A stretch of 64,000 bases of DNA from DHVE2 group archaeon. GTDB lineage: Archaea > Thermoplasmatota > Thermoplasmata > Thermoplasmatales > Aciduliprofundaceae. Of the stretch, positions 1 through 64,000 are shown piece after piece. Below the pieces are notes generated by a model, which was not told where the DNA came from, ran no database searches, and saw only the letters and a list, made by a program, of their open reading frames with translations. The translations under genes were made by a program, and so were the position numbers. Location: contig JALWRZ010000010.1 in the NCBI GenBank assembly GCA_026993785.1, positions 1 to 64,000 on the forward strand, written 5' to 3'. Positions within the stretch are counted from its first letter, which is position 1; each line of letters starts with the position of its first letter.

Positions 1-13
1 ATTCGATGAGCAT

Positions 14-859
14 GTGAGTTTTTACAAATATTTGGACGGCCTTGAGCACGATGAAGATTTAATAAAAGCATTTGGAAGTAAAGCAGCGTTGAAAAAATAT
101 ATTGAGGATGCAAAGAAGGGGTATAGGTTAGTTGGAGATGAAGCAAAGAAGAGCGATTTTGAGAACACTTTAAAGAGTGCCCTTAGTGCGGTAAAGAAAG
201 GACTTGTGGAGAAGAACACTAAGAAGAATATCATAAACATAATAAAGGGAGAGGGCTATAAGCCAGAGAAAGTATATCTCTACGCAATACTTCCTAGGAA
301 AGCGCTTGTAGGGAACCAAGAAGCGATTGATATGCTTAGAAATGTATGGACGAAAATACTTGAAAAATATCCACTAAAGAACGGATTCGGCAGGGTAGTA
401 AAAATAGATAAAAATACACTTAAAGAACTTGTGGATGCTTTGGCAAGAGGGGACAAGAGCAAAGCAGAAGAGATAATACGCAATCTTAAAGATTCCAAGG
501 GCAGATTTGAATTCGGACATGGGAAAGGCATATTTAGGGTATCGGATATACATGGCACAACGCCAGCGGAGGTGTATGAGGAGTTGAGAGGCACAGGAGA
601 TGCAAGCGGTCGGGTGATAATCGAACTGCGCACGGAGAGTGAAGTTAGCATTATGGATCCTCTCGAGCATTATAATGAGGTGTCGTCTAAGTGGCATTAT
701 CCCTACACAGGAACAGGCTTCATAGCGAGCAAGGATGGAGAGATACTGCCGGAGTACTACTTATTCTCGCATCTTACAGACAGTGAAGGGAACTCTTTAG
801 AGATAGTGGGGATAAAGCTAATCGACACAAATGGAAAGGTGTATGCTGTGGGCTGGTGA
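14..859 (+). CDS. Putative polymorphic-toxin-like protein, C-terminal module family A
   Basis: Family not recognised. The protein is 281 residues with a helical, Lys-rich N-terminal half and a C-terminal domain from about residue 170 that recurs in two downstream genes (1725-1898 and 2765-3316). Shared landmarks are 'FRVSD' near 175, 'YPYTGTGF' near 235, 'DGEILPEYY' and a final 'GW'. The start is GTG at 14. The same frame stays open to base 2, so the gene may be the tail of a larger protein beginning outside the window. Against that, another frame ends in TGA at 15-17, which would give a coupled GTGA overlap with an upstream gene. The last codons (GGC TGG TGA) contain the Shine-Dalgarno-like GGTGA for the next gene. 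A toxin role is inferred only from the cassette layout. Confidence 0.6.
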   Translation: MSFYKYLDGLEHDEDLIKAFGSKAALKKYIEDAKKGYRLVGDEAKKSDFENTLKSALSAVKKGLVEKNTKKNIINIIKGEGYKPEKVYLYAILPRKALVGNQEAIDMLRNVWTKILEKYPLKNGFGRVVKIDKNTLKELVDALARGDKSKAEEIIRNLKDSKGRFEFGHGKGIFRVSDIHGTTPAEVYEELRGTGDASGRVIIELRTESEVSIMDPLEHYNEVSSKWHYPYTGTGFIASKDGEILPEYYLFSHLTDSEGNSLEIVGIKLIDTNGKVYAVGW

Positions 860-865
860 TATGGT

Positions 866-1711
866 ATGGGTGTGTGGAAATACAAGGGAGATTACTTCTA
901 TGGACCGGCATACAAGGAGAAATACGAGAAGAGGGATTTGAATATAGGACTTTACACAATGATAAAAGAGAAGGCACTTAAATATGGGTTTGAGATGCTA
1001 ACAACTGTATCAAGGGATCCGGAGGGCGAGGAATTACCAGAGGGGTGGTATAAAAGTGTACCATTGAAATGCATAGAAGACCTAGAGACACCGAAAAAAT
1101 ACCCGGGGAAATACTACTGGGTGTGGTACAATGGTGCATTTTTCGAGGTGGTGGGAGAGACGGAGAAATATTTGTATGTGAACATTGAGGAATCCGAATT
1201 CAAGCAAGCGGACGCGCTGGGGATAGAGTGGGAAAAGATAAAGGGGGATTACAGGAAGGATCCAGAGATAGGGACGTGGTGGCTTAAGAAAAATGAGGTG
1301 AAGATGCCTGACGAGTTTGGTAAGGGGAAATATGTGTACCTAAAAATATATCCGCCGTTTTACAGAGACATATGTGAGGTTATAGAGCGTGATGGAGATT
1401 ATATACGGGTGAGGTGCAGAAAAATATACGCGGTTGATGAGAATCAAAGGGACAAACTTTATGATGAGTTTCAGGAATATATAAGAAAGGGCACGTTTCC
1501 GTGGGAAGCAGAAGGGATGGCGATAAAAGAGATAGCAAAAGAAATTAATTCGAGCATGTGGAAGGAGGGAAAATATGACCTGTACATCGAGGCAACATTC
1601 AATTTAAATGTGCTAAGAAAATACAGGGCAATGGTGCGAGATAAGTACTTTGGTACACACTATCTGGATTTCTATTTATATGGAGAAGAAGATGTGCCGT
1701 ATAGGTTATAA
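866..1711 (+). CDS. Putative immunity protein, YWVWYNG family, copy 1
   Basis: Family not recognised. It is 281 residues, the same length as its paralogue at 1905-2750. Shared landmarks are 'YYWVWYNGAFFEVVGE' near residue 87, 'QADALGIE' near 113, 'EFGKGKY' near 150, 'LRKYRA' near 250 and the C-terminal 'PYRL'. There is no signal peptide and no membrane segment, and the protein is rich in Tyr, Trp and charged residues. It begins 6 nt after the preceding stop. Immunity is an inference from tandem duplication, alternation with a repeated C-terminal module, and cytosolic character. It could instead be one half of an unknown two-gene module. Confidence 0.6.
   Translation: MGVWKYKGDYFYGPAYKEKYEKRDLNIGLYTMIKEKALKYGFEMLTTVSRDPEGEELPEGWYKSVPLKCIEDLETPKKYPGKYYWVWYNGAFFEVVGETEKYLYVNIEESEFKQADALGIEWEKIKGDYRKDPEIGTWWLKKNEVKMPDEFGKGKYVYLKIYPPFYRDICEVIERDGDYIRVRCRKIYAVDENQRDKLYDEFQEYIRKGTFPWEAEGMAIKEIAKEINSSMWKEGKYDLYIEATFNLNVLRKYRAMVRDKYFGTHYLDFYLYGEEDVPYRL
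1091..1170 (+). repeat. 80-bp perfect direct repeat, copy 1
   Basis: Identical base for base to 2118-2197, with divergence on both sides. It encodes the PKKYPGKYYWVWYNG segment of the two paralogous 281-residue proteins. A second block at the same 1027-bp offset (1301-1332 against 2328-2359) differs at one base. Perfect identity inside otherwise diverged paralogues suggests recent duplication with local gene conversion. Confidence 0.9.
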
Positions 1712-1724
1712 GAGGTATGATGAA

Positions 1725-1898
1725 GTGCTATCTCAAATTGAAACGGGAACAGGCTTCATAGCGAGCAAAGATGGAGAGATATTGCCGGAGTACTATATAA
1801 AAGCGTTTGTAGATGACGATGAGGTATACCAACATACGGGCATATTGGGCATCAAGTTAATAAAGCGTGATGGAACAGTGATTAGTTTAGGATGGTGA
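1725..1898 (+). CDS. Orphan C-terminal module, family A (57-residue stub)
   Basis: A short gene carrying only the tail of the family A domain: 'TGTGFIASKDGEILPEYY', then a Leu/Ile-rich strand and a terminal 'GW'. DNA at 1743-1795 matches 707-759 of the first gene with three mismatches over 53 bp, so it is a truncated copy. The frame is open upstream into the preceding gene. I chose GTG at 1725 because GAGGT at 1712-1716 sits 8 nt before it. Its stop codon context (GGA TGG TGA) again supplies GGTGA for the next gene. It may be a displaced toxin tail kept as a recombination template; expression is uncertain. Confidence 0.5.
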   Translation: MLSQIETGTGFIASKDGEILPEYYIKAFVDDDEVYQHTGILGIKLIKRDGTVISLGW

Positions 1899-1904
1899 GC
1901 AACT

Positions 1905-2750
1905 ATGGCGATATTAAAGGTGCGTAGGGAATATCTATATGGGTATGTTTGGGAAGATGAAATCGGAGTAGGGAGCCGTATTTATGAAAGAGTGAAGAGG
2001 TTGAAAGAGAAAGGGTTCAAATGCAGGAAGAGAGAGTCTGAGAAAGACCCAGAAGGAAATCCTATAATAGATTGCCATTTGGTTTTGCCGTTGGAAGAGC
2101 AGGAGGACCCTGAGCTGCCGAAAAAATACCCGGGGAAATACTACTGGGTGTGGTACAATGGTGCATTTTTCGAGGTGGTGGGAGAGACGGAGAAATACAT
2201 ACTGGTAGAAGTTGGAGAGTGGAGGTATGATCAGGCGGACGCTTTGGGTATAGAGAGGAAGAAGGTGGAGTCGCAAAGGTTTGAGAGTCAGGATGTACCG
2301 TACTGGTGGTTCAGGAAGAGCGATGTGAAGATGCCTGAGGAGTTTGGTAAGGGGAAATACATATACATGAATCTGAGTTGGTGCTACAGACCAGGAGTGT
2401 ACGAGGTGGTAAGAAGAAGAGGAAATTACATAAGGGTAAGAGGTAGGATGGTGAATTACAGGAGGAAGATAGATGAGCTCTATCAGGAAATAAAAGAATA
2501 TATAGAAAAGGGGCTATTTCCGATGGGGAGGACGTATGAATTCATGGAGGATGTTAGGAAAGAGATGTACAGAGTGATAAACGAAGAGGCAGAGCCGGAT
2601 ATGTGGAGGCCGAGCGAAGATGAACTATTTTACGAGGTGACGTTTGATCTGGAAAAGCTAAGAAAATACAGAGCAGAGATAGGTATATATGAGCCTCCCG
2701 GCCCTGATTTCTATCTATATGGCGAGGAAGAGGTACCCTACAGGTTATGA
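1905..2750 (+). CDS. Putative immunity protein, YWVWYNG family, copy 2
   Basis: A second 281-residue member of the YWVWYNG family. It shares the central 'YYWVWYNGAFFEVVGE', 'QADALGIE', 'EFGKGKY', 'LRKYRA' and C-terminal 'DFYLYGEE' plus 'PYRL' with 866-1711, while the N-terminal 80 residues and the 180-240 region have drifted. The ATG at 1905 follows the previous stop by 6 nt. No catalytic motif, signal peptide or membrane span is visible. The pattern of a conserved core and a diverged remainder is what specificity-diversifying immunity proteins show, but the function is not established. Confidence 0.6.
   Translation: MAILKVRREYLYGYVWEDEIGVGSRIYERVKRLKEKGFKCRKRESEKDPEGNPIIDCHLVLPLEEQEDPELPKKYPGKYYWVWYNGAFFEVVGETEKYILVEVGEWRYDQADALGIERKKVESQRFESQDVPYWWFRKSDVKMPEEFGKGKYIYMNLSWCYRPGVYEVVRRRGNYIRVRGRMVNYRRKIDELYQEIKEYIEKGLFPMGRTYEFMEDVRKEMYRVINEEAEPDMWRPSEDELFYEVTFDLEKLRKYRAEIGIYEPPGPDFYLYGEEEVPYRL
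2118..2197 (+). repeat. 80-bp perfect direct repeat, copy 2
   Basis: Second copy of the repeat at 1091-1170, 1027 bp downstream and inside the paralogous gene. Sequence flanking it on both sides differs between the copies. Confidence 0.9.
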
Positions 2751-2764
2751 GAGGTGGGTAAGAC

Positions 2765-3316
2765 ATGGGATTGTTTTGGAAGAAAAAGAAAGAGCCACCG
2801 CTGAGTGTAGAAGCGATAAACAAGCTACTAATTACCCTGGGGCATTTGAAGATAGTAAGCGAAGAGGATGAATTGGCAAGGAAATTTTTCAAGGTGATGG
2901 GTAATCCTAAGAGGGGGAACAAAGAAATTTTGGAGCTTTGGAAAGAGATAATGAAGAGAGGCGAGCGTGTGTACAGAGTGACGGATGTGGGCAGGGATAT
3001 TCGTAGCTTTGCGGATTCGATAGGATACGACAACGAGGGGAGGGAGATAAAAGGAAAGGGCATATACGTAATGATGGGCGTGCCTGCGGAGGATGATGTG
3101 TACGCCGAATATGGAGAAGGACCGGAAGAATTGACGGGCAAGGCGCCGAAATACCCGTATGCTGGCAACGGGTTCACAGTAACAGGTGATGGCTCGCTCA
3201 TACCTGAGCTGTACCTGAAGAAATCATATATCCCCCTACTGATTCTGGTGCATAAGATAAATGAAAAGGGGAAGATGGAAGGAGAGTATCTGAGGATATT
3301 TGCAAAGATGAGATAA
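2765..3316 (+). CDS. Putative polymorphic-toxin-like protein, family A domain
   Basis: 183 residues: a basic N-terminus ('FWKKKKEPP'), a helical segment, then the family A domain from about residue 68 ('VYRVTD', 'GKGIYVMMG', 'YPYAGNGF', 'GSLIPELYL'). The last 120 residues align by eye with the C-terminus of the first gene of the window. The start ATG at 2765 is preceded by GAGGTGG at 2751-2757. It ends in TAA at 3314-3316, and the same frame then runs on without another stop into the nuclease gene at 3350, so the two may once have been one protein. 'YRV' followed by a later Glu is faintly like ADP-ribosyltransferase folds, but that is too weak to assign. Confidence 0.55.
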   Translation: MGLFWKKKKEPPLSVEAINKLLITLGHLKIVSEEDELARKFFKVMGNPKRGNKEILELWKEIMKRGERVYRVTDVGRDIRSFADSIGYDNEGREIKGKGIYVMMGVPAEDDVYAEYGEGPEELTGKAPKYPYAGNGFTVTGDGSLIPELYLKKSYIPLLILVHKINEKGKMEGEYLRIFAKMR

Positions 3317-3349
3317 GACGAAGGCTACGCGCACTCCAAACTAGGGGAT

Positions 3350-3856
3350 GTGGATGGATTCGGTAAGCTAATGGAAGATTTTAAGAGCAAGTTTAAGTCA
3401 GATAAGTGGAAAGTTTTATCTTCCGAAGATATTTTAATAAGGACACAATCCTATGAAGCTGAGATGCGAGCGGCGATGTTAGCGGAGGATAAAGGCTGGA
3501 GGATAGTCAAATTAGCACCGGAATCCCCATTGGGCGGTGGAGATATAGATGAGATACTGGAGATCAATGGTAAGTTATGGTATGGAGAAGTGAAAAGCGA
3601 CATACCTGGGGGAAATCTTAATAAATGGTTGATGACGAAAAATAAGAGGAAAAACACGTTGTATAAGTTGATGAATACTTACAAGAGAGTGTCGGATTCC
3701 AATTGGGAGTATGAGGGAATAAAAAGGCTAAAAATATATCTGCCGGATCGGTATGCAGAATACCGGAGTGAGATATTGAACAGGATAAAGGAGTACAAAG
3801 GAGAGTTGGAAATGAAAGACTGGAATATAGAGTTAGTATTCTTTGGAGGAATGTGA
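3350..3856 (+). CDS. PD-(D/E)XK nuclease-fold toxin module
   Basis: 168 residues with a restriction-endonuclease-like active site. There is an N-terminal helix with Glu ('SYEAEMRAAMLAED'), then 'GGGDIDEILEI' near residue 64 and 'WYGEVKSD' near 79. This gives the D-x(n)-E-x-K arrangement of PD-(D/E)XK nucleases, a fold common in polymorphic-toxin C-termini. Predicted activity is DNA or RNA cleavage in the cytoplasm of a target cell. The GTG start has only a weak ribosome site, and the frame is open back to the TAA of the preceding gene. The next gene follows at once, as expected for a toxin and its immunity protein. The nuclease fold is well supported by motif; the toxin role is inferred from context. 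Confidence 0.65.
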   Translation: MDGFGKLMEDFKSKFKSDKWKVLSSEDILIRTQSYEAEMRAAMLAEDKGWRIVKLAPESPLGGGDIDEILEINGKLWYGEVKSDIPGGNLNKWLMTKNKRKNTLYKLMNTYKRVSDSNWEYEGIKRLKIYLPDRYAEYRSEILNRIKEYKGELEMKDWNIELVFFGGM

Positions 3857-3858
3857 GT

Positions 3859-4962
3859 ATGGCTGGGAGAGGATATCTAGGAATGATCTTCGTATTCAAC
3901 GATGAGAATGAGTTGGATAGAGCAATCTACAATGCTGCCGAAGCAGGAATTAAGCTTGGATTGGAATGGATTGATGAGGCGTTGTGTTTGAGAGTGAGGG
4001 GGGACGGAGAAAGTTATGATGTGGAAGAATATAGCAAAAAAGATATTGAGTGGCTTAGCGGATACAGTGGCGCAGACTGGCTTATTAATGTGAAGCCTGT
4101 TAAAAAATATGCAATTGATAGTGAAAAACTAAGGGAGTTGATAAAGGAAGTAAAAGATGATGGAATCGTACTCTATAGTGCACCATTTCCACCCAAGAAG
4201 TATTTAAATAAGCATGGTGTAAAATATAGCAGAGAAAAACCGTGGTTAATGACGCATCAAGAGGGGGGAAGCAGTATAGTGATTTACAAAGATACTGATA
4301 TAAAACCGCTGCTAATTTTGGATTTCTGGAGTGTGTCTAGATACATAGAGGATTCAGACCCGCCGCTTAGTAATGCAGTAAAAGATTTCCTTGTTGACCT
4401 AATGAGGGACATAGTTAGGGCTACGGAGCCGGAGTACGCGTACTTTGATGAGAATGAGTATGTGCCATTAGAGAAGGATCCAGTGTGTGGAGATATGGAT
4501 GGTTTAATGGGAAGGACGAGGTATCCAGAGATGGATGTGATTTATGTATTGGTGAGCAATCTTTTAGCGATAAAAAAGAGTTATTTAGAGAAGTGGATAG
4601 GAAAAGAAGGTATAGAAGAAATAAAGAGAGGCCAGAATATTTGCAGAGATGGAAAGATGAAGATGGAGGATCTTGGTAAATGGTACATGATGTATTGTGA
4701 TGAAGTGACACATCTATATTATTTCCATTACGAGGATAGAAAGAGGACTAAGGAAGATAGGAAGGTGCTTGAGTTAATGAGGGAGTGTAGAAGGGAAAAG
4801 GGTGTTGGGATATATGGGATATGCGGAGATAACGAAAGAGGATATACATTGAAGGTATCATCACTGAAGAGATATAGTGATGAAGAGATTGAGGAATTTA
4901 TAAAGGATATGGCGCACAAGAAAGGTTTGAAGATAAACAAGGTAATAATCTATCATTATTGA
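3859..4962 (+). CDS. Candidate immunity protein for the PD-(D/E)XK toxin
   Basis: 367 residues, not recognised. The protein looks soluble and acidic, with alternating strand and helix segments and no signal peptide. I chose ATG at 3859 because TTGGAGGA at 3843-3850 is 8 nt upstream. A GTG at 3853 would overlap the nuclease stop by four bases but lies too close to that site. Immediate adjacency to the nuclease module is the only reason to propose immunity; it is large for that role. Its stop is followed in the same frame, after one more stop, by the open frame of the next toxin module. Confidence 0.5.
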   Translation: MAGRGYLGMIFVFNDENELDRAIYNAAEAGIKLGLEWIDEALCLRVRGDGESYDVEEYSKKDIEWLSGYSGADWLINVKPVKKYAIDSEKLRELIKEVKDDGIVLYSAPFPPKKYLNKHGVKYSREKPWLMTHQEGGSSIVIYKDTDIKPLLILDFWSVSRYIEDSDPPLSNAVKDFLVDLMRDIVRATEPEYAYFDENEYVPLEKDPVCGDMDGLMGRTRYPEMDVIYVLVSNLLAIKKSYLEKWIGKEGIEEIKRGQNICRDGKMKMEDLGKWYMMYCDEVTHLYYFHYEDRKRTKEDRKVLELMRECRREKGVGIYGICGDNERGYTLKVSSLKRYSDEEIEEFIKDMAHKKGLKINKVIIYHY

Positions 4963-5106
4963 ATTTTAAAAAATTGAAAGGACAGAGGCATCGCAGGGAA
5001 GCCTGACAAGGAGAGGAAATTAATAGATGCGGAAGAGCAGGCGATAAGGGAAGTAGGGCTCACGGGAGAGAAGGCAAAGATATTCCACGAGGTTCTACGC
5101 CGCGGA

Positions 5107-5571
5107 TTGGTGAGCGAGGCGGACAAGACGGACGCGGAGTTCCTGAAGAAGGTTGCAAGGTATATTAAATACAGCGAGGATAATCCCCTGGATGCTGGAG
5201 AGAAGACTGTAGTAAGATTTATGAAAGCGAAAGATGTGACTACTCAAATAAACGGTGAAGCCATTGAGGATTTCGCTGTATTGCTTCAGAAAGACTGGGA
5301 GCACATAAAGATTAGACACATCGGAAGCAATGCCGAGGGAACACCATTTAGATATGCTGATGGAAGATATCTTTCCGATGAAGAAGTAAAAGATCTAATA
5401 GAATACGGACTAAAGAAAGGATATGTAGATACAGTACATAACAATGATCCAACCAAATACATAGTAATAGCATGCAAATTACAAGGTTATTGGGGTGGCA
5501 GAGGCATACGTATAATAGTGAGCAAGGAATATGGAAATATAATAACTGCATATTTGACTACAGCGGTTTAG
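5107..5571 (+). CDS. Orphan BECR-type RNase toxin module without a clear start
   Basis: The reading frame is open from 4978 to 5571 but has no ATG at its head. The first usable codons are TTG at 5107 and GTG at 5110, with no convincing ribosome site. The 43 codons before them still look coding ('DKERKLIDAEEQAIREVG'), as in a module cut out of a longer toxin. The C-terminal half has 'DWEHIKIRH', then 'SDEEVKDLI', then strands ending 'IVSKEYGNIITAYL'. That order (W-x-H...RH, late strand pair, T-A-Y near the end) is what I associate with BECR-fold RNases (barnase/EndoU/colicin E5/D/RelE-like). The same order appears at 7180-7434. The next gene, with a strong ribosome site, is the likely immunity partner. 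Confidence 0.55.
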   Translation: MVSEADKTDAEFLKKVARYIKYSEDNPLDAGEKTVVRFMKAKDVTTQINGEAIEDFAVLLQKDWEHIKIRHIGSNAEGTPFRYADGRYLSDEEVKDLIEYGLKKGYVDTVHNNDPTKYIVIACKLQGYWGGRGIRIIVSKEYGNIITAYLTTAV

Positions 5572-5586
5572 AGGAGGTGAATTAAG

Positions 5587-6069
5587 ATGAACGATATAAT
5601 TGATATTTCGGAAGAAAGCATCGAAGAATTTCAGAAAACCTCAGCGAAAACAGATGATTGGATGTTACATTATTTTACACTATACATTTATCTTCCCACA
5701 GGTGAGGTTATAAGAAGTGAAGCGCAAATTTTCATGGATATTGCAAACTTAATTAACGCTATTGATTCTCTTCTTTTATTTAAAAAAGGAGCGGTTCTTT
5801 TTGACAGTGGCGGTAAATATTCAATAGGGTTTGATGTGGTGGATGATTTTTATGTTAATCTCTGGGTTGAAAATGGAGAAAGAAAGTCATTTAAAATTGA
5901 GAGCAAAATCTTATTAAGAAATATGCGTGACCTTTTGATTAAAATTAGAGATATATGCAACATGGTGGAAAAACCTTCAGAGAAATTATTGGAAAATTTG
6001 CGATTGATAAATATTTATTTGCACATAATAAATTTAAGGATAGAAGATTATCGGAATCAACTTGTATGA
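5587..6069 (+). CDS. Candidate immunity protein
   Basis: 160 residues, not recognised. It is acidic at the N-terminus ('DIIDISEESIEEF'), then has beta strands ('YFTLYIYLPTGEV', 'YSIGFDVVDDFYVNLWV') and C-terminal helices. No membrane span or signal is seen. The ATG at 5587 has a textbook Shine-Dalgarno site (GAGGAGGTGA at 5571-5580), in contrast to the toxin module before it. That contrast suggests this gene is translated while the toxin module is silent or poorly made. It does not resemble the other putative immunity proteins of the array. Confidence 0.55.
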   Translation: MNDIIDISEESIEEFQKTSAKTDDWMLHYFTLYIYLPTGEVIRSEAQIFMDIANLINAIDSLLLFKKGAVLFDSGGKYSIGFDVVDDFYVNLWVENGERKSFKIESKILLRNMRDLLIKIRDICNMVEKPSEKLLENLRLINIYLHIINLRIEDYRNQLV

Positions 6070-6072
6070 ATT

Positions 6073-6168
6073 ATGAAAGAAAAAGAGGTTAATTATTGGG
6101 TTGTGATAAGTGAAGATAAATATCCTGGATGGGTTATCACAGCATATCCTAAATCAAAACCACCCTGA
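6073..6168 (+). pseudogene. BECR toxin tail remnant (31 codons)
   Basis: A 31-codon frame that follows the preceding stop by one codon and contains only the last strand pair of a BECR-type nuclease ('WVVISEDKYPGWVITAYP'). The ending matches the tails at 5571, 6700 and 7434. All upstream catalytic parts are missing, so it cannot be an active nuclease. It looks like the leftover of a displaced toxin module beside its retained immunity gene. Confidence 0.6.
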
Positions 6169-6185
6169 AGATGGGAGGTGCTAAA

Positions 6186-6611
6186 ATGAGGAACAAATGG
6201 ATACCTGCAGAAATAATCCAGATAAAGCCATATACGATGGAAGACGAAAAAATAGTAGATCAAATAGTGGTAGTAAAGCTCACAGATGGAAATGTGTTGA
6301 GGCTATTTGATGCACAGTGCAAAGTGGATTACGATGCTGTAAACAAGCATGTTCTCTTGTCTATTGAGCTCTTAATTTATAAGATAAAAAAAGAGGTGAA
6401 GGGTTGCTCTTTTAGTATTAAACAGGTTAAAGGATGGTTAGCAGATATTTGCGGCAAATATCTTGAGTTATCTGGAAGTTACAGTATTGAAACTCCTTAT
6501 GGGTTGATAACAACTTACCAAAAATACAAAGAGTATATCGGAAAAGAAATAGTTGCATATGGGCGCTTGGATGTGAGTGATGTAAAGATTCAATCAGCGG
6601 ATGGGACATAA
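6186..6611 (+). CDS. Putative immunity protein, family B, copy 1
   Basis: 141 residues. Start ATG at 6186 is fixed by GGGAGGTG at 6173-6180. The sequence is mainly beta with 'IVVVKLTDGNVLRLF' near residue 25 and 'YIGKEIVAYGRLDV' near 125. The latter matches 'KKGDYILVIGRLDM' in the next family member (6707-7152), and similar blocks occur at 7449-7919 and in the C-terminal half of 7945-8733. The alternating short strands with Gly turns suggest a small beta-barrel, possibly OB-like. Immunity is inferred from repeated alternation with BECR toxin modules. Confidence 0.55.
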   Translation: MRNKWIPAEIIQIKPYTMEDEKIVDQIVVVKLTDGNVLRLFDAQCKVDYDAVNKHVLLSIELLIYKIKKEVKGCSFSIKQVKGWLADICGKYLELSGSYSIETPYGLITTYQKYKEYIGKEIVAYGRLDVSDVKIQSADGT

Positions 6612-6700
6612 TATATGAATCTCAGGGCAAAAATATTTATGTTGTAGTGAGTGAAAATAATAAAGGTATAATAACATCATATCCATATAGTGGAGGGTGA
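6581..6700 (+). pseudogene. BECR toxin tail remnant, no start codon
   Basis: An open frame overlapping the end of the preceding gene in another register. It has no start codon and encodes 'IYVVVSENNKGIITSYP' just before its stop. This is the same tail signature as at 6073-6168 and 5107-5571. The sequence at its stop (GGAGGGTGA, 6692-6700) now serves as the ribosome site for the next gene at 6707. It is best read as a degraded toxin module. Confidence 0.55.
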
Positions 6701-6706
6701 TAACAA

Positions 6707-7152
6707 ATGAGGCACAGAGTATTTATTAAAGACTATGGTTTTAACGAATATACGGCTGCGGAAGGCTGGGGGAAATCGTTGTAAATGGAATCGATTTAAG
6801 GGTATTTATTAGTGGTATGAAGTTGCCACATATTCTCTATAAAAATGATTATCGTGGAAAAGAGATAGATGTTGAGCTTGCGATTTTAGAGCATGATGTA
6901 ATGATAGTTGGTATAAGAAAGAAAATGATACTTTATTTAAGTGAAAAGGATGCTTTGGTACCACATTATTTATTTATAGGAGAAGTTGTAGAGAAAAAAG
7001 ATGAGAATGAATGCGGTAAGGTTATTTTCGACTGTGGAGTTTTGTTAGATGCATGTATGGATAAGGGATACTCATTTAAGGAACTGAAGAAGGGAGATTA
7101 TATACTTGTTATTGGAAGACTTGACATGCTCAGGGTGGATGATTTAAAATAA
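6707..7152 (+). pseudogene. Putative immunity protein, family B, copy 2, frameshifted
   Basis: Translation from ATG at 6707 runs 25 codons ('MRHRVFIKDYGFNEYTAAEG') and stops at 6782-6784. The family resemblance continues in another frame ('EIVVNGIDLRVFISG', then 'KLPHILYKND') to the stop at 7150-7152. Restoring one G in the GGGGG run near 6769-6773 joins the two parts into one protein. That protein aligns along its length with 7449-7919, including 'VIFDCGVLLD' against 'TVVDCGILLE'. An isolated internal start at 6817 would make a 111-residue truncated form. It is either a true lesion or a homopolymer sequencing error. Confidence 0.6.
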
Positions 7153-7179
7153 AATAAAGAAGTTAAGTTATGCTATCTT

Positions 7180-7434
7180 ATGGAGTTTGGATGGAAACAC
7201 CTATGGGAACACCATAAAGAAAATTTCAGAGATTATTATGAAAATTTATTAGGGAGAAAGGTCTCAGATGATGAGTTGAAGAGCTTGATACTCGAGGACA
7301 TAGAGAAGACTTTGAGGTATGGGAAGAAGATAGGCGAGGATACAGACACCATTAAAATAGAGTATGATGGAATAGTAGTAAAGATCTCAAAGAAATATCC
7401 TGGTAGTGTTCAGACAGCGCATCCACTTACTTGA
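7180..7434 (+). CDS. Orphan BECR-type RNase toxin module
   Basis: 84 residues from ATG at 7180. The frame is open back to the preceding stop at 7150-7152, and the nine codons between look continuous with the protein. Motifs in order are 'FGWKHLWEHH' near residue 3, 'SDDELKSLI' near 29, and a closing strand pair 'IVVKISKKYPGSVQTAHP'. The layout matches 5107-5571 (W-x-H...H-H, then SD-E-x-K-x-L-I, then T-A near the end) and fits a BECR-fold RNase such as those ending many contact-dependent toxins. There is no good ribosome site before 7180. GGAGGTG just after the stop serves the next gene, its likely immunity partner. Confidence 0.6.
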   Translation: MEFGWKHLWEHHKENFRDYYENLLGRKVSDDELKSLILEDIEKTLRYGKKIGEDTDTIKIEYDGIVVKISKKYPGSVQTAHPLT

Positions 7435-7448
7435 TAGGAGGTGGTCTA

Positions 7449-7919
7449 TTGGTTGTTCATAAAGCAAAAGTGTTAAAGATCGACCCTGTATATGGAGAAG
7501 GACACAAAATAATAGAGGAATGGGCTGTATTTGAGTTAGATGATATAAAAATCGAGGCTTTTTTGGGGATATCTGTTCTCTATCCTTCGGACGTAGGCAA
7601 AGAATACGATGTCGACTTCAAGCTCATGGCCTACGACTTATATCGGATAAACATAGAGGAGAAGATGCTGAAACAGATAAGCACGTTTCCGATGGATCCC
7701 ATATATATTGTGATGGGTCAGGTATTGGAGCATGACCCTGATAAAGGCAGGACGGTTGTGGATTGTGGCATTTTGTTGGAATGTGATACCAGTGGCAAGT
7801 TACTTGAGTTTTGGAGAAATAAAATAAAAATTGGAGATTGGGTTTATTTGATGGGAAAGATGTTCGGTGAGATAGTGAAAGATGGTGATAAAATTGATAT
7901 TCAGGCGAAAAGTGAATAA
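7449..7919 (+). CDS. Putative immunity protein, family B, copy 3
   Basis: 156 residues from a TTG start at 7449, chosen because GGAGGTG at 7437-7443 lies 5 nt upstream; the frame itself is open slightly earlier. All-beta character: 'EEWAVFELDDIKIEAFLG' near 22, 'YIVMGQVLEHDP' near 86, 'GDWVYLMGKM' near 135. It aligns with the frameshifted gene at 6707-7152 and with the C-terminal half of 7945-8733. No signal peptide or membrane span. Its pairing with the BECR module at 7180-7434 suggests that it neutralises that nuclease. Confidence 0.55.
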   Translation: MVVHKAKVLKIDPVYGEGHKIIEEWAVFELDDIKIEAFLGISVLYPSDVGKEYDVDFKLMAYDLYRINIEEKMLKQISTFPMDPIYIVMGQVLEHDPDKGRTVVDCGILLECDTSGKLLEFWRNKIKIGDWVYLMGKMFGEIVKDGDKIDIQAKSE

Positions 7920-7944
7920 GGAGAAAAATAAGAAAAATGAGACC

Positions 7945-8733
7945 ATGGTAAAGATGAAGCGAGTCAAGGGAGAATCGCATGGCACACATTTTGAAGCGAT
8001 AGGAAATCTGGAGAAATTGCAGGAGTACGTTCTCAAAAATACAGGTTTGGAAAACGTAGTTAAGTTTACTGAGAAGCCGTTTGCCAATATGGGTAAGCAG
8101 TTCATAGCGACACATCTATTGGAATTGAGTGATAAACTGGGGATTCTTGTTATCACTGTGATGATAAAAGATAAGCCTGAGCTGGCAACCGCGTATCCGA
8201 TTTACTGGAGCGGCGAAAGTAAGAGCGTGAATATAAATAAGATATACGAGTGGCCGATACGGATAGAGGCGAATATAGAAGCTAATATTGGAGATACTAC
8301 AGTATCTTACTTTGCTGCAGATTTCTTCATTAACAGGGAGAAATATCTTGCTGGGGAAATAAAGGATGTAAGGATTTGGGTTATTGGATACACAGCGCGT
8401 GTAAATCCATATGAGGGTGTGAAGATAAAAGTGGACGATGTGAGTTCATTTAAAGAATTGAGTATGGAAAACGCAGAGATATTGCTTCCATATAAGAAAA
8501 GCGGTGTTTTGGATGAATACATTATAAGTGGAAGAATAGAAAAATTGGATAGGATAGAGGCTTTGGGTACGAATCTGGCAATTTTCGAACTCAGTAATAT
8601 ACCGATGGGAAAAATAGATGTTGTTATTCGAGAAGAGAGAGTGAAAGGACCGCTTAAAGAGGGAGAGATTGTGGAGGTTGTTGGGTGGATGGAAGGCATG
8701 AGTTTCGAGCCAAGATGGAAAACACTAAGGTAG
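7945..8733 (+). CDS. Possible toxin-immunity fusion: BECR-like N-terminus plus family B domain
   Basis: 262 residues from ATG at 7945; the frame is open back to 7882, overlapping the previous gene. The N-terminal ~90 residues contain 'HFEAIGNLEKLQEYV', 'HLLELSDKLGILVITVM' and 'ATAYPIYWSG', so they end in the same T-A-Y-P signature as the BECR tails. From about residue 95 the protein turns into a family B domain: 'TTVSYFAADFF', 'VRIWVIGYTARV', 'YIISGRIEKLD', 'GEIVEVVGWMEG'. A fused pair would be autoinhibited and could be a record of recombination between modules. Alternatively the N-terminal part is only an extension of the immunity protein. Confidence 0.5.
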   Translation: MVKMKRVKGESHGTHFEAIGNLEKLQEYVLKNTGLENVVKFTEKPFANMGKQFIATHLLELSDKLGILVITVMIKDKPELATAYPIYWSGESKSVNINKIYEWPIRIEANIEANIGDTTVSYFAADFFINREKYLAGEIKDVRIWVIGYTARVNPYEGVKIKVDDVSSFKELSMENAEILLPYKKSGVLDEYIISGRIEKLDRIEALGTNLAIFELSNIPMGKIDVVIREERVKGPLKEGEIVEVVGWMEGMSFEPRWKTLR

Positions 8734-8895
8734 CATATTTATGTTATTTGATTAAGAGGGAAATAATAGAGGACATCTGAAAAACTATGTATGGTTTATG
8801 TATTTCACCGGAATATCAGAAGATACTCCAGATAGCCATGGAGTGGTGATAGCAGTGAAAAAAAGAGCTAAATAGCTGATAGGCATAACCGAATT
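8734..8895 (+). other. Boundary between toxin array and housekeeping genes
   Basis: 162 bp with no gene-length frame. Short A/T-rich runs could hold the promoter of the aminotransferase, but I see no strong TATA box at the expected spacing. It marks the change from the one-direction accessory array to conserved genes. I saw no insertion-sequence ends, tRNA fragment or direct repeat here. Confidence 0.5.
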
Positions 8896-10050
8896 ATGAT
8901 TCCATCACAGAGGGTAAGAGATATGCAACCCTCCAGCACCTTGGCTCTAGTGGAGATGGCTGCAAAGCTACGTCGGGAGGGGCACGAAGTTATCTCCCTT
9001 GCCGTAGGTGAACCAGATTTTACCACTCCATCGACGGTAATAGAGGCTGCATATGAAGCTATGAAAGGGGGAAAGACCCATTATACGCCTCCCCGGGGCA
9101 TCCCAGAGCTTAGGGAGAAGATAGCCGAAAAATACAGGAAAGAGAATGGGGTTAAGATATCCGCAGAGAATGTAATAGTGACCCCTGCCAAGATGGGTAT
9201 TTTCATAGCCGTGGTATCCTTTGTTGAGCCAGGAGACGAGGTTCTTATACCTGATCCGGGATGGGTATCATATCCTGAAATGGTCCATTTTGCAGGAGGA
9301 AAGCCCGTTGGATATTCCTTAGATGAAAACTTGGGATTCAGGGTAAATATTGAAGATCTACAGGAGAAAGTAAGTGGAAAAACTAAAGTAATAATAATAA
9401 ACTCGCCGTCCAATCCCACCGGCGGTGTATTCACTTGGGATGACCTGAAGGCCATAAGGGATCTGGTTCTTGATCACAATCTACTGCTCATAAGCGATGA
9501 AATCTATGAGAAGATAATATACGAGGGTGAGCATATCTCCCCGGGAATATTTGAAGAGCTTCTTCCCCATACCATTATAGTTAATGGTTTTTCCAAAAGC
9601 CACGCCATGACTGGATGGAGAATAGGATATATGATCGCTTCTCAGGAGCATTTATCCCAGATGGTGAAGGTGCAGCAGCATACAATCTCCTGCGCACCAA
9701 GCATGGCTCAGTATGGGGCTCTAAGAGCACTTGAAGATAAGGATAGCGTGCAAAAGATGGTGGAGGAATTCAGAGGGAGGAGAGATTTTGTTTACTCAAA
9801 GCTCGCGGAAATACCTGGTTTGAGCGTTCAAAAACCAAGGGCCACATTTTACATGTTTCCTCGTTACCAATTCCAAATATCCTCTAAGGAACTGGCAGAA
9901 AGACTACTTAGGGAAAAATATGTGGCAGTTACTCCGGGTTCTGCCTTTGGAAATAACGGAGAAGGGCATTTCCGCATATCCTTTGCGACTTCCATGGAGA
10001 ACTTAAAGGCGGGACTTGAAAGACTCACAGATTTTCTCGCCCATCTTTGA
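8896..10050 (+). CDS. Class I/II pyridoxal-phosphate aminotransferase (aspartate aminotransferase-like)
   Basis: 384 residues, the usual length for the AspC/AAT-I family. It transfers an amino group between an amino acid (aspartate, aromatic or branched) and 2-oxoglutarate in the cytoplasm. Visible motifs are 'GEPDFTTP' near 38, 'PSNPTGG' at 171-177, 'SDEIYE' at 200-205 (cofactor ring Asp and Tyr), 'GFSKSHAMTGWRIGY' with the Schiff-base Lys at 234, and 'FRISFA' near the end carrying the substrate-carboxylate Arg. No Shine-Dalgarno site precedes the ATG, so it is probably leaderless. Its 3' end overlaps the convergent gene by 26 bp. Substrate cannot be fixed from sequence; a peptide-fermenting lifestyle would use it in amino-acid catabolism. 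Confidence 0.92.
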   Translation: MIPSQRVRDMQPSSTLALVEMAAKLRREGHEVISLAVGEPDFTTPSTVIEAAYEAMKGGKTHYTPPRGIPELREKIAEKYRKENGVKISAENVIVTPAKMGIFIAVVSFVEPGDEVLIPDPGWVSYPEMVHFAGGKPVGYSLDENLGFRVNIEDLQEKVSGKTKVIIINSPSNPTGGVFTWDDLKAIRDLVLDHNLLLISDEIYEKIIYEGEHISPGIFEELLPHTIIVNGFSKSHAMTGWRIGYMIASQEHLSQMVKVQQHTISCAPSMAQYGALRALEDKDSVQKMVEEFRGRRDFVYSKLAEIPGLSVQKPRATFYMFPRYQFQISSKELAERLLREKYVAVTPGSAFGNNGEGHFRISFATSMENLKAGLERLTDFLAHL

Positions 10051-11830
10051 GTTCCTGAGTCTTTTGCTCCTTTTTCTTCTCTTTTGCTTTTCTCTTTCTT
10101 AGCCATTTTCTCTTTTCTTCTACACGTTTCTCCGAGATTCTAACAAACATAAGGAGTACTAGAACCACTAAGAAAATAAGAATGAGAACAAAATGGCCTA
10201 GGGGCATCCCAAGAATGCTAAAGAATGTCCAAGAGGGATTCCTATCCACATTAATAAGCAGTACTCTTTCCTCCTCTCCGCCCTTGTAACGCAGGACAAA
10301 GTGAATCTCATAAATCCCTGTTTGAATATCATCGGGAATTCTTATTTTAACTGTCCCATCCATTTCCTTCCCCAAAAATATAACATGAGGATTCCTATAG
10401 AATTGGTCTCCGAAGCCATACAGCAACCTTCCCTCCTCCACAGGAGCGCTGAGAGAGTAGCGAATTTCCAGAATCTGGCCCGGAGTATAAACATGGGTCA
10501 CATAGGACGATTTGGTGAGCAGCTGTATTCTCAAACTCACTTCCTTATAGAGAAATATCACACTGCTAGAAACCTCCTGGAACCGGTGCGAGATGGCATA
10601 GACAACCACCTTATAGCTGGAGGGAGGATTCTCGGGGACATGGATCTTAAGCTTCCTCTCTTTGGTAACCTTAGTTAGGAGAGTCACATAGCCCGATGCA
10701 GTTTTTCTCATCACATTGTAAAGGAAGGTTGCGTTTTTTATCACATAGCTTTTAAAGTCTACAAGTGCATAGAAATCAGAGTTGGCCGTATAATTATGCT
10801 TATCGAAATAAACTCGAAGCACTGCTTTTTTTACCATAAAAGCAGAGTCCAGAGAATAGATGCGCTGTGTGGAATTGTATATTTCGCAGTGCACCCTTAT
10901 GACGCCGGAATAATCATCGGGAATGCGGTAGGTTATTCCGCTGCTATTACCCCAGCTATACGTGAGGATGGAACCATCCTTATCCATCACCTCAAAGTGA
11001 TAATAAAGGGCTCCGTTTCGCTGAGATACACTATTTACCGATAGATTGAGATATCCCCCAGATAGGAGAAGATCGTTTTGAAGCGAAAAGTAGAAATTCA
11101 TGGACGTTGGAGGGGAGTAGGAGACGTTCATAATCTTTCCTGCCACACTGGTGAAAATTTTAACAGAGCTCGCGTTGGAGGGTATCTCCAGGTTATATTC
11201 TCCCACCCCATACATATCCAAACTCAGGGGATTGGAGAAGTTTTTCACTTCTTTCCTACCATACCAGAGGGAGATGTAATCCACTGGGAGATAGGGAACG
11301 GGAATGGTTATGTAAACTCCATTTATCATATAATCTACATTATCATCAATTATAACGCGTAAATAATTTCCAGAAAGAGGCATGGCATTAAGCCTAAAGT
11401 AGAATGAGGTGTGATTCACCACAAAAAACTCTGTGGATGTAGCTATTGTAGAGTTATCAAATTTATATTGGATAGAGAAAAGATACCTATTGGTATCCAA
11501 AGAATACAGTTGAGGCAGTATTGCAATTACTCCCGATGGCAATGTAAAATTTCCACCACAGATGACGGTGTTGTTATAAAAAAACCGCAGTTCCCAGTGT
11601 CCTGCACCTCCATACACCGGCATTCCATTTTGTGCATACACAAAGTAATTTATCTGTATCTCCTCGTTGTTTAAATATGCACTCTTTGTAGGGTAAGCCA
11701 CAATACTGAGTTTCGAATTCTGCGTGGAGGATGAGTATGCTGCAGGAATCAGGAGGAGCGATGTAAGGATAAGTAGCATGGCCACAGCTTTAAGTTTCAA
11801 GCCCATTACTAAGGTATTAACCCACTCCAT
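10025..11830 (-). CDS. Secreted membrane-anchored beta-rich surface protein
   Basis: 601 residues, not recognised as a named family. An N-terminal signal or anchor helix ('AVAMLLILTSLLLIPAAYSSS', split by Ala residues) ends near residue 34. About 500 residues of extracellular beta-rich sequence with many N-x-S/T sites follow, apparently in repeated Ig-like units, each with 'YFVYA' or 'IPDD' style strands. A C-terminal membrane helix ('FVLILIFLVVLVLLMFV') is followed by a Lys/Arg/Glu tail that should stay in the cytoplasm. A TATA-like TTTTTATACTC on the minus strand near 11859-11866 fits the ATG at 11830. Likely a cell-surface structural or adhesion protein. Confidence 0.7.
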   Translation of the reverse strand: MEWVNTLVMGLKLKAVAMLLILTSLLLIPAAYSSSTQNSKLSIVAYPTKSAYLNNEEIQINYFVYAQNGMPVYGGAGHWELRFFYNNTVICGGNFTLPSGVIAILPQLYSLDTNRYLFSIQYKFDNSTIATSTEFFVVNHTSFYFRLNAMPLSGNYLRVIIDDNVDYMINGVYITIPVPYLPVDYISLWYGRKEVKNFSNPLSLDMYGVGEYNLEIPSNASSVKIFTSVAGKIMNVSYSPPTSMNFYFSLQNDLLLSGGYLNLSVNSVSQRNGALYYHFEVMDKDGSILTYSWGNSSGITYRIPDDYSGVIRVHCEIYNSTQRIYSLDSAFMVKKAVLRVYFDKHNYTANSDFYALVDFKSYVIKNATFLYNVMRKTASGYVTLLTKVTKERKLKIHVPENPPSSYKVVVYAISHRFQEVSSSVIFLYKEVSLRIQLLTKSSYVTHVYTPGQILEIRYSLSAPVEEGRLLYGFGDQFYRNPHVIFLGKEMDGTVKIRIPDDIQTGIYEIHFVLRYKGGEEERVLLINVDRNPSWTFFSILGMPLGHFVLILIFLVVLVLLMFVRISEKRVEEKRKWLRKRKAKEKKKEQKTQELKDGRENL

Positions 11831-11881
11831 ATTTTAATTTTTCCTAGAGCAGAAATTGAGTATAAAAAAGAAAGGAAGGTT

Positions 11882-13033
11882 TTATCCCATCTGGATAGCC
11901 TGCTCTCGTAGCTCGCCTCTCTTGAACCTGTAGGGGTCGTAGAAATCTAATGGAAGTGAAGTATGACCCTTGGTGATGAGCTCTGCCATACCCTCTGCCA
12001 CGGCAGGAGCGAGCATGAACCCATGCCCGGAAAAGCCGGCAGCAAGGTAATAGCCTTCGATTTCCTCTATCTTTCCTATCACAGCATTGTGATCCGGCGT
12101 TTCCGCATAGTAGCCGCCCCACTGCCTTATTATGGACATGTACTTTAGCGCAGGTATGATCTTCGTGAAGTTTTTACTCACTTCTCTCAGGAACTCATAT
12201 GTAGGGGTAAGATCCCAGGTAGGTCCGTATTTGAGGGCTATGCCGCCAATCAATCCGCCATTTGCCTTCTGCGTGAGATACGCACCCCCATATTTGAAGG
12301 ATACAACCATGGGCTTTATCTCACCAAGCTTGAAGGGTTCCGTGACTATGCCCTGATGTTTATAAGGCTCAATAGGAAAATCCAGTCCCAGCTTTTGATT
12401 GAGTATCTTCGCCCAAGCATTGGCCGCGTTTAGCACAATATCGGCCTTTACCTCACCCTTGGAAGTCTTAACTCCTGTGATCCGAGAATCTTTTACCATG
12501 ATCTCCTGAACCTCCGTGTACTCGTTGATTTCCACATCCATCCTCTTGAGGGCACGAGATAATCCATACACAGCAAGGAAAGGATTGGCTTTGCCATCCG
12601 TGTGGTTCCAAGATGCAGCTATTACCTCGGAAATATCCAATCCCGGCACTATTTCCCTCGCCTCTTCTGGGGATATTATCCGTGAGGGTATCCCATAGGA
12701 ATTCTGTAGCTGCACGTTCTTTTTAAAGTTCTCCACCTCCTTTTCAGAGTACAGAAGAAAGAGATAGCCTGTCTGGGCAAACTTGAATTTCGGAAACTCC
12801 ATATCCTCTCCCAGTGTTTTCCATTTCTCCACACTTCTTTTCATCATTTGGATATTGGCAGGGTCGCCAAACTGCTGCCTTATGCCTGTACCGCATCTGA
12901 ATGTGGAGCCTGAGCCGATGTATCTTTTCTCATACACGGCTATGCTCTCTTCTCCCCTTTTTGCCAGCTCGAATGCAGTCATCAGACCTATTATTCCTCC
13001 ACCTATAATAGCAATGTCTACCTTACTCTTCAT
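11882..13033 (-). CDS. FAD-dependent amino-acid dehydrogenase, beta (catalytic) subunit
   Basis: About 383 residues of the DAO fold. The dinucleotide motif 'DIAIIGGGIIGL' is at the N-terminus, followed by 'CGTGIRQQFGD' near 50 and 'GFSGHGFMLAPAVAEG' near the C-terminus, which closes the FAD site. This is the catalytic subunit type of sarcosine oxidase B, HcnC and archaeal dye-linked L-proline dehydrogenase. It is the last gene of a four-gene operon with a BFD-like [2Fe-2S] protein, a ferredoxin and an NAD/FAD alpha subunit. I start at 13033, six bases after AGGTG. Proline, hydroxyproline or a similar imino acid is the likeliest substrate for a peptide-degrading archaeon, but sequence alone does not decide. 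Confidence 0.85.
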   Translation of the reverse strand: MKSKVDIAIIGGGIIGLMTAFELAKRGEESIAVYEKRYIGSGSTFRCGTGIRQQFGDPANIQMMKRSVEKWKTLGEDMEFPKFKFAQTGYLFLLYSEKEVENFKKNVQLQNSYGIPSRIISPEEAREIVPGLDISEVIAASWNHTDGKANPFLAVYGLSRALKRMDVEINEYTEVQEIMVKDSRITGVKTSKGEVKADIVLNAANAWAKILNQKLGLDFPIEPYKHQGIVTEPFKLGEIKPMVVSFKYGGAYLTQKANGGLIGGIALKYGPTWDLTPTYEFLREVSKNFTKIIPALKYMSIIRQWGGYYAETPDHNAVIGKIEEIEGYYLAAGFSGHGFMLAPAVAEGMAELITKGHTSLPLDFYDPYRFKRGELREQAIQMG

Positions 13034-13310
13034 CTTCATCACCTACCAGCGCACCCATGGGAACGGGTCTCACAGGTATCCTTGTTGCGGGTATCTCAAT
13101 CTCCTCCACTTTCTTACCCGTTTTGCGGGCAATAATGGAAGCAACTAGGGGTATGCATGTTCTGCCTTGACAGGGGCCCATACCTATATGCGTAATTCTC
13201 TTTATCATCTCAATATCCGTAATGCCCTGGTCTATGAGGTCCTCAATTTCCTTTTGAGTTACATCGTTGCACCTGCAGATTATAATTTTCTCCCTGGGAT
13301 TCTCGCTCAT
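13023..13310 (-). CDS. BFD-like [2Fe-2S] subunit of amino-acid dehydrogenase
   Basis: 95 residues with 'IICRCNDVT' and 'GMGPCQGRTC', the C-x-C...C-x4-C pattern of bacterioferritin-associated ferredoxin (Fer2_BFD) domains. The domain binds one [2Fe-2S] cluster and passes electrons between flavins in multi-subunit dehydrogenases (HcnA/HcnB, proline dehydrogenase gamma or delta). The start overlaps the upstream gene's stop by four bases, and its end overlaps the catalytic subunit, showing tight translational coupling. Confidence 0.85.
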   Translation of the reverse strand: MSENPREKIIICRCNDVTQKEIEDLIDQGITDIEMIKRITHIGMGPCQGRTCIPLVASIIARKTGKKVEEIEIPATRIPVRPVPMGALVGDEDEE

Positions 13311-13816
13311 TCTATCGCCTCCTTAACCTTTATGGAGCGGGCTTCCCATGCCAGCTCTAAGGGCATCTCCACCGTTATAACCGGGGTGTCTCCCACGCTC
13401 TTCTCTCTGGGAATCACTAGCACTACTTTTCCTTCTCCAATCTCCTCGCCTTTTCTATTGAGGAGAATTACCTCATCCCCCCTCTTGGGCAGGGGTAGTA
13501 GCTCATGGGGCATGGTTACCCTGGCTTTATTGTCCCGATAATGTATCATGAAGAATGCGAGCCCTGGACATATTTGAACACATAGAGAGCAGCCGATGCA
13601 TTTTTCATAATTCACCACCGGTATATCGTTGGGATTATCCATCTTTATTGCATCCACAGGGCATATTTCCTTGCAGGGTGTGCAGGGAATGCGCTGTGGG
13701 CATTCGGGAACAGCCACGGGATGTTTTCCTCTCAGTCTCTTCTCTGATGGAAGCGGCGTAACTTCTTTCAATTCCTCAAGGGTGAGGTATTCTCTTTGAA
13801 GATATTCTTCACTCAT
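13307..13816 (-). CDS. 4Fe-4S ferredoxin-like subunit of amino-acid dehydrogenase
   Basis: 169 residues. Cys motifs 'CPQRIPCTPCKEICPVDAI' near 38 and 'CIGCSLCVQICPG' near 73 bind two 4Fe-4S clusters; the first motif has a slightly unusual C-x5-C-x2-C-x3-CP spacing. The C-terminal third is a beta-rich extension with no cluster ligands. It sits between the alpha subunit and the BFD subunit with four-base overlaps on both sides, so it is surely part of the same complex. Role: electron relay from the flavin subunits to a carrier. Confidence 0.85.
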   Translation of the reverse strand: MSEEYLQREYLTLEELKEVTPLPSEKRLRGKHPVAVPECPQRIPCTPCKEICPVDAIKMDNPNDIPVVNYEKCIGCSLCVQICPGLAFFMIHYRDNKARVTMPHELLPLPKRGDEVILLNRKGEEIGEGKVVLVIPREKSVGDTPVITVEMPLELAWEARSIKVKEAIE

Positions 13817-15246
13817 TTTATCATCACCTTCTTCAGACCTTCCAGAATATGCTTTCCGAACGGTCCACTCCGGAACTCATCTAAATCACGCTGTGCCTGT
13901 AGTATTTCCTCGTAGGTATCAGGCTTGGCCTTGCCAACAAATAGTGCAGCAGATAAACCTGCGATTTTTCCCTCAAGCATGGCAGTGGTCGCCTCCTCTA
14001 TTCCAGAAGAATCTCCTGCCACAAATAAGCCGCGAACGGTGGTTTCCATTCTCTCATCATGACGGACCACATATCCACCAAGCTCGCGGGCATAGGTGAT
14101 CTGAGCACCGGCCTGATGCAGAAGCTCTATACTCGGCCTGAGTCCTACAGCCAAGGCAATGACATCCACATCTAATCTTTTTTCTGTCCCGGGAATAGGT
14201 CTCCATTTCTCGTCAATCTGCGCAATCACCGCGTGCTCCACCTTTCCATTACCTTCGGCCCTAAGGATCGTGTGCCTTGTTAGAATGGGCACTCCAAGTC
14301 TTCTTATTTTGGCAGCGTGAACAAAATAGGCCCCTACTTTTGGCATTGCTTCAACCACAGCCACCACATTGACCTTGGCCTGTAGAAGCTGATACGCGAG
14401 AATTACTCCTACATTTCCGGCGCCTACAATAAGCACTCTTTTCCCAGGCTCTATTCCATACGTGTTCATAAGAGTCTGTATGGCTCCAGCACCGTACACA
14501 CCTGGCAAATCATTATTCTCGAATGGGATCATCTTCTCCATGGCCCCCGTGGCAACTATTACTGCTTTTCCATAGAATTCCATAAGCTTCTTGTTCTTCT
14601 TTATGGCGGCCACCATCCTCTTTTCGCCCACCTGGAATATTCCTATGGCAGAGGTTTCCAGATGAATCTCCACTCCCTTCTCTTTAGCTTCCTTTTCCAG
14701 AATTTCTGCTATTTTTATTCCTCTCACTCCTGCAAACTGGTCCCGCTTGCCAAAGAACTTGTGGGTTTGCTTCACAAGCTGCCCACCAAGTAAGGGATTC
14801 TCGTCCATGAGTATTACCTTGGCGCCCTTCTCGGCAGCTTTTATGCCTGCCATTAATCCCGCAGGACCACCGCCCACGATGATTATATCTGCCTCCCTTT
14901 TTTCTGCCTCTTTCCAGCTCGGTGGTTTGTAATCCTTGGGCAGTGGCTGACTTCCGTGCTGCCTTTCTATACGCAGCCCATCCTCCACTAATGTAATGCA
15001 AGTCCTTGTATTCGGAATTCCATTAACTACCATCAGGCAGGAGGAGCACTTTCCTATGGCGCAGAACAATCCGCGGGGTCTGTTCTTCTCATGGGTATAG
15101 TTGAGAATCCTTATTCCGGCAGCGTGCAAAGCCTCAGCAATAGGTTCACCTTCGTATGCTTCAATGGGCTCTCCCTCAAAATAGATTGTGACCTTTCTCC
15201 CTCTTTTTTTGCTAAAGTCTAAAATTGGATGCTCCTGAATCCTCAT
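13813..15246 (-). CDS. FAD/NAD(P) oxidoreductase alpha subunit with N-terminal [2Fe-2S] domain
   Basis: 477 residues. An N-terminal Fer2_4 domain carries 'CAIGKCSSC' near 62 and a further Cys near 82. A pyridine-nucleotide-disulfide-type oxidoreductase follows, with 'DIIIVGGGPAGL' near 120 (FAD), 'VLIVGAGNVGV' near 270 (second nucleotide) and 'GLFVAGDSSGIEEA' near 410. This layout is that of sarcosine oxidase alpha N-terminal half, HcnB/HcnA fusions and proline dehydrogenase alpha. It is the first gene of the operon; GGTGATC precedes the ATG. The 163 bp upstream holds A/T-rich promoter-like sequence. Confidence 0.88.
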   Translation of the reverse strand: MRIQEHPILDFSKKRGRKVTIYFEGEPIEAYEGEPIAEALHAAGIRILNYTHEKNRPRGLFCAIGKCSSCLMVVNGIPNTRTCITLVEDGLRIERQHGSQPLPKDYKPPSWKEAEKREADIIIVGGGPAGLMAGIKAAEKGAKVILMDENPLLGGQLVKQTHKFFGKRDQFAGVRGIKIAEILEKEAKEKGVEIHLETSAIGIFQVGEKRMVAAIKKNKKLMEFYGKAVIVATGAMEKMIPFENNDLPGVYGAGAIQTLMNTYGIEPGKRVLIVGAGNVGVILAYQLLQAKVNVVAVVEAMPKVGAYFVHAAKIRRLGVPILTRHTILRAEGNGKVEHAVIAQIDEKWRPIPGTEKRLDVDVIALAVGLRPSIELLHQAGAQITYARELGGYVVRHDERMETTVRGLFVAGDSSGIEEATTAMLEGKIAGLSAALFVGKAKPDTYEEILQAQRDLDEFRSGPFGKHILEGLKKVMIK

Positions 15247-15409
15247 CTGATCACCTTTGTTGCGAGAATCGCATTTTTTTATTTAATTTTTGCCGTAACA
15301 AATCAATCAATCTTCCAGGGAATTTACTACAAAAATTTTATCCCTTATGTAAAAATTTTTGCAAAAAAGAGGGGGATAGGGTTAATAAACAACCTGAATT
15401 AGGCAAACC

Positions 15410-16279
15410 TTAAAATTTTTGATCATCTTTTGTATATTTTTCCCTGAGGGTGCAGAAGGCGCATATATCTCGGCTGGTGGGCTCACCGCATATCTTGCAT
15501 TCCCTGAGCTTCACTCTCTCCTCAGGGAAAAAGGATGACATATCCCATACGCTCCTAATCATCTGATATCTGAAATCCTTTTTTTTCTTCTCAATCTCAT
15601 AGAATATTTCCTTCCATCCGGAGAACTTGGCCAGAGGGCATTTTTCCTCGCTGTAAACGATATTCTTTATCCTTGCGTATATCTCTATTTCTCTATCTCC
15701 TACCAGGTAAAATGGGCGAATTTTTGGAAGAAGCTTTGGATGCTCTGCGGGTAGATATGGAACAAGCTTTCTGTTCCAAGAATAGTTCTTTCCCAGCATA
15801 TTTTTTGTGAAGAACTCAAGAAAGTCATCCATATTATGGCCAGTCGCTAGTATTTGAGCTCCATTCTCTCTGGGAACTTTATTCATAAGATATCTTTTTA
15901 CCGTACCACATGCGGAGCATGGCTTCTTTCTTATATCTCCTATGGAAAAACCGTATTCCTTTCTCAAATTGGTAATCACGAGCTCTATGCCCAAATTAGT
16001 TGTGTAGTCCCTTATCATCTTCTCCATTCTATTTGAATAATCGCCTATTCCAAGATTTATGTGGTAAGCCGTTACCTCATATTCCCTTTCCCATAGGTAG
16101 TGGAGAAGGGCCATGCTGTCCTTACCACCGCTCAGTGCCACCCATATACCCTGCTTGGGCATATATCTCTTCACAATTTTGTCAACTCGACGAGAAAATA
16201 ATCTGAGGAAGCAGTCATTACAGAGATTCATACCGAAGGCGTATATGCTTGCTTCTTTGCCACAGATTTTACATTTCAT
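15410..16279 (-). CDS. ttuA: tRNA U54/U34 2-thiouridine synthetase, TtuA/Ncs6 family
   Basis: 289 residues. An N-terminal zinc finger ('CKICG' and 'CNDC') is followed by the PP-loop 'ALSGGKDS' near 50, 'KPCSACG' near 122, 'ATGHNMDD' near 145 and a C-terminal zinc finger 'CKICGEP...CAFC'. The enzyme adenylates and thiolates a tRNA uridine, stabilising tRNA in thermophiles (position 54) or decoding (position 34). I start at 16279, since upstream residues are not homologous and encode Arg/His-rich filler. It follows the membrane-protein gene at 16284 by four bases. TtuA against Ncs6 is not settled by sequence alone. Confidence 0.85.
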   Translation of the reverse strand: MKCKICGKEASIYAFGMNLCNDCFLRLFSRRVDKIVKRYMPKQGIWVALSGGKDSMALLHYLWEREYEVTAYHINLGIGDYSNRMEKMIRDYTTNLGIELVITNLRKEYGFSIGDIRKKPCSACGTVKRYLMNKVPRENGAQILATGHNMDDFLEFFTKNMLGKNYSWNRKLVPYLPAEHPKLLPKIRPFYLVGDREIEIYARIKNIVYSEEKCPLAKFSGWKEIFYEIEKKKKDFRYQMIRSVWDMSSFFPEERVKLRECKICGEPTSRDICAFCTLREKYTKDDQKF

Positions 16280-16283
16280 ATTA

Positions 16284-16694
16284 TCATGGGGGAGGTGGTG
16301 GCGGCGCTGTAGGTGGCGGCTGCTGATACATCGTGCTTCTCTGCAGCTCGTCCAACTCCACATATACTATTATCAGCAAGATACCCACGATTACGCCGAA
16401 TATTATTCCCAAGATAGCCCATATGAGTATCCTGTCCCTCAGCTCGGGATACCTGCGATTGTTAACGAGAGCGGTGAATTCGTCCATTCTCATATATAGG
16501 AGAAGATTTATCACTGCAGCTGCCACAGAGTAGATAGCCGCCAAAATGCTGAATGTAAACCCATACCATGCCGCAGCGATGAGCAACAGAATCCCTATAA
16601 TCAGAGCAAGAATTTTGGAGATATGAAGAAGATCCAGAACAGTTCTTACCTTGGAAGATTCACCTATTGCCGGTGGAGGCACTGTATTTTCCAT
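16284..16694 (-). CDS. Small multi-pass membrane protein with proline-rich tail
   Basis: 136 residues with about four hydrophobic segments: 'ILALIIGILLLIAAAWYG' near 28, a second near 50-68 ('SVAAAVINLLLY'), and two near 92-112 ('LIWAILGIIFGVIVGILL' region). The C-terminus is a run of prolines after 'QQPPPTA'. No family recognised. The gene lies four bases upstream of ttuA on the same strand and is probably co-transcribed with it. Confidence 0.65.
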   Translation of the reverse strand: MENTVPPPAIGESSKVRTVLDLLHISKILALIIGILLLIAAAWYGFTFSILAAIYSVAAAVINLLLYMRMDEFTALVNNRRYPELRDRILIWAILGIIFGVIVGILLIIVYVELDELQRSTMYQQPPPTAPPPPPP

Positions 16695-16741
16695 AATAAA
16701 GCTAATTCTATGGGGCTATTTAATAATTTTGTTTTTACAAC

Positions 16742-17194
16742 TCATTTTATGAGATTCATTTCCTTTAACTTCATCCTTCTCTCATTTATCATTTCTCTGT
16801 AATTCTCCACTTTTTCTCCGCCATCTCCTTCCATGCCTTTTTTCACCTCGTAAATTTTGAAAAGATATCTGGCGTAAAACAGCGGTCGGATGAGAGAGGA
16901 TTTCTCATTCTCACCCATTTCTTCATGGTATCGTGACTCCTTAAGATATTCATCAAATAATCTTATAAAGATGTCTATGAGCCTCTCTAAATCCTCGCTT
17001 TTTATCTTTTCAAGAACCTTTAACAGCTTCGTATACTCCTCTTTTTCTTTATCAATCTCATAATTTTCAGTCTCCACTTTATCATAAAGCGTAAGCGCCT
17101 TGTATATTCTTGAAGCTTTGAAATCACCCAGTGTTCTGCTGATTAATGTGTTAATTATGTAAAGCCTCTTTTTGTAGGGATCTCTGGAAAACAT
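16742..17194 (-). CDS. Hypothetical helical protein
   Basis: 150 residues, not recognised. Nearly all helical and highly charged, with 'EKIKSEDLERLIDIFIRLFDEYL' style amphipathic helices (positions about 63-90). It resembles small archaeal replication or cell-division accessory proteins only in composition, so no function is proposed. It is 48 bp downstream of the HVO_0476-like gene on the same strand. Confidence 0.55.
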   Translation of the reverse strand: MFSRDPYKKRLYIINTLISRTLGDFKASRIYKALTLYDKVETENYEIDKEKEEYTKLLKVLEKIKSEDLERLIDIFIRLFDEYLKESRYHEEMGENEKSSLIRPLFYARYLFKIYEVKKGMEGDGGEKVENYREMINERRMKLKEMNLIK

Positions 17195-17242
17195 AAGATG
17201 ATAAGTTCTCCTCCATATATCAATTTTTCCCAGATTAAGGGC

Positions 17243-17824
17243 TCAGTACCTTCCAGAGACCTCCCTAATTTCTTTGGCGTATATTCTAACGATATCCCTG
17301 GCCCTAGCTCCGCCTCTCGTGATGAATCTTTCCTTCACTTTTATCTTGTGTATTGCCGCATGGTGGCCATTCACCTCTATTATATCCCCAATATAAAATT
17401 CTTCATCGGGGTGGGAGATTATCTCATAGGGCACAGTTTTACTTCCTCGATTTACGGAAATTTTAACTATCACACGATCAAATCTTTTTGCCCAGAGGGT
17501 ATCTATATCTTTAACCTTCGCTTTCTTAACCCTTTTCCCTCCACTATCTATGGCAGTTATCTGGGAATTTATATTATTCACCAGTATTTCCTCCCCTACA
17601 CTAAGAATATCTTCCTCAAGTTTGACTATTTTACGAACTTCACTTTTATCCCTCCAGCTCCAGACGACCTTGAGCTCCTTCATCTTCTCCTCCTCTACAT
17701 ATTTTTTGTACACATACCCACAATTTTTGCACTTTAAAGTATACTCTACTCCATTTTTCATACTCTTCATAGAGAGCACTTCATGCTCGCTTTCCTGGTT
17801 GCAGTTTGGACACACAAGCTTCAT
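17243..17824 (-). CDS. HVO_0476-family zinc-ribbon protein
   Basis: 193 residues. An N-terminal zinc ribbon ('CPNC' near 5 and 'CKNCGYVY' near 32) is followed by a beta-rich domain with 'GEEILVNN' and 'IGDIIEVNGHHAAIHKI', ending in 'ARDIVRIYAKEIREV'. This matches the conserved archaeal HVO_0476 family, proposed to be RNA- or translation-related; the exact role is unknown. It is divergent from the AbrB-like gene at 17918. Confidence 0.75.
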   Translation of the reverse strand: MKLVCPNCNQESEHEVLSMKSMKNGVEYTLKCKNCGYVYKKYVEEEKMKELKVVWSWRDKSEVRKIVKLEEDILSVGEEILVNNINSQITAIDSGGKRVKKAKVKDIDTLWAKRFDRVIVKISVNRGSKTVPYEIISHPDEEFYIGDIIEVNGHHAAIHKIKVKERFITRGGARARDIVRIYAKEIREVSGRY

Positions 17825-17887
17825 ATCTCCTTTAATGGCATCTACTTTCTAAATTTTTTCCCTCCAATGAGTCAGGATAGCATAAAC

Positions 17888-17896
17888 TATAAATAT
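17888..17896 (+). promoter_or_regulatory. TATA box of the AbrB-like gene
   Basis: TATAAATAT, whose centre is about 26 bp before the ATG at 17918. This spacing predicts transcription starting at or next to the start codon, so the mRNA is leaderless or nearly so. Confidence 0.75.
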
Positions 17897-17917
17897 TTTC
17901 AACAAGTATGCCAAAAT

Positions 17918-18130
17918 ATGACAGGGGAAAAAGATAATAAAAAATATGGATTGATGGAAGTAGTGAAAGTCTCTGAAACAAAGAATGGCCAGTTCAGGAT
18001 TACTCTGAAAAAGAGGATTGCACAGGAGTTAAACATAAAAGGCACAGACTATCTAGTGTTCCTGAAAAACGATAAGGGCGAGCTTGTAGTAAAGAAGCTG
18101 AAGCTTAAGGATATGAGCCTGGAAGAGTAA
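17918..18130 (+). CDS. AbrB/SpoVT-type DNA-binding protein
   Basis: 70 residues with the swapped-hairpin AbrB signature: 'VSETKNGQFRITLKKRIAQELNI' (about 17-39), then 'GTDYLVFLKNDKGELVVKKL'. These proteins dimerise and act as transition-state regulators or as antitoxins of VapBC-type pairs. No PIN-domain partner is adjacent, so a stand-alone regulator is more likely. The start ATG at 17918 is placed by the TATA box at 17888-17896. Confidence 0.75.
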   Translation: MTGEKDNKKYGLMEVVKVSETKNGQFRITLKKRIAQELNIKGTDYLVFLKNDKGELVVKKLKLKDMSLEE

Positions 18131-18182
18131 ATTCTCATTTATTTAAATTTTTATTTCATTTTTTTAAACAACGTTTTTATAA

Positions 18183-21100
18183 TTGCTTGATGCATCGCCT
18201 TCTGTGCTGAGAAAGTATTTGGAAGAATATGGCCTATCTTCGGAGCTTACGCAAAAAATAGCAAAAGAATTTAGAACAGTAAATTCTTTTCTCCACGAAG
18301 ATGATAAGAAGTTATCTGAAAAGTTTGGAATAAGCCAGGATGAAATAAGCAAAATGAAGGAATATATTAAGGATAGGCATGCCCGAAAGGAGCTTGTTAA
18401 TGATTTCCTGGCCAGATGGGGCAGGGCATCGTCTCAGGAGGATCTAAAGAGGGCCTATGAAGAGTATGAAAAGCTTACTCAGCTGTATCCAAATTCCCCC
18501 GCCATATGGGGGATTAAGGGAGAGCTTCTTGAAAAAATGAATAGAAGGGAGGATGCGCGGAAAGCGTATAAGAAGGCGTATCAACTTCATATTAAAAGGG
18601 GTGAGCTGCCACCACCCGAGCTTGAAAGAAAAATTAAGGAGATGGATAAAAAGAAAGCGCTGCCTCCTGCGATTCCCAATGGTCTGGATAGGATGAACAT
18701 TGGAATGATAAATGGATTTAAAAATGGACTTATAAATGGCAGTGGACTTGTAAATGGTGTCCGTAGCCCTCCTCCTTCTGGAAGAGAGAGAAAAGGTCCC
18801 TGGCGTTTCATGATTTCCCTCATAATAATTCTCCTCGTTATATTTGCACCTTTGATGGCCACATTTTTGCTGGAGAAGAGATATGTGTATCGGGTAGATG
18901 GGAACTTTGAGGAGTGGAGCATCGGCATTCCCTATTACAGTCTAAAGAAAGCAAGCAGGAATATCAATATTGAGTATGCAAAATTCCATCCTGCGGACAA
19001 TGGAATCTATTTCTACATAAAAATGGAGGGCAGAGCATTTGAGAATGTCACCGGTCTATATATTTTCCTTGATACGGATGGTTCCAAAGCCACGGGATAT
19101 AGGGTGAGCGATTTAGGTGCTGATTACATGGTAGAGCTCTTTGGATGGAACAACACACTGAAAGGTAAGTCTCTTTATTTCTTCAATTCCACAGACCAAA
19201 ATGATTTCTCTGGCTTTCATTATCTGAGCTCAGTTCCTGCGGTATTAAAGGGAAATAATATTGAAGGCTTTATGAAAGTTCCCTCTGCTCATTTCTCCGC
19301 ATTAGTAGTTTCATACAATTATGCATTCTCCGAGGACATTGCACCCTGCGTATTTTATGGAAAGAAAAATTTCATAGTGGAAGAGCAGGGCTATGGAGGT
19401 ATAATCTCCCTTTTCAGAGAATCTCCTCTCCTCAAAATGAATTTCTTTGGTGAAAAAATACACGTTTCTCGAATAACCTTTGAACTATATGGCACCGCTA
19501 ATTTCTCAAATCAGAAATATCTTCTATATCTTGATAATGGTAACGGAATTCTCGATTCTCAAGACTCCTTAATCTCCTCAAATTATCAGCTCTTAGCCCA
19601 TACACTGGTATTCTCGAACCTTAATCTGAGCGGTTCTAATTTCACGCTGTTTCTCAGTATTCTTCCAAAGAATTCTGTGGGAAAAACTGTGGGTGCAAAG
19701 ATTGAGGCTCTTGAGAGTAATATGCCCTATTACCTTGATTCATCTATAATCCAAGCCACCTACATAGGCAAAGTTCCTGCCTCACCCCGTATAGATGGAA
19801 GCTTCCTGGATTGGAAGAATGTGAAAAGAGATGCTGCTAGAGATGTAATATCTTCCGGCAAGATAAAGGTCCTCAACTCCAACATCGATCTTCTCAATTA
19901 TTCTGCCTACAATGCATCCTCTCTCCTTATATATCTCCAGGTGCGTGGCAGATTGCTTGGAGGTACCGATATACCAAAGGTAGAGATACCTTCCCTGCCT
20001 GATAGCGATAGAGATACCGTGCCCGACAAATTCGATCTCTATCCCCATGATTTCAATAACGATGGCATACCGGATAATGAGAGCTATGTGATTGTTAACG
20101 GCATGAAATATCCCGATGTGGATGGAGATGGCATTCCAGATTATCCCTATGGCAATGATATGTGGCTCAATACCACCATACCTTCCAATTTCCCGAAGCC
20201 ATATGCAGGAAGACATGTTTCAGTTTACATAGGCCCTGTGCCCCACAGGAAGGTCTATGGAATGGATACCATCTCCATCTTCATTGATTCCGATGGCAAC
20301 AAGAGCACTGGATTTTCGCTGCCACAGTATCCCTTCGGCGCAGAGTATAAGATAGAGTTGGTGGGCAGAGATGGCAGAATCTTTGAATCTTCTCTCTATA
20401 CCTTCCAGAACGGTAGCTGGGTATTTCTCAGAACACTATCTCCGAAGGATTACGCCCTAGGTTATCATGCTATAGAACTTGCCTCCCATCTACCCGGCAA
20501 GAATATACTTATTGCACTTTCTGACTGGATGGGGAACAGGGATGTTAGTGATGAGTCATTTTCTGTGTCATCACCCGTAACCATTTCCACAAGATTCAAT
20601 CTCACTGCTTTTCTCAGCAATTCTCGAAGATTTGATGAGAAATCATATAACGTGAAGACAATAAATCCCGAGTATTTGGGCAGATACTCGAATTTAAAGT
20701 CTCTCTTTGGAGAGGATGTGCAGGTTTCAACATTAGGGAATTCCAATAAGAGAAATGAGGTTCGTCCATCCATTGTTAGGACAGATGACGGTACGTTATG
20801 GGTTGTTTGGAGCTTTGAGAGAAAAAATGGAAAACACGATATTGCTATAGCTAAATCAACCGATGATGGAGCAACTTGGGATGCGTGGAAGCTCTACAAT
20901 AACAGGAATTATGATACCTCCAATCCTGTAATAGTAAAAGATAGTAGTGATGATCTCTATGTGTTCTTCGAGAATCATACTTCAGGAGCAACTTTCCAGA
21001 TCTTCAAGTATTCCTCGGCTGCACAAACTTGGACACTCTATGGTTATACCAATTCCTCCTGGTGGAGTAGCGTGTACAATTTATCCGCGGCAGCCTATTC

Positions 21101-21881
21101 CAATTACCTATTTTTAGCTTTTGAATATCACAACAGCAGCTCCAATTCCACCATAGGCTATATGGTCACTTTTGATGCTGGAAATAGCTGGAGCGGAGCC
21201 ATATTCACTACTCATTACTGGACAGGTCACCCAGCGGTAACGATTTCATCAGGTTCGGAGCCTAGAGTATTCATTGCTTTCGACTATCAATGGACACTTT
21301 TAATATTGAAATTCTGGCAAGTGGGCGTGGTATACGCCAATATTACCGATCTTGCATGGAACACCGCAGATCCCTACCAGGGATTCTGGTTGATGAGATA
21401 TCCAAGTATTTACGCAACGGGAGATACCATATACATGGCTGCTGACTATCAGCTTCGCTATATTTATGTGGCCGTCTCCACAGATAACGGCAATACCTGG
21501 AATGTTGTCGGCTCTCCAGATCTTTCTCAATCATCATCGGGCTCATCCCTTTATCCATGGATTCTTGCGGATGGAGAAAACGTTTATATTTTCTATCTAA
21601 ATGCCACCACAGGATACGTATGCATGGTATCTTCCAGCGATGGTGGTAGCAGCTGGAACCAAGCAATTCTGGTTAGTGACTCAGGTACCGGCGTTAATAT
21701 ATACAGAACACTGTCTGCCATATATTCGGGAGGGAAGCTCTATGTGGTATGGACAGACTCCCGCAATGGCCAAAACGATATATACTTCGATAAAGTTCCA
21801 GAATTCGGAAATTTTGTATTCGTAATTATGCCCCTACTATTAATTTCTCTTATAATATCAAGGCGCAGAAAAAGAAAATAA
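18183..21881 (+). CDS. Giant membrane-anchored surface protein with cytosolic TPR-like domain and BNR propeller
   Basis: 1232 residues. An N-terminal helical domain ('LRKYLEEYGLSSELTQKIA') is followed by a TPR-like helix pair near 85-140, then a low-complexity linker with 'GLINGSGLVNG' near 185. A membrane helix lies near 210-228 ('ISLIIILLVIFAPLMATF'). The outer part has two repeated beta domains ('GNFEEWS...', 'GSFLDWK...'), a Ca-binding thrombospondin-3-like stretch ('DSDRDTVPDKFDLYPHD' near 615), and a C-terminal sialidase/BNR-type propeller with repeated 'DDGATWD', 'DAGNSWS', 'DNGNTWN', 'DGGSSWN' Asp boxes. It ends in a second membrane helix and 'RRRKRK'. Start TTG at 18183 is uncertain. 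Role: probably surface binding or glycan recognition, sensing across the membrane. Confidence 0.8.
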   Translation: MLDASPSVLRKYLEEYGLSSELTQKIAKEFRTVNSFLHEDDKKLSEKFGISQDEISKMKEYIKDRHARKELVNDFLARWGRASSQEDLKRAYEEYEKLTQLYPNSPAIWGIKGELLEKMNRREDARKAYKKAYQLHIKRGELPPPELERKIKEMDKKKALPPAIPNGLDRMNIGMINGFKNGLINGSGLVNGVRSPPPSGRERKGPWRFMISLIIILLVIFAPLMATFLLEKRYVYRVDGNFEEWSIGIPYYSLKKASRNINIEYAKFHPADNGIYFYIKMEGRAFENVTGLYIFLDTDGSKATGYRVSDLGADYMVELFGWNNTLKGKSLYFFNSTDQNDFSGFHYLSSVPAVLKGNNIEGFMKVPSAHFSALVVSYNYAFSEDIAPCVFYGKKNFIVEEQGYGGIISLFRESPLLKMNFFGEKIHVSRITFELYGTANFSNQKYLLYLDNGNGILDSQDSLISSNYQLLAHTLVFSNLNLSGSNFTLFLSILPKNSVGKTVGAKIEALESNMPYYLDSSIIQATYIGKVPASPRIDGSFLDWKNVKRDAARDVISSGKIKVLNSNIDLLNYSAYNASSLLIYLQVRGRLLGGTDIPKVEIPSLPDSDRDTVPDKFDLYPHDFNNDGIPDNESYVIVNGMKYPDVDGDGIPDYPYGNDMWLNTTIPSNFPKPYAGRHVSVYIGPVPHRKVYGMDTISIFIDSDGNKSTGFSLPQYPFGAEYKIELVGRDGRIFESSLYTFQNGSWVFLRTLSPKDYALGYHAIELASHLPGKNILIALSDWMGNRDVSDESFSVSSPVTISTRFNLTAFLSNSRRFDEKSYNVKTINPEYLGRYSNLKSLFGEDVQVSTLGNSNKRNEVRPSIVRTDDGTLWVVWSFERKNGKHDIAIAKSTDDGATWDAWKLYNNRNYDTSNPVIVKDSSDDLYVFFENHTSGATFQIFKYSSAAQTWTLYGYTNSSWWSSVYNLSAAAYSNYLFLAFEYHNSSSNSTIGYMVTFDAGNSWSGAIFTTHYWTGHPAVTISSGSEPRVFIAFDYQWTLLILKFWQVGVVYANITDLAWNTADPYQGFWLMRYPSIYATGDTIYMAADYQLRYIYVAVSTDNGNTWNVVGSPDLSQSSSGSSLYPWILADGENVYIFYLNATTGYVCMVSSSDGGSSWNQAILVSDSGTGVNIYRTLSAIYSGGKLYVVWTDSRNGQNDIYFDKVPEFGNFVFVIMPLLLISLIISRRRKRK

Positions 21882-21919
21882 TCAAATCAAGGTATTAATA
21901 AAAATAGAGGAGAGGAGAG

Positions 21920-22192
21920 TTACTCCCTCTTCATCTCGATCTCGATAGAAGATACATTGGTTTCTCCCTTCTCACCCTGAAGGGTCTCTGTTCCTATCTT
22001 TATCTCTCCGTATTTCAGGCTGGGCACAAAGCGGTTGCGCACGATCTCGGCGACATCTACGGCCTTACTTATGGCCTTTCCTCTCGCCTTCAAAATCACG
22101 CTATTCACGCCGCTGTTAAACTGTGTAACCACAGCCAGTACATAGTTCATTGTTGGCTTCTTTCCCACGAACACAACGTTTTCCTCTGCCAT
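21920..22192 (-). CDS. albA: Alba DNA/RNA-binding chromatin protein
   Basis: 90 residues of the Sac10b/Alba family. '[17 protein letters not shown]' near 5 includes the Lys that binds nucleic acid (equivalent to Sso10b Lys16/17). '[19 protein letters not shown]' near 34 and 'RNRFVP' follow. It dimerises and coats DNA and RNA. A GGAGGCG site precedes the ATG, and A/T-rich TATA sequence lies on the minus strand near 22234-22252, indicating a short leader. It is a single gene, typical of strong expression. Confidence 0.95.
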
Positions 22193-22271
22193 TTTTCATC
22201 GCCTCCTATTTTGTGGGTATTTGAGGAATATGATTTTTATATTTATATTTTTCCTGTAGATGCATTGTTTT

Positions 22272-23606
22272 TTACGCATTAACCCTGCTCATCGGAAGCT
22301 CTGTTGGCTCGTAATCTATCATCTCACCCTTCAGATAGCTGTCATAGCCATTAAGATCAAGCAGTCCATGGCCGCTGAGATTAAAGAGAATAACCTTCTT
22401 CTCGCCCTTCTTCTTCGCATCCAGAGCAAGGTCTATAACTCCCTTTACTGCGTGTGCACTCTCTGGCGCGGGTACAATTCCCTCGTTCTTGGCAAAGAGT
22501 ATGGCAGCTTCAAATACCTCCCTCTGGTGATAGGCAACAGGTGTAACGATTGCATGATTTACAAGAACACTCAATGTTGGTGCAAGTCCATGATAGCGGA
22601 GACCGCCAGCATGAATAGGCGGCACATAATATCTATGGCCCAGGGTATGCATCTTTATCTTAGGGGTCAATCTCCCGCTATCCCCGTAATCGTAGGTATA
22701 CACCCCTCTTGTCATACTGGGCGCAGCTCTTGATTCTACAGCGTATATCTCATAATCTTTCTTTCCCTGGAGCATATTCCGTATAAAAGGATATGTCAAA
22801 CCTGCAAAGTTGCTTCCGCCACCCACACATCCTACCAGCACATCCACATCTTCTCCAATTTTCTCCATCTGGATTCTTGCCTCTTCGCCTATGACGCTCT
22901 GATGCATCAGCACATGGTTGAGAACGCTTCCCAAGGAGTAACGGGCCTTCTCATCTCGTAGAACATCCTCGATGGCCTCGCTTATGGCTATACCCAAGCT
23001 GCCCGGATGCTGGGGATCTTCCTTGAGGAATTTTCTACCCACCTCGGTTCTATTGCTGGGAGACGGATACACCTCTGCGCCATACACTTTCATAAGAATC
23101 TTTCTGTATGGTTTCTGTATATAGCTTGCCCTTGCCATATACACCCTAATTTTGAGTCCGAGGAGAGAGCCTGCAACGGATAATGCGGTGCCCCACTGTC
23201 CTGCGCCCGTCTCGGTTATTAGGGTCTCTATTCCTTCCTTCTTGGCAAAATATGCTTGGGCAACAGCGGTGTTTATCTTATGGCTTCCTGTTATTGTCTC
23301 TCCCTCATATTTGAAGTATATGCGCGCAGGCGTATTTAGGGCCTTCTCCAGATTTGTAGCTCGATAGATGGGTGTGGGTCTCCCTATCTTGAGATATATC
23401 TCTCTGATTTCCTCCGGAATATCTATGTATCTCTCGAGGCTCATCTCCTGCTCCACAAGCTTCGCGGCGAAAATTCTTTTCAGCTTCTCCGGGGCTATGG
23501 GTTTATCGGTCTCCGGATCCAAAGGTGGTGGCAGTGGCTCCGGCAGATCGGGCAGTATACTGTACCATCTTTTAGGCAGTTCATCCACATCCAAAATCGA
23601 TTTCAT
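22272..23606 (-). CDS. trpB2: Tryptophan synthase beta chain, TrpB2 type
   Basis: 444 residues, the longer TrpB2 form rather than the ~400-residue TrpB1. The PLP Lys is in 'TGSHKINTA' (Lys110), with '[10 protein letters not shown]' near 132, '[11 protein letters not shown]' near 255 and 'SGHGLLDL' near 410. It condenses indole and serine, often without a TrpA partner; no trpA or other trp gene is beside it. TrpB2 proteins have been proposed to salvage indole or to act on other substrates such as phosphoserine. Confidence 0.93.
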
Positions 23607-23752
23607 ATTTTCACCTCCAAAAACTTCGTCAAGCGCCCTGCCATGGGGGTTTTACGAAGAATGCCAAACACACTCACTCCTGTAATCTGGGCGCATAAAA
23701 ATGCCATAAAAAGGAGATATAAAATAATTTGGCTAGTTTTACCTGGCCAGAA

Positions 23753-26700
23753 TCACTTCTTACCATGTTTTTCCTTCCACTCTGCCCAGAAATAGAGGAA
23801 GGTAGGGAGAATGAAGACGGAGAGTATGAAGCTGTAAAGTATGGAAAGCGCTGAGATCTCTCCAAACTGGCGAATCGGTGGCATGGAGGACAAACTTAGG
23901 GTTCCAAATCCTGCCATGGTTGTGGTGGCAGCTCCGAATATGGATGTGCCTGTGTGTCTCACCGTCTTTCTCAGAGCGGCTACTATATTCTTTTCTTTAC
24001 CCCAGTCCTCTAGGAATCTGTGGGTGATGTGTATGGCGTATGTGATGCCCAGCCCTATGGTCAGAGAGGTTATTGTTACCGTTACCACATTGAAATCCAT
24101 GCCTAGCGCGTACATGGTCCCAAGAATCCAGAGCAGAGCGATTAACACGGGAAGGGTTGTTATTGCTCCCAGTACAAGGCTTCTCTTCTCCCAGAAGAAT
24201 ATTATGGTGAGCACTATGAAGGAGGATACCAGGGTGATTATGAGCGAGTTCCATTCGCTGCCCTGCAGGAGATCCATTATATGGTATGTAAGCAGGTCGC
24301 TGCCGGTAGGGGTTGCTTTTAATCCCGCGGATTTTAGAGGCGCTATATCCTCCTTGAGCTCTTTCCACAAAATGTGATACTCCTTATCGGTATCAGCATA
24401 GCTTCTAACTACAATGAGCATCATATCAAACTTTCCTTGGGAGTTCTTGTGCAGTATGCTCTTGCCATCGTCAGTGTGATCGTATAGCCACTCATATATT
24501 CCCACAATGTTTTTATCTGGCAGTCCATCTCCGTTGGTATCGTTCTCCATCACCATCTTTGCGAAGGTGCTGTTCTTCTCACTCATCTCCCTTATGAGCG
24601 TGTATACGCTTTTTGACTGCGAATAATCTATGTAACTGTCATCTTCCAGATTATTCATCGTTTCTTTAGTTGCCTCAAGGGCAGAAGCTGTGGCAACATC
24701 GCCTTCCACAAGTATATAATTGTCGTTGAGCCCTGAGGAGTTGAAGTTATCCATCATAAACTCTATTGTATGAGAAATTTCCAGATTGCTTGGCAGGAAG
24801 TCTTTGATATCGAAGGTTGTTCCTAGATTCATACCCCCATAGGCAGCTACCAGGCTAACTACCAGCACTATAGCCAGAACAACATGTCTGTGCTTCTCTG
24901 CACCCACAGCACCCATGGCCATGGCTTTGTTGAGAAGTATCACGCCAGAACCCTCTCTTTCCTTTTCCTTCCTTATCTTTAGTTTTCCCTTCTTTTCTCT
25001 TCTGCAATCAATAAGTATCTTCACCGCGGGAATGAACGTGGTGAATATTACAAAGGCTCCAAATATGCCCACGGCGTTCATCACCCCGAAGTTGGCCACA
25101 GGGGGTATAGGCGAGGAGAGGTTGGATAAGAAGGCAATTATCGTGGTTATTGTGGCGAGAACAAGTCCCATTCCCAAATGTGTAATCATCTCCTCCATGG
25201 CTTTTCTAACCTTTCTTCCCTTGCGCAGTTCTTCTCTGTAGCGCAGAATGGTGTGAATCGCGTAATCGATGCCAAGACCTACCAGAAGCACCGCTACGGT
25301 TGTTACTATCTGGTTGAAATCGTAGCCTGCCATCACACCAAATCCGTAGGCCCATAGGATGGCCATTCCCAGACCAATCAGACCCAACAGGGTATCTACA
25401 ACGCTTCTGAACGTGATAGCGAGAATTATTATGACGAGAAGCACCGCTACCGGAAGAAGAATATGTGTGGTCTCATCGGCAGTTTTTTCCGTAGCTTTGG
25501 AAATAAGCGCGGAGCCCATCACCATAATCTCGCTTTTAGTTTTCACAGAATGCGCCACTCTCTGCACTTCTTCCTCAAGCTTCTCCATCCTGTCTCCATG
25601 CTCCACTGTGGATTCTCCTGGCAGATAAGTTCCATTGAGAATCACTATCATCATGGCAGCCTTGGCATGGGTGCCTGTGAAGTCCTTGGAAAACATGGAT
25701 TTGAGCTGCGATGAGAATATGTTCATTGTTGTTGTAAACCCGCCCATTCGGGGGAGGTAAGAGTGGAAATACTCGAGGCCCTGGGAGGCATTTGCCATAA
25801 GCTCGCTCATATTGCTATAGAATTGCATGGAGAGCATCACAGATTCATTTCCTGTGGTGTTATACACAAATGCCATATTGTCCAGGAGATTTTGCAGAGT
25901 TGATTTCACTCCGTTTATTTCTCCCAGGGTGTTGTTAACTACCGGTATGGTGGAATTCACAGTATCCAGAAACTCGCTTGGGTCGTAGCTTTCTATCTTC
26001 CCTATTATTCCCGTGATATCCTCATCGCTCATATTGTTGAGCATGCTTATTTCTTCATCCACAGTTGGATTGAAGTTGGGCATATCCATAGAGAATTCAG
26101 GCATACTCATGTTGAACTCCATCTGAGTGCCTAACTGCATAAGACGCATCTCTGTGAGGAACATATCCTCGATTTTCTCCTTATAAGCCACGCTTACCGA
26201 TGATTCAAAGGCATGCTGCAGTGCTTGGAATATTTCCAGATTTGGCGATGGAGCATTACCTTCCTGGGGAGGAGAGCTCATCATCCCCATCTCTATATTG
26301 AAAATATTCACGGCGAAAAACGCGGTTTGAGGCGCATGGAGCATCACATAGTCAAGATTATTTAGCGTCTCGATGAACCAGTTCAAATACGCAGAATTTT
26401 TCATCTCCACCATAGCTTCCTTTATTTTCTCCTTCTGCTCCCTCATTTCCTGTACCTGCTGGGAGATTACGCTTTTCATCATATCTATCTGCGCAATCGT
26501 GTATATTGTTGGCTGATTATTTATCTTGTTCTTTAAATCTGTGAGGCTATTATTGAGCATAACTGCACCTTCGTAATTCTGGAAGAATCCCTGGCACAGC
26601 ATCTTGGTGACATTTCCCTGATAGACGAGGTCGTATCCAATCTGTGGATGCTGCATCCATGTCTCCAAGGTATCCTGGAATATGCTCCAGAGCTGTTTCT

Positions 26701-27865
26701 CCTCCCCGCCGGTATATGGGATAAGGAGAGAGATGGCATCATCGAGCATTTGGGCATCCTCAACCGTCGCGGTTCCATTCTCATACTTATCCAAGAAGGT
26801 GGCAAGAGTGTGGTTTACCTGCTCGTAGTAGGGAAGCACCATCTTCATCTTCTCTATTTCCTCGCTCATTCCATTTATCATTCCGCTCAGTATGGCAATC
26901 GCTGTATCGTTGTTTCCGCTTAAGATGGCATTTTCTGTTGAATTGAGAGCATCTATCATCTCCTCACTTTCGTTGATGGCAGAGGAAAGCGAGCGATAGG
27001 AGTTCTCCATGGCCCGAGATGAGAAATTGGATACACTCACCACGAAATATCTAAGACTTATCTCCTTCTCAGCGATGCTCATATTTGATTTCATATCTTC
27101 GCTAAATCTATTCATAAGGGCGGTGAGGTTCTTATCCATGCTCATATTGCCGCCCGAGCTTTCATTTAGGGGCGGAGGATTTAGAAGAGAGAGAACCTTA
27201 GCTTTTATTTCAAAATCATTAGTGCTGATAAGGCTGCCTGTAACATTTTCCATTATGCTTTTCATCTCCGGAGGCGTCTCACCGCCACCGCCGCTCTTGG
27301 GCATGAAGAGGAGAAGAACCACCACCTTACCATCTCCCCTTATAGGTGGGGCATTCTCGTATATATCTTTATAATCTACAAGAATGGCATTCATCTCATT
27401 AAGCAAACTCTCCATAGGGGTGAGATTCATTTTCTGCAGCGTGGAGCTTACATTTTTAAGATTCTTTTCCATATCATCCTGGAAAGAGAGCGTGATATTT
27501 CCCAGAATAATTATATCCGCAGGGGACATCACACTATTTTCCGGCGAGTCAGGTGTGTTCAAATTCTTCACTATTTTCTCATTTTCCAGCAAAGCTTTCT
27601 TAACTTCCAGCATATCCTGCAACGTATCTTTAGATACCGCGTTATTGCTAACAAATACAACCTCCATTATATCTGTGGAGCCAAATTCATCGTTTATCTT
27701 GGTGAGCGCCTGAACCATCTCATCCTCTGGAAGAAAGGTCCTGAGATCTGCGCTCATCTTCATCTGAGAAGCATAATATCCGAAGATCGCAGTGATTATG
27801 AGAATCACTATGAGCACCGCCACCGGTCTTTTACTCACAATTCTGCCCAAGGCTCGCATATCCAT
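23753..27865 (-). CDS. RND/MMPL-family double transporter (SSD-type)
   Basis: About 1370 residues. A membrane helix at the N-terminus ('PVAVLIVILIITAIFGYY') is followed by a very long extracellular domain (about 35-780) rich in Met, Asn and helices. Then come five-to-six clustered membrane helices of a sterol-sensing-like domain ('ILLPVAVLLVIIILAITFRS', 'LLVGLGIDYAIHTILRYREE'), a second extracellular domain near 1020-1180, and a second membrane cluster with 'TIGLGITYAIHITHRFLEDW'. The paired 'G-L-G-I-x-Y-A-I-H' motifs are diagnostic of MMPL/HPNR transporters. Substrate is probably lipid or hydrophobic. I start at 27865, six bases after AGGTG. The first extracellular domain is unusually long. 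Confidence 0.88.
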   Translation of the reverse strand: MDMRALGRIVSKRPVAVLIVILIITAIFGYYASQMKMSADLRTFLPEDEMVQALTKINDEFGSTDIMEVVFVSNNAVSKDTLQDMLEVKKALLENEKIVKNLNTPDSPENSVMSPADIIILGNITLSFQDDMEKNLKNVSSTLQKMNLTPMESLLNEMNAILVDYKDIYENAPPIRGDGKVVVLLLFMPKSGGGGETPPEMKSIMENVTGSLISTNDFEIKAKVLSLLNPPPLNESSGGNMSMDKNLTALMNRFSEDMKSNMSIAEKEISLRYFVVSVSNFSSRAMENSYRSLSSAINESEEMIDALNSTENAILSGNNDTAIAILSGMINGMSEEIEKMKMVLPYYEQVNHTLATFLDKYENGTATVEDAQMLDDAISLLIPYTGGEEKQLWSIFQDTLETWMQHPQIGYDLVYQGNVTKMLCQGFFQNYEGAVMLNNSLTDLKNKINNQPTIYTIAQIDMMKSVISQQVQEMREQKEKIKEAMVEMKNSAYLNWFIETLNNLDYVMLHAPQTAFFAVNIFNIEMGMMSSPPQEGNAPSPNLEIFQALQHAFESSVSVAYKEKIEDMFLTEMRLMQLGTQMEFNMSMPEFSMDMPNFNPTVDEEISMLNNMSDEDITGIIGKIESYDPSEFLDTVNSTIPVVNNTLGEINGVKSTLQNLLDNMAFVYNTTGNESVMLSMQFYSNMSELMANASQGLEYFHSYLPRMGGFTTTMNIFSSQLKSMFSKDFTGTHAKAAMMIVILNGTYLPGESTVEHGDRMEKLEEEVQRVAHSVKTKSEIMVMGSALISKATEKTADETTHILLPVAVLLVIIILAITFRSVVDTLLGLIGLGMAILWAYGFGVMAGYDFNQIVTTVAVLLVGLGIDYAIHTILRYREELRKGRKVRKAMEEMITHLGMGLVLATITTIIAFLSNLSSPIPPVANFGVMNAVGIFGAFVIFTTFIPAVKILIDCRREKKGKLKIRKEKEREGSGVILLNKAMAMGAVGAEKHRHVVLAIVLVVSLVAAYGGMNLGTTFDIKDFLPSNLEISHTIEFMMDNFNSSGLNDNYILVEGDVATASALEATKETMNNLEDDSYIDYSQSKSVYTLIREMSEKNSTFAKMVMENDTNGDGLPDKNIVGIYEWLYDHTDDGKSILHKNSQGKFDMMLIVVRSYADTDKEYHILWKELKEDIAPLKSAGLKATPTGSDLLTYHIMDLLQGSEWNSLIITLVSSFIVLTIIFFWEKRSLVLGAITTLPVLIALLWILGTMYALGMDFNVVTVTITSLTIGLGITYAIHITHRFLEDWGKEKNIVAALRKTVRHTGTSIFGAATTTMAGFGTLSLSSMPPIRQFGEISALSILYSFILSVFILPTFLYFWAEWKEKHGKK

Positions 27866-27978
27866 GGCCATCACCTAAAGGTGCATAGCCTTAAGATATT
27901 TAAATTTTTGGAAAATTTCAAAGATGAAATTACAAAAAAGTTTAATTTTACCTCAATATGTTTGCTTTATTTGAAAAG

Positions 27979-27988
27979 TTTAAATATA
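27979..27988 (+). promoter_or_regulatory. TATA box deciding the regulator start
   Basis: TTTAAATATA lies inside the upstream part of the open frame that begins at 27958. Its centre is about 25 bp before ATG 28009, which argues that translation starts at 28009 on a leaderless mRNA. Confidence 0.7.
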
Positions 27989-28008
27989 AGCAATCCATAA
28001 CCTACTTG

Positions 28009-29058
28009 ATGCTAAGGTTGACATCCCAGGAAAAAAAGCTGCTTCACGGACTTGTGGCGCATCCGGAGCTATCTTTAAAGGAGCTGGCAGAGCTACTCGA
28101 TATAAATTACTGGAGCGCATATAAAATGAAGGATAAGTTCAGGAAGAGGGACATCATAAAGGAAGTCCTGATTCCCAATTACAAGGCTCTGGGCTTCGAG
28201 CTTTTTGTGGCCGGGTATGGAAGCATAACCCAGGACAAGGTGAAGGAGATAAACAAAGTGGAAAGCATGATCCGAAAGAGAAGCGGGATAAGAAAATCGG
28301 GTATATTTCTCACCTATGCTGAATCATACCGTGGATTTACCTTGGGCGTGGTGAGAAACTATACCCAGCTTGTGAAAAATATACTTTATGCGGATAGAAT
28401 CGCAGGAATAAGGGAAATCATGCTTAGAGAAAGGCCCAAGGTAGTTCTTATGCCCTTTGAGATAACCCGCATGCCCATATTCTTTGAGTATGCACCCCTC
28501 CTCGCCCATGAGTTTTCGATTCTCGCAAAGCAGGAAATAAGCAAAAAAAGAGAGCCGGAGAGAGAGATCACGGCTGAAGAGCTTAAGGTCCTGGCCGAGA
28601 TGGTCAAAGCTCCAGCGTCCAGTGTGAAGGACATTGCTCAACGAGTTAAAATGAACCGGCTCAAGGTGGCAAAAATAAGGGAAAGACTGTTCCAGGAAGG
28701 GTGGTGCACAAGAAAAATTATTCCAAATATGAAACTTTTTGGCTACGAGGTTCTGGTATTTGCCCACTGGGAATCCAATCCGGAAAAACTGGAAAAGATA
28801 GAGAGAGAAAATAAAGTTCGCGAGTTGAACGTGAATCTATCCAATGTGGTTTTCCTAGCCTACAATCCTCTTGAGGGCATAGTCATTGCCCTCTTCAAAT
28901 CACTGCGGGAAAGCAGGGAGATCGTGTCTCTATTCTCCACTTTTGCTGAGAGGGAGCAGGTGCTTGTGAGAGAGCCTGAGATACTGTTTCTCTCCATGGA
29001 GGAAGGAGTGGAGCTGAGGAGCCATGACCACTACGCTGCTCTATCCTCAATTCTTTAA
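28009..29058 (+). CDS. Double-HTH Lrp/AsnC-like transcription regulator
   Basis: 349 residues from the start set by the TATA box at 27979. It consists of two similar halves, each a winged helix-turn-helix followed by an effector-like alpha/beta region. The first HTH is 'LSLKELAELLDINYWSAYKMK' split around residue 20-40. The second is 'SSVKDIAQRVKMNRLKVAKIR' near 205-225. After each comes a 'LGFELFVAGYG' or 'FGYEVLVFAHW' strand typical of the regulatory domain. It is divergent from the MMPL transporter, which it may control. Its end overlaps the convergent peptidase by 12 bp. Confidence 0.7.
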   Translation: MLRLTSQEKKLLHGLVAHPELSLKELAELLDINYWSAYKMKDKFRKRDIIKEVLIPNYKALGFELFVAGYGSITQDKVKEINKVESMIRKRSGIRKSGIFLTYAESYRGFTLGVVRNYTQLVKNILYADRIAGIREIMLRERPKVVLMPFEITRMPIFFEYAPLLAHEFSILAKQEISKKREPEREITAEELKVLAEMVKAPASSVKDIAQRVKMNRLKVAKIRERLFQEGWCTRKIIPNMKLFGYEVLVFAHWESNPEKLEKIERENKVRELNVNLSNVVFLAYNPLEGIVIALFKSLRESREIVSLFSTFAEREQVLVREPEILFLSMEEGVELRSHDHYAALSSIL

Positions 29059-30189
29059 GCTTGCCAGCTTTTCCACCATAAGCACTTCGAAGGCTGTGCC
29101 ATAGGGCAGTGCATCCTCATCCACGTCAAATCTTGGATTGTGGTGCGGGTAAACTATCCCCTTCTCCTCATTTCTTGTGCCGAGATATGCAAATAGTGCA
29201 GGTATGAGTCTGGCGTATTCTGAGAAATCTTCAGCGCCCATGGTTTTCTTCTGTTCCACGACCTCCGTTATCTGGGATGCCACCTCTCTGCCTATCTTTG
29301 CAAGCTCTTCATCATTTACCGTGGCATAGTTCATCCTCTCGTAGATAACCTCACCCTCGCAGCCGCATCCTCGAGCGTAATTTTCCGTGAGCTCTCTTAT
29401 CCTCTTCTCTATTAAAGAGCGTAGCTCTTCCGAGAAGGTTCTAACAGTTCCCTCCAGCTCCACAAGCTCCGGGATGATATTGAACGCGGTTCCTCCGCAT
29501 ATTCTGCCCACTGTGACTACGGCACTTTCTAGAGGTGGCACGTTTCTGCTCACTATGGTTTGTAGCGCCTCGATTAGGGAAGCGGAGCAGGTTATTGGGT
29601 CCCTTGTTTGATGCGGTGCAGCACCGTGTCCACCCTTGCCTCTAATGAATATCTTGAATCTATCCGCACTGGCCATCACGGGACCCGGAGAAATGGCTAT
29701 TACCTTGGAAGGCAGCTCTGCCCATACATGCATCCCTATTATCCTATCCACGTTCTCCAGAGCGCCTTCCTCTATCATTCTCCGAGCTCCGTTAAATCCC
29801 TCCTCTGCCGGCTGGAAAATGAAGCGTATATTGGCATAAACCTTTCTCTGAGACAGAATCTTGGCTGCTACAAGGAGCATGGCGGTATGGGCATCGTGGC
29901 CGCAGGCATGCATTTTCCCCGGTATTCTGGATTTGTAGGGAACATCGTTCTCTTCATTTATTGGCAGGGCATCCATATCGGCGCGTAGGGCTACGGTGAA
30001 ATCGCTGCCGTTATCTATATCTCCAACTACCCCAGTTTTCGCGAGCCTCCTAGTTTTTATCCCGACATCCTTGAGATACTCTTCCACCCTTTTGGATGTC
30101 CTTTCCTCCTCAAATCCCAGCTCGGGATACATATGAAACTCTCTTCTAAGCTTCACTATCTCATCCTTATACTTCAAAAACTCCTTCAT
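29047..30189 (-). CDS. M20-family metallopeptidase/amidohydrolase
   Basis: 380 residues of the M20D/amidohydrolase family (carboxypeptidase, N-acyl amino-acid amidohydrolase). Motifs: 'RREFHMYPELGFEE' near 14, 'ALRADMDALPI' near 68, metal ligands in 'MHACGHDAHTAML' near 92, 'QPAEEGFNGA' near 126 with the catalytic Glu pair, and 'GAEDFSEYA' near 325. No signal peptide, so it acts in the cytoplasm on small peptides or acyl amino acids. It fits a peptide-fermenting lifestyle. Confidence 0.9.
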   Translation of the reverse strand: MKEFLKYKDEIVKLRREFHMYPELGFEEERTSKRVEEYLKDVGIKTRRLAKTGVVGDIDNGSDFTVALRADMDALPINEENDVPYKSRIPGKMHACGHDAHTAMLLVAAKILSQRKVYANIRFIFQPAEEGFNGARRMIEEGALENVDRIIGMHVWAELPSKVIAISPGPVMASADRFKIFIRGKGGHGAAPHQTRDPITCSASLIEALQTIVSRNVPPLESAVVTVGRICGGTAFNIIPELVELEGTVRTFSEELRSLIEKRIRELTENYARGCGCEGEVIYERMNYATVNDEELAKIGREVASQITEVVEQKKTMGAEDFSEYARLIPALFAYLGTRNEEKGIVYPHHNPRFDVDEDALPYGTAFEVLMVEKLASLKN

Positions 30190-30209
30190 GGAGTATCATC
30201 TCGCATCTC

Positions 30210-30980
30210 CTATTTACTCTTTGCGATGTGAATTATGTATTCTTTCGCATATTTTCCAAAATCCCATCTGCCACCGCCCAGCCTTATTATCTCTGCAACT
30301 TTATCAATATTCTCTATCTTGAGGGCTGCGATATGAGTTATCCCGCGAAGCTGCTGCGTTGGATATATGGACGCAGTGGGCCCCACCAACGCGATGAGCT
30401 TTGCTCTTCTTGCCAGCGAGAGTACGTATCCCAAAGTATCATTTATCAGTGTTGTTCCCGTGACTATGAGCGCATCCGCCTGCGGAATAACCCTGGGCGC
30501 AAATATATCCGCGAGGGCATCTCTCCTAAACCTTGGATTTCTCTCTAAAACGGTTACATCGTAGCTTCTCTCCCTCAATCTCGATGCCACAGGGCCCATG
30601 TTTCCCACCATGACTATCTTCGCGTTTCCCCTGCAAAGAGCTGCGAGCTCATTCACCATGTTCCCGTAGCTTATGTCAAAATTTACGTATTTCCCGCAGT
30701 GCCACAGAAGATACTGGGAAACGGCATTGAGGATTGCAACTCCCAGCGATTTCTCGAATATGTTGGTGGAAGAGAGCATGGAACCAACTTCTGAGAAGCG
30801 GGGCTTTCTTGAGAATCCCCTAGAAATATCCTCCAGTGGCAGATAGGAGGTGCCTATGGCTTTTCCTCTCTCTCCTGAGACTATGGCATAGGAGTACTTT
30901 GCTCCTATCATATAATCTTCAAGCTCAAGCTCCTCGCCAACTTTAGCGCTTATTTCCTGCCACAGCTCTTCCGCAAGCAT
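30210..30980 (-). CDS. DUF364/DUF4213 Rossmann-like putative metal-chelation protein
   Basis: 256 residues. The N-terminal half (DUF4213-like) has 'AIGTSYLP' near 42 and 'LGVAILNAVSQYL' near 79. The C-terminal half (DUF364) is Rossmann-like with 'KIVMVGNMGPVASRLRE' split near 118, 'DALIVTGTTLINDTL' near 158 and 'IALVGPTASIYP' near 181. This family is proposed to act in heavy-metal chelation or cofactor handling; its chemistry is not established. It lies 20 bp upstream of the M20 peptidase on the same strand. Confidence 0.75.
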   Translation of the reverse strand: MLAEELWQEISAKVGEELELEDYMIGAKYSYAIVSGERGKAIGTSYLPLEDISRGFSRKPRFSEVGSMLSSTNIFEKSLGVAILNAVSQYLLWHCGKYVNFDISYGNMVNELAALCRGNAKIVMVGNMGPVASRLRERSYDVTVLERNPRFRRDALADIFAPRVIPQADALIVTGTTLINDTLGYVLSLARRAKLIALVGPTASIYPTQQLRGITHIAALKIENIDKVAEIIRLGGGRWDFGKYAKEYIIHIAKSK

Positions 30981-31083
30981 TATGTATGCAAAATTATAGC
31001 AACTAATTTAATTTTTTGGAGTGAGGAAAAATCTTATGTGCATCCTTTGCATTATTCTCCACATGCAGACAGGCTTTGACATC

Positions 31084-31542
31084 ATGGAGTACGATTCTTC
31101 TCTCAGAAGACTATGGGGAAAGAGAATCGCTGCCGATTTCATCGATTTTGTTATAACATTCATAATAGCTTTCGCATTCACATTCTTCTTCCCCATGAAC
31201 CCTATATTCCTGCTCTTTGTGGCTCAGGGAATAGTGTGGTACCTTTACTCTGTTATCTTTGATCTTGCCTGGGGCAAGACCCCCGGAAAGTTCATATTCG
31301 GCATAAAAGCGGTGGCATTTATCGGGGATCTCACACCGCTCCAGGCGTTTGTAAGAAATCTAACAAAGCTCAACTGGATAATTTATATAAGTGATATCAT
31401 TGCAGGATTGAGCACGGAAGGAGATCCAAGACAGAGATTTAGCGAGAGGGTGGTGAACAGCCTCGTTATCGCAGAGATTCGCGAGGAGAAAAAAATAAAA
31501 TCTTTCAAGATAGAAGAAAAGGAAGAGCTGGAGCTCCCTTAA
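31084..31542 (+). CDS. RDD-family membrane protein
   Basis: 152 residues from ATG at 31084 ('MEYDSSLRRLWGKRIAADFIDF'-like N-terminus). The frame is open further upstream to 31021, but that part is not RDD-like. The RDD hallmark 'RIAADFIDF' opens the first membrane helix. 'LAWGKTPGKFIFGIK' near 75 is the conserved loop ('GxTPGK') between helices, and a third hydrophobic segment lies near 110. Function of RDD proteins is mostly transport or membrane scaffolding. The 3' end overlaps the convergent HTH gene by four bases. Confidence 0.8.
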   Translation: MEYDSSLRRLWGKRIAADFIDFVITFIIAFAFTFFFPMNPIFLLFVAQGIVWYLYSVIFDLAWGKTPGKFIFGIKAVAFIGDLTPLQAFVRNLTKLNWIIYISDIIAGLSTEGDPRQRFSERVVNSLVIAEIREEKKIKSFKIEEKEELELP

Positions 31543-31985
31543 TCGCTCATTATTTCTCTAAGTATTCGCTCCTTCATTTTGAGCAGCTCTACCCTCTTTC
31601 TTTCTAATCTCTGAAGCTCTTCCTCGATTTTTCTCAGAGTCTCACCGAAATCTTCGTTTATCTTCTTCTCCTTATCTTCCTCGTCGCTCTCTATGGTATA
31701 TCTGCGAATCTGGAATACTCCTGGCGCGAAATCTATGACTATGCTGAATCCCCTGTTAAGCTCATACAGTTTCCTGGGAGGCCCCATATCGCTGCGCTCC
31801 ACCCCCGCTTTCCTTATTATATTGAATTTCTCCAGAATCTCAAGATGCTTCAGTATGGCCTGCTGCGATACTCTGAGCTCCTTGGCTAACTGAAGCGCGT
31901 ACTGCTTTCCCTCTGCCAGTCTCTTGAGTATCTCCCTCCTCGTCTGGTTCTCGATGGCAGTCAGTATTGCATCTATCTCGTCCAT
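31539..31985 (-). CDS. ArsR-like winged-helix regulator, partner of Hsp20
   Basis: 148 residues. An N-terminal winged helix ('AIENQTRREILKRLAEGK', 'LAKELRVSQQAILKHLEIL', 'GVERSDMGPPRKLYEL') covers residues 8-75. A long charged coiled coil ('IEEELQRLERKRVELLKMKE') closes the protein. The gene is 8 bp downstream of hsp20 in the same transcription unit. This arrangement resembles archaeal heat-shock repressors such as Phr, which control hsp20, although no orthology is claimed. The palindrome at 32573-32587 is its likely operator. Confidence 0.8.
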   Translation of the reverse strand: MDEIDAILTAIENQTRREILKRLAEGKQYALQLAKELRVSQQAILKHLEILEKFNIIRKAGVERSDMGPPRKLYELNRGFSIVIDFAPGVFQIRRYTIESDEEDKEKKINEDFGETLRKIEEELQRLERKRVELLKMKERILREIMSD

Positions 31986-31993
31986 TTTCCCCT

Positions 31994-32554
31994 TTACTCA
32001 ATCTTTATCTTCTTGCCCTTCTTCTTTCTCGGCTCGGCCCTCTCAAACACTATATCCAGGATGCCGTTCTTGTATGTCGCCTTCACACTCTCCGGCTTTA
32101 CCTTGCACGGGAGCTGTATTTCCTTGTAGTATTTTCTATCTGGCGTGTCCACCTTGAGCGTGAGTATATCCTCCTCCTCGTTGAGATCCAAGTCTATGTC
32201 CTCCTTGTTTACTCCGGGAAGCTCCACGGTTATGCTCACTGTCTTATCCCCCTCCATCACATCCACCAGGGGCTCCCTGTACTCTTCCATCTCTTCCTCC
32301 TTAATACCAAATCTTCGGGGCACATTGCCAAACTGCTGGATCTGCGGCTTGCCATCTGGGCCTATCTTCATGCTAAACCCGTAAACATAGGGACCCTTAA
32401 TCTCGCCGCTCTGGAACTCTCTCATTATCCTGTTCATCCACTCCTCCATGCGGCGGAACTCCTTTTCTATGTCGAATGTGAAGAAATCGTCAAAGAAATC
32501 TCTCTTCCAATCATCCTCATCATCCTCCTCTCTCCTTCTCTTCTTCCATACCAT
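31994..32554 (-). CDS. Hsp20/alpha-crystallin small heat-shock protein
   Basis: 186 residues. A charged N-terminus with 'RREEDDEDDW' and an aromatic 'FFDDFFTF' patch is followed by the alpha-crystallin domain from about 90: 'VELPGVNKEDIDLDLNEE' split near 107, 'EIQLPCKVKPESVKATYKNG' near 140-160, 'GILDIVF' near 160. The C-terminal 'KIKIE' supplies an I-x-I-type anchor. It forms oligomers that hold unfolded proteins. I chose ATG 32554 because GGAGGTG is 8 nt upstream; the frame's own first GTG lies in that site. It is the first gene of the operon with the HTH regulator. Confidence 0.93.
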   Translation of the reverse strand: MVWKKRRREEDDEDDWKRDFFDDFFTFDIEKEFRRMEEWMNRIMREFQSGEIKGPYVYGFSMKIGPDGKPQIQQFGNVPRRFGIKEEEMEEYREPLVDVMEGDKTVSITVELPGVNKEDIDLDLNEEEDILTLKVDTPDRKYYKEIQLPCKVKPESVKATYKNGILDIVFERAEPRKKKGKKIKIE

Positions 32555-32572
32555 CTTTATCACCTCCAGTTA

Positions 32573-32587
32573 TTAACCTTTGGTTAA
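32573..32587 (-). promoter_or_regulatory. Palindromic operator of the hsp20 operon
   Basis: TTAACC-TTT-GGTTAA, a perfect 6-3-6 inverted repeat. It lies just upstream of the hsp20 ribosome site and just after the predicted transcription start, where a bound dimer would block RNA polymerase. The obvious candidate ligand is the winged-helix protein in the same operon. Confidence 0.7.
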
Positions 32588-32610
32588 CTACTAACTGTTA
32601 TTAAGTTCTC

Positions 32611-32620
32611 ATATTTAAAG
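32611..32620 (-). promoter_or_regulatory. TATA box of the hsp20 operon
   Basis: On the minus strand CTTTAAATAT, predicting transcription start near 32590, directly before the operator at 32573-32587. The hsp20 ATG at 32554 would then have a leader of about 35 nt that carries its GGAGGTG site. Confidence 0.65.
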
Positions 32621-32637
32621 TTTTCCCCGCAGGGAAG

Positions 32638-33765
32638 CTAGTGTAGGGAGAAAAGAGCGTAGAAAATGCCCAGGGTGATGAGGAGATAGAGAAGGGAATA
32701 TTTGTGGAAGCTTATCCATATTCTCCTCTTTTTTGCCAGTCTCAGGGCTATTATGTTGGCAAGGGAAGCTATAACTACCCCATTTCCACCGACATTAACT
32801 CCGTAGCCCATCACAAGCCAGTTGCTGCTGAAATTTGAGAGCATAACAGTGGCGGGAACGTTGCTTACAAGCTGAGATAGGAAGGCGGAGAACAGAAACA
32901 GATTTTTTGGCGTATTCAAATTAATTGAGCTTATTCCTTCATGCACCGCAGGTATCTTAGAGATTAGGCTGAAATCTATGAAGATGACGATGAATAGGAG
33001 GATGAGAAGCCAGTCAGCATGCCACAGGGTTTTTCTGTGCAGGAAAAGATAGAGCAGTATGATTATGGGCACCGCAAAATAGACAAGATTCAGCTCAAGT
33101 GCGGCAAGATAAAGAAGAAGTGCCGCCAGGGAGATGTAAAACAGACTGCATTTCTTCTCCTTCTGCATTATTTTTTTCGGCAGCTCTATATCTCTTCTGG
33201 AGAAAAAGAGGTACACGAAGAGGAGGAGAACAAGGAGAAGGATTGAGGCGAGGGGCACCATTTTCACCATGAATGCGAGGAATGATATTCCCCAGCTATG
33301 CCATAGAAATATGTTCTGGGGATTTCCTATGGGGGTTAACGCTGAGCCTGCATTTACTGCAAGAGCTTCGAATATTATCAGCTTGGAGGCATCCCTGTTC
33401 AGTATTTCCTGGAGGCTCAGGGTTATGGGAACCACTATAAACAGGGCTACATCGTTGGTGAGGAACGTGGCAAGAACCGCGGAGATCAGAACCATGAAAA
33501 GTGCCATGCTGCGCTCGTCCCTAAATTTTCGAAGCATCCTCATGGAGAAGATGTAGAAATATCCACTCTCCTTCAGCGCCGTGGTGATTATCAAGAGCCC
33601 AGTAAGCGTGGCAATGGTTTTCCAGTCCACAAACTGAGGATATTCTCTTATCTTCTCGGGATATATAAGGGAGAGGAGAATAAGGAGGATGAGAAATATC
33701 ACGAGGAGTAATTCATTCTTCACGAACTGGATGAGCGATGAGGATTGGGCACCCTTTACAGGCAT
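32638..33765 (-). CDS. ArsB/NhaD-type (SLC13-like) ion or anion permease
   Basis: About 375 residues with 10-11 hydrophobic helices. Telling segments are 'FLTNDVALFIVVP' near 105 and 'ALAVNAGSALTPIGNPQN' near 133, the re-entrant 'N-x-G-x-x-x-T-P-I-G-N-P' motif of the ion transporter superfamily, plus 'LVSNVPATVMLSNFS' and 'GYGVNVGGNGVVIAS' near the end, which mirror it in the second half. Substrate could be dicarboxylate, arsenite or Na+. I start at 33765; a TATA-like GGTATTTATC on the minus strand at 33789-33797 lies about 28 bp upstream. Confidence 0.82.
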   Translation of the reverse strand: MPVKGAQSSSLIQFVKNELLLVIFLILLILLSLIYPEKIREYPQFVDWKTIATLTGLLIITTALKESGYFYIFSMRMLRKFRDERSMALFMVLISAVLATFLTNDVALFIVVPITLSLQEILNRDASKLIIFEALAVNAGSALTPIGNPQNIFLWHSWGISFLAFMVKMVPLASILLLVLLLFVYLFFSRRDIELPKKIMQKEKKCSLFYISLAALLLYLAALELNLVYFAVPIIILLYLFLHRKTLWHADWLLILLFIVIFIDFSLISKIPAVHEGISSINLNTPKNLFLFSAFLSQLVSNVPATVMLSNFSSNWLVMGYGVNVGGNGVVIASLANIIALRLAKKRRIWISFHKYSLLYLLITLGIFYALFSLH

Positions 33766-33827
33766 GCAGTAGAGCATGCCAGCAATCGATAAATACCTTC
33801 TCAAAAATCTTTATATCGTTATGTTCC

Positions 33828-34766
33828 ATGGGGTATATCGTGCTTGATAGATTTGGCAGACCTGTGAATAGTATTCGCGTATCTGTGACTGAAAGATGCA
33901 ATCTCAACTGCTTTTACTGTCACCGGGAGGGAGAATGGCACAAACATCGCAGCGAGATGACTCCTGAAGAGATAAGAAAAATTTTGGAGATTGCCAGAAG
34001 CCTGGATATAAGAAAGGTAAAGTTCACAGGAGGAGAGCCACTGATTCGTGAAGATATGCCGGAAATAATAGCCCTTGCAGCGCCCCTTATGGACAGGGAT
34101 GTTTCCCTCACAACCAATGGCACCATGCTTTCAAAGTATGCGGAGGAGTTGAAAAAGAACGGGCTCAGGAGAGTGAATATAAGCCTCGATACCGTAGATC
34201 GGGAGAAATACACGAGAATTACAGGTAAGGATGAGCTGAAGAATGTGATAGATGGCATATACGCCGCCAGAGATGCTGGTCTTTATCCCATTAAGCTCAA
34301 CATGGTCCTGCTTCGGGGCATAAACGATGGGGATATTGAGGACATGATTCGCTTCTCTGCAGAGAGCGGCACGATACTGCAGATAATAGAGCTTGAGGCT
34401 CCCGTGGAAAAGGAGCAGACAGAATTTTTTCAAAAATACCATGTGAATCCTATATTCATAGAGGAGCATCTGGAGAAAATTGCGGAGGAGATCAGATACA
34501 ACGAATTGCATCGCAGAAAGAGATTCATCTTCAATATCGATGGCAAGAAGGCTGAGGTGGAGATAGTCAGGCCCATGCACAACAGCATATTCTGCAAATA
34601 CTGCACGAGGATACGATTGACAAGTGACGGGAAACTCAAGCCCTGCCTTCTCAGAAACGATAACCTGGTGGATATCCTCACCCCCATCAGAAACGGCGCG
34701 GATGATGCAACCCTCCGCTCCCTGTTTATAGAAGCTATAATGAGAAGGGAACCCTACTGGAAGTGA
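33828..34766 (+). CDS. moaA: GTP 3',8-cyclase (molybdenum cofactor biosynthesis MoaA)
   Basis: 312 residues. The radical SAM motif 'CNLNCFYC' is near 23, 'FTGGEPLIRED' near 66, 'TTNGTML' near 95, and a C-terminal cluster motif with 'CKYCTRIRLTSDGKLKPC' near 262 (C-x2-C then a later C). MoaA converts GTP to 3',8-cyclo-GTP, the first step to molybdopterin or tungstopterin. The usual C-terminal 'GG' is absent here (it ends 'REPYWK'), as in several archaeal members. Start ATG 33828 is chosen over upstream codons that overlap the divergent permease. Confidence 0.93.
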   Translation: MGYIVLDRFGRPVNSIRVSVTERCNLNCFYCHREGEWHKHRSEMTPEEIRKILEIARSLDIRKVKFTGGEPLIREDMPEIIALAAPLMDRDVSLTTNGTMLSKYAEELKKNGLRRVNISLDTVDREKYTRITGKDELKNVIDGIYAARDAGLYPIKLNMVLLRGINDGDIEDMIRFSAESGTILQIIELEAPVEKEQTEFFQKYHVNPIFIEEHLEKIAEEIRYNELHRRKRFIFNIDGKKAEVEIVRPMHNSIFCKYCTRIRLTSDGKLKPCLLRNDNLVDILTPIRNGADDATLRSLFIEAIMRREPYWK

Positions 34767-34768
34767 AA

Positions 34769-34778
34769 ATTTAAATAT
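34769..34778 (+). promoter_or_regulatory. TATA box of tRNA-Asn
   Basis: ATTTAAATAT, centred about 29 bp before the first base of the mature tRNA at 34802, as expected for an archaeal tRNA promoter. It begins immediately after the moaA stop. Confidence 0.75.
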
Positions 34779-34787
34779 TGCTTCTTA

Positions 34788-34952
34788 TTACACCAAAATG
34801 AGCCGCCGTAGCTTAGTTGGCTGGAGCGGCCGGCTGTTAACCGGCAGGTCGCAGGTTCGAATCCTGCCGGCGGCGCTAGTACTGGATCGCTGGTCGGAAG
34901 GATTCGCATCCTCCCGCACTACCTCATATCCTTTATTTTCCTCATTCCCCAT
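34788..34952 (-). CDS. 54-codon frame reading antisense through tRNA-Asn
   Basis: ATG at 34952 ('MGNEENKGYEVVRED') has an excellent ribosome site (GAGGTG, 6-nt spacing) and A/T-rich TATA sequence at 34971-34990, so its head looks like a real gene. After about 25 codons the frame runs into the reverse complement of tRNA-Asn ('GRIRTCDLPV', a well-known antisense-tRNA translation) and ends at 34788. I read it as the 5' end of a gene cut by insertion or deletion at the tRNA 3' end. It may be expressed, but the tail is not meaningful protein. Confidence 0.4.
   Translation of the reverse strand: MGNEENKGYEVVREDANPSDQRSSTSAAGRIRTCDLPVNSRPLQPTKLRRLILV
34802..34875 (+). tRNA. tRNA-Asn (anticodon GTT)
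   Basis: 74 nt, and the arms fold cleanly. Acceptor GCCGCCG (34802-34808) pairs with CGGCGGC (34868-34874), with discriminator G. D-arm is GCT...AGC. Anticodon stem GCCGG/CCGGC encloses loop CTGTTAA (GTT anticodon). T-arm GCAGG-TTCGAAT-CCTGC. CCA is not encoded and no intron is present. Confidence 0.97.
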
Positions 34953-35053
34953 ATTCATCACCTCTTCTTTTATTTAAATTATTTAAATACTTGACACCAT
35001 GGGATCCTGCCAGAGGGTATCTTTCCTAGATGGAGAAAAAGAGATGTAGATTT

Positions 35054-36535
35054 TCACCGCAGCTCTATCCTTATCTTTCCCTTATAATCTTCGTTTTTGA
35101 GAGAGAACGAGACTATGCCAGAGAACGAAGAAAGGTCGATTATATTCTTTCCAGGAGAGATGCTGAACTTATCCTGTGTGGCGGGATTGAGAGGCAAAGA
35201 TAGATCATACTCGTACACGCTCAGCTCGTTGTCCAGCGAAGAATAGATCAGCATTCTCGGCTCTCGGTATCCATCGAGAGGTATGCCTCCAAATGCCCCG
35301 TATCCAGTTTCGTTCTTTGCCAGAGAGGGAAGCATGGCAGGCAGCGATATGCTCACCGGCGGCGGAGCTCTCTGAATAGCATCCTCATTAATCACAGAGA
35401 ATCCGCGATACCCTGTATCGTAGGGTGTGGCATCTTCAGCGCCCACATTGGGAGCGGTGTTGGTGGCGAGCAGTATCTTATCTCCCATCTTCTCCATGCT
35501 CGTTATTCTTGCTCCAAACGCACCCACAATTTTAACCATAGGTGGTGCAATATAGAGCAAGAGTGTGGGAGATGCAATAGTGTTGGAAAATATGGATTTT
35601 ATTTTATCTGCAGCTCCCCTAACCCTATAAACAGCGTCATGATGCGCGTTATAGGCTATGAGCATACCTCCGTTGAGATAGAGAACGTTGGTGCGCATGG
35701 GTGCCTGAAAATTGAAGAAATCCAGGAGCCTTACATACTTGAACTCCTCATCGTTGATAGGATTTCCCACTAGAATGCCACCTCTGGCAAACACAAATAT
35801 TCGATTATAGGCTGCACCCACATCTCCCGTAGAGGGCATAAACACCTTCTCTCCGTCCAGAGCCTCGATATTGCCCACATTATAATCTTGCCATTTCTCC
35901 TCTATAAGATCCAGAGTGAGGATCTTCTCAAGTCCCACGGTAAAATTGGCCCCTGAGGCGAAAAATACAGAATCGTGGAGTATCTCTCCCTTTAGCGTTG
36001 GCTCTTCTCTAAGCCTCTCAGATTTTCCAGAGTTTCTGTCTATGGAATATATGCCCAGATTCTCATCTCCGTCCTCTCTGGCAATAAGAAGCCTCTCATT
36101 ATAGGGATCGTAGATTATATCGCTGACCTCTCCTGCCCACTTTGTGAGATGATGTATAGAGTCTTTCCATAGAAGCTTGATAGAATCATCCTCAATATTG
36201 TAGCTGTGAAGATGTGAGTATTTGTTAGCGAAGCTGATGCTTCTCTTCTCATAAAGTGCCGGAGCATGGATCCATCCTCCAAAGTAGAGATATTCATCCA
36301 CGCACTCTACCGCATTGTAGGTATCTCCTCCAGATACGGGCGCTGGGCCCACAAGCTCAAAATTGTATCTCTTCTCTCCCGATTCTCTTACAAAATGCGC
36401 CTCTCCCTCAAAGGCAAGGGTGAAGTAGAGCAGCCCTCTGTAATATTTCAATCCAAATATGCCTCCGCTGCCCCACTCTGGACCGTATCGAGGAGGATAG
36501 GTATGCAAATATCCTAGCAGTTGCTCTACGCTCAT
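35054..36535 (-). CDS. DUF2139-like beta-propeller protein
   Basis: 493 residues, no signal peptide. A repeated strand-turn pattern ('EYLYFGGWIHAPALYE', 'NERLLIAREDGDENLG', 'NRIFVFARGGILVGN', 'DKILLATNTAPNVG') points to a WD/YVTN-like propeller. The N-terminal 'YPPRYGPEWGSGGIFG' resembles the archaeal DUF2139 family. No catalytic residues are obvious; function unknown. Its start lies 6 bp after the end of the upstream secernin-like gene on the same strand, so the two are probably co-transcribed. Confidence 0.65.
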   Translation of the reverse strand: MSVEQLLGYLHTYPPRYGPEWGSGGIFGLKYYRGLLYFTLAFEGEAHFVRESGEKRYNFELVGPAPVSGGDTYNAVECVDEYLYFGGWIHAPALYEKRSISFANKYSHLHSYNIEDDSIKLLWKDSIHHLTKWAGEVSDIIYDPYNERLLIAREDGDENLGIYSIDRNSGKSERLREEPTLKGEILHDSVFFASGANFTVGLEKILTLDLIEEKWQDYNVGNIEALDGEKVFMPSTGDVGAAYNRIFVFARGGILVGNPINDEEFKYVRLLDFFNFQAPMRTNVLYLNGGMLIAYNAHHDAVYRVRGAADKIKSIFSNTIASPTLLLYIAPPMVKIVGAFGARITSMEKMGDKILLATNTAPNVGAEDATPYDTGYRGFSVINEDAIQRAPPPVSISLPAMLPSLAKNETGYGAFGGIPLDGYREPRMLIYSSLDNELSVYEYDLSLPLNPATQDKFSISPGKNIIDLSSFSGIVSFSLKNEDYKGKIRIELR

Positions 36536-36541
36536 AATCTC

Positions 36542-37771
36542 TCACCCCAACAATATATTTGCCCTAATATTAACCTTTTTCCAGATACGCCGGTATCTCC
36601 ATCCAGCTTTCTTCTCTATCCTCCTCATCCATCTTTTTATCAGCTCCTCTTCAGCATCAAATGCAGCCTTCGTATCATCCATATTCAGCACTCTTGCTTG
36701 CACCTCATCTCTATCTTTGATATACTCTCCAATATATTTCCCATAATTCATCACGAATACTCTGTGGAACAGCTCGGTTCTCCACCACCATATCTTATCA
36801 TCGTATTTATCGGTGGCTCCCTGCGACACACTGTACGGCTTATCAAAGAAGAAGGGCTTGAAAATCGCAAGACATGGATTGGATTCGGCAGTGAAGAAAT
36901 TCGCATCTCTGTTTAGCAAAGAGATTTGAGATGATGCAGTCTGGGAAGGTCTTGTCACGCCTCCATAGTGCATGCACACATCCTTCATACTTCCATGTAG
37001 AGGATCGTAGCTGCCACTATTATGACTTCTCAAAATCTGCATAATGTACTCTAAATCTATCTCACCCTCTCTTCGGGCAAGAGCCTCGTAAGTGTATCTT
37101 CTTCTCTCTCTACCATGCGCAAAATAAGTGTAGAAACTGTCTGAAAACTCTCTCGAGAAACTGAAACTTGATTTTTTAGACATCCTCTCCACAGAATCAG
37201 ACGCCAAGTCCCACTCATCCTCTATGGTTAGAGCATTCGAAATCGTGTAGAATTTATCAATTTTCTTAGAGACCCAGTGCTTCCCTGCAGTTTCAAGAAC
37301 ATAACTCTCTCGAGGATCTGCAATTATGAAAGAGTTGTGATACAGAAACCTGTGCTCATGGCTTCCGCTGCCACCCTGGCCGTATTTCTCTATGAGCTCG
37401 ACTATAAAATTCAAAGCATCCTTAGCATCTCTGCATCTCTCTAAAGCCAGGCGTATCATATCCATGCCAAGAATGCCCTTCTCCTCCTTTTTCTGATTTG
37501 TAAAAACTGCCGTGTTTCCTATAGCTAATGAATGCTCGTTAACACCCATCTCCGCGCCCCAGATCCACCAGGGCCTGGAGATGATTATTCCGTAGGTTCT
37601 CTCTACCTGCGGAAACTCCACATAGGTAAGCTTAACCATATTATCTTCATGCTTCATTGGCGGTACATACTCCACAACCTGTGCTTCGTTAGGATCCCTG
37701 TCACTGTTCTTTGCAAATATCATATCCCCGTTCTTCGTAACTCTGGGCGTGGCAACCAAAACATCGCACAT
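36542..37771 (-). CDS. Secernin/C69-like Ntn hydrolase
   Basis: 409 residues beginning 'MCDVLVATPRVTKNG', followed by 'FAKNSDRDPNEAQ'. This is the secernin/peptidase C69 signature, in which removal of Met exposes Cys2 as the N-terminal nucleophile. 'RPWWIWGAEMGVNEHSLAIGN' (split around residue 68-88) and 'ALERCRDAKDAL' fit the family. Likely a dipeptidase or amide hydrolase in the cytoplasm. The frame is open six codons upstream, but start 37771 puts Cys at position 2 as required. Confidence 0.87.
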   Translation of the reverse strand: MCDVLVATPRVTKNGDMIFAKNSDRDPNEAQVVEYVPPMKHEDNMVKLTYVEFPQVERTYGIIISRPWWIWGAEMGVNEHSLAIGNTAVFTNQKKEEKGILGMDMIRLALERCRDAKDALNFIVELIEKYGQGGSGSHEHRFLYHNSFIIADPRESYVLETAGKHWVSKKIDKFYTISNALTIEDEWDLASDSVERMSKKSSFSFSREFSDSFYTYFAHGRERRRYTYEALARREGEIDLEYIMQILRSHNSGSYDPLHGSMKDVCMHYGGVTRPSQTASSQISLLNRDANFFTAESNPCLAIFKPFFFDKPYSVSQGATDKYDDKIWWWRTELFHRVFVMNYGKYIGEYIKDRDEVQARVLNMDDTKAAFDAEEELIKRWMRRIEKKAGWRYRRIWKKVNIRANILLG

Positions 37772-37851
37772 GATTGAAGATAGTAGCACCGCCCAACTTA
37801 TACTTTTTCCCGCTTACAAGTTTTTTTATACTCTATTTCCTATATTCTCTC

Positions 37852-39111
37852 ATGCTGAAATTTCCCGAACACTTTATTTTTGGAACTGCGACAGCGGCAC
37901 ATCAGATAGAGGGTGATAATAAGAGCAACGATTGGTGGCACTATGAGCAGATGGGAAAGCTGCCCTACAAATCTGGAAAGGCCTGCAATCACTGGGAGCT
38001 TTACAGGGACGATATAGAGCTCATGGCCTCGCTTGGCTATCCTGCTTATCGTTTTTCTATTGAGTGGGCACGCCTCTATCCCCAGGAAGGAAAGAGAGAT
38101 GATGGTGCCATAGAGAGATACAATGAGATACTGAAGCTCCTTAATTCAAAGGGCATAACTCCCCTCATCACACTGCATCATTTTACCCTGCCCCTGTGGT
38201 TTCTCAGCAGGGGAGGCTTTGAAAGGGAGGAGAATCTCAAGCATTGGGAAAGATATGTGGAGACGGTAAGAGACGAGATTAAGGGAGGAAAATATATAGC
38301 CACATTCAACGAGCCCATGGTGTATGTTATGGCAGGATACATTGAGGGACAGTGGCCTCCATTTAAGAAAAGCGTGCGTCTGGCGAGCAGGGTGGAGGCA
38401 AATATAATCAGGGCTCATAACATAGCCTATGAGATATTGAAGGATAAGTTCAAGGTGGGAATAGTGAAAAATATACCCATATTTCTATCCTCGTCTTCTC
38501 AGCAAAAAGATTTAAAAGCTGCAAAGAAGGTCGATGATATTTTCAATTTCAATTTTCTGAACGGTATCTGGAGCGGAAAGCTCAAGGCCATATATGGAAG
38601 CTACAGCGTGCCTGAAGGCGATGCAGATTTTCTGGGTGTGAACTATTATACCGCGTACACAGTTAGGCACACATCGAACCCTCTAAAGCTATTTCTTCAG
38701 GTAGAGCTTGCAGATATGAGCTCTAGAAAGACGGATATGGGCTGGAGCGTTTATCCTGAGGGCATATACAAGGCAATTGAGAAGGTATCGAGATACGAGA
38801 GACCGATATTCATTACGGAGAACGGAATTGCGACGAGAGATGATGAATGGCGCATCGAGTTTATAGTAAAGCATCTTCAGCATGTGCATAGGGCAATAAA
38901 GGACGGCTACGATGTTCGAGGCTATTTTTACTGGTCCTTCATGGACAATTTTGAGTGGGATAAGGGCTTTGCTCCGAGATTCGGGCTTGTGGAGATAGAT
39001 TACGATACATTTGAGAGAAGGCCCAGAAAAAGCGCTTATATCTACGGGGAGATAAGCAAAAATAGAGAAATTGGTGAGGACATTTTGGAAAAATATGGAA
39101 TAGGGCTATGA
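37852..39111 (+). CDS. GH1 beta-glycosidase (beta-galactosidase/glucosidase)
   Basis: 419 residues with a (beta/alpha)8 GH1 fold. 'FIFGTATAAHQIEG' is at the N-terminus, the acid/base Glu154 is in 'TFNEP', and the nucleophile Glu323 is in 'ITENGIA'. 'YFYWSFMDNFEWDKGFAPRFG' near 370 binds the substrate. No signal peptide, so it cleaves sugars brought in by the neighbouring transporter. A TATA-like TTTATACT near 37826 suggests a leaderless mRNA, and start 37852 excludes a hydrophobic upstream extension that could be mistaken for a signal peptide. It faces galK-GH57-MFS and overlaps the MFS gene by six bases. Confidence 0.93.
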   Translation: MLKFPEHFIFGTATAAHQIEGDNKSNDWWHYEQMGKLPYKSGKACNHWELYRDDIELMASLGYPAYRFSIEWARLYPQEGKRDDGAIERYNEILKLLNSKGITPLITLHHFTLPLWFLSRGGFEREENLKHWERYVETVRDEIKGGKYIATFNEPMVYVMAGYIEGQWPPFKKSVRLASRVEANIIRAHNIAYEILKDKFKVGIVKNIPIFLSSSSQQKDLKAAKKVDDIFNFNFLNGIWSGKLKAIYGSYSVPEGDADFLGVNYYTAYTVRHTSNPLKLFLQVELADMSSRKTDMGWSVYPEGIYKAIEKVSRYERPIFITENGIATRDDEWRIEFIVKHLQHVHRAIKDGYDVRGYFYWSFMDNFEWDKGFAPRFGLVEIDYDTFERRPRKSAYIYGEISKNREIGEDILEKYGIGL

Positions 39112-40443
39112 CCCAGAGAGCTTTCTCATTATCTCCTTTGCTCTTTTTCTGAGCAACTCGCTTATTCTATCCCTATCTTCTGGATAAGTCCATCTAAGCC
39201 AGATCCACACAAGGGCACAGGGTATCCAGAACAGTGAGCCTATAATCATGGTATACTCGTAGGCTGCAGGCTTAGCGTATCCAATATCCTTGAGGAATTC
39301 AATTAAGAATCCTCCAAAGAGAGGCCCTATAGCCTTGCCCACGTTATCAAGAATATTGAATAATCCAAACACTGTAGCTCTATCTTCTGGAGGATTTACC
39401 TGGGATATTATTGCCCTGACATTGGGATCTGCGTAGGTAACAAATTGAATGAGCAAGAATGAGTATAGCGCAAGGAACGCCCAGTCAAGAATGCTCAAAT
39501 GGCTTGGCAGAGGATAGAGAATGATTGCAATTGTGACGATCATCCCAATAAATATGGCCAGGCCCGTGAGCACAGCCCTTCCTCCTCTTTGTTTTCTCTC
39601 AAAATAGTCCCCTACAATTCCTCCTATCAGAGTGCCTATCACAGTAGAGAGCCCCACAAGGAGCAACACAAATGTTGCGGTGGTTTTATCCATGCCTCTT
39701 GTAACCATGAAGAACGAGATGAGCCAGTACATAAGCACGCCCCAGGGAACTGTGCCTATCACACCCTGGGTGAATATGAGGATATTTGTTTTCGTTTTTA
39801 GGGATCTCTTAATAGCTTCCATGCTTATCCTGTATTCATACTCGTATCCTTTCTCAAGAACTTCTTTCAGCTCTCTTTCTCCCGAGCCACGCTTTGGTTC
39901 CTCTGCAACTATGTAGAAAAGAGGTGCAAAGATGAAGTTTGGCACTGAGGCGATGATGAAGGGCAATCTCCAACCTGCTGTGAGACCTGCAACGATCATC
40001 CCAAAGAGCGTGCCGAACCCAAAGGCAGTATCAATATATGCATAGCCTCTTCCTCTCCTCTCTCTCTGAAACATATCGGCTATGAGCGAGTATCCGATGG
40101 GTATTATGGAGCCTATGCCAATGCCTGTGAATAGACGAAGTGCGAGGAGTTGCCAGTAATTCTGTACATAGGCAGTAAGGAAGCATGGAATCTCTCCTAG
40201 CAAAACTCCTATGACAAGCAATCTCTTCCTCTTTCCCACATCTGCAAGAAAGCCCCAGATTACGGTAATGAGAGCGCTGGTTGTCACGAAGATGGTGGAT
40301 ACGAGCCCCATTTGAGCTTCTCCAATTCCAAACTCGGCCATTATTTGCTGATAATTTGGAGGCAAGAGGTTCTGGTCGGCCATTAAAAATGTGGCCATGA
40401 GTACCAGAAGAACTATTGAAGCAATCTTCCTGTATTTATTCAT
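39106..40443 (-). CDS. MFS transporter, probable sugar permease
   Basis: 445 residues with about twelve membrane helices. The loop after helix 2 is 'GFLADVGKRKRLLVIG', the MFS G-x-x-x-D-x-x-G-R-R/K signature, mirrored in the second half by 'GGIVGDYFERKQRGGRAV'. The N-terminal 'LLPPNYQQIMAEFGI' is spinster-like. I start at 40443, after GGAGGG in the mRNA; the open frame extends upstream into the GH57 gene. It is third in the galK operon, so galactoside or galactose uptake is likely. Confidence 0.83.
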   Translation of the reverse strand: MNKYRKIASIVLLVLMATFLMADQNLLPPNYQQIMAEFGIGEAQMGLVSTIFVTTSALITVIWGFLADVGKRKRLLVIGVLLGEIPCFLTAYVQNYWQLLALRLFTGIGIGSIIPIGYSLIADMFQRERRGRGYAYIDTAFGFGTLFGMIVAGLTAGWRLPFIIASVPNFIFAPLFYIVAEEPKRGSGERELKEVLEKGYEYEYRISMEAIKRSLKTKTNILIFTQGVIGTVPWGVLMYWLISFFMVTRGMDKTTATFVLLLVGLSTVIGTLIGGIVGDYFERKQRGGRAVLTGLAIFIGMIVTIAIILYPLPSHLSILDWAFLALYSFLLIQFVTYADPNVRAIISQVNPPEDRATVFGLFNILDNVGKAIGPLFGGFLIEFLKDIGYAKPAAYEYTMIIGSLFWIPCALVWIWLRWTYPEDRDRISELLRKRAKEIMRKLSGS

Positions 40444-41521
40444 CTTTCTCCCTCCATTCTTCATATATGGCCTTAAAGGCATCAAGCCTTCTCTCTGACA
40501 AGGGTTCCCAACCTCTCGCATCGCTGTTTTCAGCAAGATAAGCTCTATCCCCTTTCATATCCCGAGCTAAGAGATTTAATCTTCTGTTATCCTCATCCTC
40601 ATACCATATGCGTAAAGATTTGTCGGGAGCCCATGAAGATGTTTTCAGATAAAATTCTCTTCCACTGCTGGGTAACTTTGAAGGCAGAACTATTTTTAGA
40701 GAATTTTTCCTCACAAAAGAAATCAAAGAATCTATATTCATTATCTTGCCGCCAAAGGGCATATATCCGAAAAATTCAAGATCAGTGCCGTACAGCATAA
40801 CATTTTTTGTTCTTCTTAACAATCTTGCCGCTCTCTTTTCATTCATTAAGGGAAATCTACCAAGCCCGAGCATGAGAGTTATGTTCACCGGCTGCCAAAC
40901 CGGTATTCCTGTTATTTCTTTCACGCCCAGCAACTTAACCGTGCCCGGAAATACATATTTTAAAGATTTTTTCAATTTGGGCAATCCCAGAAAATAGTTG
41001 AAGTAAGGATTTATGCCATAAGAAGCCTTTACTAGCCTATCATACTCCACAACGGTGTTTTTTATGGCAGTGTTCATATTACCAGAGAGCAGCAAAGCTT
41101 CTCCATCTACAAATATCTTCTCATATTGAAAATCTCTGAGAATTGCAGGGAGAATGGGATCATAGGCAAGCTCTGGAGGCCAGAATAGCTTTGGAGAATA
41201 ATTGAATACCTCCTCTTTAATTTCCAAATCTTTCTCAATCTGCTTTTCAACGCGATTCAACTCCAAGAGGGGGAGAATTGCATGGGTATAAGAAGTTCCT
41301 GTTAACTCTATAAGTCCGCTTGATATTCCTTCCTCTATCTCCTTTATTAACCCTCTCGGCAAAAGGGGTATGGAGAATCCGGTGATGTTTAAAGCAAAGG
41401 GAATTTCATTGCTCACAAGTTTATTTATGGTGGGTATATACGATTTCTCAATAACTTTTCCAATTTCACTTTTTGGAATTTCCGCATACTGGAGATTCCC
41501 GTGAAATATCAATCCATACAT
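40436..41521 (-). CDS. GH57-like glycoside hydrolase
   Basis: 361 residues. 'HGNLQYAEIP' at the N-terminus takes the place of the GH57 H-Q-P motif. 'LFWPPELAYDP' near 113 carries the candidate nucleophile Glu, and 'MLYGTDLEFFGYMPFG' near 245 the acid/base Asp. These match the GH57 conserved regions of amylopullulanase, alpha-galactosidase and 4-alpha-glucanotransferase. The H-Q-P to H-G-N change is unusual and may alter substrate. Between galK and the transporter an alpha-galactosidase-like role is attractive but unproven. Confidence 0.72.
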   Translation of the reverse strand: MYGLIFHGNLQYAEIPKSEIGKVIEKSYIPTINKLVSNEIPFALNITGFSIPLLPRGLIKEIEEGISSGLIELTGTSYTHAILPLLELNRVEKQIEKDLEIKEEVFNYSPKLFWPPELAYDPILPAILRDFQYEKIFVDGEALLLSGNMNTAIKNTVVEYDRLVKASYGINPYFNYFLGLPKLKKSLKYVFPGTVKLLGVKEITGIPVWQPVNITLMLGLGRFPLMNEKRAARLLRRTKNVMLYGTDLEFFGYMPFGGKIMNIDSLISFVRKNSLKIVLPSKLPSSGREFYLKTSSWAPDKSLRIWYEDEDNRRLNLLARDMKGDRAYLAENSDARGWEPLSERRLDAFKAIYEEWREKDE

Positions 41522-42591
41522 CTTCTCACGCCTTCCGAAGGCCTAACTATGTAATATTTTGCATTATGTATAAACTTTTTTCTATATTCCTTCAATATTT
41601 CCTCGCCACAGTTCCTCGGATTTCGGAGAAATAAAGCAATCGCGGAGCCTCCAAATCCAGCGCCTGTCAATCTTGCTCCAATAGCTCCGCATTTTATAGC
41701 AAGGCTTACAAAAAAATCAAGCTCTTGGCAGCTCACCTCAAAATTACTCGCTAAATCTTTATGGGCATCAGTAATGATCTTGCCCAGCTTCTCTAAATCT
41801 CCCTCTTTCAGAGCATCTCTTGCCTCAATTACCCTGCGATTCTCCCTTAAAACATATCCAAGCCTCTTTCTCTCCATTGAATTTAATTTTTCAAGCTCTT
41901 TCTCATCCACATATTTTGAGCTTCTCTTCCCTAATTTTTTAAGCGCGTTTTCAATAGTTTTTCTTCTATCCTTATAGGCAGAAGTTGCCAAGGATCTTCT
42001 AACTCCAGTATCGAATATTAGAATCTGCAGCTCTGGAGGAATCGGTACATACTCGTATCTTAAATTCTCCGTGTCTATAAATATCCCGTGTTTCTCTTTA
42101 CCCAGGACTATCGCCATCTGGTCCATTATGCCACAGGGCATGCCCACAAATTCGTTTTCTGCCTCTTGAGCTATAATTGCCATCTCTATCCTCTTCAGAT
42201 TGAGATCGTAGCTCGAGTTTAAAAATTCCAAGATAGCAAGCTCCAGACTGGCAGAAGAACTCAATCCCGAGCCTATCGGCAGGTTTCCGTATATTCTTCC
42301 ATGCATCCCGCCAACCCGATAACCCTTTCTTTGAAGAATGTAATATATTCCCTTCACATAGTCGAGCCAGCTATTCTCCCTCTCAAGCACATCAACCTTA
42401 AATCTTCCTCCATCTCTCAGGCTCTCCGAATAGAGAATGACCTCCTCGCTCTTCACTGCCTCAAGATAAGTGTGAAGATCTATTGCCATGGGCATAACAT
42501 AGCCCAGAGAATAATCTGTGTGCTCTCCTATCAAATTCACCCTGCCGGGAGAGCATATTTTAAGATATTTTGTGGCATCCCAATCTTTCAC
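41509..42591 (-). CDS. galK: Galactokinase
   Basis: 360 residues, a GHMP kinase. 'CSPGRVNLIGEHTDY' near 13 is the galactokinase signature, 'LPIGSGLSSSAS' near 104 the ATP-binding loop, 'CGIMDQMAI' near 153 with catalytic Asp, and 'GARLTGAGFGGSAIAL' near 315. It phosphorylates galactose at C1 for the Leloir pathway; galT and galE are not in the window. First gene of the operon with GH57 and the MFS transporter; overlaps the next gene by 13 bp. Confidence 0.95.
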   Translation of the reverse strand: MKDWDATKYLKICSPGRVNLIGEHTDYSLGYVMPMAIDLHTYLEAVKSEEVILYSESLRDGGRFKVDVLERENSWLDYVKGIYYILQRKGYRVGGMHGRIYGNLPIGSGLSSSASLELAILEFLNSSYDLNLKRIEMAIIAQEAENEFVGMPCGIMDQMAIVLGKEKHGIFIDTENLRYEYVPIPPELQILIFDTGVRRSLATSAYKDRRKTIENALKKLGKRSSKYVDEKELEKLNSMERKRLGYVLRENRRVIEARDALKEGDLEKLGKIITDAHKDLASNFEVSCQELDFFVSLAIKCGAIGARLTGAGFGGSAIALFLRNPRNCGEEILKEYRKKFIHNAKYYIVRPSEGVRRCMD

Positions 42592-42674
42592 AGTAAAAGC
42601 ATGCTATTCGAATTACAAAAAATTTCCGATAGATACTGCACAAAATTTTTATACCATGCACCTCATTTTTCTTC

Positions 42675-43244
42675 GTGATTCTTCCGTGCAGTGAGGAAAG
42701 CGTGGAGAAAATAGCCGAGTATGCGAGGCATGAACCTGTGGTCATTCCCACAGATACCCTCTACGGGCTATGCATGAGCGTAGATGGTGATATTTCCAAG
42801 GTTTACAGGCTCAAGAAAAGAGATTTGAGCAAGCCCATTCCCATAGGAGTCAGAGACATAGAGATGATGAGGAGCATAGTGCATCTGAATTCTCTTGCTG
42901 AGAAGCTGGTCCGTAGCTTCATGCCTGGAGCTCTGACCATCGTGCTCTGGGCAAAGAAGAGAATCTTCGGGTGGGATAAGATCGCAGTAAGAATTCCTAA
43001 CCATGATATTCCCCTGGCCCTCATGGAGAGAATCGGGCCCATAACATTAACCAGTGCAAATATAAGCGGAGAGAAGCCTCCGGTTACCATTGATGACACC
43101 ATGCGTCTCAATGTGAAATATCGCATAGATTGCGGCAGGCTCGGTGGCAAAGCTTCCACGGTTATAGATTTGACTGAGGGGATTAAGTTAATAAGGGAAG
43201 GTGCCATACCTTACTCTCGAATCCTTGAGACGCTGGAGGAATAG
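42675..43244 (+). CDS. Threonylcarbamoyl-AMP synthase (Sua5/YrdC/TsaC family)
   Basis: 189 residues. 'PVVIPTDTLYGLCMSV' near 20, 'KKRDLSKPIPIGV' near 47 and 'GPITLTSANISGEKPP' near 118 are the YrdC domain motifs for threonine, ATP and carbonate. It makes the threonylcarbamoyl-AMP used to modify A37 of ANN-decoding tRNAs (t6A). The short YrdC-only form lacks the Sua5 C-terminal domain. GTG start; a TATA-like TTTTTATACC near 42646 lies about 25 bp upstream, so it is probably leaderless. Map follows 2 bp downstream. Confidence 0.9.
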   Translation: MILPCSEESVEKIAEYARHEPVVIPTDTLYGLCMSVDGDISKVYRLKKRDLSKPIPIGVRDIEMMRSIVHLNSLAEKLVRSFMPGALTIVLWAKKRIFGWDKIAVRIPNHDIPLALMERIGPITLTSANISGEKPPVTIDDTMRLNVKYRIDCGRLGGKASTVIDLTEGIKLIREGAIPYSRILETLEE

Positions 43245-43246
43245 GA

Positions 43247-44110
43247 ATGAGCTTAAAAAAGTATCTGGAAGCGGGCAAGATTGGAAAGGAAGCCAGGGAA
43301 CTGGGAAAGGAGCTGATTAGGGAAGGTGTTTCTTATTACGAGGTGGCGGAGAAAATTGAGAGATACATAAGGGACGCCGGTGCAAAGCCCGCATTTCCTG
43401 TAAATTTATCCGCTAACTACGAGGCGGCCCACTACTCTCCCGTGAAGGGCGATAACAGATATTTTAGGAGGGGAGACCTAATCAAGCTGGATCTGGGTGC
43501 CCATGTGGATGGTTACATCTCTGATACCGCGGTAACGGTGGAGGTGGGCACAAATAAGTGGGAGAGCCTTATAGAGGCTTCCGCAGAGGCGCTGAACAAC
43601 GCAATAAAGAGCATAAGGCCCGGCATAACCACGAGAGAGATAGGCAAAGTGGTGGAAGAGACATTGGGCTTTTATGGATACAACCCGATTCGCAACCTCA
43701 CGGGCCACGGGCTTGGAAGATACGATCTTCATCACGGACTCGTGATCCCCAACTATGATGACGGAAGCAAGGATAAGATTCTGCCAGGTATGGCCTTTGC
43801 CATCGAGCCCTTTGCCACCAACGGCAAGGGATATGTGCATGAGGGCAAGGGAGGCAACATCTACATCTTTCGAAAATGGAACAATCTTAAGGGGGCATAC
43901 GCGCAGATGTTTGAAGAGTTCAAAACCTTACCCTTTGCTGCCCGCTGGTGCACCAAATATGAAAATTATGAATCGCTTCTTAAAAAAGGTGCGTTTCTAG
44001 GCATACTTTACCATTTTCCCATACTTCATGAAAGAAAGAAATTCATGGTGGCTCAGACCGAGCACACCATACTGCTCACGGAAGATAGCGTGATTGTGAC
44101 CACAAGGTAA
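43247..44110 (+). CDS. map: Methionine aminopeptidase, type II
   Basis: 287 residues of the archaeal MetAP-2 form. Metal ligands appear in order: 'KLDLGAHVDGYISDTAVTV' near 83-101 (two Asp), 'GHGLGRYDLHHG' near 151 (His), 'FAIEPFAT' near 183 (Glu) and 'AQTEHTI' near 270 (Glu). 'PVNLSANYEAAHYSP' near 51 contains the catalytic His. It removes initiator Met co-translationally. Starts two bases after the tsaC-like gene and is surely co-transcribed. Confidence 0.95.
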   Translation: MSLKKYLEAGKIGKEARELGKELIREGVSYYEVAEKIERYIRDAGAKPAFPVNLSANYEAAHYSPVKGDNRYFRRGDLIKLDLGAHVDGYISDTAVTVEVGTNKWESLIEASAEALNNAIKSIRPGITTREIGKVVEETLGFYGYNPIRNLTGHGLGRYDLHHGLVIPNYDDGSKDKILPGMAFAIEPFATNGKGYVHEGKGGNIYIFRKWNNLKGAYAQMFEEFKTLPFAARWCTKYENYESLLKKGAFLGILYHFPILHERKKFMVAQTEHTILLTEDSVIVTTR

Positions 44111-44112
44111 AA

Positions 44113-45165
44113 TCAGGAGACTATGGAGATAAGATTCTCTATCTCGTTTGTGCTCTCCATAATTCCCGCGCTTCTTCTGGGCATGTAGGGGGTGTGCACT
44201 CCTGTGAGTATCGTGGTGATCTTGAGCTTCTTGGTGTATGAGCTATCTATTCTCGCTCCTATTTTAACCTCCGCATCTTCTCTTATCCCTGAGGTTATGC
44301 CCTCGGCAATCCTGTATACTGTTTGAAGCGACATATCCTTGCCTCCGGTTATGTGAATCAAAGCTCCGCTGGCACCGCGATAATCTATGTCCATGAGGGG
44401 ATTGTTGAGGGTATCCATCACAGCGTCCTGTGGTGTGTAATAATTTCCCTCCCCATACAGGATCGTGGAAGTTCCACCGTTTCTCATTATCGCCTGTAGG
44501 TCGGAGAAATCTATGTTCATCATGGATGGCAGAGTAACAGTCTCCGCCAGATTTTTTATCACATCTCCAATCAGGTAATCCATGATGGCAAATGCCTTGA
44601 GAATTGGCAGCTTGGGCGCCAGCTCAATGAGTCTATTATTATCAAGAACTATAAGGGTGTTGGAGTTCTCTCTGAACTTTTCAAGCGAGGCCTCGGCTAT
44701 GCTCCATCTTTTCTTCCCCTCCGCCTTGAAGGGCATGGTCACCATGGATACCACGAGAGCCCCCGTCTCTTTGGCTATCTCGTTTATAACTGGTCCTGCA
44801 CCGCTTCCAGTGCCTCCACCAAGCCCTGCGAGGGTGAAAATCAAATCTGCACCATCAAGAATGTTATAGATTTCCCTCGCTGCAAGCTGTGCCACCTGCT
44901 CACCTATCTCGGGATTACCTCCTGTCCCGTGGCCGTTGGTAACCTTCTCTCCCAGCAGCACCTTCTTGTGTGCGTTCACGATGGAGAAATGCGTTTTATC
45001 CGTATTGATGGCGATGAGCTCTGCATTTATCCTCTGCTTGCTCAGCCTCGTTATACTATTGCAGCCTCCGCCACCTATACCTACCACCTTTATTCTTATA
45101 CCGCTTTCCACCTTCCTCTCATAATCGAGAGATAAGGCATCCTTAACAAGATATTCCAATCCCAT
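44113..45165 (-). CDS. ftsZ: Cell-division GTPase FtsZ
   Basis: 350 residues. 'KVVGIGGGGCNSITRL' near 26 and the tubulin-signature 'LAGLGGGTGSGAGP' near 113 bind GTP; 'FSDLQAIMRNGG' near 220 and 'ALIHITGG' near 275 belong to the C-terminal domain. It polymerises at the division site. There is no long unstructured tail beyond 'NLISIVS'. I start at 45165 because GGTGATGG is just upstream; the longer frame would include the promoter palindromes. It has its own regulated promoter, see the operators at 45182-45218. Confidence 0.95.
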   Translation of the reverse strand: MGLEYLVKDALSLDYERKVESGIRIKVVGIGGGGCNSITRLSKQRINAELIAINTDKTHFSIVNAHKKVLLGEKVTNGHGTGGNPEIGEQVAQLAAREIYNILDGADLIFTLAGLGGGTGSGAGPVINEIAKETGALVVSMVTMPFKAEGKKRWSIAEASLEKFRENSNTLIVLDNNRLIELAPKLPILKAFAIMDYLIGDVIKNLAETVTLPSMMNIDFSDLQAIMRNGGTSTILYGEGNYYTPQDAVMDTLNNPLMDIDYRGASGALIHITGGKDMSLQTVYRIAEGITSGIREDAEVKIGARIDSSYTKKLKITTILTGVHTPYMPRRSAGIMESTNEIENLISIVS

Positions 45166-45181
45166 GACCATCACCTGACTA

Positions 45182-45192
45182 TTGTCTGACAA
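45182..45192 (-). promoter_or_regulatory. GTCNGAC palindrome 1 in the ftsZ promoter
   Basis: TTGTC-T-GACAA, a perfect 5-1-5 inverted repeat between the ftsZ start and the larger palindrome at 45200-45218. The two share the core TGTCNGACA, and their centres are 22 bp apart, about two helical turns. Confidence 0.6.
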
Positions 45193-45199
45193 ATTAATG

Positions 45200-45218
45200 A
45201 TATATGTCCGACATATAT
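45200..45218 (-). promoter_or_regulatory. GTCNGAC palindrome 2 overlapping the ftsZ TATA box
   Basis: ATATATGTC-C-GACATATAT, a perfect 9-1-9 inverted repeat. On the minus strand it overlaps the probable TATA element (TTTATATATG), so protein bound here would compete with TBP. It is a strong repressor-site candidate. Confidence 0.7.
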
Positions 45219-45235
45219 AAATCTTTCGCAGAAAA

Positions 45236-46819
45236 TTACCTATGGGCATGAAAGAACTCTATGGCCTCGCCCAAAAGCTCTCTGGCCTCATCTATCCTGG
45301 AGAAAGGTCTCTCCCGGACTATCCTTGCAGCTTTTTTCTCGCCGATCCCCGGCAGGGAGCGAAGCACGGAGAAGGGTGTGGTGTTGATATCCAGAGGATA
45401 TTCCGCTGCCGTCACACTTCGCTCTCCATAATCGAAGACCTTAACATCCACAAACCTGCCTATCTTCGCTTTATAGGGGAGAACTACGATTAGGGGATAG
45501 CTGCCTATCTGCCTTCCAAAGGTATAGTTGCCCTTATTCAGCTCGAGATATACATTCCTCAGAACCGTGCCCTTAGGCACGATTTTCTCAAGCATTTTTC
45601 TATCTATCTCCTTTCTCACCCTTTCCCGGAATTTCCAGCATTCGTGCCTGTATTTAAGGGTAAACCTACCCCTTATGGAGGCTACCTGCCTTATGTTTAT
45701 TCTCCTTAGCAGATAGCCTCGATTCATAACTTTCTTGAGAAACTTGAAATTTAGGTGATAGGTTTCCTTTCTCTCGCCCCTGAGCCCGCAGATGAAGTTC
45801 AGTCCAGGAAGAAGTTTTGGCATGCCGTTCTCTCCCCGCCCCCCACCAATTTCATTCACGATTCTTATGGCCTCCATAACATCTTCAGGCGTGGCATTGA
45901 GATTGTTTTTCTTAATAACCTCGGGATCCGCAGATTCCATTCCGAAGGCAACCACATTGCCGGGGGTGGTGTACCTCACTATTATCTCAGTTATCTTCTC
46001 TGCCTTTTCGGGATACGTAGCTATAACTGCGGGATTGGCGTTATCCACATGCAGCACCCTATGCGGCACGGAGCTTAACCCCTTAAACAGATTTGCGAGG
46101 GCATCGACATTGGGCTCCACCACCTCCTTTATTCCAACTCCATGAGCCTTGTAGGAGTATATACAGCTCTGCCCTCCTATGCGGAAATTGCGAACTCCCA
46201 GCTCGCTGAGAATTCTCACCTCTTCTATTATGTCCTTCTCCTCCCGAAATATGGGCTTTCCATATAGTGGCTCGATGCAGAAGGAGCATCCCCCGGAGAT
46301 GTAGCGGGGACAGCCCCGGAAGGTTTCAATCTCTACAATCAGGTAATCGGGAAAATTTGGGTGCTGACGCACCACTTCCGCGCCCAATTTAAGCCAGCGA
46401 TTCCATTCCTCTAAGGTATGAAATCTATCGCCCTGATAATTTTCCGTGAGTATATCATAAAGAAGCGCGTCCACATCCTTCCTCGCAGAATAATCGGCAT
46501 TGAGCTTCATCAATCCGAACCTGGCGATGCCGCCACCCACTACCTTGATGCCCCTGAAAGAATCAAGGATCTCACTTATCTCCCTGGCAGAAGCAGGATA
46601 CGTGCTCAGATATCTTCCGGGAACCACCGCACCGCCTATCAAAACGAGAATATCACCCCTTATCCTTCTTCCTCTTCTCCACTCATCGATGGTCATATAT
46701 TCATAGGGGATTTCAAGCTCCCTGCAAACACCGGCAACTTCCCGAACGTAGGGAGAGATGTAGGGAGGCACACCCAGTATCGTGGGCTCGTCCACATAGC
46801 CATCAAGGATAGTGATCAT
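45236..46819 (-). CDS. Radical SAM protein with C-terminal helix-hairpin-helix
   Basis: About 527 residues. The N-terminal 'ITILDGYVDEPTILGVPPY' region precedes a B12-binding-like fold. The cluster motif is 'GCPRYISGGCSFC' near 178, a C-x7-C-x2-C rather than the usual C-x3-C-x2-C. A TRAM-like beta domain lies near 420-470, then a helix-hairpin-helix 'LRSLPGIGEKKAARIVRE' near 490. The whole resembles the archaeal YgiQ/UPF0313-like family; the substrate is probably tRNA or another nucleic acid, judging by TRAM and HhH. A TTTTAAAG box near 46843-46850 supports leaderless start 46819. Confidence 0.8.
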   Translation of the reverse strand: MITILDGYVDEPTILGVPPYISPYVREVAGVCRELEIPYEYMTIDEWRRGRRIRGDILVLIGGAVVPGRYLSTYPASAREISEILDSFRGIKVVGGGIARFGLMKLNADYSARKDVDALLYDILTENYQGDRFHTLEEWNRWLKLGAEVVRQHPNFPDYLIVEIETFRGCPRYISGGCSFCIEPLYGKPIFREEKDIIEEVRILSELGVRNFRIGGQSCIYSYKAHGVGIKEVVEPNVDALANLFKGLSSVPHRVLHVDNANPAVIATYPEKAEKITEIIVRYTTPGNVVAFGMESADPEVIKKNNLNATPEDVMEAIRIVNEIGGGRGENGMPKLLPGLNFICGLRGERKETYHLNFKFLKKVMNRGYLLRRINIRQVASIRGRFTLKYRHECWKFRERVRKEIDRKMLEKIVPKGTVLRNVYLELNKGNYTFGRQIGSYPLIVVLPYKAKIGRFVDVKVFDYGERSVTAAEYPLDINTTPFSVLRSLPGIGEKKAARIVRERPFSRIDEARELLGEAIEFFHAHR

Positions 46820-46863
46820 CCTACCTATCAATGCACACATCCTTTAAAACCTTACTCCGGGAA

Positions 46864-46876
46864 TTCGTCAGACGAA
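46864..46876. promoter_or_regulatory. GTCNGAC palindrome 3 between the radical SAM gene and xerA
   Basis: TTCGTC-A-GACGAA, a perfect 6-1-6 inverted repeat with the same GTCNGAC core as the two ftsZ sites. It lies between two divergent promoters. A further related sequence (ATATCTGACATAT) begins near 46915 at the xerA start. Confidence 0.6.
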
Positions 46877-46928
46877 AAGTGAAATTTTTTGCAAAACATT
46901 TAAATATTTTCCATCATATATCTGACAT

Positions 46929-47786
46929 ATGGCTGACAGAGAATGGGGCAGTTATCTTCAAAAGGAAATTATGGAGTATCGAAGATATCTGGAGGGGGAG
47001 AGGAGGAGCGAGAATACCATAGCTGAGTACATCTATTTTGTGGAGGATATGTTTCGTCATATTAAGAAGAGGGCCGAGGATATAACGATTCAGGATCTTA
47101 AAAGATACAAGCTATACCTTTCCACCAGGAAAAGATACTCCAAGAATTCGTTGTATCTTGCGATTCAGGCCATAAGGGCATATTTCAAATATAAGGGGCT
47201 GAACACCGCGAAGGAGCTAAGTGCTCCTAGAAGACCCAAGCAGATGCCCAAGTATCTCACAGAGGATGAGGTGAGGAAGCTTCTATCTGCCACCAGAGAC
47301 AATCCCAGAGATTACGCCATTCTCTCATTCCTGGCATATTCTGGGCTAAGGGTGAGCGAGCTCTGCAATCTCAAGCTGGAGGATGTGGATTTTCAGGAGC
47401 GTGTTGTGAGGGTAAGGAGCGGTAAAGGGGATAAGGATCGCATAGTGGTGATAAGCCCTCGCGCTGTGGAGGCTCTCCAGGAGTATATTAATACACGGGA
47501 TGATTCACTTGAATATCTTTTTGCATCAAGAAAGAGTGAAAGAATATCTCGGGTTCATGTGTTCCGCATCGTTAGAAAATACGCCAAGAAAGCAGGGATA
47601 AAGAAGGACGTGACCCCCCATGTTCTTCGGCATACCCTTGCCACAACGCTCCTTAAAAGAGGTGTGGATATAAGGTACATCCAGCAGTTTCTGGGACATA
47701 GCAGCGTTGCCACAACGCAGATTTACACTCATGTTAACGATGAGATGCTCAAATCCGTCTACGATAAGGTCTTGCAGGAATACTGA
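46929..47786 (+). CDS. xerA: Tyrosine recombinase XerA
   Basis: 285 residues. An N-terminal SAM-like DNA-binding domain ('EYRRYLEGERRSENTIAEY', about 15-35) is followed by the catalytic domain with Arg in 'SGLRVSELCNLKLEDVD' near 142, Lys in 'GKGDKDR', 'TPHVLRHTLATTLL' (H-x-x-R), 'LGHSSVATTQIYTHV' and the nucleophile Tyr in the latter. It resolves chromosome dimers at dif in archaea. A TATA-like ATTTAAATATTTT near 46897-46909 predicts a leaderless ATG at 46929. Its end overlaps the convergent geranylgeranyl reductase gene by 38 bp. Confidence 0.93.
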   Translation: MADREWGSYLQKEIMEYRRYLEGERRSENTIAEYIYFVEDMFRHIKKRAEDITIQDLKRYKLYLSTRKRYSKNSLYLAIQAIRAYFKYKGLNTAKELSAPRRPKQMPKYLTEDEVRKLLSATRDNPRDYAILSFLAYSGLRVSELCNLKLEDVDFQERVVRVRSGKGDKDRIVVISPRAVEALQEYINTRDDSLEYLFASRKSERISRVHVFRIVRKYAKKAGIKKDVTPHVLRHTLATTLLKRGVDIRYIQQFLGHSSVATTQIYTHVNDEMLKSVYDKVLQEY

Positions 47787-48882
47787 GATACTTTAAAATC
47801 GAAGGCTTCTTTTTAAGAATCTTAAAAACTGTGTGGGATGGGTAATCTATATCCCCATACTCATTTATTATCCTCAGTATTTCTTCATCTTTCAAATCTC
47901 TTACAATTCTATTGAAATCTTCATCCTTAAGCTTACGATAGAGCTTGTGCAGAGCATACGCACGCTTGAGCTCCTTTCCTATTCTCGCATGCCAGCATCT
48001 CTCATATCCGAATAGCGTGGAGTCTGTGAAATTCCCTATCTCTAAGGCTCGTATTGCGGTTTCCACCGCGCATGTTGCCGAGATCAAGCCAGGATAAACA
48101 CCACCGCCGCTGGTTGCCTTGACCTGGGAGGCCGCGTCTCCCACGATAACAGTGCCCTTGGCATAGGTTCTCTTCACACTACCTATCGGTATGCCGCCCC
48201 CCTGTATGCTCAGGGGCTTTAGCTTAAATTTTTTCATTAAGCTGCGCAGATAGTGCCATGGTGCAACGTAGGACGCTAAGCCCACCTTGGCAAGATCATC
48301 GAAGAGCGGAATTATCCAGGCAAAGAATCCGGGTGCCACTTCATTTCCGAGGAATATCTCTACCCTCTCAATATCATCGCTCTCGTATCTGGCAATGGCC
48401 TGAATAGCACCTATTATTCGAGGTATCTTTACTTCCATACTTTTCCTAACAACGCTGTTTATGCCATCTGCACCTATTATAATGCGGGCTCTGTATTCTC
48501 CCGTAGAGCTGTAAACCCGGGGATATTCCACCCCTTTGACCCTGGTCTTGAGATGCAGCTCTGCACCCCTGTTTACCGCTCTCCTTGCCAGTTCTCTATC
48601 AAATTCTACCCGGTCAACCACAAAGCCCCGGATTCTCTCGTTGCCTATCTCAAGAACTTCGCCATTGGGTGCATGAATCCTCGCCCTCTTTGCAGGATGC
48701 AACACACCTATCTTGCCAACTATATCAAATATATGAGTTGAGAACAGACCGCTGCAGTGACAGGGATTTCCTATCTCGCTGTGCTCCTCAAGAATAGCCA
48801 CATTATAGCCCTCAGATGACAATCTCTCCCCTATATACAGCCCTACCGGTCCTGCACCTACTATCATGGCATCGTAAATCAC
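47749..48882 (-). CDS. Geranylgeranyl reductase family FAD enzyme
   Basis: 377 residues. 'DAMIVGAGPVGLYIGERL' at the N-terminus binds FAD, 'GNPCHCSGLFS' near 37 matches the archaeal GGR Cys loop, 'IIGADGINSVVRKSM' near 142 and 'GTVIVGDAASQVKATSGGG' near 245 complete the flavin site. It reduces the double bonds of isoprenoid chains to form saturated archaeal ether lipids. It could also be a related FAD reductase; several paralogues are usual. Confidence 0.88.
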   Translation of the reverse strand: MIYDAMIVGAGPVGLYIGERLSSEGYNVAILEEHSEIGNPCHCSGLFSTHIFDIVGKIGVLHPAKRARIHAPNGEVLEIGNERIRGFVVDRVEFDRELARRAVNRGAELHLKTRVKGVEYPRVYSSTGEYRARIIIGADGINSVVRKSMEVKIPRIIGAIQAIARYESDDIERVEIFLGNEVAPGFFAWIIPLFDDLAKVGLASYVAPWHYLRSLMKKFKLKPLSIQGGGIPIGSVKRTYAKGTVIVGDAASQVKATSGGGVYPGLISATCAVETAIRALEIGNFTDSTLFGYERCWHARIGKELKRAYALHKLYRKLKDEDFNRIVRDLKDEEILRIINEYGDIDYPSHTVFKILKKKPSILKYLSIPARPYRRRI

Positions 48883-48925
48883 AGAGTGGATAAAGGATTA
48901 TTCCATAAAATATATTTGGGCAGGT

Positions 48926-49591
48926 TTATGAATTATCAAGACTCTCGATTATATCCACGCTGTGGCTTGCACCTATTCTTGAAGCTCCAGCCTCTATCAT
49001 CTTAATTGCCTGAGATGCGTTTCTTATTCCTCCTGCAGCTTTTATCTTCAGCTCTGGGAAATTTTTGTGAATGAGAGCTACGTCCTCCACCCTTGCACCT
49101 TCCTTTCCAAAACCTGTGGAAGTCTTGACAAAATCAGCACCGCTTCTCTTCACGATTTCACAGGCTTTTAATATCTCTTCCCGAGAGAGATAACAGGTTT
49201 CTATGATAACCTTAACCTTCACATTCTGGGGACGCGCTATATTCACTATCTCTCTTATCTCCTTCTCCACAAGCTCATAATCACCATCTTTAAATGCACC
49301 GATGTTCATAACCATATCAAGCTCATCCACGCCATTATTTATCGCCATTATAGCCTCCTGCAGCTTCACCTCCGGGAATGTGGCTCCCAGGGGAAAGCCT
49401 ATCACGGCGGCAATCTTAATATCCTCTCCCTCCAGAAACTTTTTTGCATCTTTAACCCTGTGCGGGTTAACACAAACCGCATAAAATCCATATTTTTTTG
49501 CCTCATTGCAGAGCTTGCGTATGTCCTCCCTGGTGGCAAAGGGTTTTAGATTTGTGTGCTCTATATATTTTGCCAGCGTGCTCCTGTCCAT
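48926..49591 (-). CDS. deoC: Deoxyribose-phosphate aldolase
   Basis: 221 residues. 'HTNLKPFATREDI' near 12, 'CVNPHRVKDAKKFLEG' near 39, 'VIGFPLGATFPEVK' near 61, the Schiff-base Lys in 'FVKTSTGF' near 155, and 'IKAAGGIRNASQA' near 184. It cleaves 2-deoxyribose-5-phosphate to glyceraldehyde-3-phosphate and acetaldehyde. The frame is open far upstream, but family length sets the start at 49591. It is divergent from mutL, with 75 bp between. Confidence 0.95.
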   Translation of the reverse strand: MDRSTLAKYIEHTNLKPFATREDIRKLCNEAKKYGFYAVCVNPHRVKDAKKFLEGEDIKIAAVIGFPLGATFPEVKLQEAIMAINNGVDELDMVMNIGAFKDGDYELVEKEIREIVNIARPQNVKVKVIIETCYLSREEILKACEIVKRSGADFVKTSTGFGKEGARVEDVALIHKNFPELKIKAAGGIRNASQAIKMIEAGASRIGASHSVDIIESLDNS

Positions 49592-49666
49592 AGAGATATA
49601 TCCCCTAATCCCTACATTAATTTTTTGAAGCCCAATCTTTTTATCTTTTGGAATCATTATTATGCT

Positions 49667-51364
49667 GTGACGTCTCGAATAAAAATTCTTCCTCCCTCTG
49701 TGGTGGAGAAAATAGCTGCGGGGGAGGTAGTTGAGAGACCTGCAAGCGTGGTTAAGGAGCTGTTGGAGAACAGCATAGATGCAGGCGCTAAAAAGATAAG
49801 CATTCATGTGAAGGGAGGAGGCATAAGGGAGATAAGGATAAGCGATGACGGTTGTGGGATGAGCAGGGAAGAAGTGCTTCTCGCAGTTAAAAGGCATGCC
49901 ACCAGCAAGATAAGCGATGCGGAGGATTTGGACAGGATAACCACCCTTGGCTTCAGAGGTGAGGCATTGCCCAGCATAGCTGCAGTTTCAAGGATGGAGA
50001 TAATAACTCGAAGGAAGGAGGATATCGTTGGAACAAAGGTCGTATTAGAAGGGGGCGAGATAAAGAAGGTGGAAGATATAGGCGCTCCAGTGGGTACCTC
50101 CGTAGTTGTTCGCGATCTCTTCTACAATACCCCTGCCAGGAGAAAGTTTCTGAAGGGAGAGAAGAGGGAGTTCTATTACATAGCAAGCCTGGTGGAAAAA
50201 TACGCGCTTCTTTACGCGCAGATTCACATCAAGCTTATAAATGAAGGAAGGACAGTAATCGATGTTCCACCCTCTGATTTGAGAACCCGGGTAATGAAAC
50301 TGTGGGGCGCAGATATAGCTAGGGATATGGTTGAAATAGATGGAGGAAAAGAAATAAAACTCCATGGCCTTGTATCTAAACCATTCCGCACCAGGAAGGA
50401 CAGAAGCAGAATGATAATATTCGTAAATGGGAGATATGTAAAAAACAAGGTGCTCGAAGATGCGGTTCTTGAGGGCTACGGCACACTGCTTTTCCGTGAT
50501 AGCTATCCTTATGTAGTTCTCATGCTACAGATATCCCCTGAGGAAATAGATGTTAATGTGCATCCGGCCAAGCTATATGTGAAGTTCAAAGATGAAAACA
50601 GAGTTCGACAGGAGATCTCTAAGCTCATATGGGAATCACTAACTGCCAGAGAGAATATACCTTCAACGGTTAAAATGGGCAGTGAGGAAAGAGCACCACT
50701 GGTGAAAGAGGAGATGAAGCTTACCCAGGAGAGGATTGTGGAATTCGAAGTTGAAGGCTCAACGCATCCTAGAAGAATTGAAGATTACCTTCCCAAAATG
50801 AGAACCCTGCCCATGGAAGTGCTGGGACAGGTAGCCGACACTTACATAATTCTCAAGTCTCCCGAAGGCTTGGTTATCGTAGATCAGCATGCCGCACATG
50901 AAAGAATAAGATACGAGAGATTTCTTCGAGATGTTAAAGAAGGAAAGAGCCAGCAGCTTCTTGAACCTATAGTGCTCAATCTGAATTTCTCAGATTATCA
51001 GAGAGCCTTAGAGATAAAGGATGAACTTAGGAGATATGGCTTCATTATAGAGGATTTTGGAAACAACGCAGTTATCGTGAGAGCCATCCCACCGCTTCTT
51101 ACAAAGAAGGATGCCGAGGAGGCAATTCGTGAAGTCGTATCTCTGGGACCCCGTGCTTTGCAAGAAAGAAGGGACGAAATCATAAAGCTCATCTCCTGTA
51201 AGGGTGCTATTAAGGCCAATCAAAAGCTCTCAACATTTGAAATGGAAGAGCTTATCAATCAGCTTTTAAGATGCGAGAATCCCTATACCTGCCCCCACGG
51301 GAGACCCACGATGATTAAACTTAAAGTAGAAGACCTCGAAAAAATGTTTAAGAGAAAAGAATGA
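49667..51364 (+). CDS. mutL: DNA mismatch repair protein MutL
   Basis: 565 residues. The GHKL ATPase N-terminus shows 'IAAGEVVERPASVVKELLEN' (residues 15-34), 'ISDDGCGM' near 60 and 'LGFRGEALPSI' near 93. The C-terminal part keeps the endonuclease motif 'DQHAAHERIRYE' near 405, 'SCKGAIKANQKL' near 505 and 'CPHGRPT' near 543. It is therefore a nicking MutL, as in organisms without MutH. GTG start at 49667; upstream codons are not MutL-like. No mutS is in the window. MutL is patchy in archaea and usually reflects transfer from bacteria. Confidence 0.94.
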   Translation: MTSRIKILPPSVVEKIAAGEVVERPASVVKELLENSIDAGAKKISIHVKGGGIREIRISDDGCGMSREEVLLAVKRHATSKISDAEDLDRITTLGFRGEALPSIAAVSRMEIITRRKEDIVGTKVVLEGGEIKKVEDIGAPVGTSVVVRDLFYNTPARRKFLKGEKREFYYIASLVEKYALLYAQIHIKLINEGRTVIDVPPSDLRTRVMKLWGADIARDMVEIDGGKEIKLHGLVSKPFRTRKDRSRMIIFVNGRYVKNKVLEDAVLEGYGTLLFRDSYPYVVLMLQISPEEIDVNVHPAKLYVKFKDENRVRQEISKLIWESLTARENIPSTVKMGSEERAPLVKEEMKLTQERIVEFEVEGSTHPRRIEDYLPKMRTLPMEVLGQVADTYIILKSPEGLVIVDQHAAHERIRYERFLRDVKEGKSQQLLEPIVLNLNFSDYQRALEIKDELRRYGFIIEDFGNNAVIVRAIPPLLTKKDAEEAIREVVSLGPRALQERRDEIIKLISCKGAIKANQKLSTFEMEELINQLLRCENPYTCPHGRPTMIKLKVEDLEKMFKRKE

Positions 51365-52285
51365 TCAGCGATGCAGAAGCTTGAGTATTATAGCCTTCTG
51401 TGCGTGCAAACGATTTTCGGCCTCGTCGAATACTACGCTGTTGCGCGAATCTATAACTCCATCGGTGACCTCGTATCCCCGATGGGCAGGTAGGCAGTGC
51501 ATGAAAATGTAATCATCCTTGGCATGCTTTACCAGCTCCTCATTCACCTGGTATGGCTTGAAAACCTTCATGCGTATTTCCTTTTCTGCCTCGTCACCCA
51601 TGCTCACCCATACATCTGTGTAAATCACATCTGCATCCTTTACAGCTTCCACCGGGTCATGGGTGACCACAAGCTTCGACCCCTTCTCAGCGGCAATTTT
51701 CTTCGCAGCTTCAAGCAGCTCCTTGTTGGGCTCATAGCCCTCGGGACAGGCAATGTAGAAATCCATGCCCACAATGGCCGCACCGAGCATAAGGGAGTTG
51801 GCCACGTTGTTTCCATCGCCCACATATGCGAGCTTTAGCCCCTTGAAGCGCCCCTTCTTCTCCTTTATTGTCATTAGATCAGCCACTATCTGGCATGGAT
51901 GCTCCACGTCATCCAGCGCGTTTATCACAGGCACGGTTGCATTCTTTGCCAGCTCCAGCATCATCTCGTGCTTGTACGCCCTATAGATGATAATGTCCAC
52001 ATACCTTGAGAGAACTTTCGCTGTATCTGCTATGGTCTCTCCCCTTCCAAGCTGCATATCTCTTGGGCTGAGATATAGAGCATGTCCACCAAGTTGTGTC
52101 ATTGCTACTTCAAAGCTGACCCTTGTTCTTGTGGAAGGTTTCTCGAATATCATACCCATGCTTTTGTTCTTCAAAGGCTCAAAAACTTCGCCGAGCTTCA
52201 CCTTCTTCTTAAGCTCAATGGCAAGATCTATGATCTCCTCCAGTTCATCCTTTATGTCCAGAATTGATATGAGATCCTTCTTCAT
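51365..52285 (-). CDS. argF: Ornithine carbamoyltransferase
   Basis: 306 residues. '[15 protein letters not shown]' near 47 binds carbamoyl phosphate, 'HPCQIVADL' near 128 the phosphate and Gln, 'DVWVSMGDE' near 225 ornithine, and 'HCLPAHRG' near 263 is the OTC motif that separates it from aspartate transcarbamoylase. It makes citrulline from ornithine, or runs in reverse in arginine fermentation. No other arginine gene is adjacent. GAGGTGA precedes the ATG at 52285. It abuts the mutL stop with no gap. Confidence 0.94.
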
Positions 52286-52359
52286 CCAATCACCTCTGTG
52301 CTCCATAACTCCAGGGAATATTTAAATTTAAGCCCCCTTGATGCATCCTTTCTTCTGAA

Positions 52360-52713
52360 TCATTGACAATCTCCGTAAAGAAATTGAAATGATAATGCGT
52401 ACTGCTCCCAGATGCCCTTTGGCTCGCTTCCCGTCGCAGAGTTCTGTATTTTCTGATAGGAAATAGTTTGGAGTATGTCCGCAGGCAGATTGGCTGTCTC
52501 GGGGGTTATGACCGCATAGTGGGCGAATTGCTCGTTGGTCAGGTTGTGGCAGAGGAGAGAGAATAACTGTGAGACCTGCGTGGCGTTGGTGTAGAAGAAG
52601 AACAGGCCCGCAAGATGCGCACTACTGGAATTCGTAGTTATTGCGCCTAAACTCGCATATGCGGGACCTGTGCCCTGAATGCACCAATTTAAAGGGTCAG
52701 AGCAAAACTCCAT
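52360..52713 (-). CDS. Hypothetical protein, unusual composition
   Basis: 117 residues, not recognised. Rich in Ser, Thr, Asn and Gln with five Cys, unlike the charged Lys/Glu style of its neighbours. No clear signal peptide or membrane span; three N-x-S/T sites. A minus-strand A/T box near 52745-52755 lies about 30 bp before the ATG at 52713, so transcription is plausible. It could be a fragment of a larger secreted protein or an accidental frame. Confidence 0.35.
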   Translation of the reverse strand: MEFCSDPLNWCIQGTGPAYASLGAITTNSSSAHLAGLFFFYTNATQVSQLFSLLCHNLTNEQFAHYAVITPETANLPADILQTISYQKIQNSATGSEPKGIWEQYALSFQFLYGDCQ

Positions 52714-52750
52714 TTTAAATTCCCACTCACATTACCTATCCCTTTAAATT

Positions 52751-53034
52751 TTAGAGAACCCTCGTTTTGATATCTTTGTACGCTTTTCCTCTTATCTTTA
52801 CCTCTAAAACTGTTATTTCCTTGTTTTCATCATTCACCCGATAAACTATCCGGTAGTTGCCTATTCTTATGCGATAGACATCTTTGAAGCCCGGATTTTC
52901 TTTAAATCATGATCCCTAAAAGGATACGGTGTTGTGGAAAGCTTTATTAAAAGCTCTATTACCTTTGATCGTATATCTTGTGGAAGCGATCTTATCTCCC
53001 TCTCCGCCTTGCGATGAATTTTAACTTTGTACAT
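52751..53034 (-). pseudogene. RelE-type toxin, frameshifted
   Basis: From ATG at 53034 the frame reads 'MYKVKIHRKAEREIRSLP', then 'PYPFRDHDLKKIRASK', and stops early. Adding one G to the GGG run near 52889-52894 restores 'KKIRGFKDVYRIRIGNYRIV' and then 'YRVNDENKEITVLEV' to the stop at 52751-52753. The restored protein is a full RelE/ParE-superfamily mRNA interferase of about 94 residues with the expected late Arg residues and 'YRIRIGNYRI' core. The start overlaps the antitoxin gene by 14 bp. Either the toxin is inactivated or the G run is miscounted. Confidence 0.7.
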
Positions 53035-53236
53035 TCGTCTCACGGAGAAAGTCCTCCAAACTCACTGTTTCCCCCGCCTCTGCTTCCCTAATCCTTTTTT
53101 CTATCTCGTTCCTCTCTTCTTCTGAGATCTCTTCTTCCCCAATAAGCATTGTCTCTAGCCTCTCTAGCATCTTCTTTATTTCTCGCACCTCGATTTCAAG
53201 TCTTTCTAGCAATTCAGCACTCTCCCCTGTCGCCAT
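53021..53236 (-). CDS. RelB-like antitoxin
   Basis: 71 residues, strongly helical and acidic: a coiled coil ('LERLEIEVREIKKMLERLE', about 8-26) and a C-terminal 'ETVSLEDFLRETNVQS' segment, typical of archaeal RelB tails that wrap the toxin. I start at ATG 53236, 11 nt after GGAGGTGA. It directly precedes and overlaps the relE-like gene, the standard toxin-antitoxin order. No separate DNA-binding fold is obvious. Confidence 0.6.
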   Translation of the reverse strand: MATGESAELLERLEIEVREIKKMLERLETMLIGEEEISEEERNEIEKRIREAEAGETVSLEDFLRETNVQS

Positions 53237-53251
53237 ATCTATTACTATCAC

Positions 53252-53561
53252 CTCCTTCTATTTGAAGATTTCTTCTCTGAGGTAAGTTGAATTCCTCGAA
53301 GAATATGGAAAAAGGAGATAAAAAGAGGAGCGATTAAATATAGAGGTTATAAGCGAGGAGTTTAAAGAGGAGAAGCTTTGAAGCGGAAGAGAAAGAGTGG
53401 GAGAATATGAAAATCACCCTCGACTTTTTTGAACGAGTGAAATAAAGATTCAACCACATTTATTTTTCTTCAGGGGTGCAACTTACTCGCATTCCGGGAA
53501 ATTTCAGTGATATAAGCAACATTGTGCAAAAATTTTAAATATTAAATCGCTATTGTGTAAA
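53252..53561. other. 310-bp intergenic region
   Basis: No gene-length frame on either strand. It holds A/T-rich elements pointing both ways. A TTAAATATA sits at 53334-53342, and TTTTAAATATTAAA starts near 53534, about 25 bp before the small Gly/Tyr/Arg-rich gene at 53562. The left end carries the GGAGGTGA ribosome site of the antitoxin. Two 10-12-codon frames are present but look incidental. Confidence 0.5.
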
Positions 53562-53834
53562 ATGATGTATGGCAAGTATGGTAGAAAGGGAAGATGGCAA
53601 AGAGGCCCTGGCTGGCAAGGTGGCAGTAGAGGAAGATGGCAGTCCTGGGAAGGCAGAGGATACTATGGCTATCCATCCTACACCCCCTGGGAGCAGGGAT
53701 GGGGAATGGGATATAGAAGAGGTCCTGTGGGATATGGAAGGACATTCCTCGGAAGATTGCTTGCCCCTCTCCTAAATTGCTGGAGATACAGAACCTATGG
53801 ATATTCTCGAGGATACGGACGTGGAAGATGGTAA
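53562..53834 (+). CDS. Small Gly/Arg/Tyr-rich protein
   Basis: 90 residues of low complexity: 'YGKYGRKGRWQRGPGWQGG', 'GRGYYGYPSYTPWEQGWG' and a C-terminal 'GYSRGYGRGRW'. Only 'FLGRLLAPLLNCWRY' near 65 looks like an ordered helix. No family assigned, but the composition resembles DUF5320-type proteins. It opens a four-gene operon ending in a NifX-like protein. Start ATG at 53562 agrees with the TATA box upstream. Confidence 0.6.
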   Translation: MMYGKYGRKGRWQRGPGWQGGSRGRWQSWEGRGYYGYPSYTPWEQGWGMGYRRGPVGYGRTFLGRLLAPLLNCWRYRTYGYSRGYGRGRW

Positions 53835-53843
53835 GGTGATTCC

Positions 53844-54065
53844 ATGAGGGGCTATGGTGGAAGATATGGAATGCGAGGCTACTATCCTGCTTGGGGAAGC
53901 CTTGGAGTAATAGTAGATATCTTACTCTTGCTGGCAATGGCCTATGTGCTTATACATCTATTCCTGTTGGCATGGGCCTATGTGCTTGCCCTGGTAATCC
54001 TCTGGATAATCAGATGGATATGGAGAGGGCCTGTGAGATGGCCTGTTAGAAGAATATGGTGGTAA
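53844..54065 (+). CDS. Small membrane protein with Trp/Arg-rich tail
   Basis: 73 residues. A short Gly/Tyr/Arg head ('MRGYGGRYGMRGYYPAWG') is followed by one long or two short membrane helices ('IVDILLLLAMAYVLIHLFLL', then 'LALVILWIIRWIW') and a basic tail ('RWPVRRIWW'). AAGGTGA precedes the ATG. It probably tethers the operon's soluble partners to the membrane. Family unknown. Confidence 0.65.
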   Translation: MRGYGGRYGMRGYYPAWGSLGVIVDILLLLAMAYVLIHLFLLAWAYVLALVILWIIRWIWRGPVRWPVRRIWW

Positions 54066-54082
54066 AAAGGAGGTGATGAAAA

Positions 54083-54460
54083 ATGTTTGGATATGGATAT
54101 TACTACCCCTACTGGGGTCCCGGATTCGGCTGGGGCCGAGGTAGAGGCTGGGGTCGCGGCTGGGGTCGCGGCAGAGGCTGGGGTGCAACTCTAGGTTACT
54201 GCCCATGGACAGGTCTGCCTAGAGGATGGAGATGGATGTATCCCTACGGATACTATGGCTACTATGGATATCCCTACAGTACATACCAGAGCTATGGATA
54301 TCCAAGATATCCCGCATACGCGCCCTTCGCTGCCTACGGTAATCCCTATCCTTATACCGCGGCTCCGTTAGATGAAAAGAGTGCTTTAGAGAGTGAGGCC
54401 AAGGTACTGGAAGAGAGGCTAAAGGATATTGAGAGAAGATTGAAGGAGCTGAAAGGGTGA
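54083..54460 (+). CDS. DUF5320-like Gly/Tyr/Trp-rich protein with coiled coil
   Basis: 125 residues. 'GWGRGRGWGRGWGRGRGWG' (about 14-32) is followed by 'GYCPWTGLPRGWRWMYPYG', a Tyr/Pro/Gly-rich middle, and a C-terminal coiled coil ('EAKVLEERLKDIERRLKELK'). This order, glycine-rich head then coiled coil, is that of DUF5320 proteins, often found beside NifX/NifB-like and Mrp genes. AGGAGGTGATG precedes the start. The coiled coil closely resembles the one in the next gene, suggesting that the two proteins pair. Confidence 0.65.
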   Translation: MFGYGYYYPYWGPGFGWGRGRGWGRGWGRGRGWGATLGYCPWTGLPRGWRWMYPYGYYGYYGYPYSTYQSYGYPRYPAYAPFAAYGNPYPYTAAPLDEKSALESEAKVLEERLKDIERRLKELKG

Positions 54461-54465
54461 AAAAG

Positions 54466-54969
54466 ATGAAAGTGGTGATAACAGCGGATACACCCAGTGA
54501 AAATTCTCCTGTATCGCCTATCTTTGGCAGATGCGCCTATTATGCAGTATATGACACCGAGACCGATAAGCTTGAGTTCGTTCCGAATCCTGCGGCTATG
54601 TATCCAAGAGGTGCCGGTGTTCAGGCGGCACAGTATGTTGCCTCTCTGGGTGCCAGAATGGTCATTACTGCAGGAATTGCAGGGCCCAATTCATCCATGG
54701 TGCTTGCCCAGGCAGGCATTGCAGTAATTTCCAATTTTGCAGGCACCATAAGGGATGCAGTGGAAGAGATAAAGAGAGGAAGAATAAAGCTAGAGGAAGC
54801 AATGCCTCCAGCTCCAGCGATGCCAGGATATCCAGGATATCTGGCCTATGGATCTCCCGCACAATCCTTGAGTCGCGAGGAAGAGATAAAGATGCTGGAA
54901 GAAGAGAAGAGCTACATAGAGGAGAGGCTGAAGGAGATAAAGAAAAGATTGAAAGAACTGGAAAAATAA
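54466..54969 (+). CDS. NifX/NafY-like dinitrogenase-cofactor-family protein with C-terminal coiled coil
   Basis: 167 residues. A NifX-type domain: 'VVITADTPSENSPVSPIFGRC' (split at 3-22), 'YYAVYDTETDKLEFVPNP', 'GAGVQAAQYVASLGARMVITAG' (split), 'AGIAVISNFAG'. It is followed by a Pro/Gly/Tyr linker and a coiled coil ('YIEERLKEIKKRLKELEK'). Outside nitrogen fixers these proteins are thought to carry Fe-S or metal clusters; no nif genes are present. Start ATG 54466, six bases after GGTGA. Confidence 0.85.
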   Translation: MKVVITADTPSENSPVSPIFGRCAYYAVYDTETDKLEFVPNPAAMYPRGAGVQAAQYVASLGARMVITAGIAGPNSSMVLAQAGIAVISNFAGTIRDAVEEIKRGRIKLEEAMPPAPAMPGYPGYLAYGSPAQSLSREEEIKMLEEEKSYIEERLKEIKKRLKELEK

Positions 54970-55039
54970 ACCTCTTTATTATTTTCATTTTTAATAATCA
55001 CTGCATAAGACTTAAATAAAGATGGTAGATTTTTAAGCG

Positions 55040-55747
55040 ATGAGAATTAGAACAGGCATACCTGGCTTTGATGAACTTATTCAGGGGGGGTTAGTGCCCA
55101 ATCGTGTTTATATCGTGGCGGGACCTCCTGGCTCGGGAAAAAGCACCTTTGGAGTTCAGTTTCTCGTTCAGGGAGCTAAGGAGGGGGAGCGTGGTCTCTA
55201 TGTCTCACTTACCGAAGATCCTCAAAATATCATAGAAGATATGAGCACACTTAATTTAGGGCTTAGAAGATACGCACTTACCGGGATGATATTATTTGTG
55301 GATATGGGGCCTCTGAGCATCCAGCATTTTAACGCGCTTAAGGATTCGAGAAGCATGGGCACAACCTATGCGAGAGAGGTATTCAAAAAGATAAGTGCAA
55401 TAGTAAAGACGAGAAATATAAAGAGATTGGTGATAGACTCTGTGCTTACCCTGAAATTCGGAAGCGGGGACGAGGAGGAGCAGAATAGGGAAATTGCCAG
55501 ATTCTTTCGCAGTCTGAAGGATTTGAAGGTCACTACTCTTATACTCTCCGAGATGACAGACCTGACGAATTACAGTCCGGAGCATTATCTCTCCCATGGG
55601 GTGATTTTTCTGCACAACTTCCTGAATGGGCATACCATGGTTCGCGCAATACAGATAATAAAGATGAGGAGCACCAGGCATGATTGTGATATGTATAAGA
55701 TGGAGATTACCTCCGAGGGGATTAGGGTTTACCCCACGAAGGTGTGA
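55040..55747 (+). CDS. KaiC-like RecA-fold ATPase
   Basis: 235 residues, single domain. Walker A 'GPPGSGKSTF' near 32, a Walker B-like 'RLVIDSVLTL' near 128, and 'RTGIPGFDELIQGGL' at the N-terminus are the KaiC/RadA-like signature. A leaderless mRNA is likely: ACTTAAATAAAG ends about 19 bp upstream. Archaeal stand-alone KaiC proteins act as signalling or regulatory ATPases; FlaH of the archaellum is a cousin. The TGATG overlap with the next gene implies a functional pair. Confidence 0.85.
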   Translation: MRIRTGIPGFDELIQGGLVPNRVYIVAGPPGSGKSTFGVQFLVQGAKEGERGLYVSLTEDPQNIIEDMSTLNLGLRRYALTGMILFVDMGPLSIQHFNALKDSRSMGTTYAREVFKKISAIVKTRNIKRLVIDSVLTLKFGSGDEEEQNREIARFFRSLKDLKVTTLILSEMTDLTNYSPEHYLSHGVIFLHNFLNGHTMVRAIQIIKMRSTRHDCDMYKMEITSEGIRVYPTKV

Positions 55748-56433
55748 TGAAAATGGTAATAAAGTGTCCCCTCTGTGGCTCGGAAGATGTTACGAAGCTC
55801 AAAACTGGGAGCTATAGATGCAACTCTTGTGGAATAGTCTTCTATCCATCGGAAGAAGTGATAATAGATATGAGAGATTTAATCGAAGCGGATCAGCTCA
55901 CGGAGGAGGAAATAAATCTTCTGGGAGAAAAAATGAAGGACACGGCGGAAAGTGTAACATCTCAGATTTTTGAAGAAAAAGTTGAGAACGTGTTCAGCGG
56001 TGTAAGGAGCATAGAAGAAATATTGTCTAAGTATGATGAGAATGAGCATGTTTATGGCATTTTCATAGACTTCCAAGGAGACGTAGGTGGCACCCTATTT
56101 ATGATACTCACAGAGAAGGATGTACCGCGCGTCAAAGAACTCTACGGGGAGGAAGATATGATCCTTTCGCTCTACAAATTTGGCCAGCAGATAGCAGAGA
56201 TCTTCAAGAAGAATTTGAACGGAAATATTGATGTCCAGGAGATAGATGTGGCCTTTGACAGCGTGCCTTCAATGATGAATTATCTCCTCTCAGAGGTTGG
56301 AAAAGTAAAGGAAAACATCTTTCTCAATGTGAGACTTGTCCACAATAAAACTGCCAGGGGCGAAATTCTATTTGTACCTCAAAAAGAAAGCGTAAAATCT
56401 TTAAAAACGCTTCTGAGGGGTAAGGTTTTCTAA
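55747..56433 (+). CDS. Zinc-ribbon protein with CheC-like domain
   Basis: 228 residues. An N-terminal zinc ribbon ('CPLCGSEDV', 'CNSCGIVFYP') is followed by a helical linker and a CheC/FliY-like fold ('FIDFQGDVGGTLFMILTEKD' near 115-135, 'LYKFGQQIAEIFKKNL' near 155). CheC proteins dephosphorylate CheY-P, but the catalytic E-x-x-N is not clearly kept, so it may be a scaffold. Coupled by TGATG to the KaiC-like gene. A zinc ribbon on a CheC-like domain is uncommon. Confidence 0.6.
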   Translation: MKMVIKCPLCGSEDVTKLKTGSYRCNSCGIVFYPSEEVIIDMRDLIEADQLTEEEINLLGEKMKDTAESVTSQIFEEKVENVFSGVRSIEEILSKYDENEHVYGIFIDFQGDVGGTLFMILTEKDVPRVKELYGEEDMILSLYKFGQQIAEIFKKNLNGNIDVQEIDVAFDSVPSMMNYLLSEVGKVKENIFLNVRLVHNKTARGEILFVPQKESVKSLKTLLRGKVF

Positions 56434-56554
56434 TTCTCTGCGTAGTCTCTTATCGTATATCTTTATCCAGGTATCTCCCCTCATTTCTTTCATCATAATA
56501 GTGCATATCAATTCCATAATTTAAATAAAGCGGCGTGAAAATCTCAGGATGTAA

Positions 56555-56944
56555 TCAGAATTGATTTCTTCTTCTGAGAAAACGAGGGAGATTCATGAAA
56601 GCAGGACGTATATGGGCTCTCCAAGAAATAATAATACGGGAGATGGGTGTTCTCCGCGCTTCTTCTGTAAACGCTCTTCTTTCTCTCGGAACCCGTAAGA
56701 CGGGGATCTCCTCTCCTGCCTGGAGTATGCTGCGCTTTCTCTCGCCATCAGCTTTGCCCTTTAGATAGATATCCAATAGTCTCTTTTTAATTCCCAGCTT
56801 TTCGGCCTCTTCCTCTAGCCTGCGAAGCTCTTTTTTAACCCAGCCTACGGATTCATAGTGACGATAGTAGCCCACTTCGAATCCTAAGGCGTAGGCTCTT
56901 CGAAGCAGCGTCTTTGCCTCCTCAATCTTTTTCTTATCGAACAT
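56555..56944 (-). CDS. Hypothetical basic helical protein
   Basis: 129 residues, not recognised. Amphipathic helices with 'KKIEEAKTLLRRAYALGFEV' (about 4-23) and 'LRRLEEEAEKLGIKKRLLDI' (about 40-60); the C-terminus is strongly basic ('PRERRAFTEEARRTP', 'LPRFLRRRNQF'). It lies 9 bp downstream of the fibronectin-archaellin gene on the same strand, so the two are probably co-transcribed. It might assist archaellin assembly, but this is only positional. Confidence 0.5.
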   Translation of the reverse strand: MFDKKKIEEAKTLLRRAYALGFEVGYYRHYESVGWVKKELRRLEEEAEKLGIKKRLLDIYLKGKADGERKRSILQAGEEIPVLRVPRERRAFTEEARRTPISRIIISWRAHIRPAFMNLPRFLRRRNQF

Positions 56945-56953
56945 GGTCACGCC

Positions 56954-58570
56954 TCAATATATCTGCACATACCTATTTAACATTATTGACGGTATGTTTA
57001 TTACCTTGTATATTGGCACACCCATGCCTGGAATTATCTTCATGGTAAGCTTTGTCTGTGGTGTTAAGGTTAATCCAACTTTGCGGGCATTTATGTACAT
57101 GAGCACTACTGCACCTTCATCTAGGATATAGCTCTGTGTAAACTCTCCCGTTGGATCATTGAGAGCCTCCATTCCATAGTGGGTTGCATCGGCTGCCTGC
57201 ACACCAAATCCGCTGGAATTTAATTTAAGCGAGACATCGATCTTTCCATCGGTAAGCTCCACAATAACTGTATTGAAATCCACAGGTTTCGAACCCGGAC
57301 CGAGAGAGAGCTTTATTTGCAATATCTGTATCGAGTTCTGCGGCGCTACTATTTCTCCATGATTGGATGCGTTGTCTACGGCCACCACTGCGTAATAATA
57401 GGTCTGATAGGGCATGTAAGAATAATCATCGAAATACGTGGTGTTCACGAATGCATAGGGCTTGCGATTGAACACCTCAGGGGTGGTTAGCTTGAGATAG
57501 TCAGTATCACGATATATATAATAGCCCTTGATCCCGCTTTCTTTATCCTCCACGGGTTTCCATTCAAGATGTATGCAGTACTGGCCTGTTTCACCCCTTA
57601 AACCCTCTATATTTGGCGGGGATGCATTGTCAACGGTGCTAACATCTATGTGATCAGTCGTAGCTGTGTAAAGCTGATAGTTGCCAGCCTTATCGTAGCC
57701 AACGATCGCATAGTACCATGTTCCTGTGGATGGTGGATAATCCATGTATGCTCTTACATCAGCGGATACCACAGCAATTAGTGTGCTATCATTTACATTA
57801 CTTGAAGTTATCTGGCTCTGAGATCTATAAATCTTCTGGTAATCCAGTCCACTGCCGCTATCACTGGCGGTCCAGGAAATAAGCACCCCATAACCGGCCT
57901 GGCGTATGGAATCAATGTTACCGCTTGGCGCGGTAGTATCCTTTGTTCCAGATGTAATGGTGACCGTTTGATTCACAGCACTATAAAGTTCCTCATTGCC
58001 TGCCATATCGTAGCCGATGATGGCATATCCATAGGTGTTACCGGAAGATACGTTGTAGTCCAAGTATTCTCTATTCTTCCCAAATCCGGAGGTTAGGACA
58101 GCTACTAGGGAGCCCATGGTCTTTATGAAATTTATATCCTGAAGCACATACTGCAGGGTTGTAGGATCCCCGGAAATGCGATATATCTCCTCCCTTGCCA
58201 GGCCACTGCCCGTATCGATGGCAGAGTTCCATACAATCTTAACGCACAGTGGATCTGTGTTATTAACACTTACATTTAAAATCACACCTCCCGTTGGTGG
58301 CTCACTATCCACACGTATGGGCGCTTTAACCCCTATAACAGAGGGATCCTCTCCGTTGATGTCCCTGTCGCCCAGAATATTGAGTATTCTGAGGGAGCTG
58401 GTGATCTGCGTTGTTGCATCCGATGCCACCTTCTCGCCCTGCTCTCTAAGAGTTACTCCAACATATATTATCAGCGATGAGGCTATGGCCGCAACTATTA
58501 TTATGGCGATGAAGAGTATGAGGGTGGCAATACCGATATCACCCTCCTCTTTATGATAGAGCTTTTTCAT
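56954..58570 (-). CDS. Archaellin-like protein with inserted fibronectin type III domains
   Basis: 538 residues, more than twice the usual archaellin. The N-terminus has a class III signal peptide: basic head, 'KEEG|DIGIATLILFIAII' with cleavage expected after Gly, then the long assembly helix to about 65. Three Fn3-like domains follow ('PTGGVILNVSVNNTDPLCVKIVW', split; 'APSGNIDSIRQAGYGVLISW'; 'PPNIEGLRGETGQYCIHLEW'), each with the 'SGL/SGI...IYR' and 'TYYYA' strands. The C-terminal ~115 residues ('GSKPVDFNTVIVELTDG') look like the archaellin outer beta domain. Probably a decorated archaellum or adhesion-pilus subunit on the cell surface. Confidence 0.78.
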   Translation of the reverse strand: MKKLYHKEEGDIGIATLILFIAIIIVAAIASSLIIYVGVTLREQGEKVASDATTQITSSLRILNILGDRDINGEDPSVIGVKAPIRVDSEPPTGGVILNVSVNNTDPLCVKIVWNSAIDTGSGLAREEIYRISGDPTTLQYVLQDINFIKTMGSLVAVLTSGFGKNREYLDYNVSSGNTYGYAIIGYDMAGNEELYSAVNQTVTITSGTKDTTAPSGNIDSIRQAGYGVLISWTASDSGSGLDYQKIYRSQSQITSSNVNDSTLIAVVSADVRAYMDYPPSTGTWYYAIVGYDKAGNYQLYTATTDHIDVSTVDNASPPNIEGLRGETGQYCIHLEWKPVEDKESGIKGYYIYRDTDYLKLTTPEVFNRKPYAFVNTTYFDDYSYMPYQTYYYAVVAVDNASNHGEIVAPQNSIQILQIKLSLGPGSKPVDFNTVIVELTDGKIDVSLKLNSSGFGVQAADATHYGMEALNDPTGEFTQSYILDEGAVVLMYINARKVGLTLTPQTKLTMKIIPGMGVPIYKVINIPSIMLNRYVQIY

Positions 58571-58671
58571 AATTTCACCACCCAACATTTCTTATTTAAA
58601 TAATTACATATGATTATCAGTCGATAAAATCACTTGAGAAATATTTTTGGAGAGGATCGGGAAACAATCTC

Positions 58672-59901
58672 TTACTCTAGGGGAAAAGGGGATTCATCTA
58701 TAATTTCTCCCTCCAGATGGGAGCTGTGGATATTCTTTATCTCCACACGGTAAAATTTGCCTATTTCCGCCTTTTTAAGAACTACAGGCACGTAATTTAT
58801 GGTTCTTCCAAGAAAGAAACCTCTCTTACCCCTGGATGGAACTACCACATTGACCTCCTTTCCTATCAATTGCTCCATTCTCCACCTCATATTTTCCATA
58901 TGCAGCTCTGTAATTTGCCGGGACCATTCCTTTACCTTGTTTGTAGGAGGTCTTTTCCATTTAATCGCTGGAGTTTTTGGGCGGGGCGAGAATCTGGTTA
59001 TGTTGAGAATATCCGGTTTTACTCTCTCTACCAGCCTCAGGGTATTTTCGAAGCTCTCATCACTCTCTCCCGGAAAACCGACGATCACATCGGTGGATAT
59101 GGTCATATGTGGAAATGCATCCCTAAAATTATTCACTATTTTTTCAAAATCTTCTACCTTATAGCCCCTGTTCATCCTTTGTAATATTTCATTATCGCCG
59201 CTCTGCACAGGCAGATGCAGGAATTTATAAACTTTCGGAGAGCGGTATGCTTGAATAAGCTGTGGAAGTATGGTAAGAGTTTCCCTGGGTTCCATCATGC
59301 CAATTCTAACCAGGAACTCCCCGGGAAGTGCTACGATATTGTTTATGAGCTCAGGAAGCTCCGTATCTATATCTTTTCCGTAGGCGGCGGTATCCTGTGC
59401 ACTTATTCTTACCTCCACTGCCCCTTTTTTCAGGGCCTTCTGCACCATCTTTACTACCCATTCTGGAGCACGACTCTTAATCCGTCCTCTGGCTATGCGT
59501 GTTATGCAATAGGTGCAAGAACCAAGGCACCCATTTGCTATGGGTATGGTCGCTACTGAATCCCAAAGGAACAACTGCTCCATGGGTGAGTCGGGAATCC
59601 CCAAGAGCTCCTGCGCTTTTTCAAGTTCCCAGGTTCGAAGAGCTATCATGTCCTTTTCAAGGAGCTCCCTCCTTGCCGATGGAAGACATCCGTATACCAA
59701 GATTTTTTTCCCATATTTCTTGAGCTCGCGAATTCTTCTCAGCATTCTGTTTTCCGTGTGCTCTATCACCACGCAGGTTCCTATAACTATCATATCTGCA
59801 TCTTCAGGCTTGGCTACTATTTCTCCAATTGCCTGTGCCAGCATATGGGTTTCCGCTATATTTTGCGAGCAGCCGTAAGCTTCCACATAGATTTTCACCA
59901 T
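58672..59901 (-). CDS. MiaB/CDKAL1-like tRNA methylthiotransferase
   Basis: 409 residues. N-terminal domain Cys in 'EAYGCSQN', 'GTCVV' and 'YGCLPSA' bind one cluster; the radical SAM motif is 'GCLGSCTYC' near 145 (C-x3-C-x2-C); a TRAM domain closes the protein ('GKEVNVVVPSRGKRGFFLGR', 350-370). It probably converts t6A37 to ms2t6A37 in tRNA. Start 59901 is fixed by homology ('MVKIYVEAYG'); the frame is open 45 codons upstream. It is divergent from hypA. Confidence 0.92.
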   Translation of the reverse strand: MVKIYVEAYGCSQNIAETHMLAQAIGEIVAKPEDADMIVIGTCVVIEHTENRMLRRIRELKKYGKKILVYGCLPSARRELLEKDMIALRTWELEKAQELLGIPDSPMEQLFLWDSVATIPIANGCLGSCTYCITRIARGRIKSRAPEWVVKMVQKALKKGAVEVRISAQDTAAYGKDIDTELPELINNIVALPGEFLVRIGMMEPRETLTILPQLIQAYRSPKVYKFLHLPVQSGDNEILQRMNRGYKVEDFEKIVNNFRDAFPHMTISTDVIVGFPGESDESFENTLRLVERVKPDILNITRFSPRPKTPAIKWKRPPTNKVKEWSRQITELHMENMRWRMEQLIGKEVNVVVPSRGKRGFFLGRTINYVPVVLKKAEIGKFYRVEIKNIHSSHLEGEIIDESPFPLE

Positions 59902-59981
59902 CGAGCATTGGGATGTGAAATAAAAAGATTTACCCGCGAAAAAACAAAATAGAGAAATGCTATGGGGGTGTAGGTGATGAA

Positions 59982-60386
59982 ATGCACGAATGGGCTCTTG
60001 CCGATGGCATCCTTCATACGGCGCTAGAATTCGCATCCAAGCATGGTGGGAAGAAGATAAAAAGGATAAGGGTGGTACTAGGCGAGCTTCAGGATGTGGA
60101 GGAAGAGATAGTCAAATTTGCGCTGGAAGAGATGAAAAGAGGTACAGCTGCCGACGATGCGGTGATAGAATTCAAGGAAGAAGAGGCCATTTTTCGCTGT
60201 AGAAATTGCGGATATGAGTGGAAATTGAAGGACGTATCCCATAAACTGGATAAGGACATTCGGGAGGACATTCATTTTGTTCCTGAAGTGGTTCATGCGT
60301 TTCTTGAGTGCCCCAACTGTGGAAGCAGAGATTTTGAAGTTGTTCAGGGAAGGGGTGTTTATATCGAAGAAATCGAAATAGAATGA
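59982..60386 (+). CDS. hypA: Hydrogenase nickel-insertion protein HypA
   Basis: 134 residues. The N-terminal 'MHEWALADGIL' supplies the nickel ligands His2 and Glu3. The zinc site is 'CRNCGYEW' near 73 and 'CPNCGSRDFEV' near 111, with a longer-than-usual insert between the Cys pairs, as in Thermococcales HypA. It hands nickel to [NiFe] hydrogenase with HypB. GGTGATGAA lies before the ATG. No hydrogenase gene is in the window; an Mrp/HypB-like ATPase is close by at 61281. Confidence 0.9.
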   Translation: MHEWALADGILHTALEFASKHGGKKIKRIRVVLGELQDVEEEIVKFALEEMKRGTAADDAVIEFKEEEAIFRCRNCGYEWKLKDVSHKLDKDIREDIHFVPEVVHAFLECPNCGSRDFEVVQGRGVYIEEIEIE

Positions 60387-60515
60387 TATGTTTTAAACAT
60401 TAACCTTTTAAAATTTTTGCGTTTTCATCTTTTAGGATTAAATTTTTTAAATATGCTTTGGATAGAAAATTTTATAGTTTATGGATACATGTAAGAGGTA
60501 TAATAGGTGATAAAG

Positions 60516-60857
60516 ATGGGTATAAAACTTCAGGATCTTATACTCTCCCTTTCCAGGGATGTAAATGAGGCATATCGGAGACTTAAAAAAGAGAAGGTAG
60601 GTGTAAAAGTGCCTCAGGTGGAGGTAACCATAAATCTGGAGGTTGAGCTGGAGGGGAGGGAAGAGAAGGAAGAGAGAATATCCACCTCTGAGCATAAGGC
60701 ACTTGTGGGTGCGAAAATAAGAAAGCTTGTGATCGATGAGCGAGCGTTTAGAGAAAGAGGCCTCGTCTTCAGAAGTTTAAAAACTACGCCAAACACAAAA
60801 GATTTTGCCAATTTCACTATAAAAATAGCATTTATGCCTTCTGAGGAGGATGAGTAA
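60516..60857 (+). CDS. Trypco2-like small protein, first of a pair
   Basis: 113 residues from ATG 60516 (GGTGATAAAG before it). 'IKLQDLILSLSRDVNEAYRR' opens with a helix, then strands ('PQVEVTINLEVELEG') and a final 'NFTIKIAFMPS'. The order helix, 'V-x-V-x-v' strand, late hydrophobic strand resembles trypsin-co-occurring domain 2 proteins, a family I can assign only tentatively. It shares the opening 'DLIL' helix with the next gene, whose ribosome site overlaps its end. Confidence 0.5.
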   Translation: MGIKLQDLILSLSRDVNEAYRRLKKEKVGVKVPQVEVTINLEVELEGREEKEERISTSEHKALVGAKIRKLVIDERAFRERGLVFRSLKTTPNTKDFANFTIKIAFMPSEEDE

Positions 60858-60888
60858 TTCACGCGCCAGAAAATGGTGGGGTGAAAAA

Positions 60889-61209
60889 ATGGCAAACCAA
60901 GCAGCAACCATAAAAGATCTGATTCTTGCCGCTGCCCAGGGTGCAGCGGCGGGAGTCACGGAAATAAGAGAACTCGACATACCAGTGGCCCTCAAGGAAT
61001 TTGAAATCGAAGTGAACTACTCCTGCACAACGGAATTTGACTTTCAGGCAAGCGTGGAAGCGAAAATGAAGTTCTGGATAGTGAAAGCTAAGTTCAGCGC
61101 CTCAACGTCCTACAAGGTGACCACAACCTACGGCCTAAAAATTCGTTTCCTGTTTGTGGGCAAGGAAGAGAGCGAGAGCACTAGTAGCAGTGCAGGCACT
61201 TCTTCATAA
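60889..61209 (+). CDS. Trypco2-like small protein, second of a pair
   Basis: 106 residues from ATG 60889, 6 nt after GGTGGGGTG. 'TIKDLILAAAQGAAAGVTEI' is a helix, then 'LKEFEIEVNYSC', 'EAKMKFWIVKAKFSASTSYK' and 'YGLKIRFLFVGK' strands, ending in a Ser/Thr/Glu tail. The 'V-K-F-W-V-V' style strand is typical of trypco2 domains. No protease is adjacent. Function unknown; probably forms a complex with the protein before it. Confidence 0.5.
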   Translation: MANQAATIKDLILAAAQGAAAGVTEIRELDIPVALKEFEIEVNYSCTTEFDFQASVEAKMKFWIVKAKFSASTSYKVTTTYGLKIRFLFVGKEESESTSSSAGTSS

Positions 61210-61280
61210 TTTATGGGTGGATATCCACCCTTCCTATTTTTCCCTGAGAAATATTAAAAATCTCAAAGCCATACCCCCCT

Positions 61281-62009
61281 ATGGAAGGGAAGGTTGACCC
61301 GAGAATTAAGGCCATAGAAGAAAGAATTAGGAATGTAAAGAGAATAATCCCGGTGGTGAGCGGCAAAGGAGGTGTTGGCAAATCTCTTGTTTCAACCTGT
61401 TTGGCTCTTGCGCTGAAGGATATGGGGTATAAGGTGGGGCTCCTTGACCTTGATTTTCATGGAGCCAGTGATCACATAATTCTCAAGGCCCCTTGCTCTA
61501 TGCCCGAGGAAGATAAGGGCGTTGTTCCTCCCGAGGTTCAGGGTGTGAAATTTATGAGCATTGTGTTCTACTCCGAAGATAAGCCTACACCTTTAAGGGG
61601 GAGAGAAATAAGCGATGCCCTAATAGAGATACTTGCAATCACAAGATGGAACTCCCTGGATTTTCTTGTGATAGATATGCCCCCGGGGATGGGTGAGCAA
61701 TTTTTGGATATATTAAGATTCCTGAAGCGTGGAGAGTTTCTGGTGGTAGGCACGCCATCAGTTCTTGCTATGAATGTGGTGAGAAAACTTATTCATCTCC
61801 TGAAAGAAGGAAATTACAGAGTTTTGGGATTACTAGAGAATATGGTTCTCAACAAAAGCATGCTTGGATCTCTAGCCAAAGAATATGGAGTGAGATATCT
61901 TGGATCCATTCCATATTTTCCCGGGCTCGAGGATGAGCTGATGAATATAAAGAAAAGCTCTTTCTATGAAGAAATTAAAAAGATGGCTAAGCGACTCTTG
62001 GAAAAATAG
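61281..62009 (+). CDS. Mrp/NBP35-family P-loop ATPase
   Basis: 242 residues. The deviant Walker A 'VVSGKGGVGKS' near 26, 'GLLDLDFHGASDHIIL' near 53, 'FLVIDMPPGMGEQ' near 126 and 'VLGLLENMVLN' near 190 are the Mrp/ApbC family marks. It carries or inserts Fe-S clusters. The usual C-terminal C-x-x-C is not seen, so cluster binding may differ. 'LDFHGASDH' and nearness to hypA raise a nickel-metallochaperone role as an alternative. Confidence 0.85.
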   Translation: MEGKVDPRIKAIEERIRNVKRIIPVVSGKGGVGKSLVSTCLALALKDMGYKVGLLDLDFHGASDHIILKAPCSMPEEDKGVVPPEVQGVKFMSIVFYSEDKPTPLRGREISDALIEILAITRWNSLDFLVIDMPPGMGEQFLDILRFLKRGEFLVVGTPSVLAMNVVRKLIHLLKEGNYRVLGLLENMVLNKSMLGSLAKEYGVRYLGSIPYFPGLEDELMNIKKSSFYEEIKKMAKRLLEK

Positions 62010-62037
62010 AAGGACTTTTCACCACAAATAATATCTA

Positions 62038-62883
62038 ATGCTTTTCAATAGCCTACTGATGCGGGTGTATTTCCCGGGCAACAGGTTTCCCTCGTTATCC
62101 GTTACAGGCAGTTTCTGTGCCCTGAGATGCAAGCATTGCATGGGGTACTACCTTCAGCATATGATTCCGGTAGAAACTCCCGAAAAATTGATGAAATTTG
62201 TAAAAGAGAACGCGCCCAAGATTAACGGTTTTCTGCTAAGCGGTGGCTGTCTGCCCGATGGAAAGGTTCCTCTTAAGAACCATGTCACCGCAGTAAAGAA
62301 AATCAGGGAGAGCACAAAGCTTCTCATCAATGTGCATACGGGGCTCATAGACCAAGAGGACATTAAATATCTTCAAGAAATGAATCCGCATCATATCTCC
62401 ATAGACATCATCGGTTCTACGGATACCATTAGAAGGGTGATAGGTATATCCCGTACCAAAGAAGATTATTTCCACACGCTGGAGCTCTTGGATTCCTCTG
62501 ACCTAGCATATTCACCCCATATAATTATAGGCTTAGATTTTGGAGAGATAAAGGGGGAGTGGGAGGCCATAGACCGTATCTCAAGGCTCAAAAATTTCTC
62601 CAATCTGGTTCTCATAGTGCTTATTCCAACTAGAGGTACACCCATGGAAAATGTGAAAATTCGTGAGGAAGATGTGATGGAAGTGATGCGCTACGCTGCT
62701 AAAAAAATTTCTCCAGAAAAGCTGGTGCTTGGATGTATGAGACCCCGAAAGATGCTGAAGATAGAGAAGCTTGCAGTAGATATGAGATTTAAGGGTATAG
62801 TGCTTCCATCCTTGAAAACCATGAAATATGCGAGGGAGAAGGGTATAAAAATAGAGAGCAAGGAAACATGCTGTGTCTTCTAA
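62038..62883 (+). CDS. Radical SAM protein, possible LipS-like enzyme
   Basis: 281 residues. 'FPSLSVTGSFCALRCKHCMG' contains the C-x3-C-x2-C cluster motif near 27; 'FLLSGGCLPDGKVPL' near 65 takes the GGE-like SAM-binding place with an extra Cys; the protein ends 'ETCCVF'. The N-terminal 'SxTGxxCxLxCKHC' and GGC motifs recall archaeal lipoyl-synthase-like families (LipS1/LipS2), though I cannot confirm which. No lipoate ligase is adjacent. No ribosome site, so probably leaderless. Confidence 0.75.
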   Translation: MLFNSLLMRVYFPGNRFPSLSVTGSFCALRCKHCMGYYLQHMIPVETPEKLMKFVKENAPKINGFLLSGGCLPDGKVPLKNHVTAVKKIRESTKLLINVHTGLIDQEDIKYLQEMNPHHISIDIIGSTDTIRRVIGISRTKEDYFHTLELLDSSDLAYSPHIIIGLDFGEIKGEWEAIDRISRLKNFSNLVLIVLIPTRGTPMENVKIREEDVMEVMRYAAKKISPEKLVLGCMRPRKMLKIEKLAVDMRFKGIVLPSLKTMKYAREKGIKIESKETCCVF

Positions 62884-62927
62884 AAATATAAATAGATGAA
62901 CAGATATTAAAGGCCAAGGTGATGGTA

Positions 62928-63236
62928 ATGGAGGACAAGGATGTTATAATGAACCAGTACTATGAGGAGGGATACATTGTTACCGCCCTGATTGGGGTGA
63001 AGGTGGACACCAAGAGCATTGAAAATTTCGCCAAGGCGGTGTGGGATCTCAACACCGTTGAGGACATATTTCTTGTTACAGGAGAATATGATATAATCCT
63101 CAAGGTCAAGTTCCCATCTTATGGGGAGCTTAAAGATTTTGTGATAAACAAACTCTCCAAAATTGAAGGGGTTATAAAAACAGAGACCATGATGGTGATA
63201 AATATCTACAAGGAGAGAGGAATAAAATTTGAGTGA
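62928..63236 (+). CDS. Stand-alone RAM (Lrp ligand-binding) domain protein
   Basis: 102 residues without a DNA-binding domain. 'YIVTALIGVKVDTKSIENFA' (14-34), 'VEDIFLVTGEYDIILKVK' near 48 and 'IEGVIKTETMMVINIYKE' near 80 form the RAM fold of Lrp/AsnC regulators. Such proteins sense amino acids and modulate full-length Lrp partners. AAGGTGA precedes the ATG. UPF0147 starts 10 bp downstream. Confidence 0.8.
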   Translation: MEDKDVIMNQYYEEGYIVTALIGVKVDTKSIENFAKAVWDLNTVEDIFLVTGEYDIILKVKFPSYGELKDFVINKLSKIEGVIKTETMMVINIYKERGIKFE

Positions 63237-63246
63237 GGTGATAAAA

Positions 63247-63519
63247 ATGTCCAATAAGGATGCGCTGTATAAGGAGATAGTGGAGATGATGGAAGAGCTG
63301 TCGGAGGATACCTCTCTGCCCAGAAATATAAGGAGAGGCATCGCCAATGCCAAAGATATTCTTACCAATGAGAAGAATGCGCTGGATGTAAGAGTTGCCA
63401 GTGCCATATTTGCACTGGATGAGATTGCTAATGATCCTAACATCCCTGTGCATGGGAGAACCATGGTGTATATGATTATGGGAAAGCTTGAAACTCTCTC
63501 CAAGGAAATTTCCTCCTAA
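63247..63519 (+). CDS. UPF0147 family protein
   Basis: 90 residues, all helical: 'MMEELSEDTSLPRNIRRGI' near 12, 'VRVASAIFALDEIANDPNIP' near 48, 'GRTMVYMIMGKLETLSKE' near 70. These are the conserved blocks of the archaeal UPF0147 family, whose role is unknown. GAGGTGATAAAA before the ATG sets the start at 63247. Confidence 0.88.
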   Translation: MSNKDALYKEIVEMMEELSEDTSLPRNIRRGIANAKDILTNEKNALDVRVASAIFALDEIANDPNIPVHGRTMVYMIMGKLETLSKEISS

Positions 63520-63529
63520 GATGGTGTGA

Positions 63530-64000
63530 ATGGATTGGAACTCTTTCCTACACATATTCGTGCCTCTCTTTGCAGTCATAGATCCCTTCGCGGCACTTCC
63601 CCTTTACATATCCCTTACTTCCGGATTTAGTAAGAGACAGAAGAATAGGGTAATACGGGAATCCTTCATTACTTCCCTCTCCCTCCTCATTTTCTTCGCT
63701 TTTCTCGGGATATATATCTTAGATTTCATGGGGATATCCATTGCAGCCCTCATGATTGCCGGTGGCCTTCTTATGCTTGTTGTAAGCTTTGAGATGGTGA
63801 AGGAGGGAGACAAACCCCGCAGCACGGAGAAAAAGAAGGTCATACATGAAGAGGTAGGTGATGTGGGTATTGTTCCCCTGGGCACCCCCATGCTAGCTGG
63901 ACCCGGAGCGATATCTCTTGTAATAATACTGATGGGGAAATACAGTTCAGAGGTGCCCATGATCATCCTTTCCATATTCCTTGTTCTCATAATTACAGCA
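63530..64000 (+). CDS. MarC-family integral membrane protein (cut by window end)
   Basis: 157 codons visible, open to the window edge. 'FVPLFAVIDPFAALPLYISL' near 9-28 is the MarC opening helix with its D-P motif; 'GGLLMLVVSFEMV' near 76 and 'VPLGTPMLAGPGAISLVIIL' near 117-136 mark the second repeat ('P-L-x-x-P-x-x-x-G-P-G'). About four membrane helices are visible of the six expected. Function of MarC proteins is unclear; the link to multiple antibiotic resistance was withdrawn for E. coli MarC. Confidence 0.85.
   Translation, partial: MDWNSFLHIFVPLFAVIDPFAALPLYISLTSGFSKRQKNRVIRESFITSLSLLIFFAFLGIYILDFMGISIAALMIAGGLLMLVVSFEMVKEGDKPRSTEKKKVIHEEVGDVGIVPLGTPMLAGPGAISLVIILMGKYSSEVPMIILSIFLVLIITA

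Follow-up and report, generated by a model that had tools for sequence, protein, structure and literature searches.

The window analyzed here is the whole 64-kb stretch of DHVE2 archaeal DNA, and in its second half it carries an ftsZ gene and a xerA gene, the latter with a radical SAM gene as its neighbor (Table 1). The first-pass annotation had reported three perfect palindromes at the promoters of these genes, and we found all three as described, namely operators 1 and 2 at ftsZ and the upstream site at xerA. GTCNGAC occurs three times in the window against 5.9 expected, which is not an unusual number; what is unusual is the placement, since all three copies fall within the two promoter regions.

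Table 1. Genes, promoter elements and predicted operators discussed in the text (positions refer to the window except for the RHH gene; G000 is the genome of this study).
Feature	Position	Strand	Evidence or remark
ftsZ, RHH-associated lineage, 350 aa, starts MGLEYLVK	44113-45165	-	Pfam Tubulin and FtsZ_C; TIGR00065; trees
Predicted operator 2, TTGTCTGACAA	45182-45192, core 45183-45191	.	At predicted transcription start
Predicted operator 1, ATATATGTCCGACATATAT	45200-45218, core 45205-45213	.	Overlaps ftsZ TATA box; in relatives L011-L015, L025, L026, L028
ftsZ TATA box TTTATATA	45214-45221	-	Sequence
Upstream element GGTAATTTT	45232-45240	-	Also upstream of ftsZ in several relatives
Predicted xerA upstream operator TTCGTCAGACGAA	46864-46876	.	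Exact TGTCAGACA at same distance in G001 and G006
xerA TATA box TTTAAATA	46899-46906	+	Sequence
Predicted xerA operator TATCTGACA, 1 mismatch	46919-46927	.	24 nt from TATA start
Predicted xerA operator TGGCTGACA, 1 mismatch	46930-46938	.	Overlaps ATG start codon; 11 bp from TATCTGACA site
xerA, archaeal tyrosine recombinase, 285 aa	46929-47786	+	NCBIfam NF040815 recomb_XerA_Arch
Tandem RHH gene, 116 aa	G000:C3:207668-208015, outside window		Directly upstream of ftsZ

We examined the identity of the two division and segregation proteins by profile searches and trees. The window FtsZ scored 321.8 bits against TIGR00065 (cut-off 295.2), and XerA scored 312.4 bits against NF040815 (cut-off 220). 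The closest relatives of the window ftsZ are found in Aciduliprofundum/DHVE2-type Thermoplasmata. There are five FtsZ genes in the 1.66-Mb genome (on C2, C3, C7 and C10), three of them FtsZ1-like and two divergent and RHH-associated. In the trees the three slow-evolving copies grouped with Methanocaldococcus FtsZ1, and the window FtsZ was placed apart from them with the RHH-adjacent FtsZ proteins (support for the split branch 100/100). The sites do lie at an ftsZ, as the first-pass annotation had it, but judged by these relationships this is not the canonical gene; it is a member of the divergent RHH-associated lineage. FtsZ2 has been described as the RHH-associated lineage (PMC9871819), which makes the window gene a probable duplicate within the FtsZ2 lineage, an assignment that rests on RHH synteny (PMC9871819).

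At the ftsZ promoter, where operator 1 covers part of the minus-strand TATA box (read from 45221 to 45214), the centers of operators 2 and 1 are 22 bp apart, a spacing that recurs in other promoters. Comparison of the ftsZ upstream regions in close relatives indicated that the region with both sites is conserved: genera g1, g3 and g5 have two sites, g2 has a single one, a site is likewise present in family f4, and operator 2 is kept in the host-family genomes with a readable upstream region. The element GGTAATTTT is located ∼10 nt upstream of BRE/TATA. In an 800-kb sample, its only occurrences at such a distance from a non-coding TATA box were at three regulon promoters, the one in the window and those at G000:C2:48279 and G000:C9:12785; it is possibly the site of a second factor.

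At xerA, a sequence that had been taken for a half-site is indeed related to the motif, but it consists of two single-mismatch sites. A site with no more than one mismatch is present at the xerA promoter or start in 16/16 host-family genomes, and exact copies are carried by xerA in the complete relatives G007 and G009, in good agreement with the idea of a regulatory site shared between ftsZ and xerA. The palindrome at 46864-46876 had been attributed jointly to the radical SAM gene and xerA. We assigned it to xerA because the exact TGTCAGACA is found at -64/-65 in two relatives with different upstream neighbors. As the site follows xerA while the upstream neighbors differ in relatives, inclusion of the radical SAM gene among the targets is unsupported, and this gene is a probable bystander.

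Next, we surveyed the genome for the exact form of the motif, TGTCNGACA, and found 10 sites, of which eight were located by inspection at promoters or start codons, in line with the earlier expectation of a higher frequency in promoters than elsewhere. The carriers are the window ftsZ (two sites), the 116-aa tandem RHH gene that precedes a second ftsZ, smc, a gene for a 280-aa membrane protein divergent from smc, and genes for a 64-aa and a 118-aa protein; the remaining sites are at a promoter convergent with rfcL, inside a gene, and at the 3' end of a recombinase gene. In a ∼800-kb sample (about half of the genome, taken as stretches) with ORF-based masking, 5/10 motif copies were non-coding compared with 0/3 for the reversed control, in a genome that is ∼10% non-coding. 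A TATA box stood at the right distance for half of the exact sites, and other arrangements of the same letters gave 0 to 2 (∼800 kb); this TATA-anchored counting replaced a distance-to-start test, for which the longest-ORF starts were too poor. When palindromes were screened across the genome for enrichment in non-coding DNA, A+T-rich words dominated the list and the motif could not be ranked; TGTCNGACA totals in relatives exceeded the control only modestly. Motif number therefore tells nothing, and the decision rests on placement and orthology. In G007 and G009 the site is carried by largely the same genes as in this genome, and conservation in relatives excludes chance as the origin of the sites.

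The gene set originally proposed, ftsZ and xerA, stands but proved too narrow: it also takes in the RHH gene with its ftsZ, smc and several other genes, and it extends across the class. The operator was looked for and found to be absent at sepF and at the three FtsZ1-like (canonical) ftsZ genes of this genome, which were rejected as targets, and the regulon here therefore leaves part of the division apparatus outside. The gene rfcL was also rejected, because the operator belongs to the convergent promoter, which drives a 37-40-aa ORF in G007 and G009. The same promoter and its operators remain in this genome, and the small ORF is missing there (loci compared: L079 2031, L069, L010).

To place the motif in the class Thermoplasmata, every palindrome with 4-bp arms and a gap of 0-7 was ranked in upstream regions from ∼15 families, and TGTC-N-GACA held the top rank for the RHH gene as well as for smc. 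YGTCNGACR was found upstream of the RHH gene at 28/28 loci (1.2 expected) and upstream of smc in 18 of 27 genomes (0.7 expected), the strict site being absent from the other nine smc regions tested; two control palindromes gave zero in both cases. Sites were spaced by 22 bp in 22 promoters, 11 bp in seven, 44 bp in five and 55 bp in five, and the spacing set comprised 121 sites vs. 4.4 in shuffles. Many of the genomes compared are related, so these counts are not independent and it is the spread over many families that carries weight. When site pairs 22 bp apart were searched for blindly in 200 class genomes, 95 had them, and the reversed pattern was found in two. We inspected 50 double-site loci (30 listed and 20 picked because the gene was not yet known), and the downstream gene was RHH-ftsZ, ftsZ or smc at 49 of them; the loci from family f12 were four canonical-type ftsZ and three smc. 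With such specificity, the two-site form can serve to locate this regulon in genomes of uncultured organisms. Among the genomes listed, the double site was absent from 27/27 members of family f6, and no site was found upstream of the RHH gene in G022, G025, G035 and G073, which have no close FtsZ. Taken at the level of genome comparison, the element is conserved across the class, and the same comparisons establish a predicted operator, its placement, its spacing and its gene set.

The lone exception among the inspected loci (L327 1501-1654, in G052) consists of two double-operator arrays ∼100 bp apart beside a putative membrane-protein gene, with no ftsZ, smc or RHH gene in the vicinity.

The RHH gene upstream of the second ftsZ encodes a protein with two RHH-like halves, which scored 39.6 bits against Pfam RHH_1 (cut-off 20.5) in two stretches. 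Its best NCBIfam match, again in two stretches, is CdrS NF058555 (51.4 bits, E 7.8e-14). CdrS of haloarchaea, named as a precedent in the first-pass annotation, was the appropriate one. The score is below the equivalog cut-off of 100 bits, and the 116-aa protein exceeds the single-RHH size of the 61-position model. The N-terminal half keeps R6, T8 and R10, and such an alternating residue pattern is expected of the DNA-reading strand in RHH proteins. The protein is present in 103/120 class genomes with ftsZ directly downstream in many, and the CdrS-like order of RHH then ftsZ on the same strand was found in G000, G007, G020, G043, G106 and others. The constant autoregulatory sites and the linkage to ftsZ make this protein the leading regulator candidate. 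Seven RHH_1 genes are present in the genome and another RHH_1 protein could in principle bind the operator; most likely, the reader of the operator is this CdrS relative, which would also regulate itself. That it controls this regulon, either by repression or by activating or dual action, we consider highly probable.

In the mechanism that we propose, YGTCNGACR would be the operator of the tandem RHH regulator encoded directly upstream of ftsZ, with TGTCNGACA as its best form. RHH copies would bind cooperatively on one DNA face at a spacing of whole helical turns (11, 22, 44 or 55 bp) and cover the TATA box and the start site, which would keep TBP/TFB or RNA polymerase from being recruited. 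Repression would thus act on the operon of the regulator itself and on the window ftsZ, smc, xerA and a few other genes, and genes of division and chromosome segregation would switch together. The sites overlap the TATA box and the start site, which speaks for repression, as a protein bound at a promoter or downstream of it usually inhibits (PMC8406309). We infer that the RHH protein is the binder, that it represses, and that it responds to a cell-cycle or growth-linked signal. The whole repression model, from binding and autorepression to co-regulation of ftsZ, smc and xerA, appears to us somewhat more probable than its alternatives together. The earlier suggestion of one regulator coordinating division with segregation gains support from the regulon recovered by comparative genomics, with the RHH protein as its presumptive regulator.

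The direction of regulation is uncertain because Haloferax CdrS sites are mostly 41-110 nt upstream of the start site, unlike the sites here, which overlap the core promoter, and because CdrS appears to activate ftsZ1; those positions are consistent with activation, and Haloferax ftsZ1 falls on cdrS repression (PMC8406309). The same RHH protein could therefore serve the same regulon as an activator or dual regulator, like haloarchaeal CdrS at ftsZ. Some sites, such as 46864-46876 for xerA, are indeed upstream of the TATA box, and GGTAATTTT provides a second upstream element at three regulon promoters. However, most sites overlap the TATA box or start site, where binding normally blocks archaeal initiation, and we regard activation or dual control as unlikely, although it is the strongest rival of repression. 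It is less probable still that this regulon exists under another transcription factor, which binds TGTCNGACA and has the RHH gene as just one of several targets. Six other RHH_1 genes and HTH proteins in the genome would offer such a factor, but no gene carries the site more constantly than the RHH gene, which encodes a DNA-binding protein beside ftsZ, the usual signature of autoregulation, and where a close FtsZ is missing (four genomes) the RHH gene has no site.

RHH proteins such as SegB bind segregation sites (PMC12284271), and with smc and xerA in the gene set the palindromes might be partition or division-site landmarks (centromere-like sites of a SegB/ParG-type RHH protein, or XerA/dif-like recombination sites) instead of operators. 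We consider this very improbable: the sites are few, located at promoters at a fixed distance from TATA, and follow their genes into new neighborhoods, whereas a dif site is expected once per chromosome. A general core-promoter or initiator element of the group, which could account for the frequent overlap with the start site, has practically no chance and is refuted by the rarity of the site (10 exact copies in 1.66 Mb vs. 613 non-coding TATA-like stretches in half of the genome) and by canonical ftsZ and sepF promoters that lack it.

The repression model resembles the CdrS system of haloarchaea (NF058555) in the RHH regulator gene immediately upstream of ftsZ, in a palindromic motif (known in vivo in haloarchaea, here from sequence only) and in division genes among the targets, and cdrS-ftsZ2 synteny is reported to extend across Euryarchaeota (PMC7439475 and PMC8406309). 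It differs in the tandem architecture of the protein and its sub-threshold CdrS score. The accessible text of the same two papers contains no mention of this operator sequence, helical arrays, autoregulatory sites or smc/xerA targets. Another RHH cell-cycle regulator, aCcr1 of Sulfolobales, is reported to repress cdvA in division and segAB in segregation (Yang et al. 2023, cited in PMC12796447 and PMC12284271), but the division machinery there is ESCRT. CdrL of Halobacteria, likewise of the RHH type, controls the cdrS-ftsZ2 operon directly; unlike the protein described here, it is reported to be restricted to Halobacteria and to have a C-terminal double zinc ribbon (PMC7439475), while the RHH-ftsZ operon of this genome bears an operator itself, with no further RHH gene beside it. 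In the literature searched (subscription papers being outside its scope), no description of the motif or regulon in Thermoplasmata was found.

To our knowledge, transcriptional control of division is known in few archaea only, through CdrS in haloarchaea and aCcr1 in Sulfolobales. We are evenly divided on whether the tandem RHH protein would be a class-wide, self-regulated master switch of the archaeal cell cycle, one that recognizes TGTCNGACA arrays in helical phase and sets a common timing for Z-ring assembly (ftsZ), chromosome organization (smc), dimer resolution (xerA) and unstudied small and membrane proteins. If so, these small and membrane proteins would be candidates for new division factors. 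For a large class of archaea, the analysis spells out the operator sequence, names a candidate regulator and lists the targets; it brings ftsZ, smc and xerA together under a single site and marks the uncharacterized genes as candidate division or segregation factors. The 280-aa membrane protein divergent from smc (L001 1681-2523), with an operator in its promoter and no Pfam or NCBIfam match, is one such candidate.

Three further observations were made. A conserved small protein of ∼64 aa (EVERWLKNHTVEDLEAALWELKGK), without a family match, is encoded under the operator (L006 1538-1729, L068, L077). In several families, a shared leader with a GGATGGGATGCAC-like sequence lies between the operator and the smc start (L168-L173, L175, L178, L183, L186, L187), and the smc leader gave no Rfam family match. 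In other classes of the phylum, the RHH genes L268, L276 and L277 carry related variant palindromes (CGTCAGACA, and TGTCAGGCA- and TGCCTGACA-like), which suggests that the operator may be drifting across the phylum.
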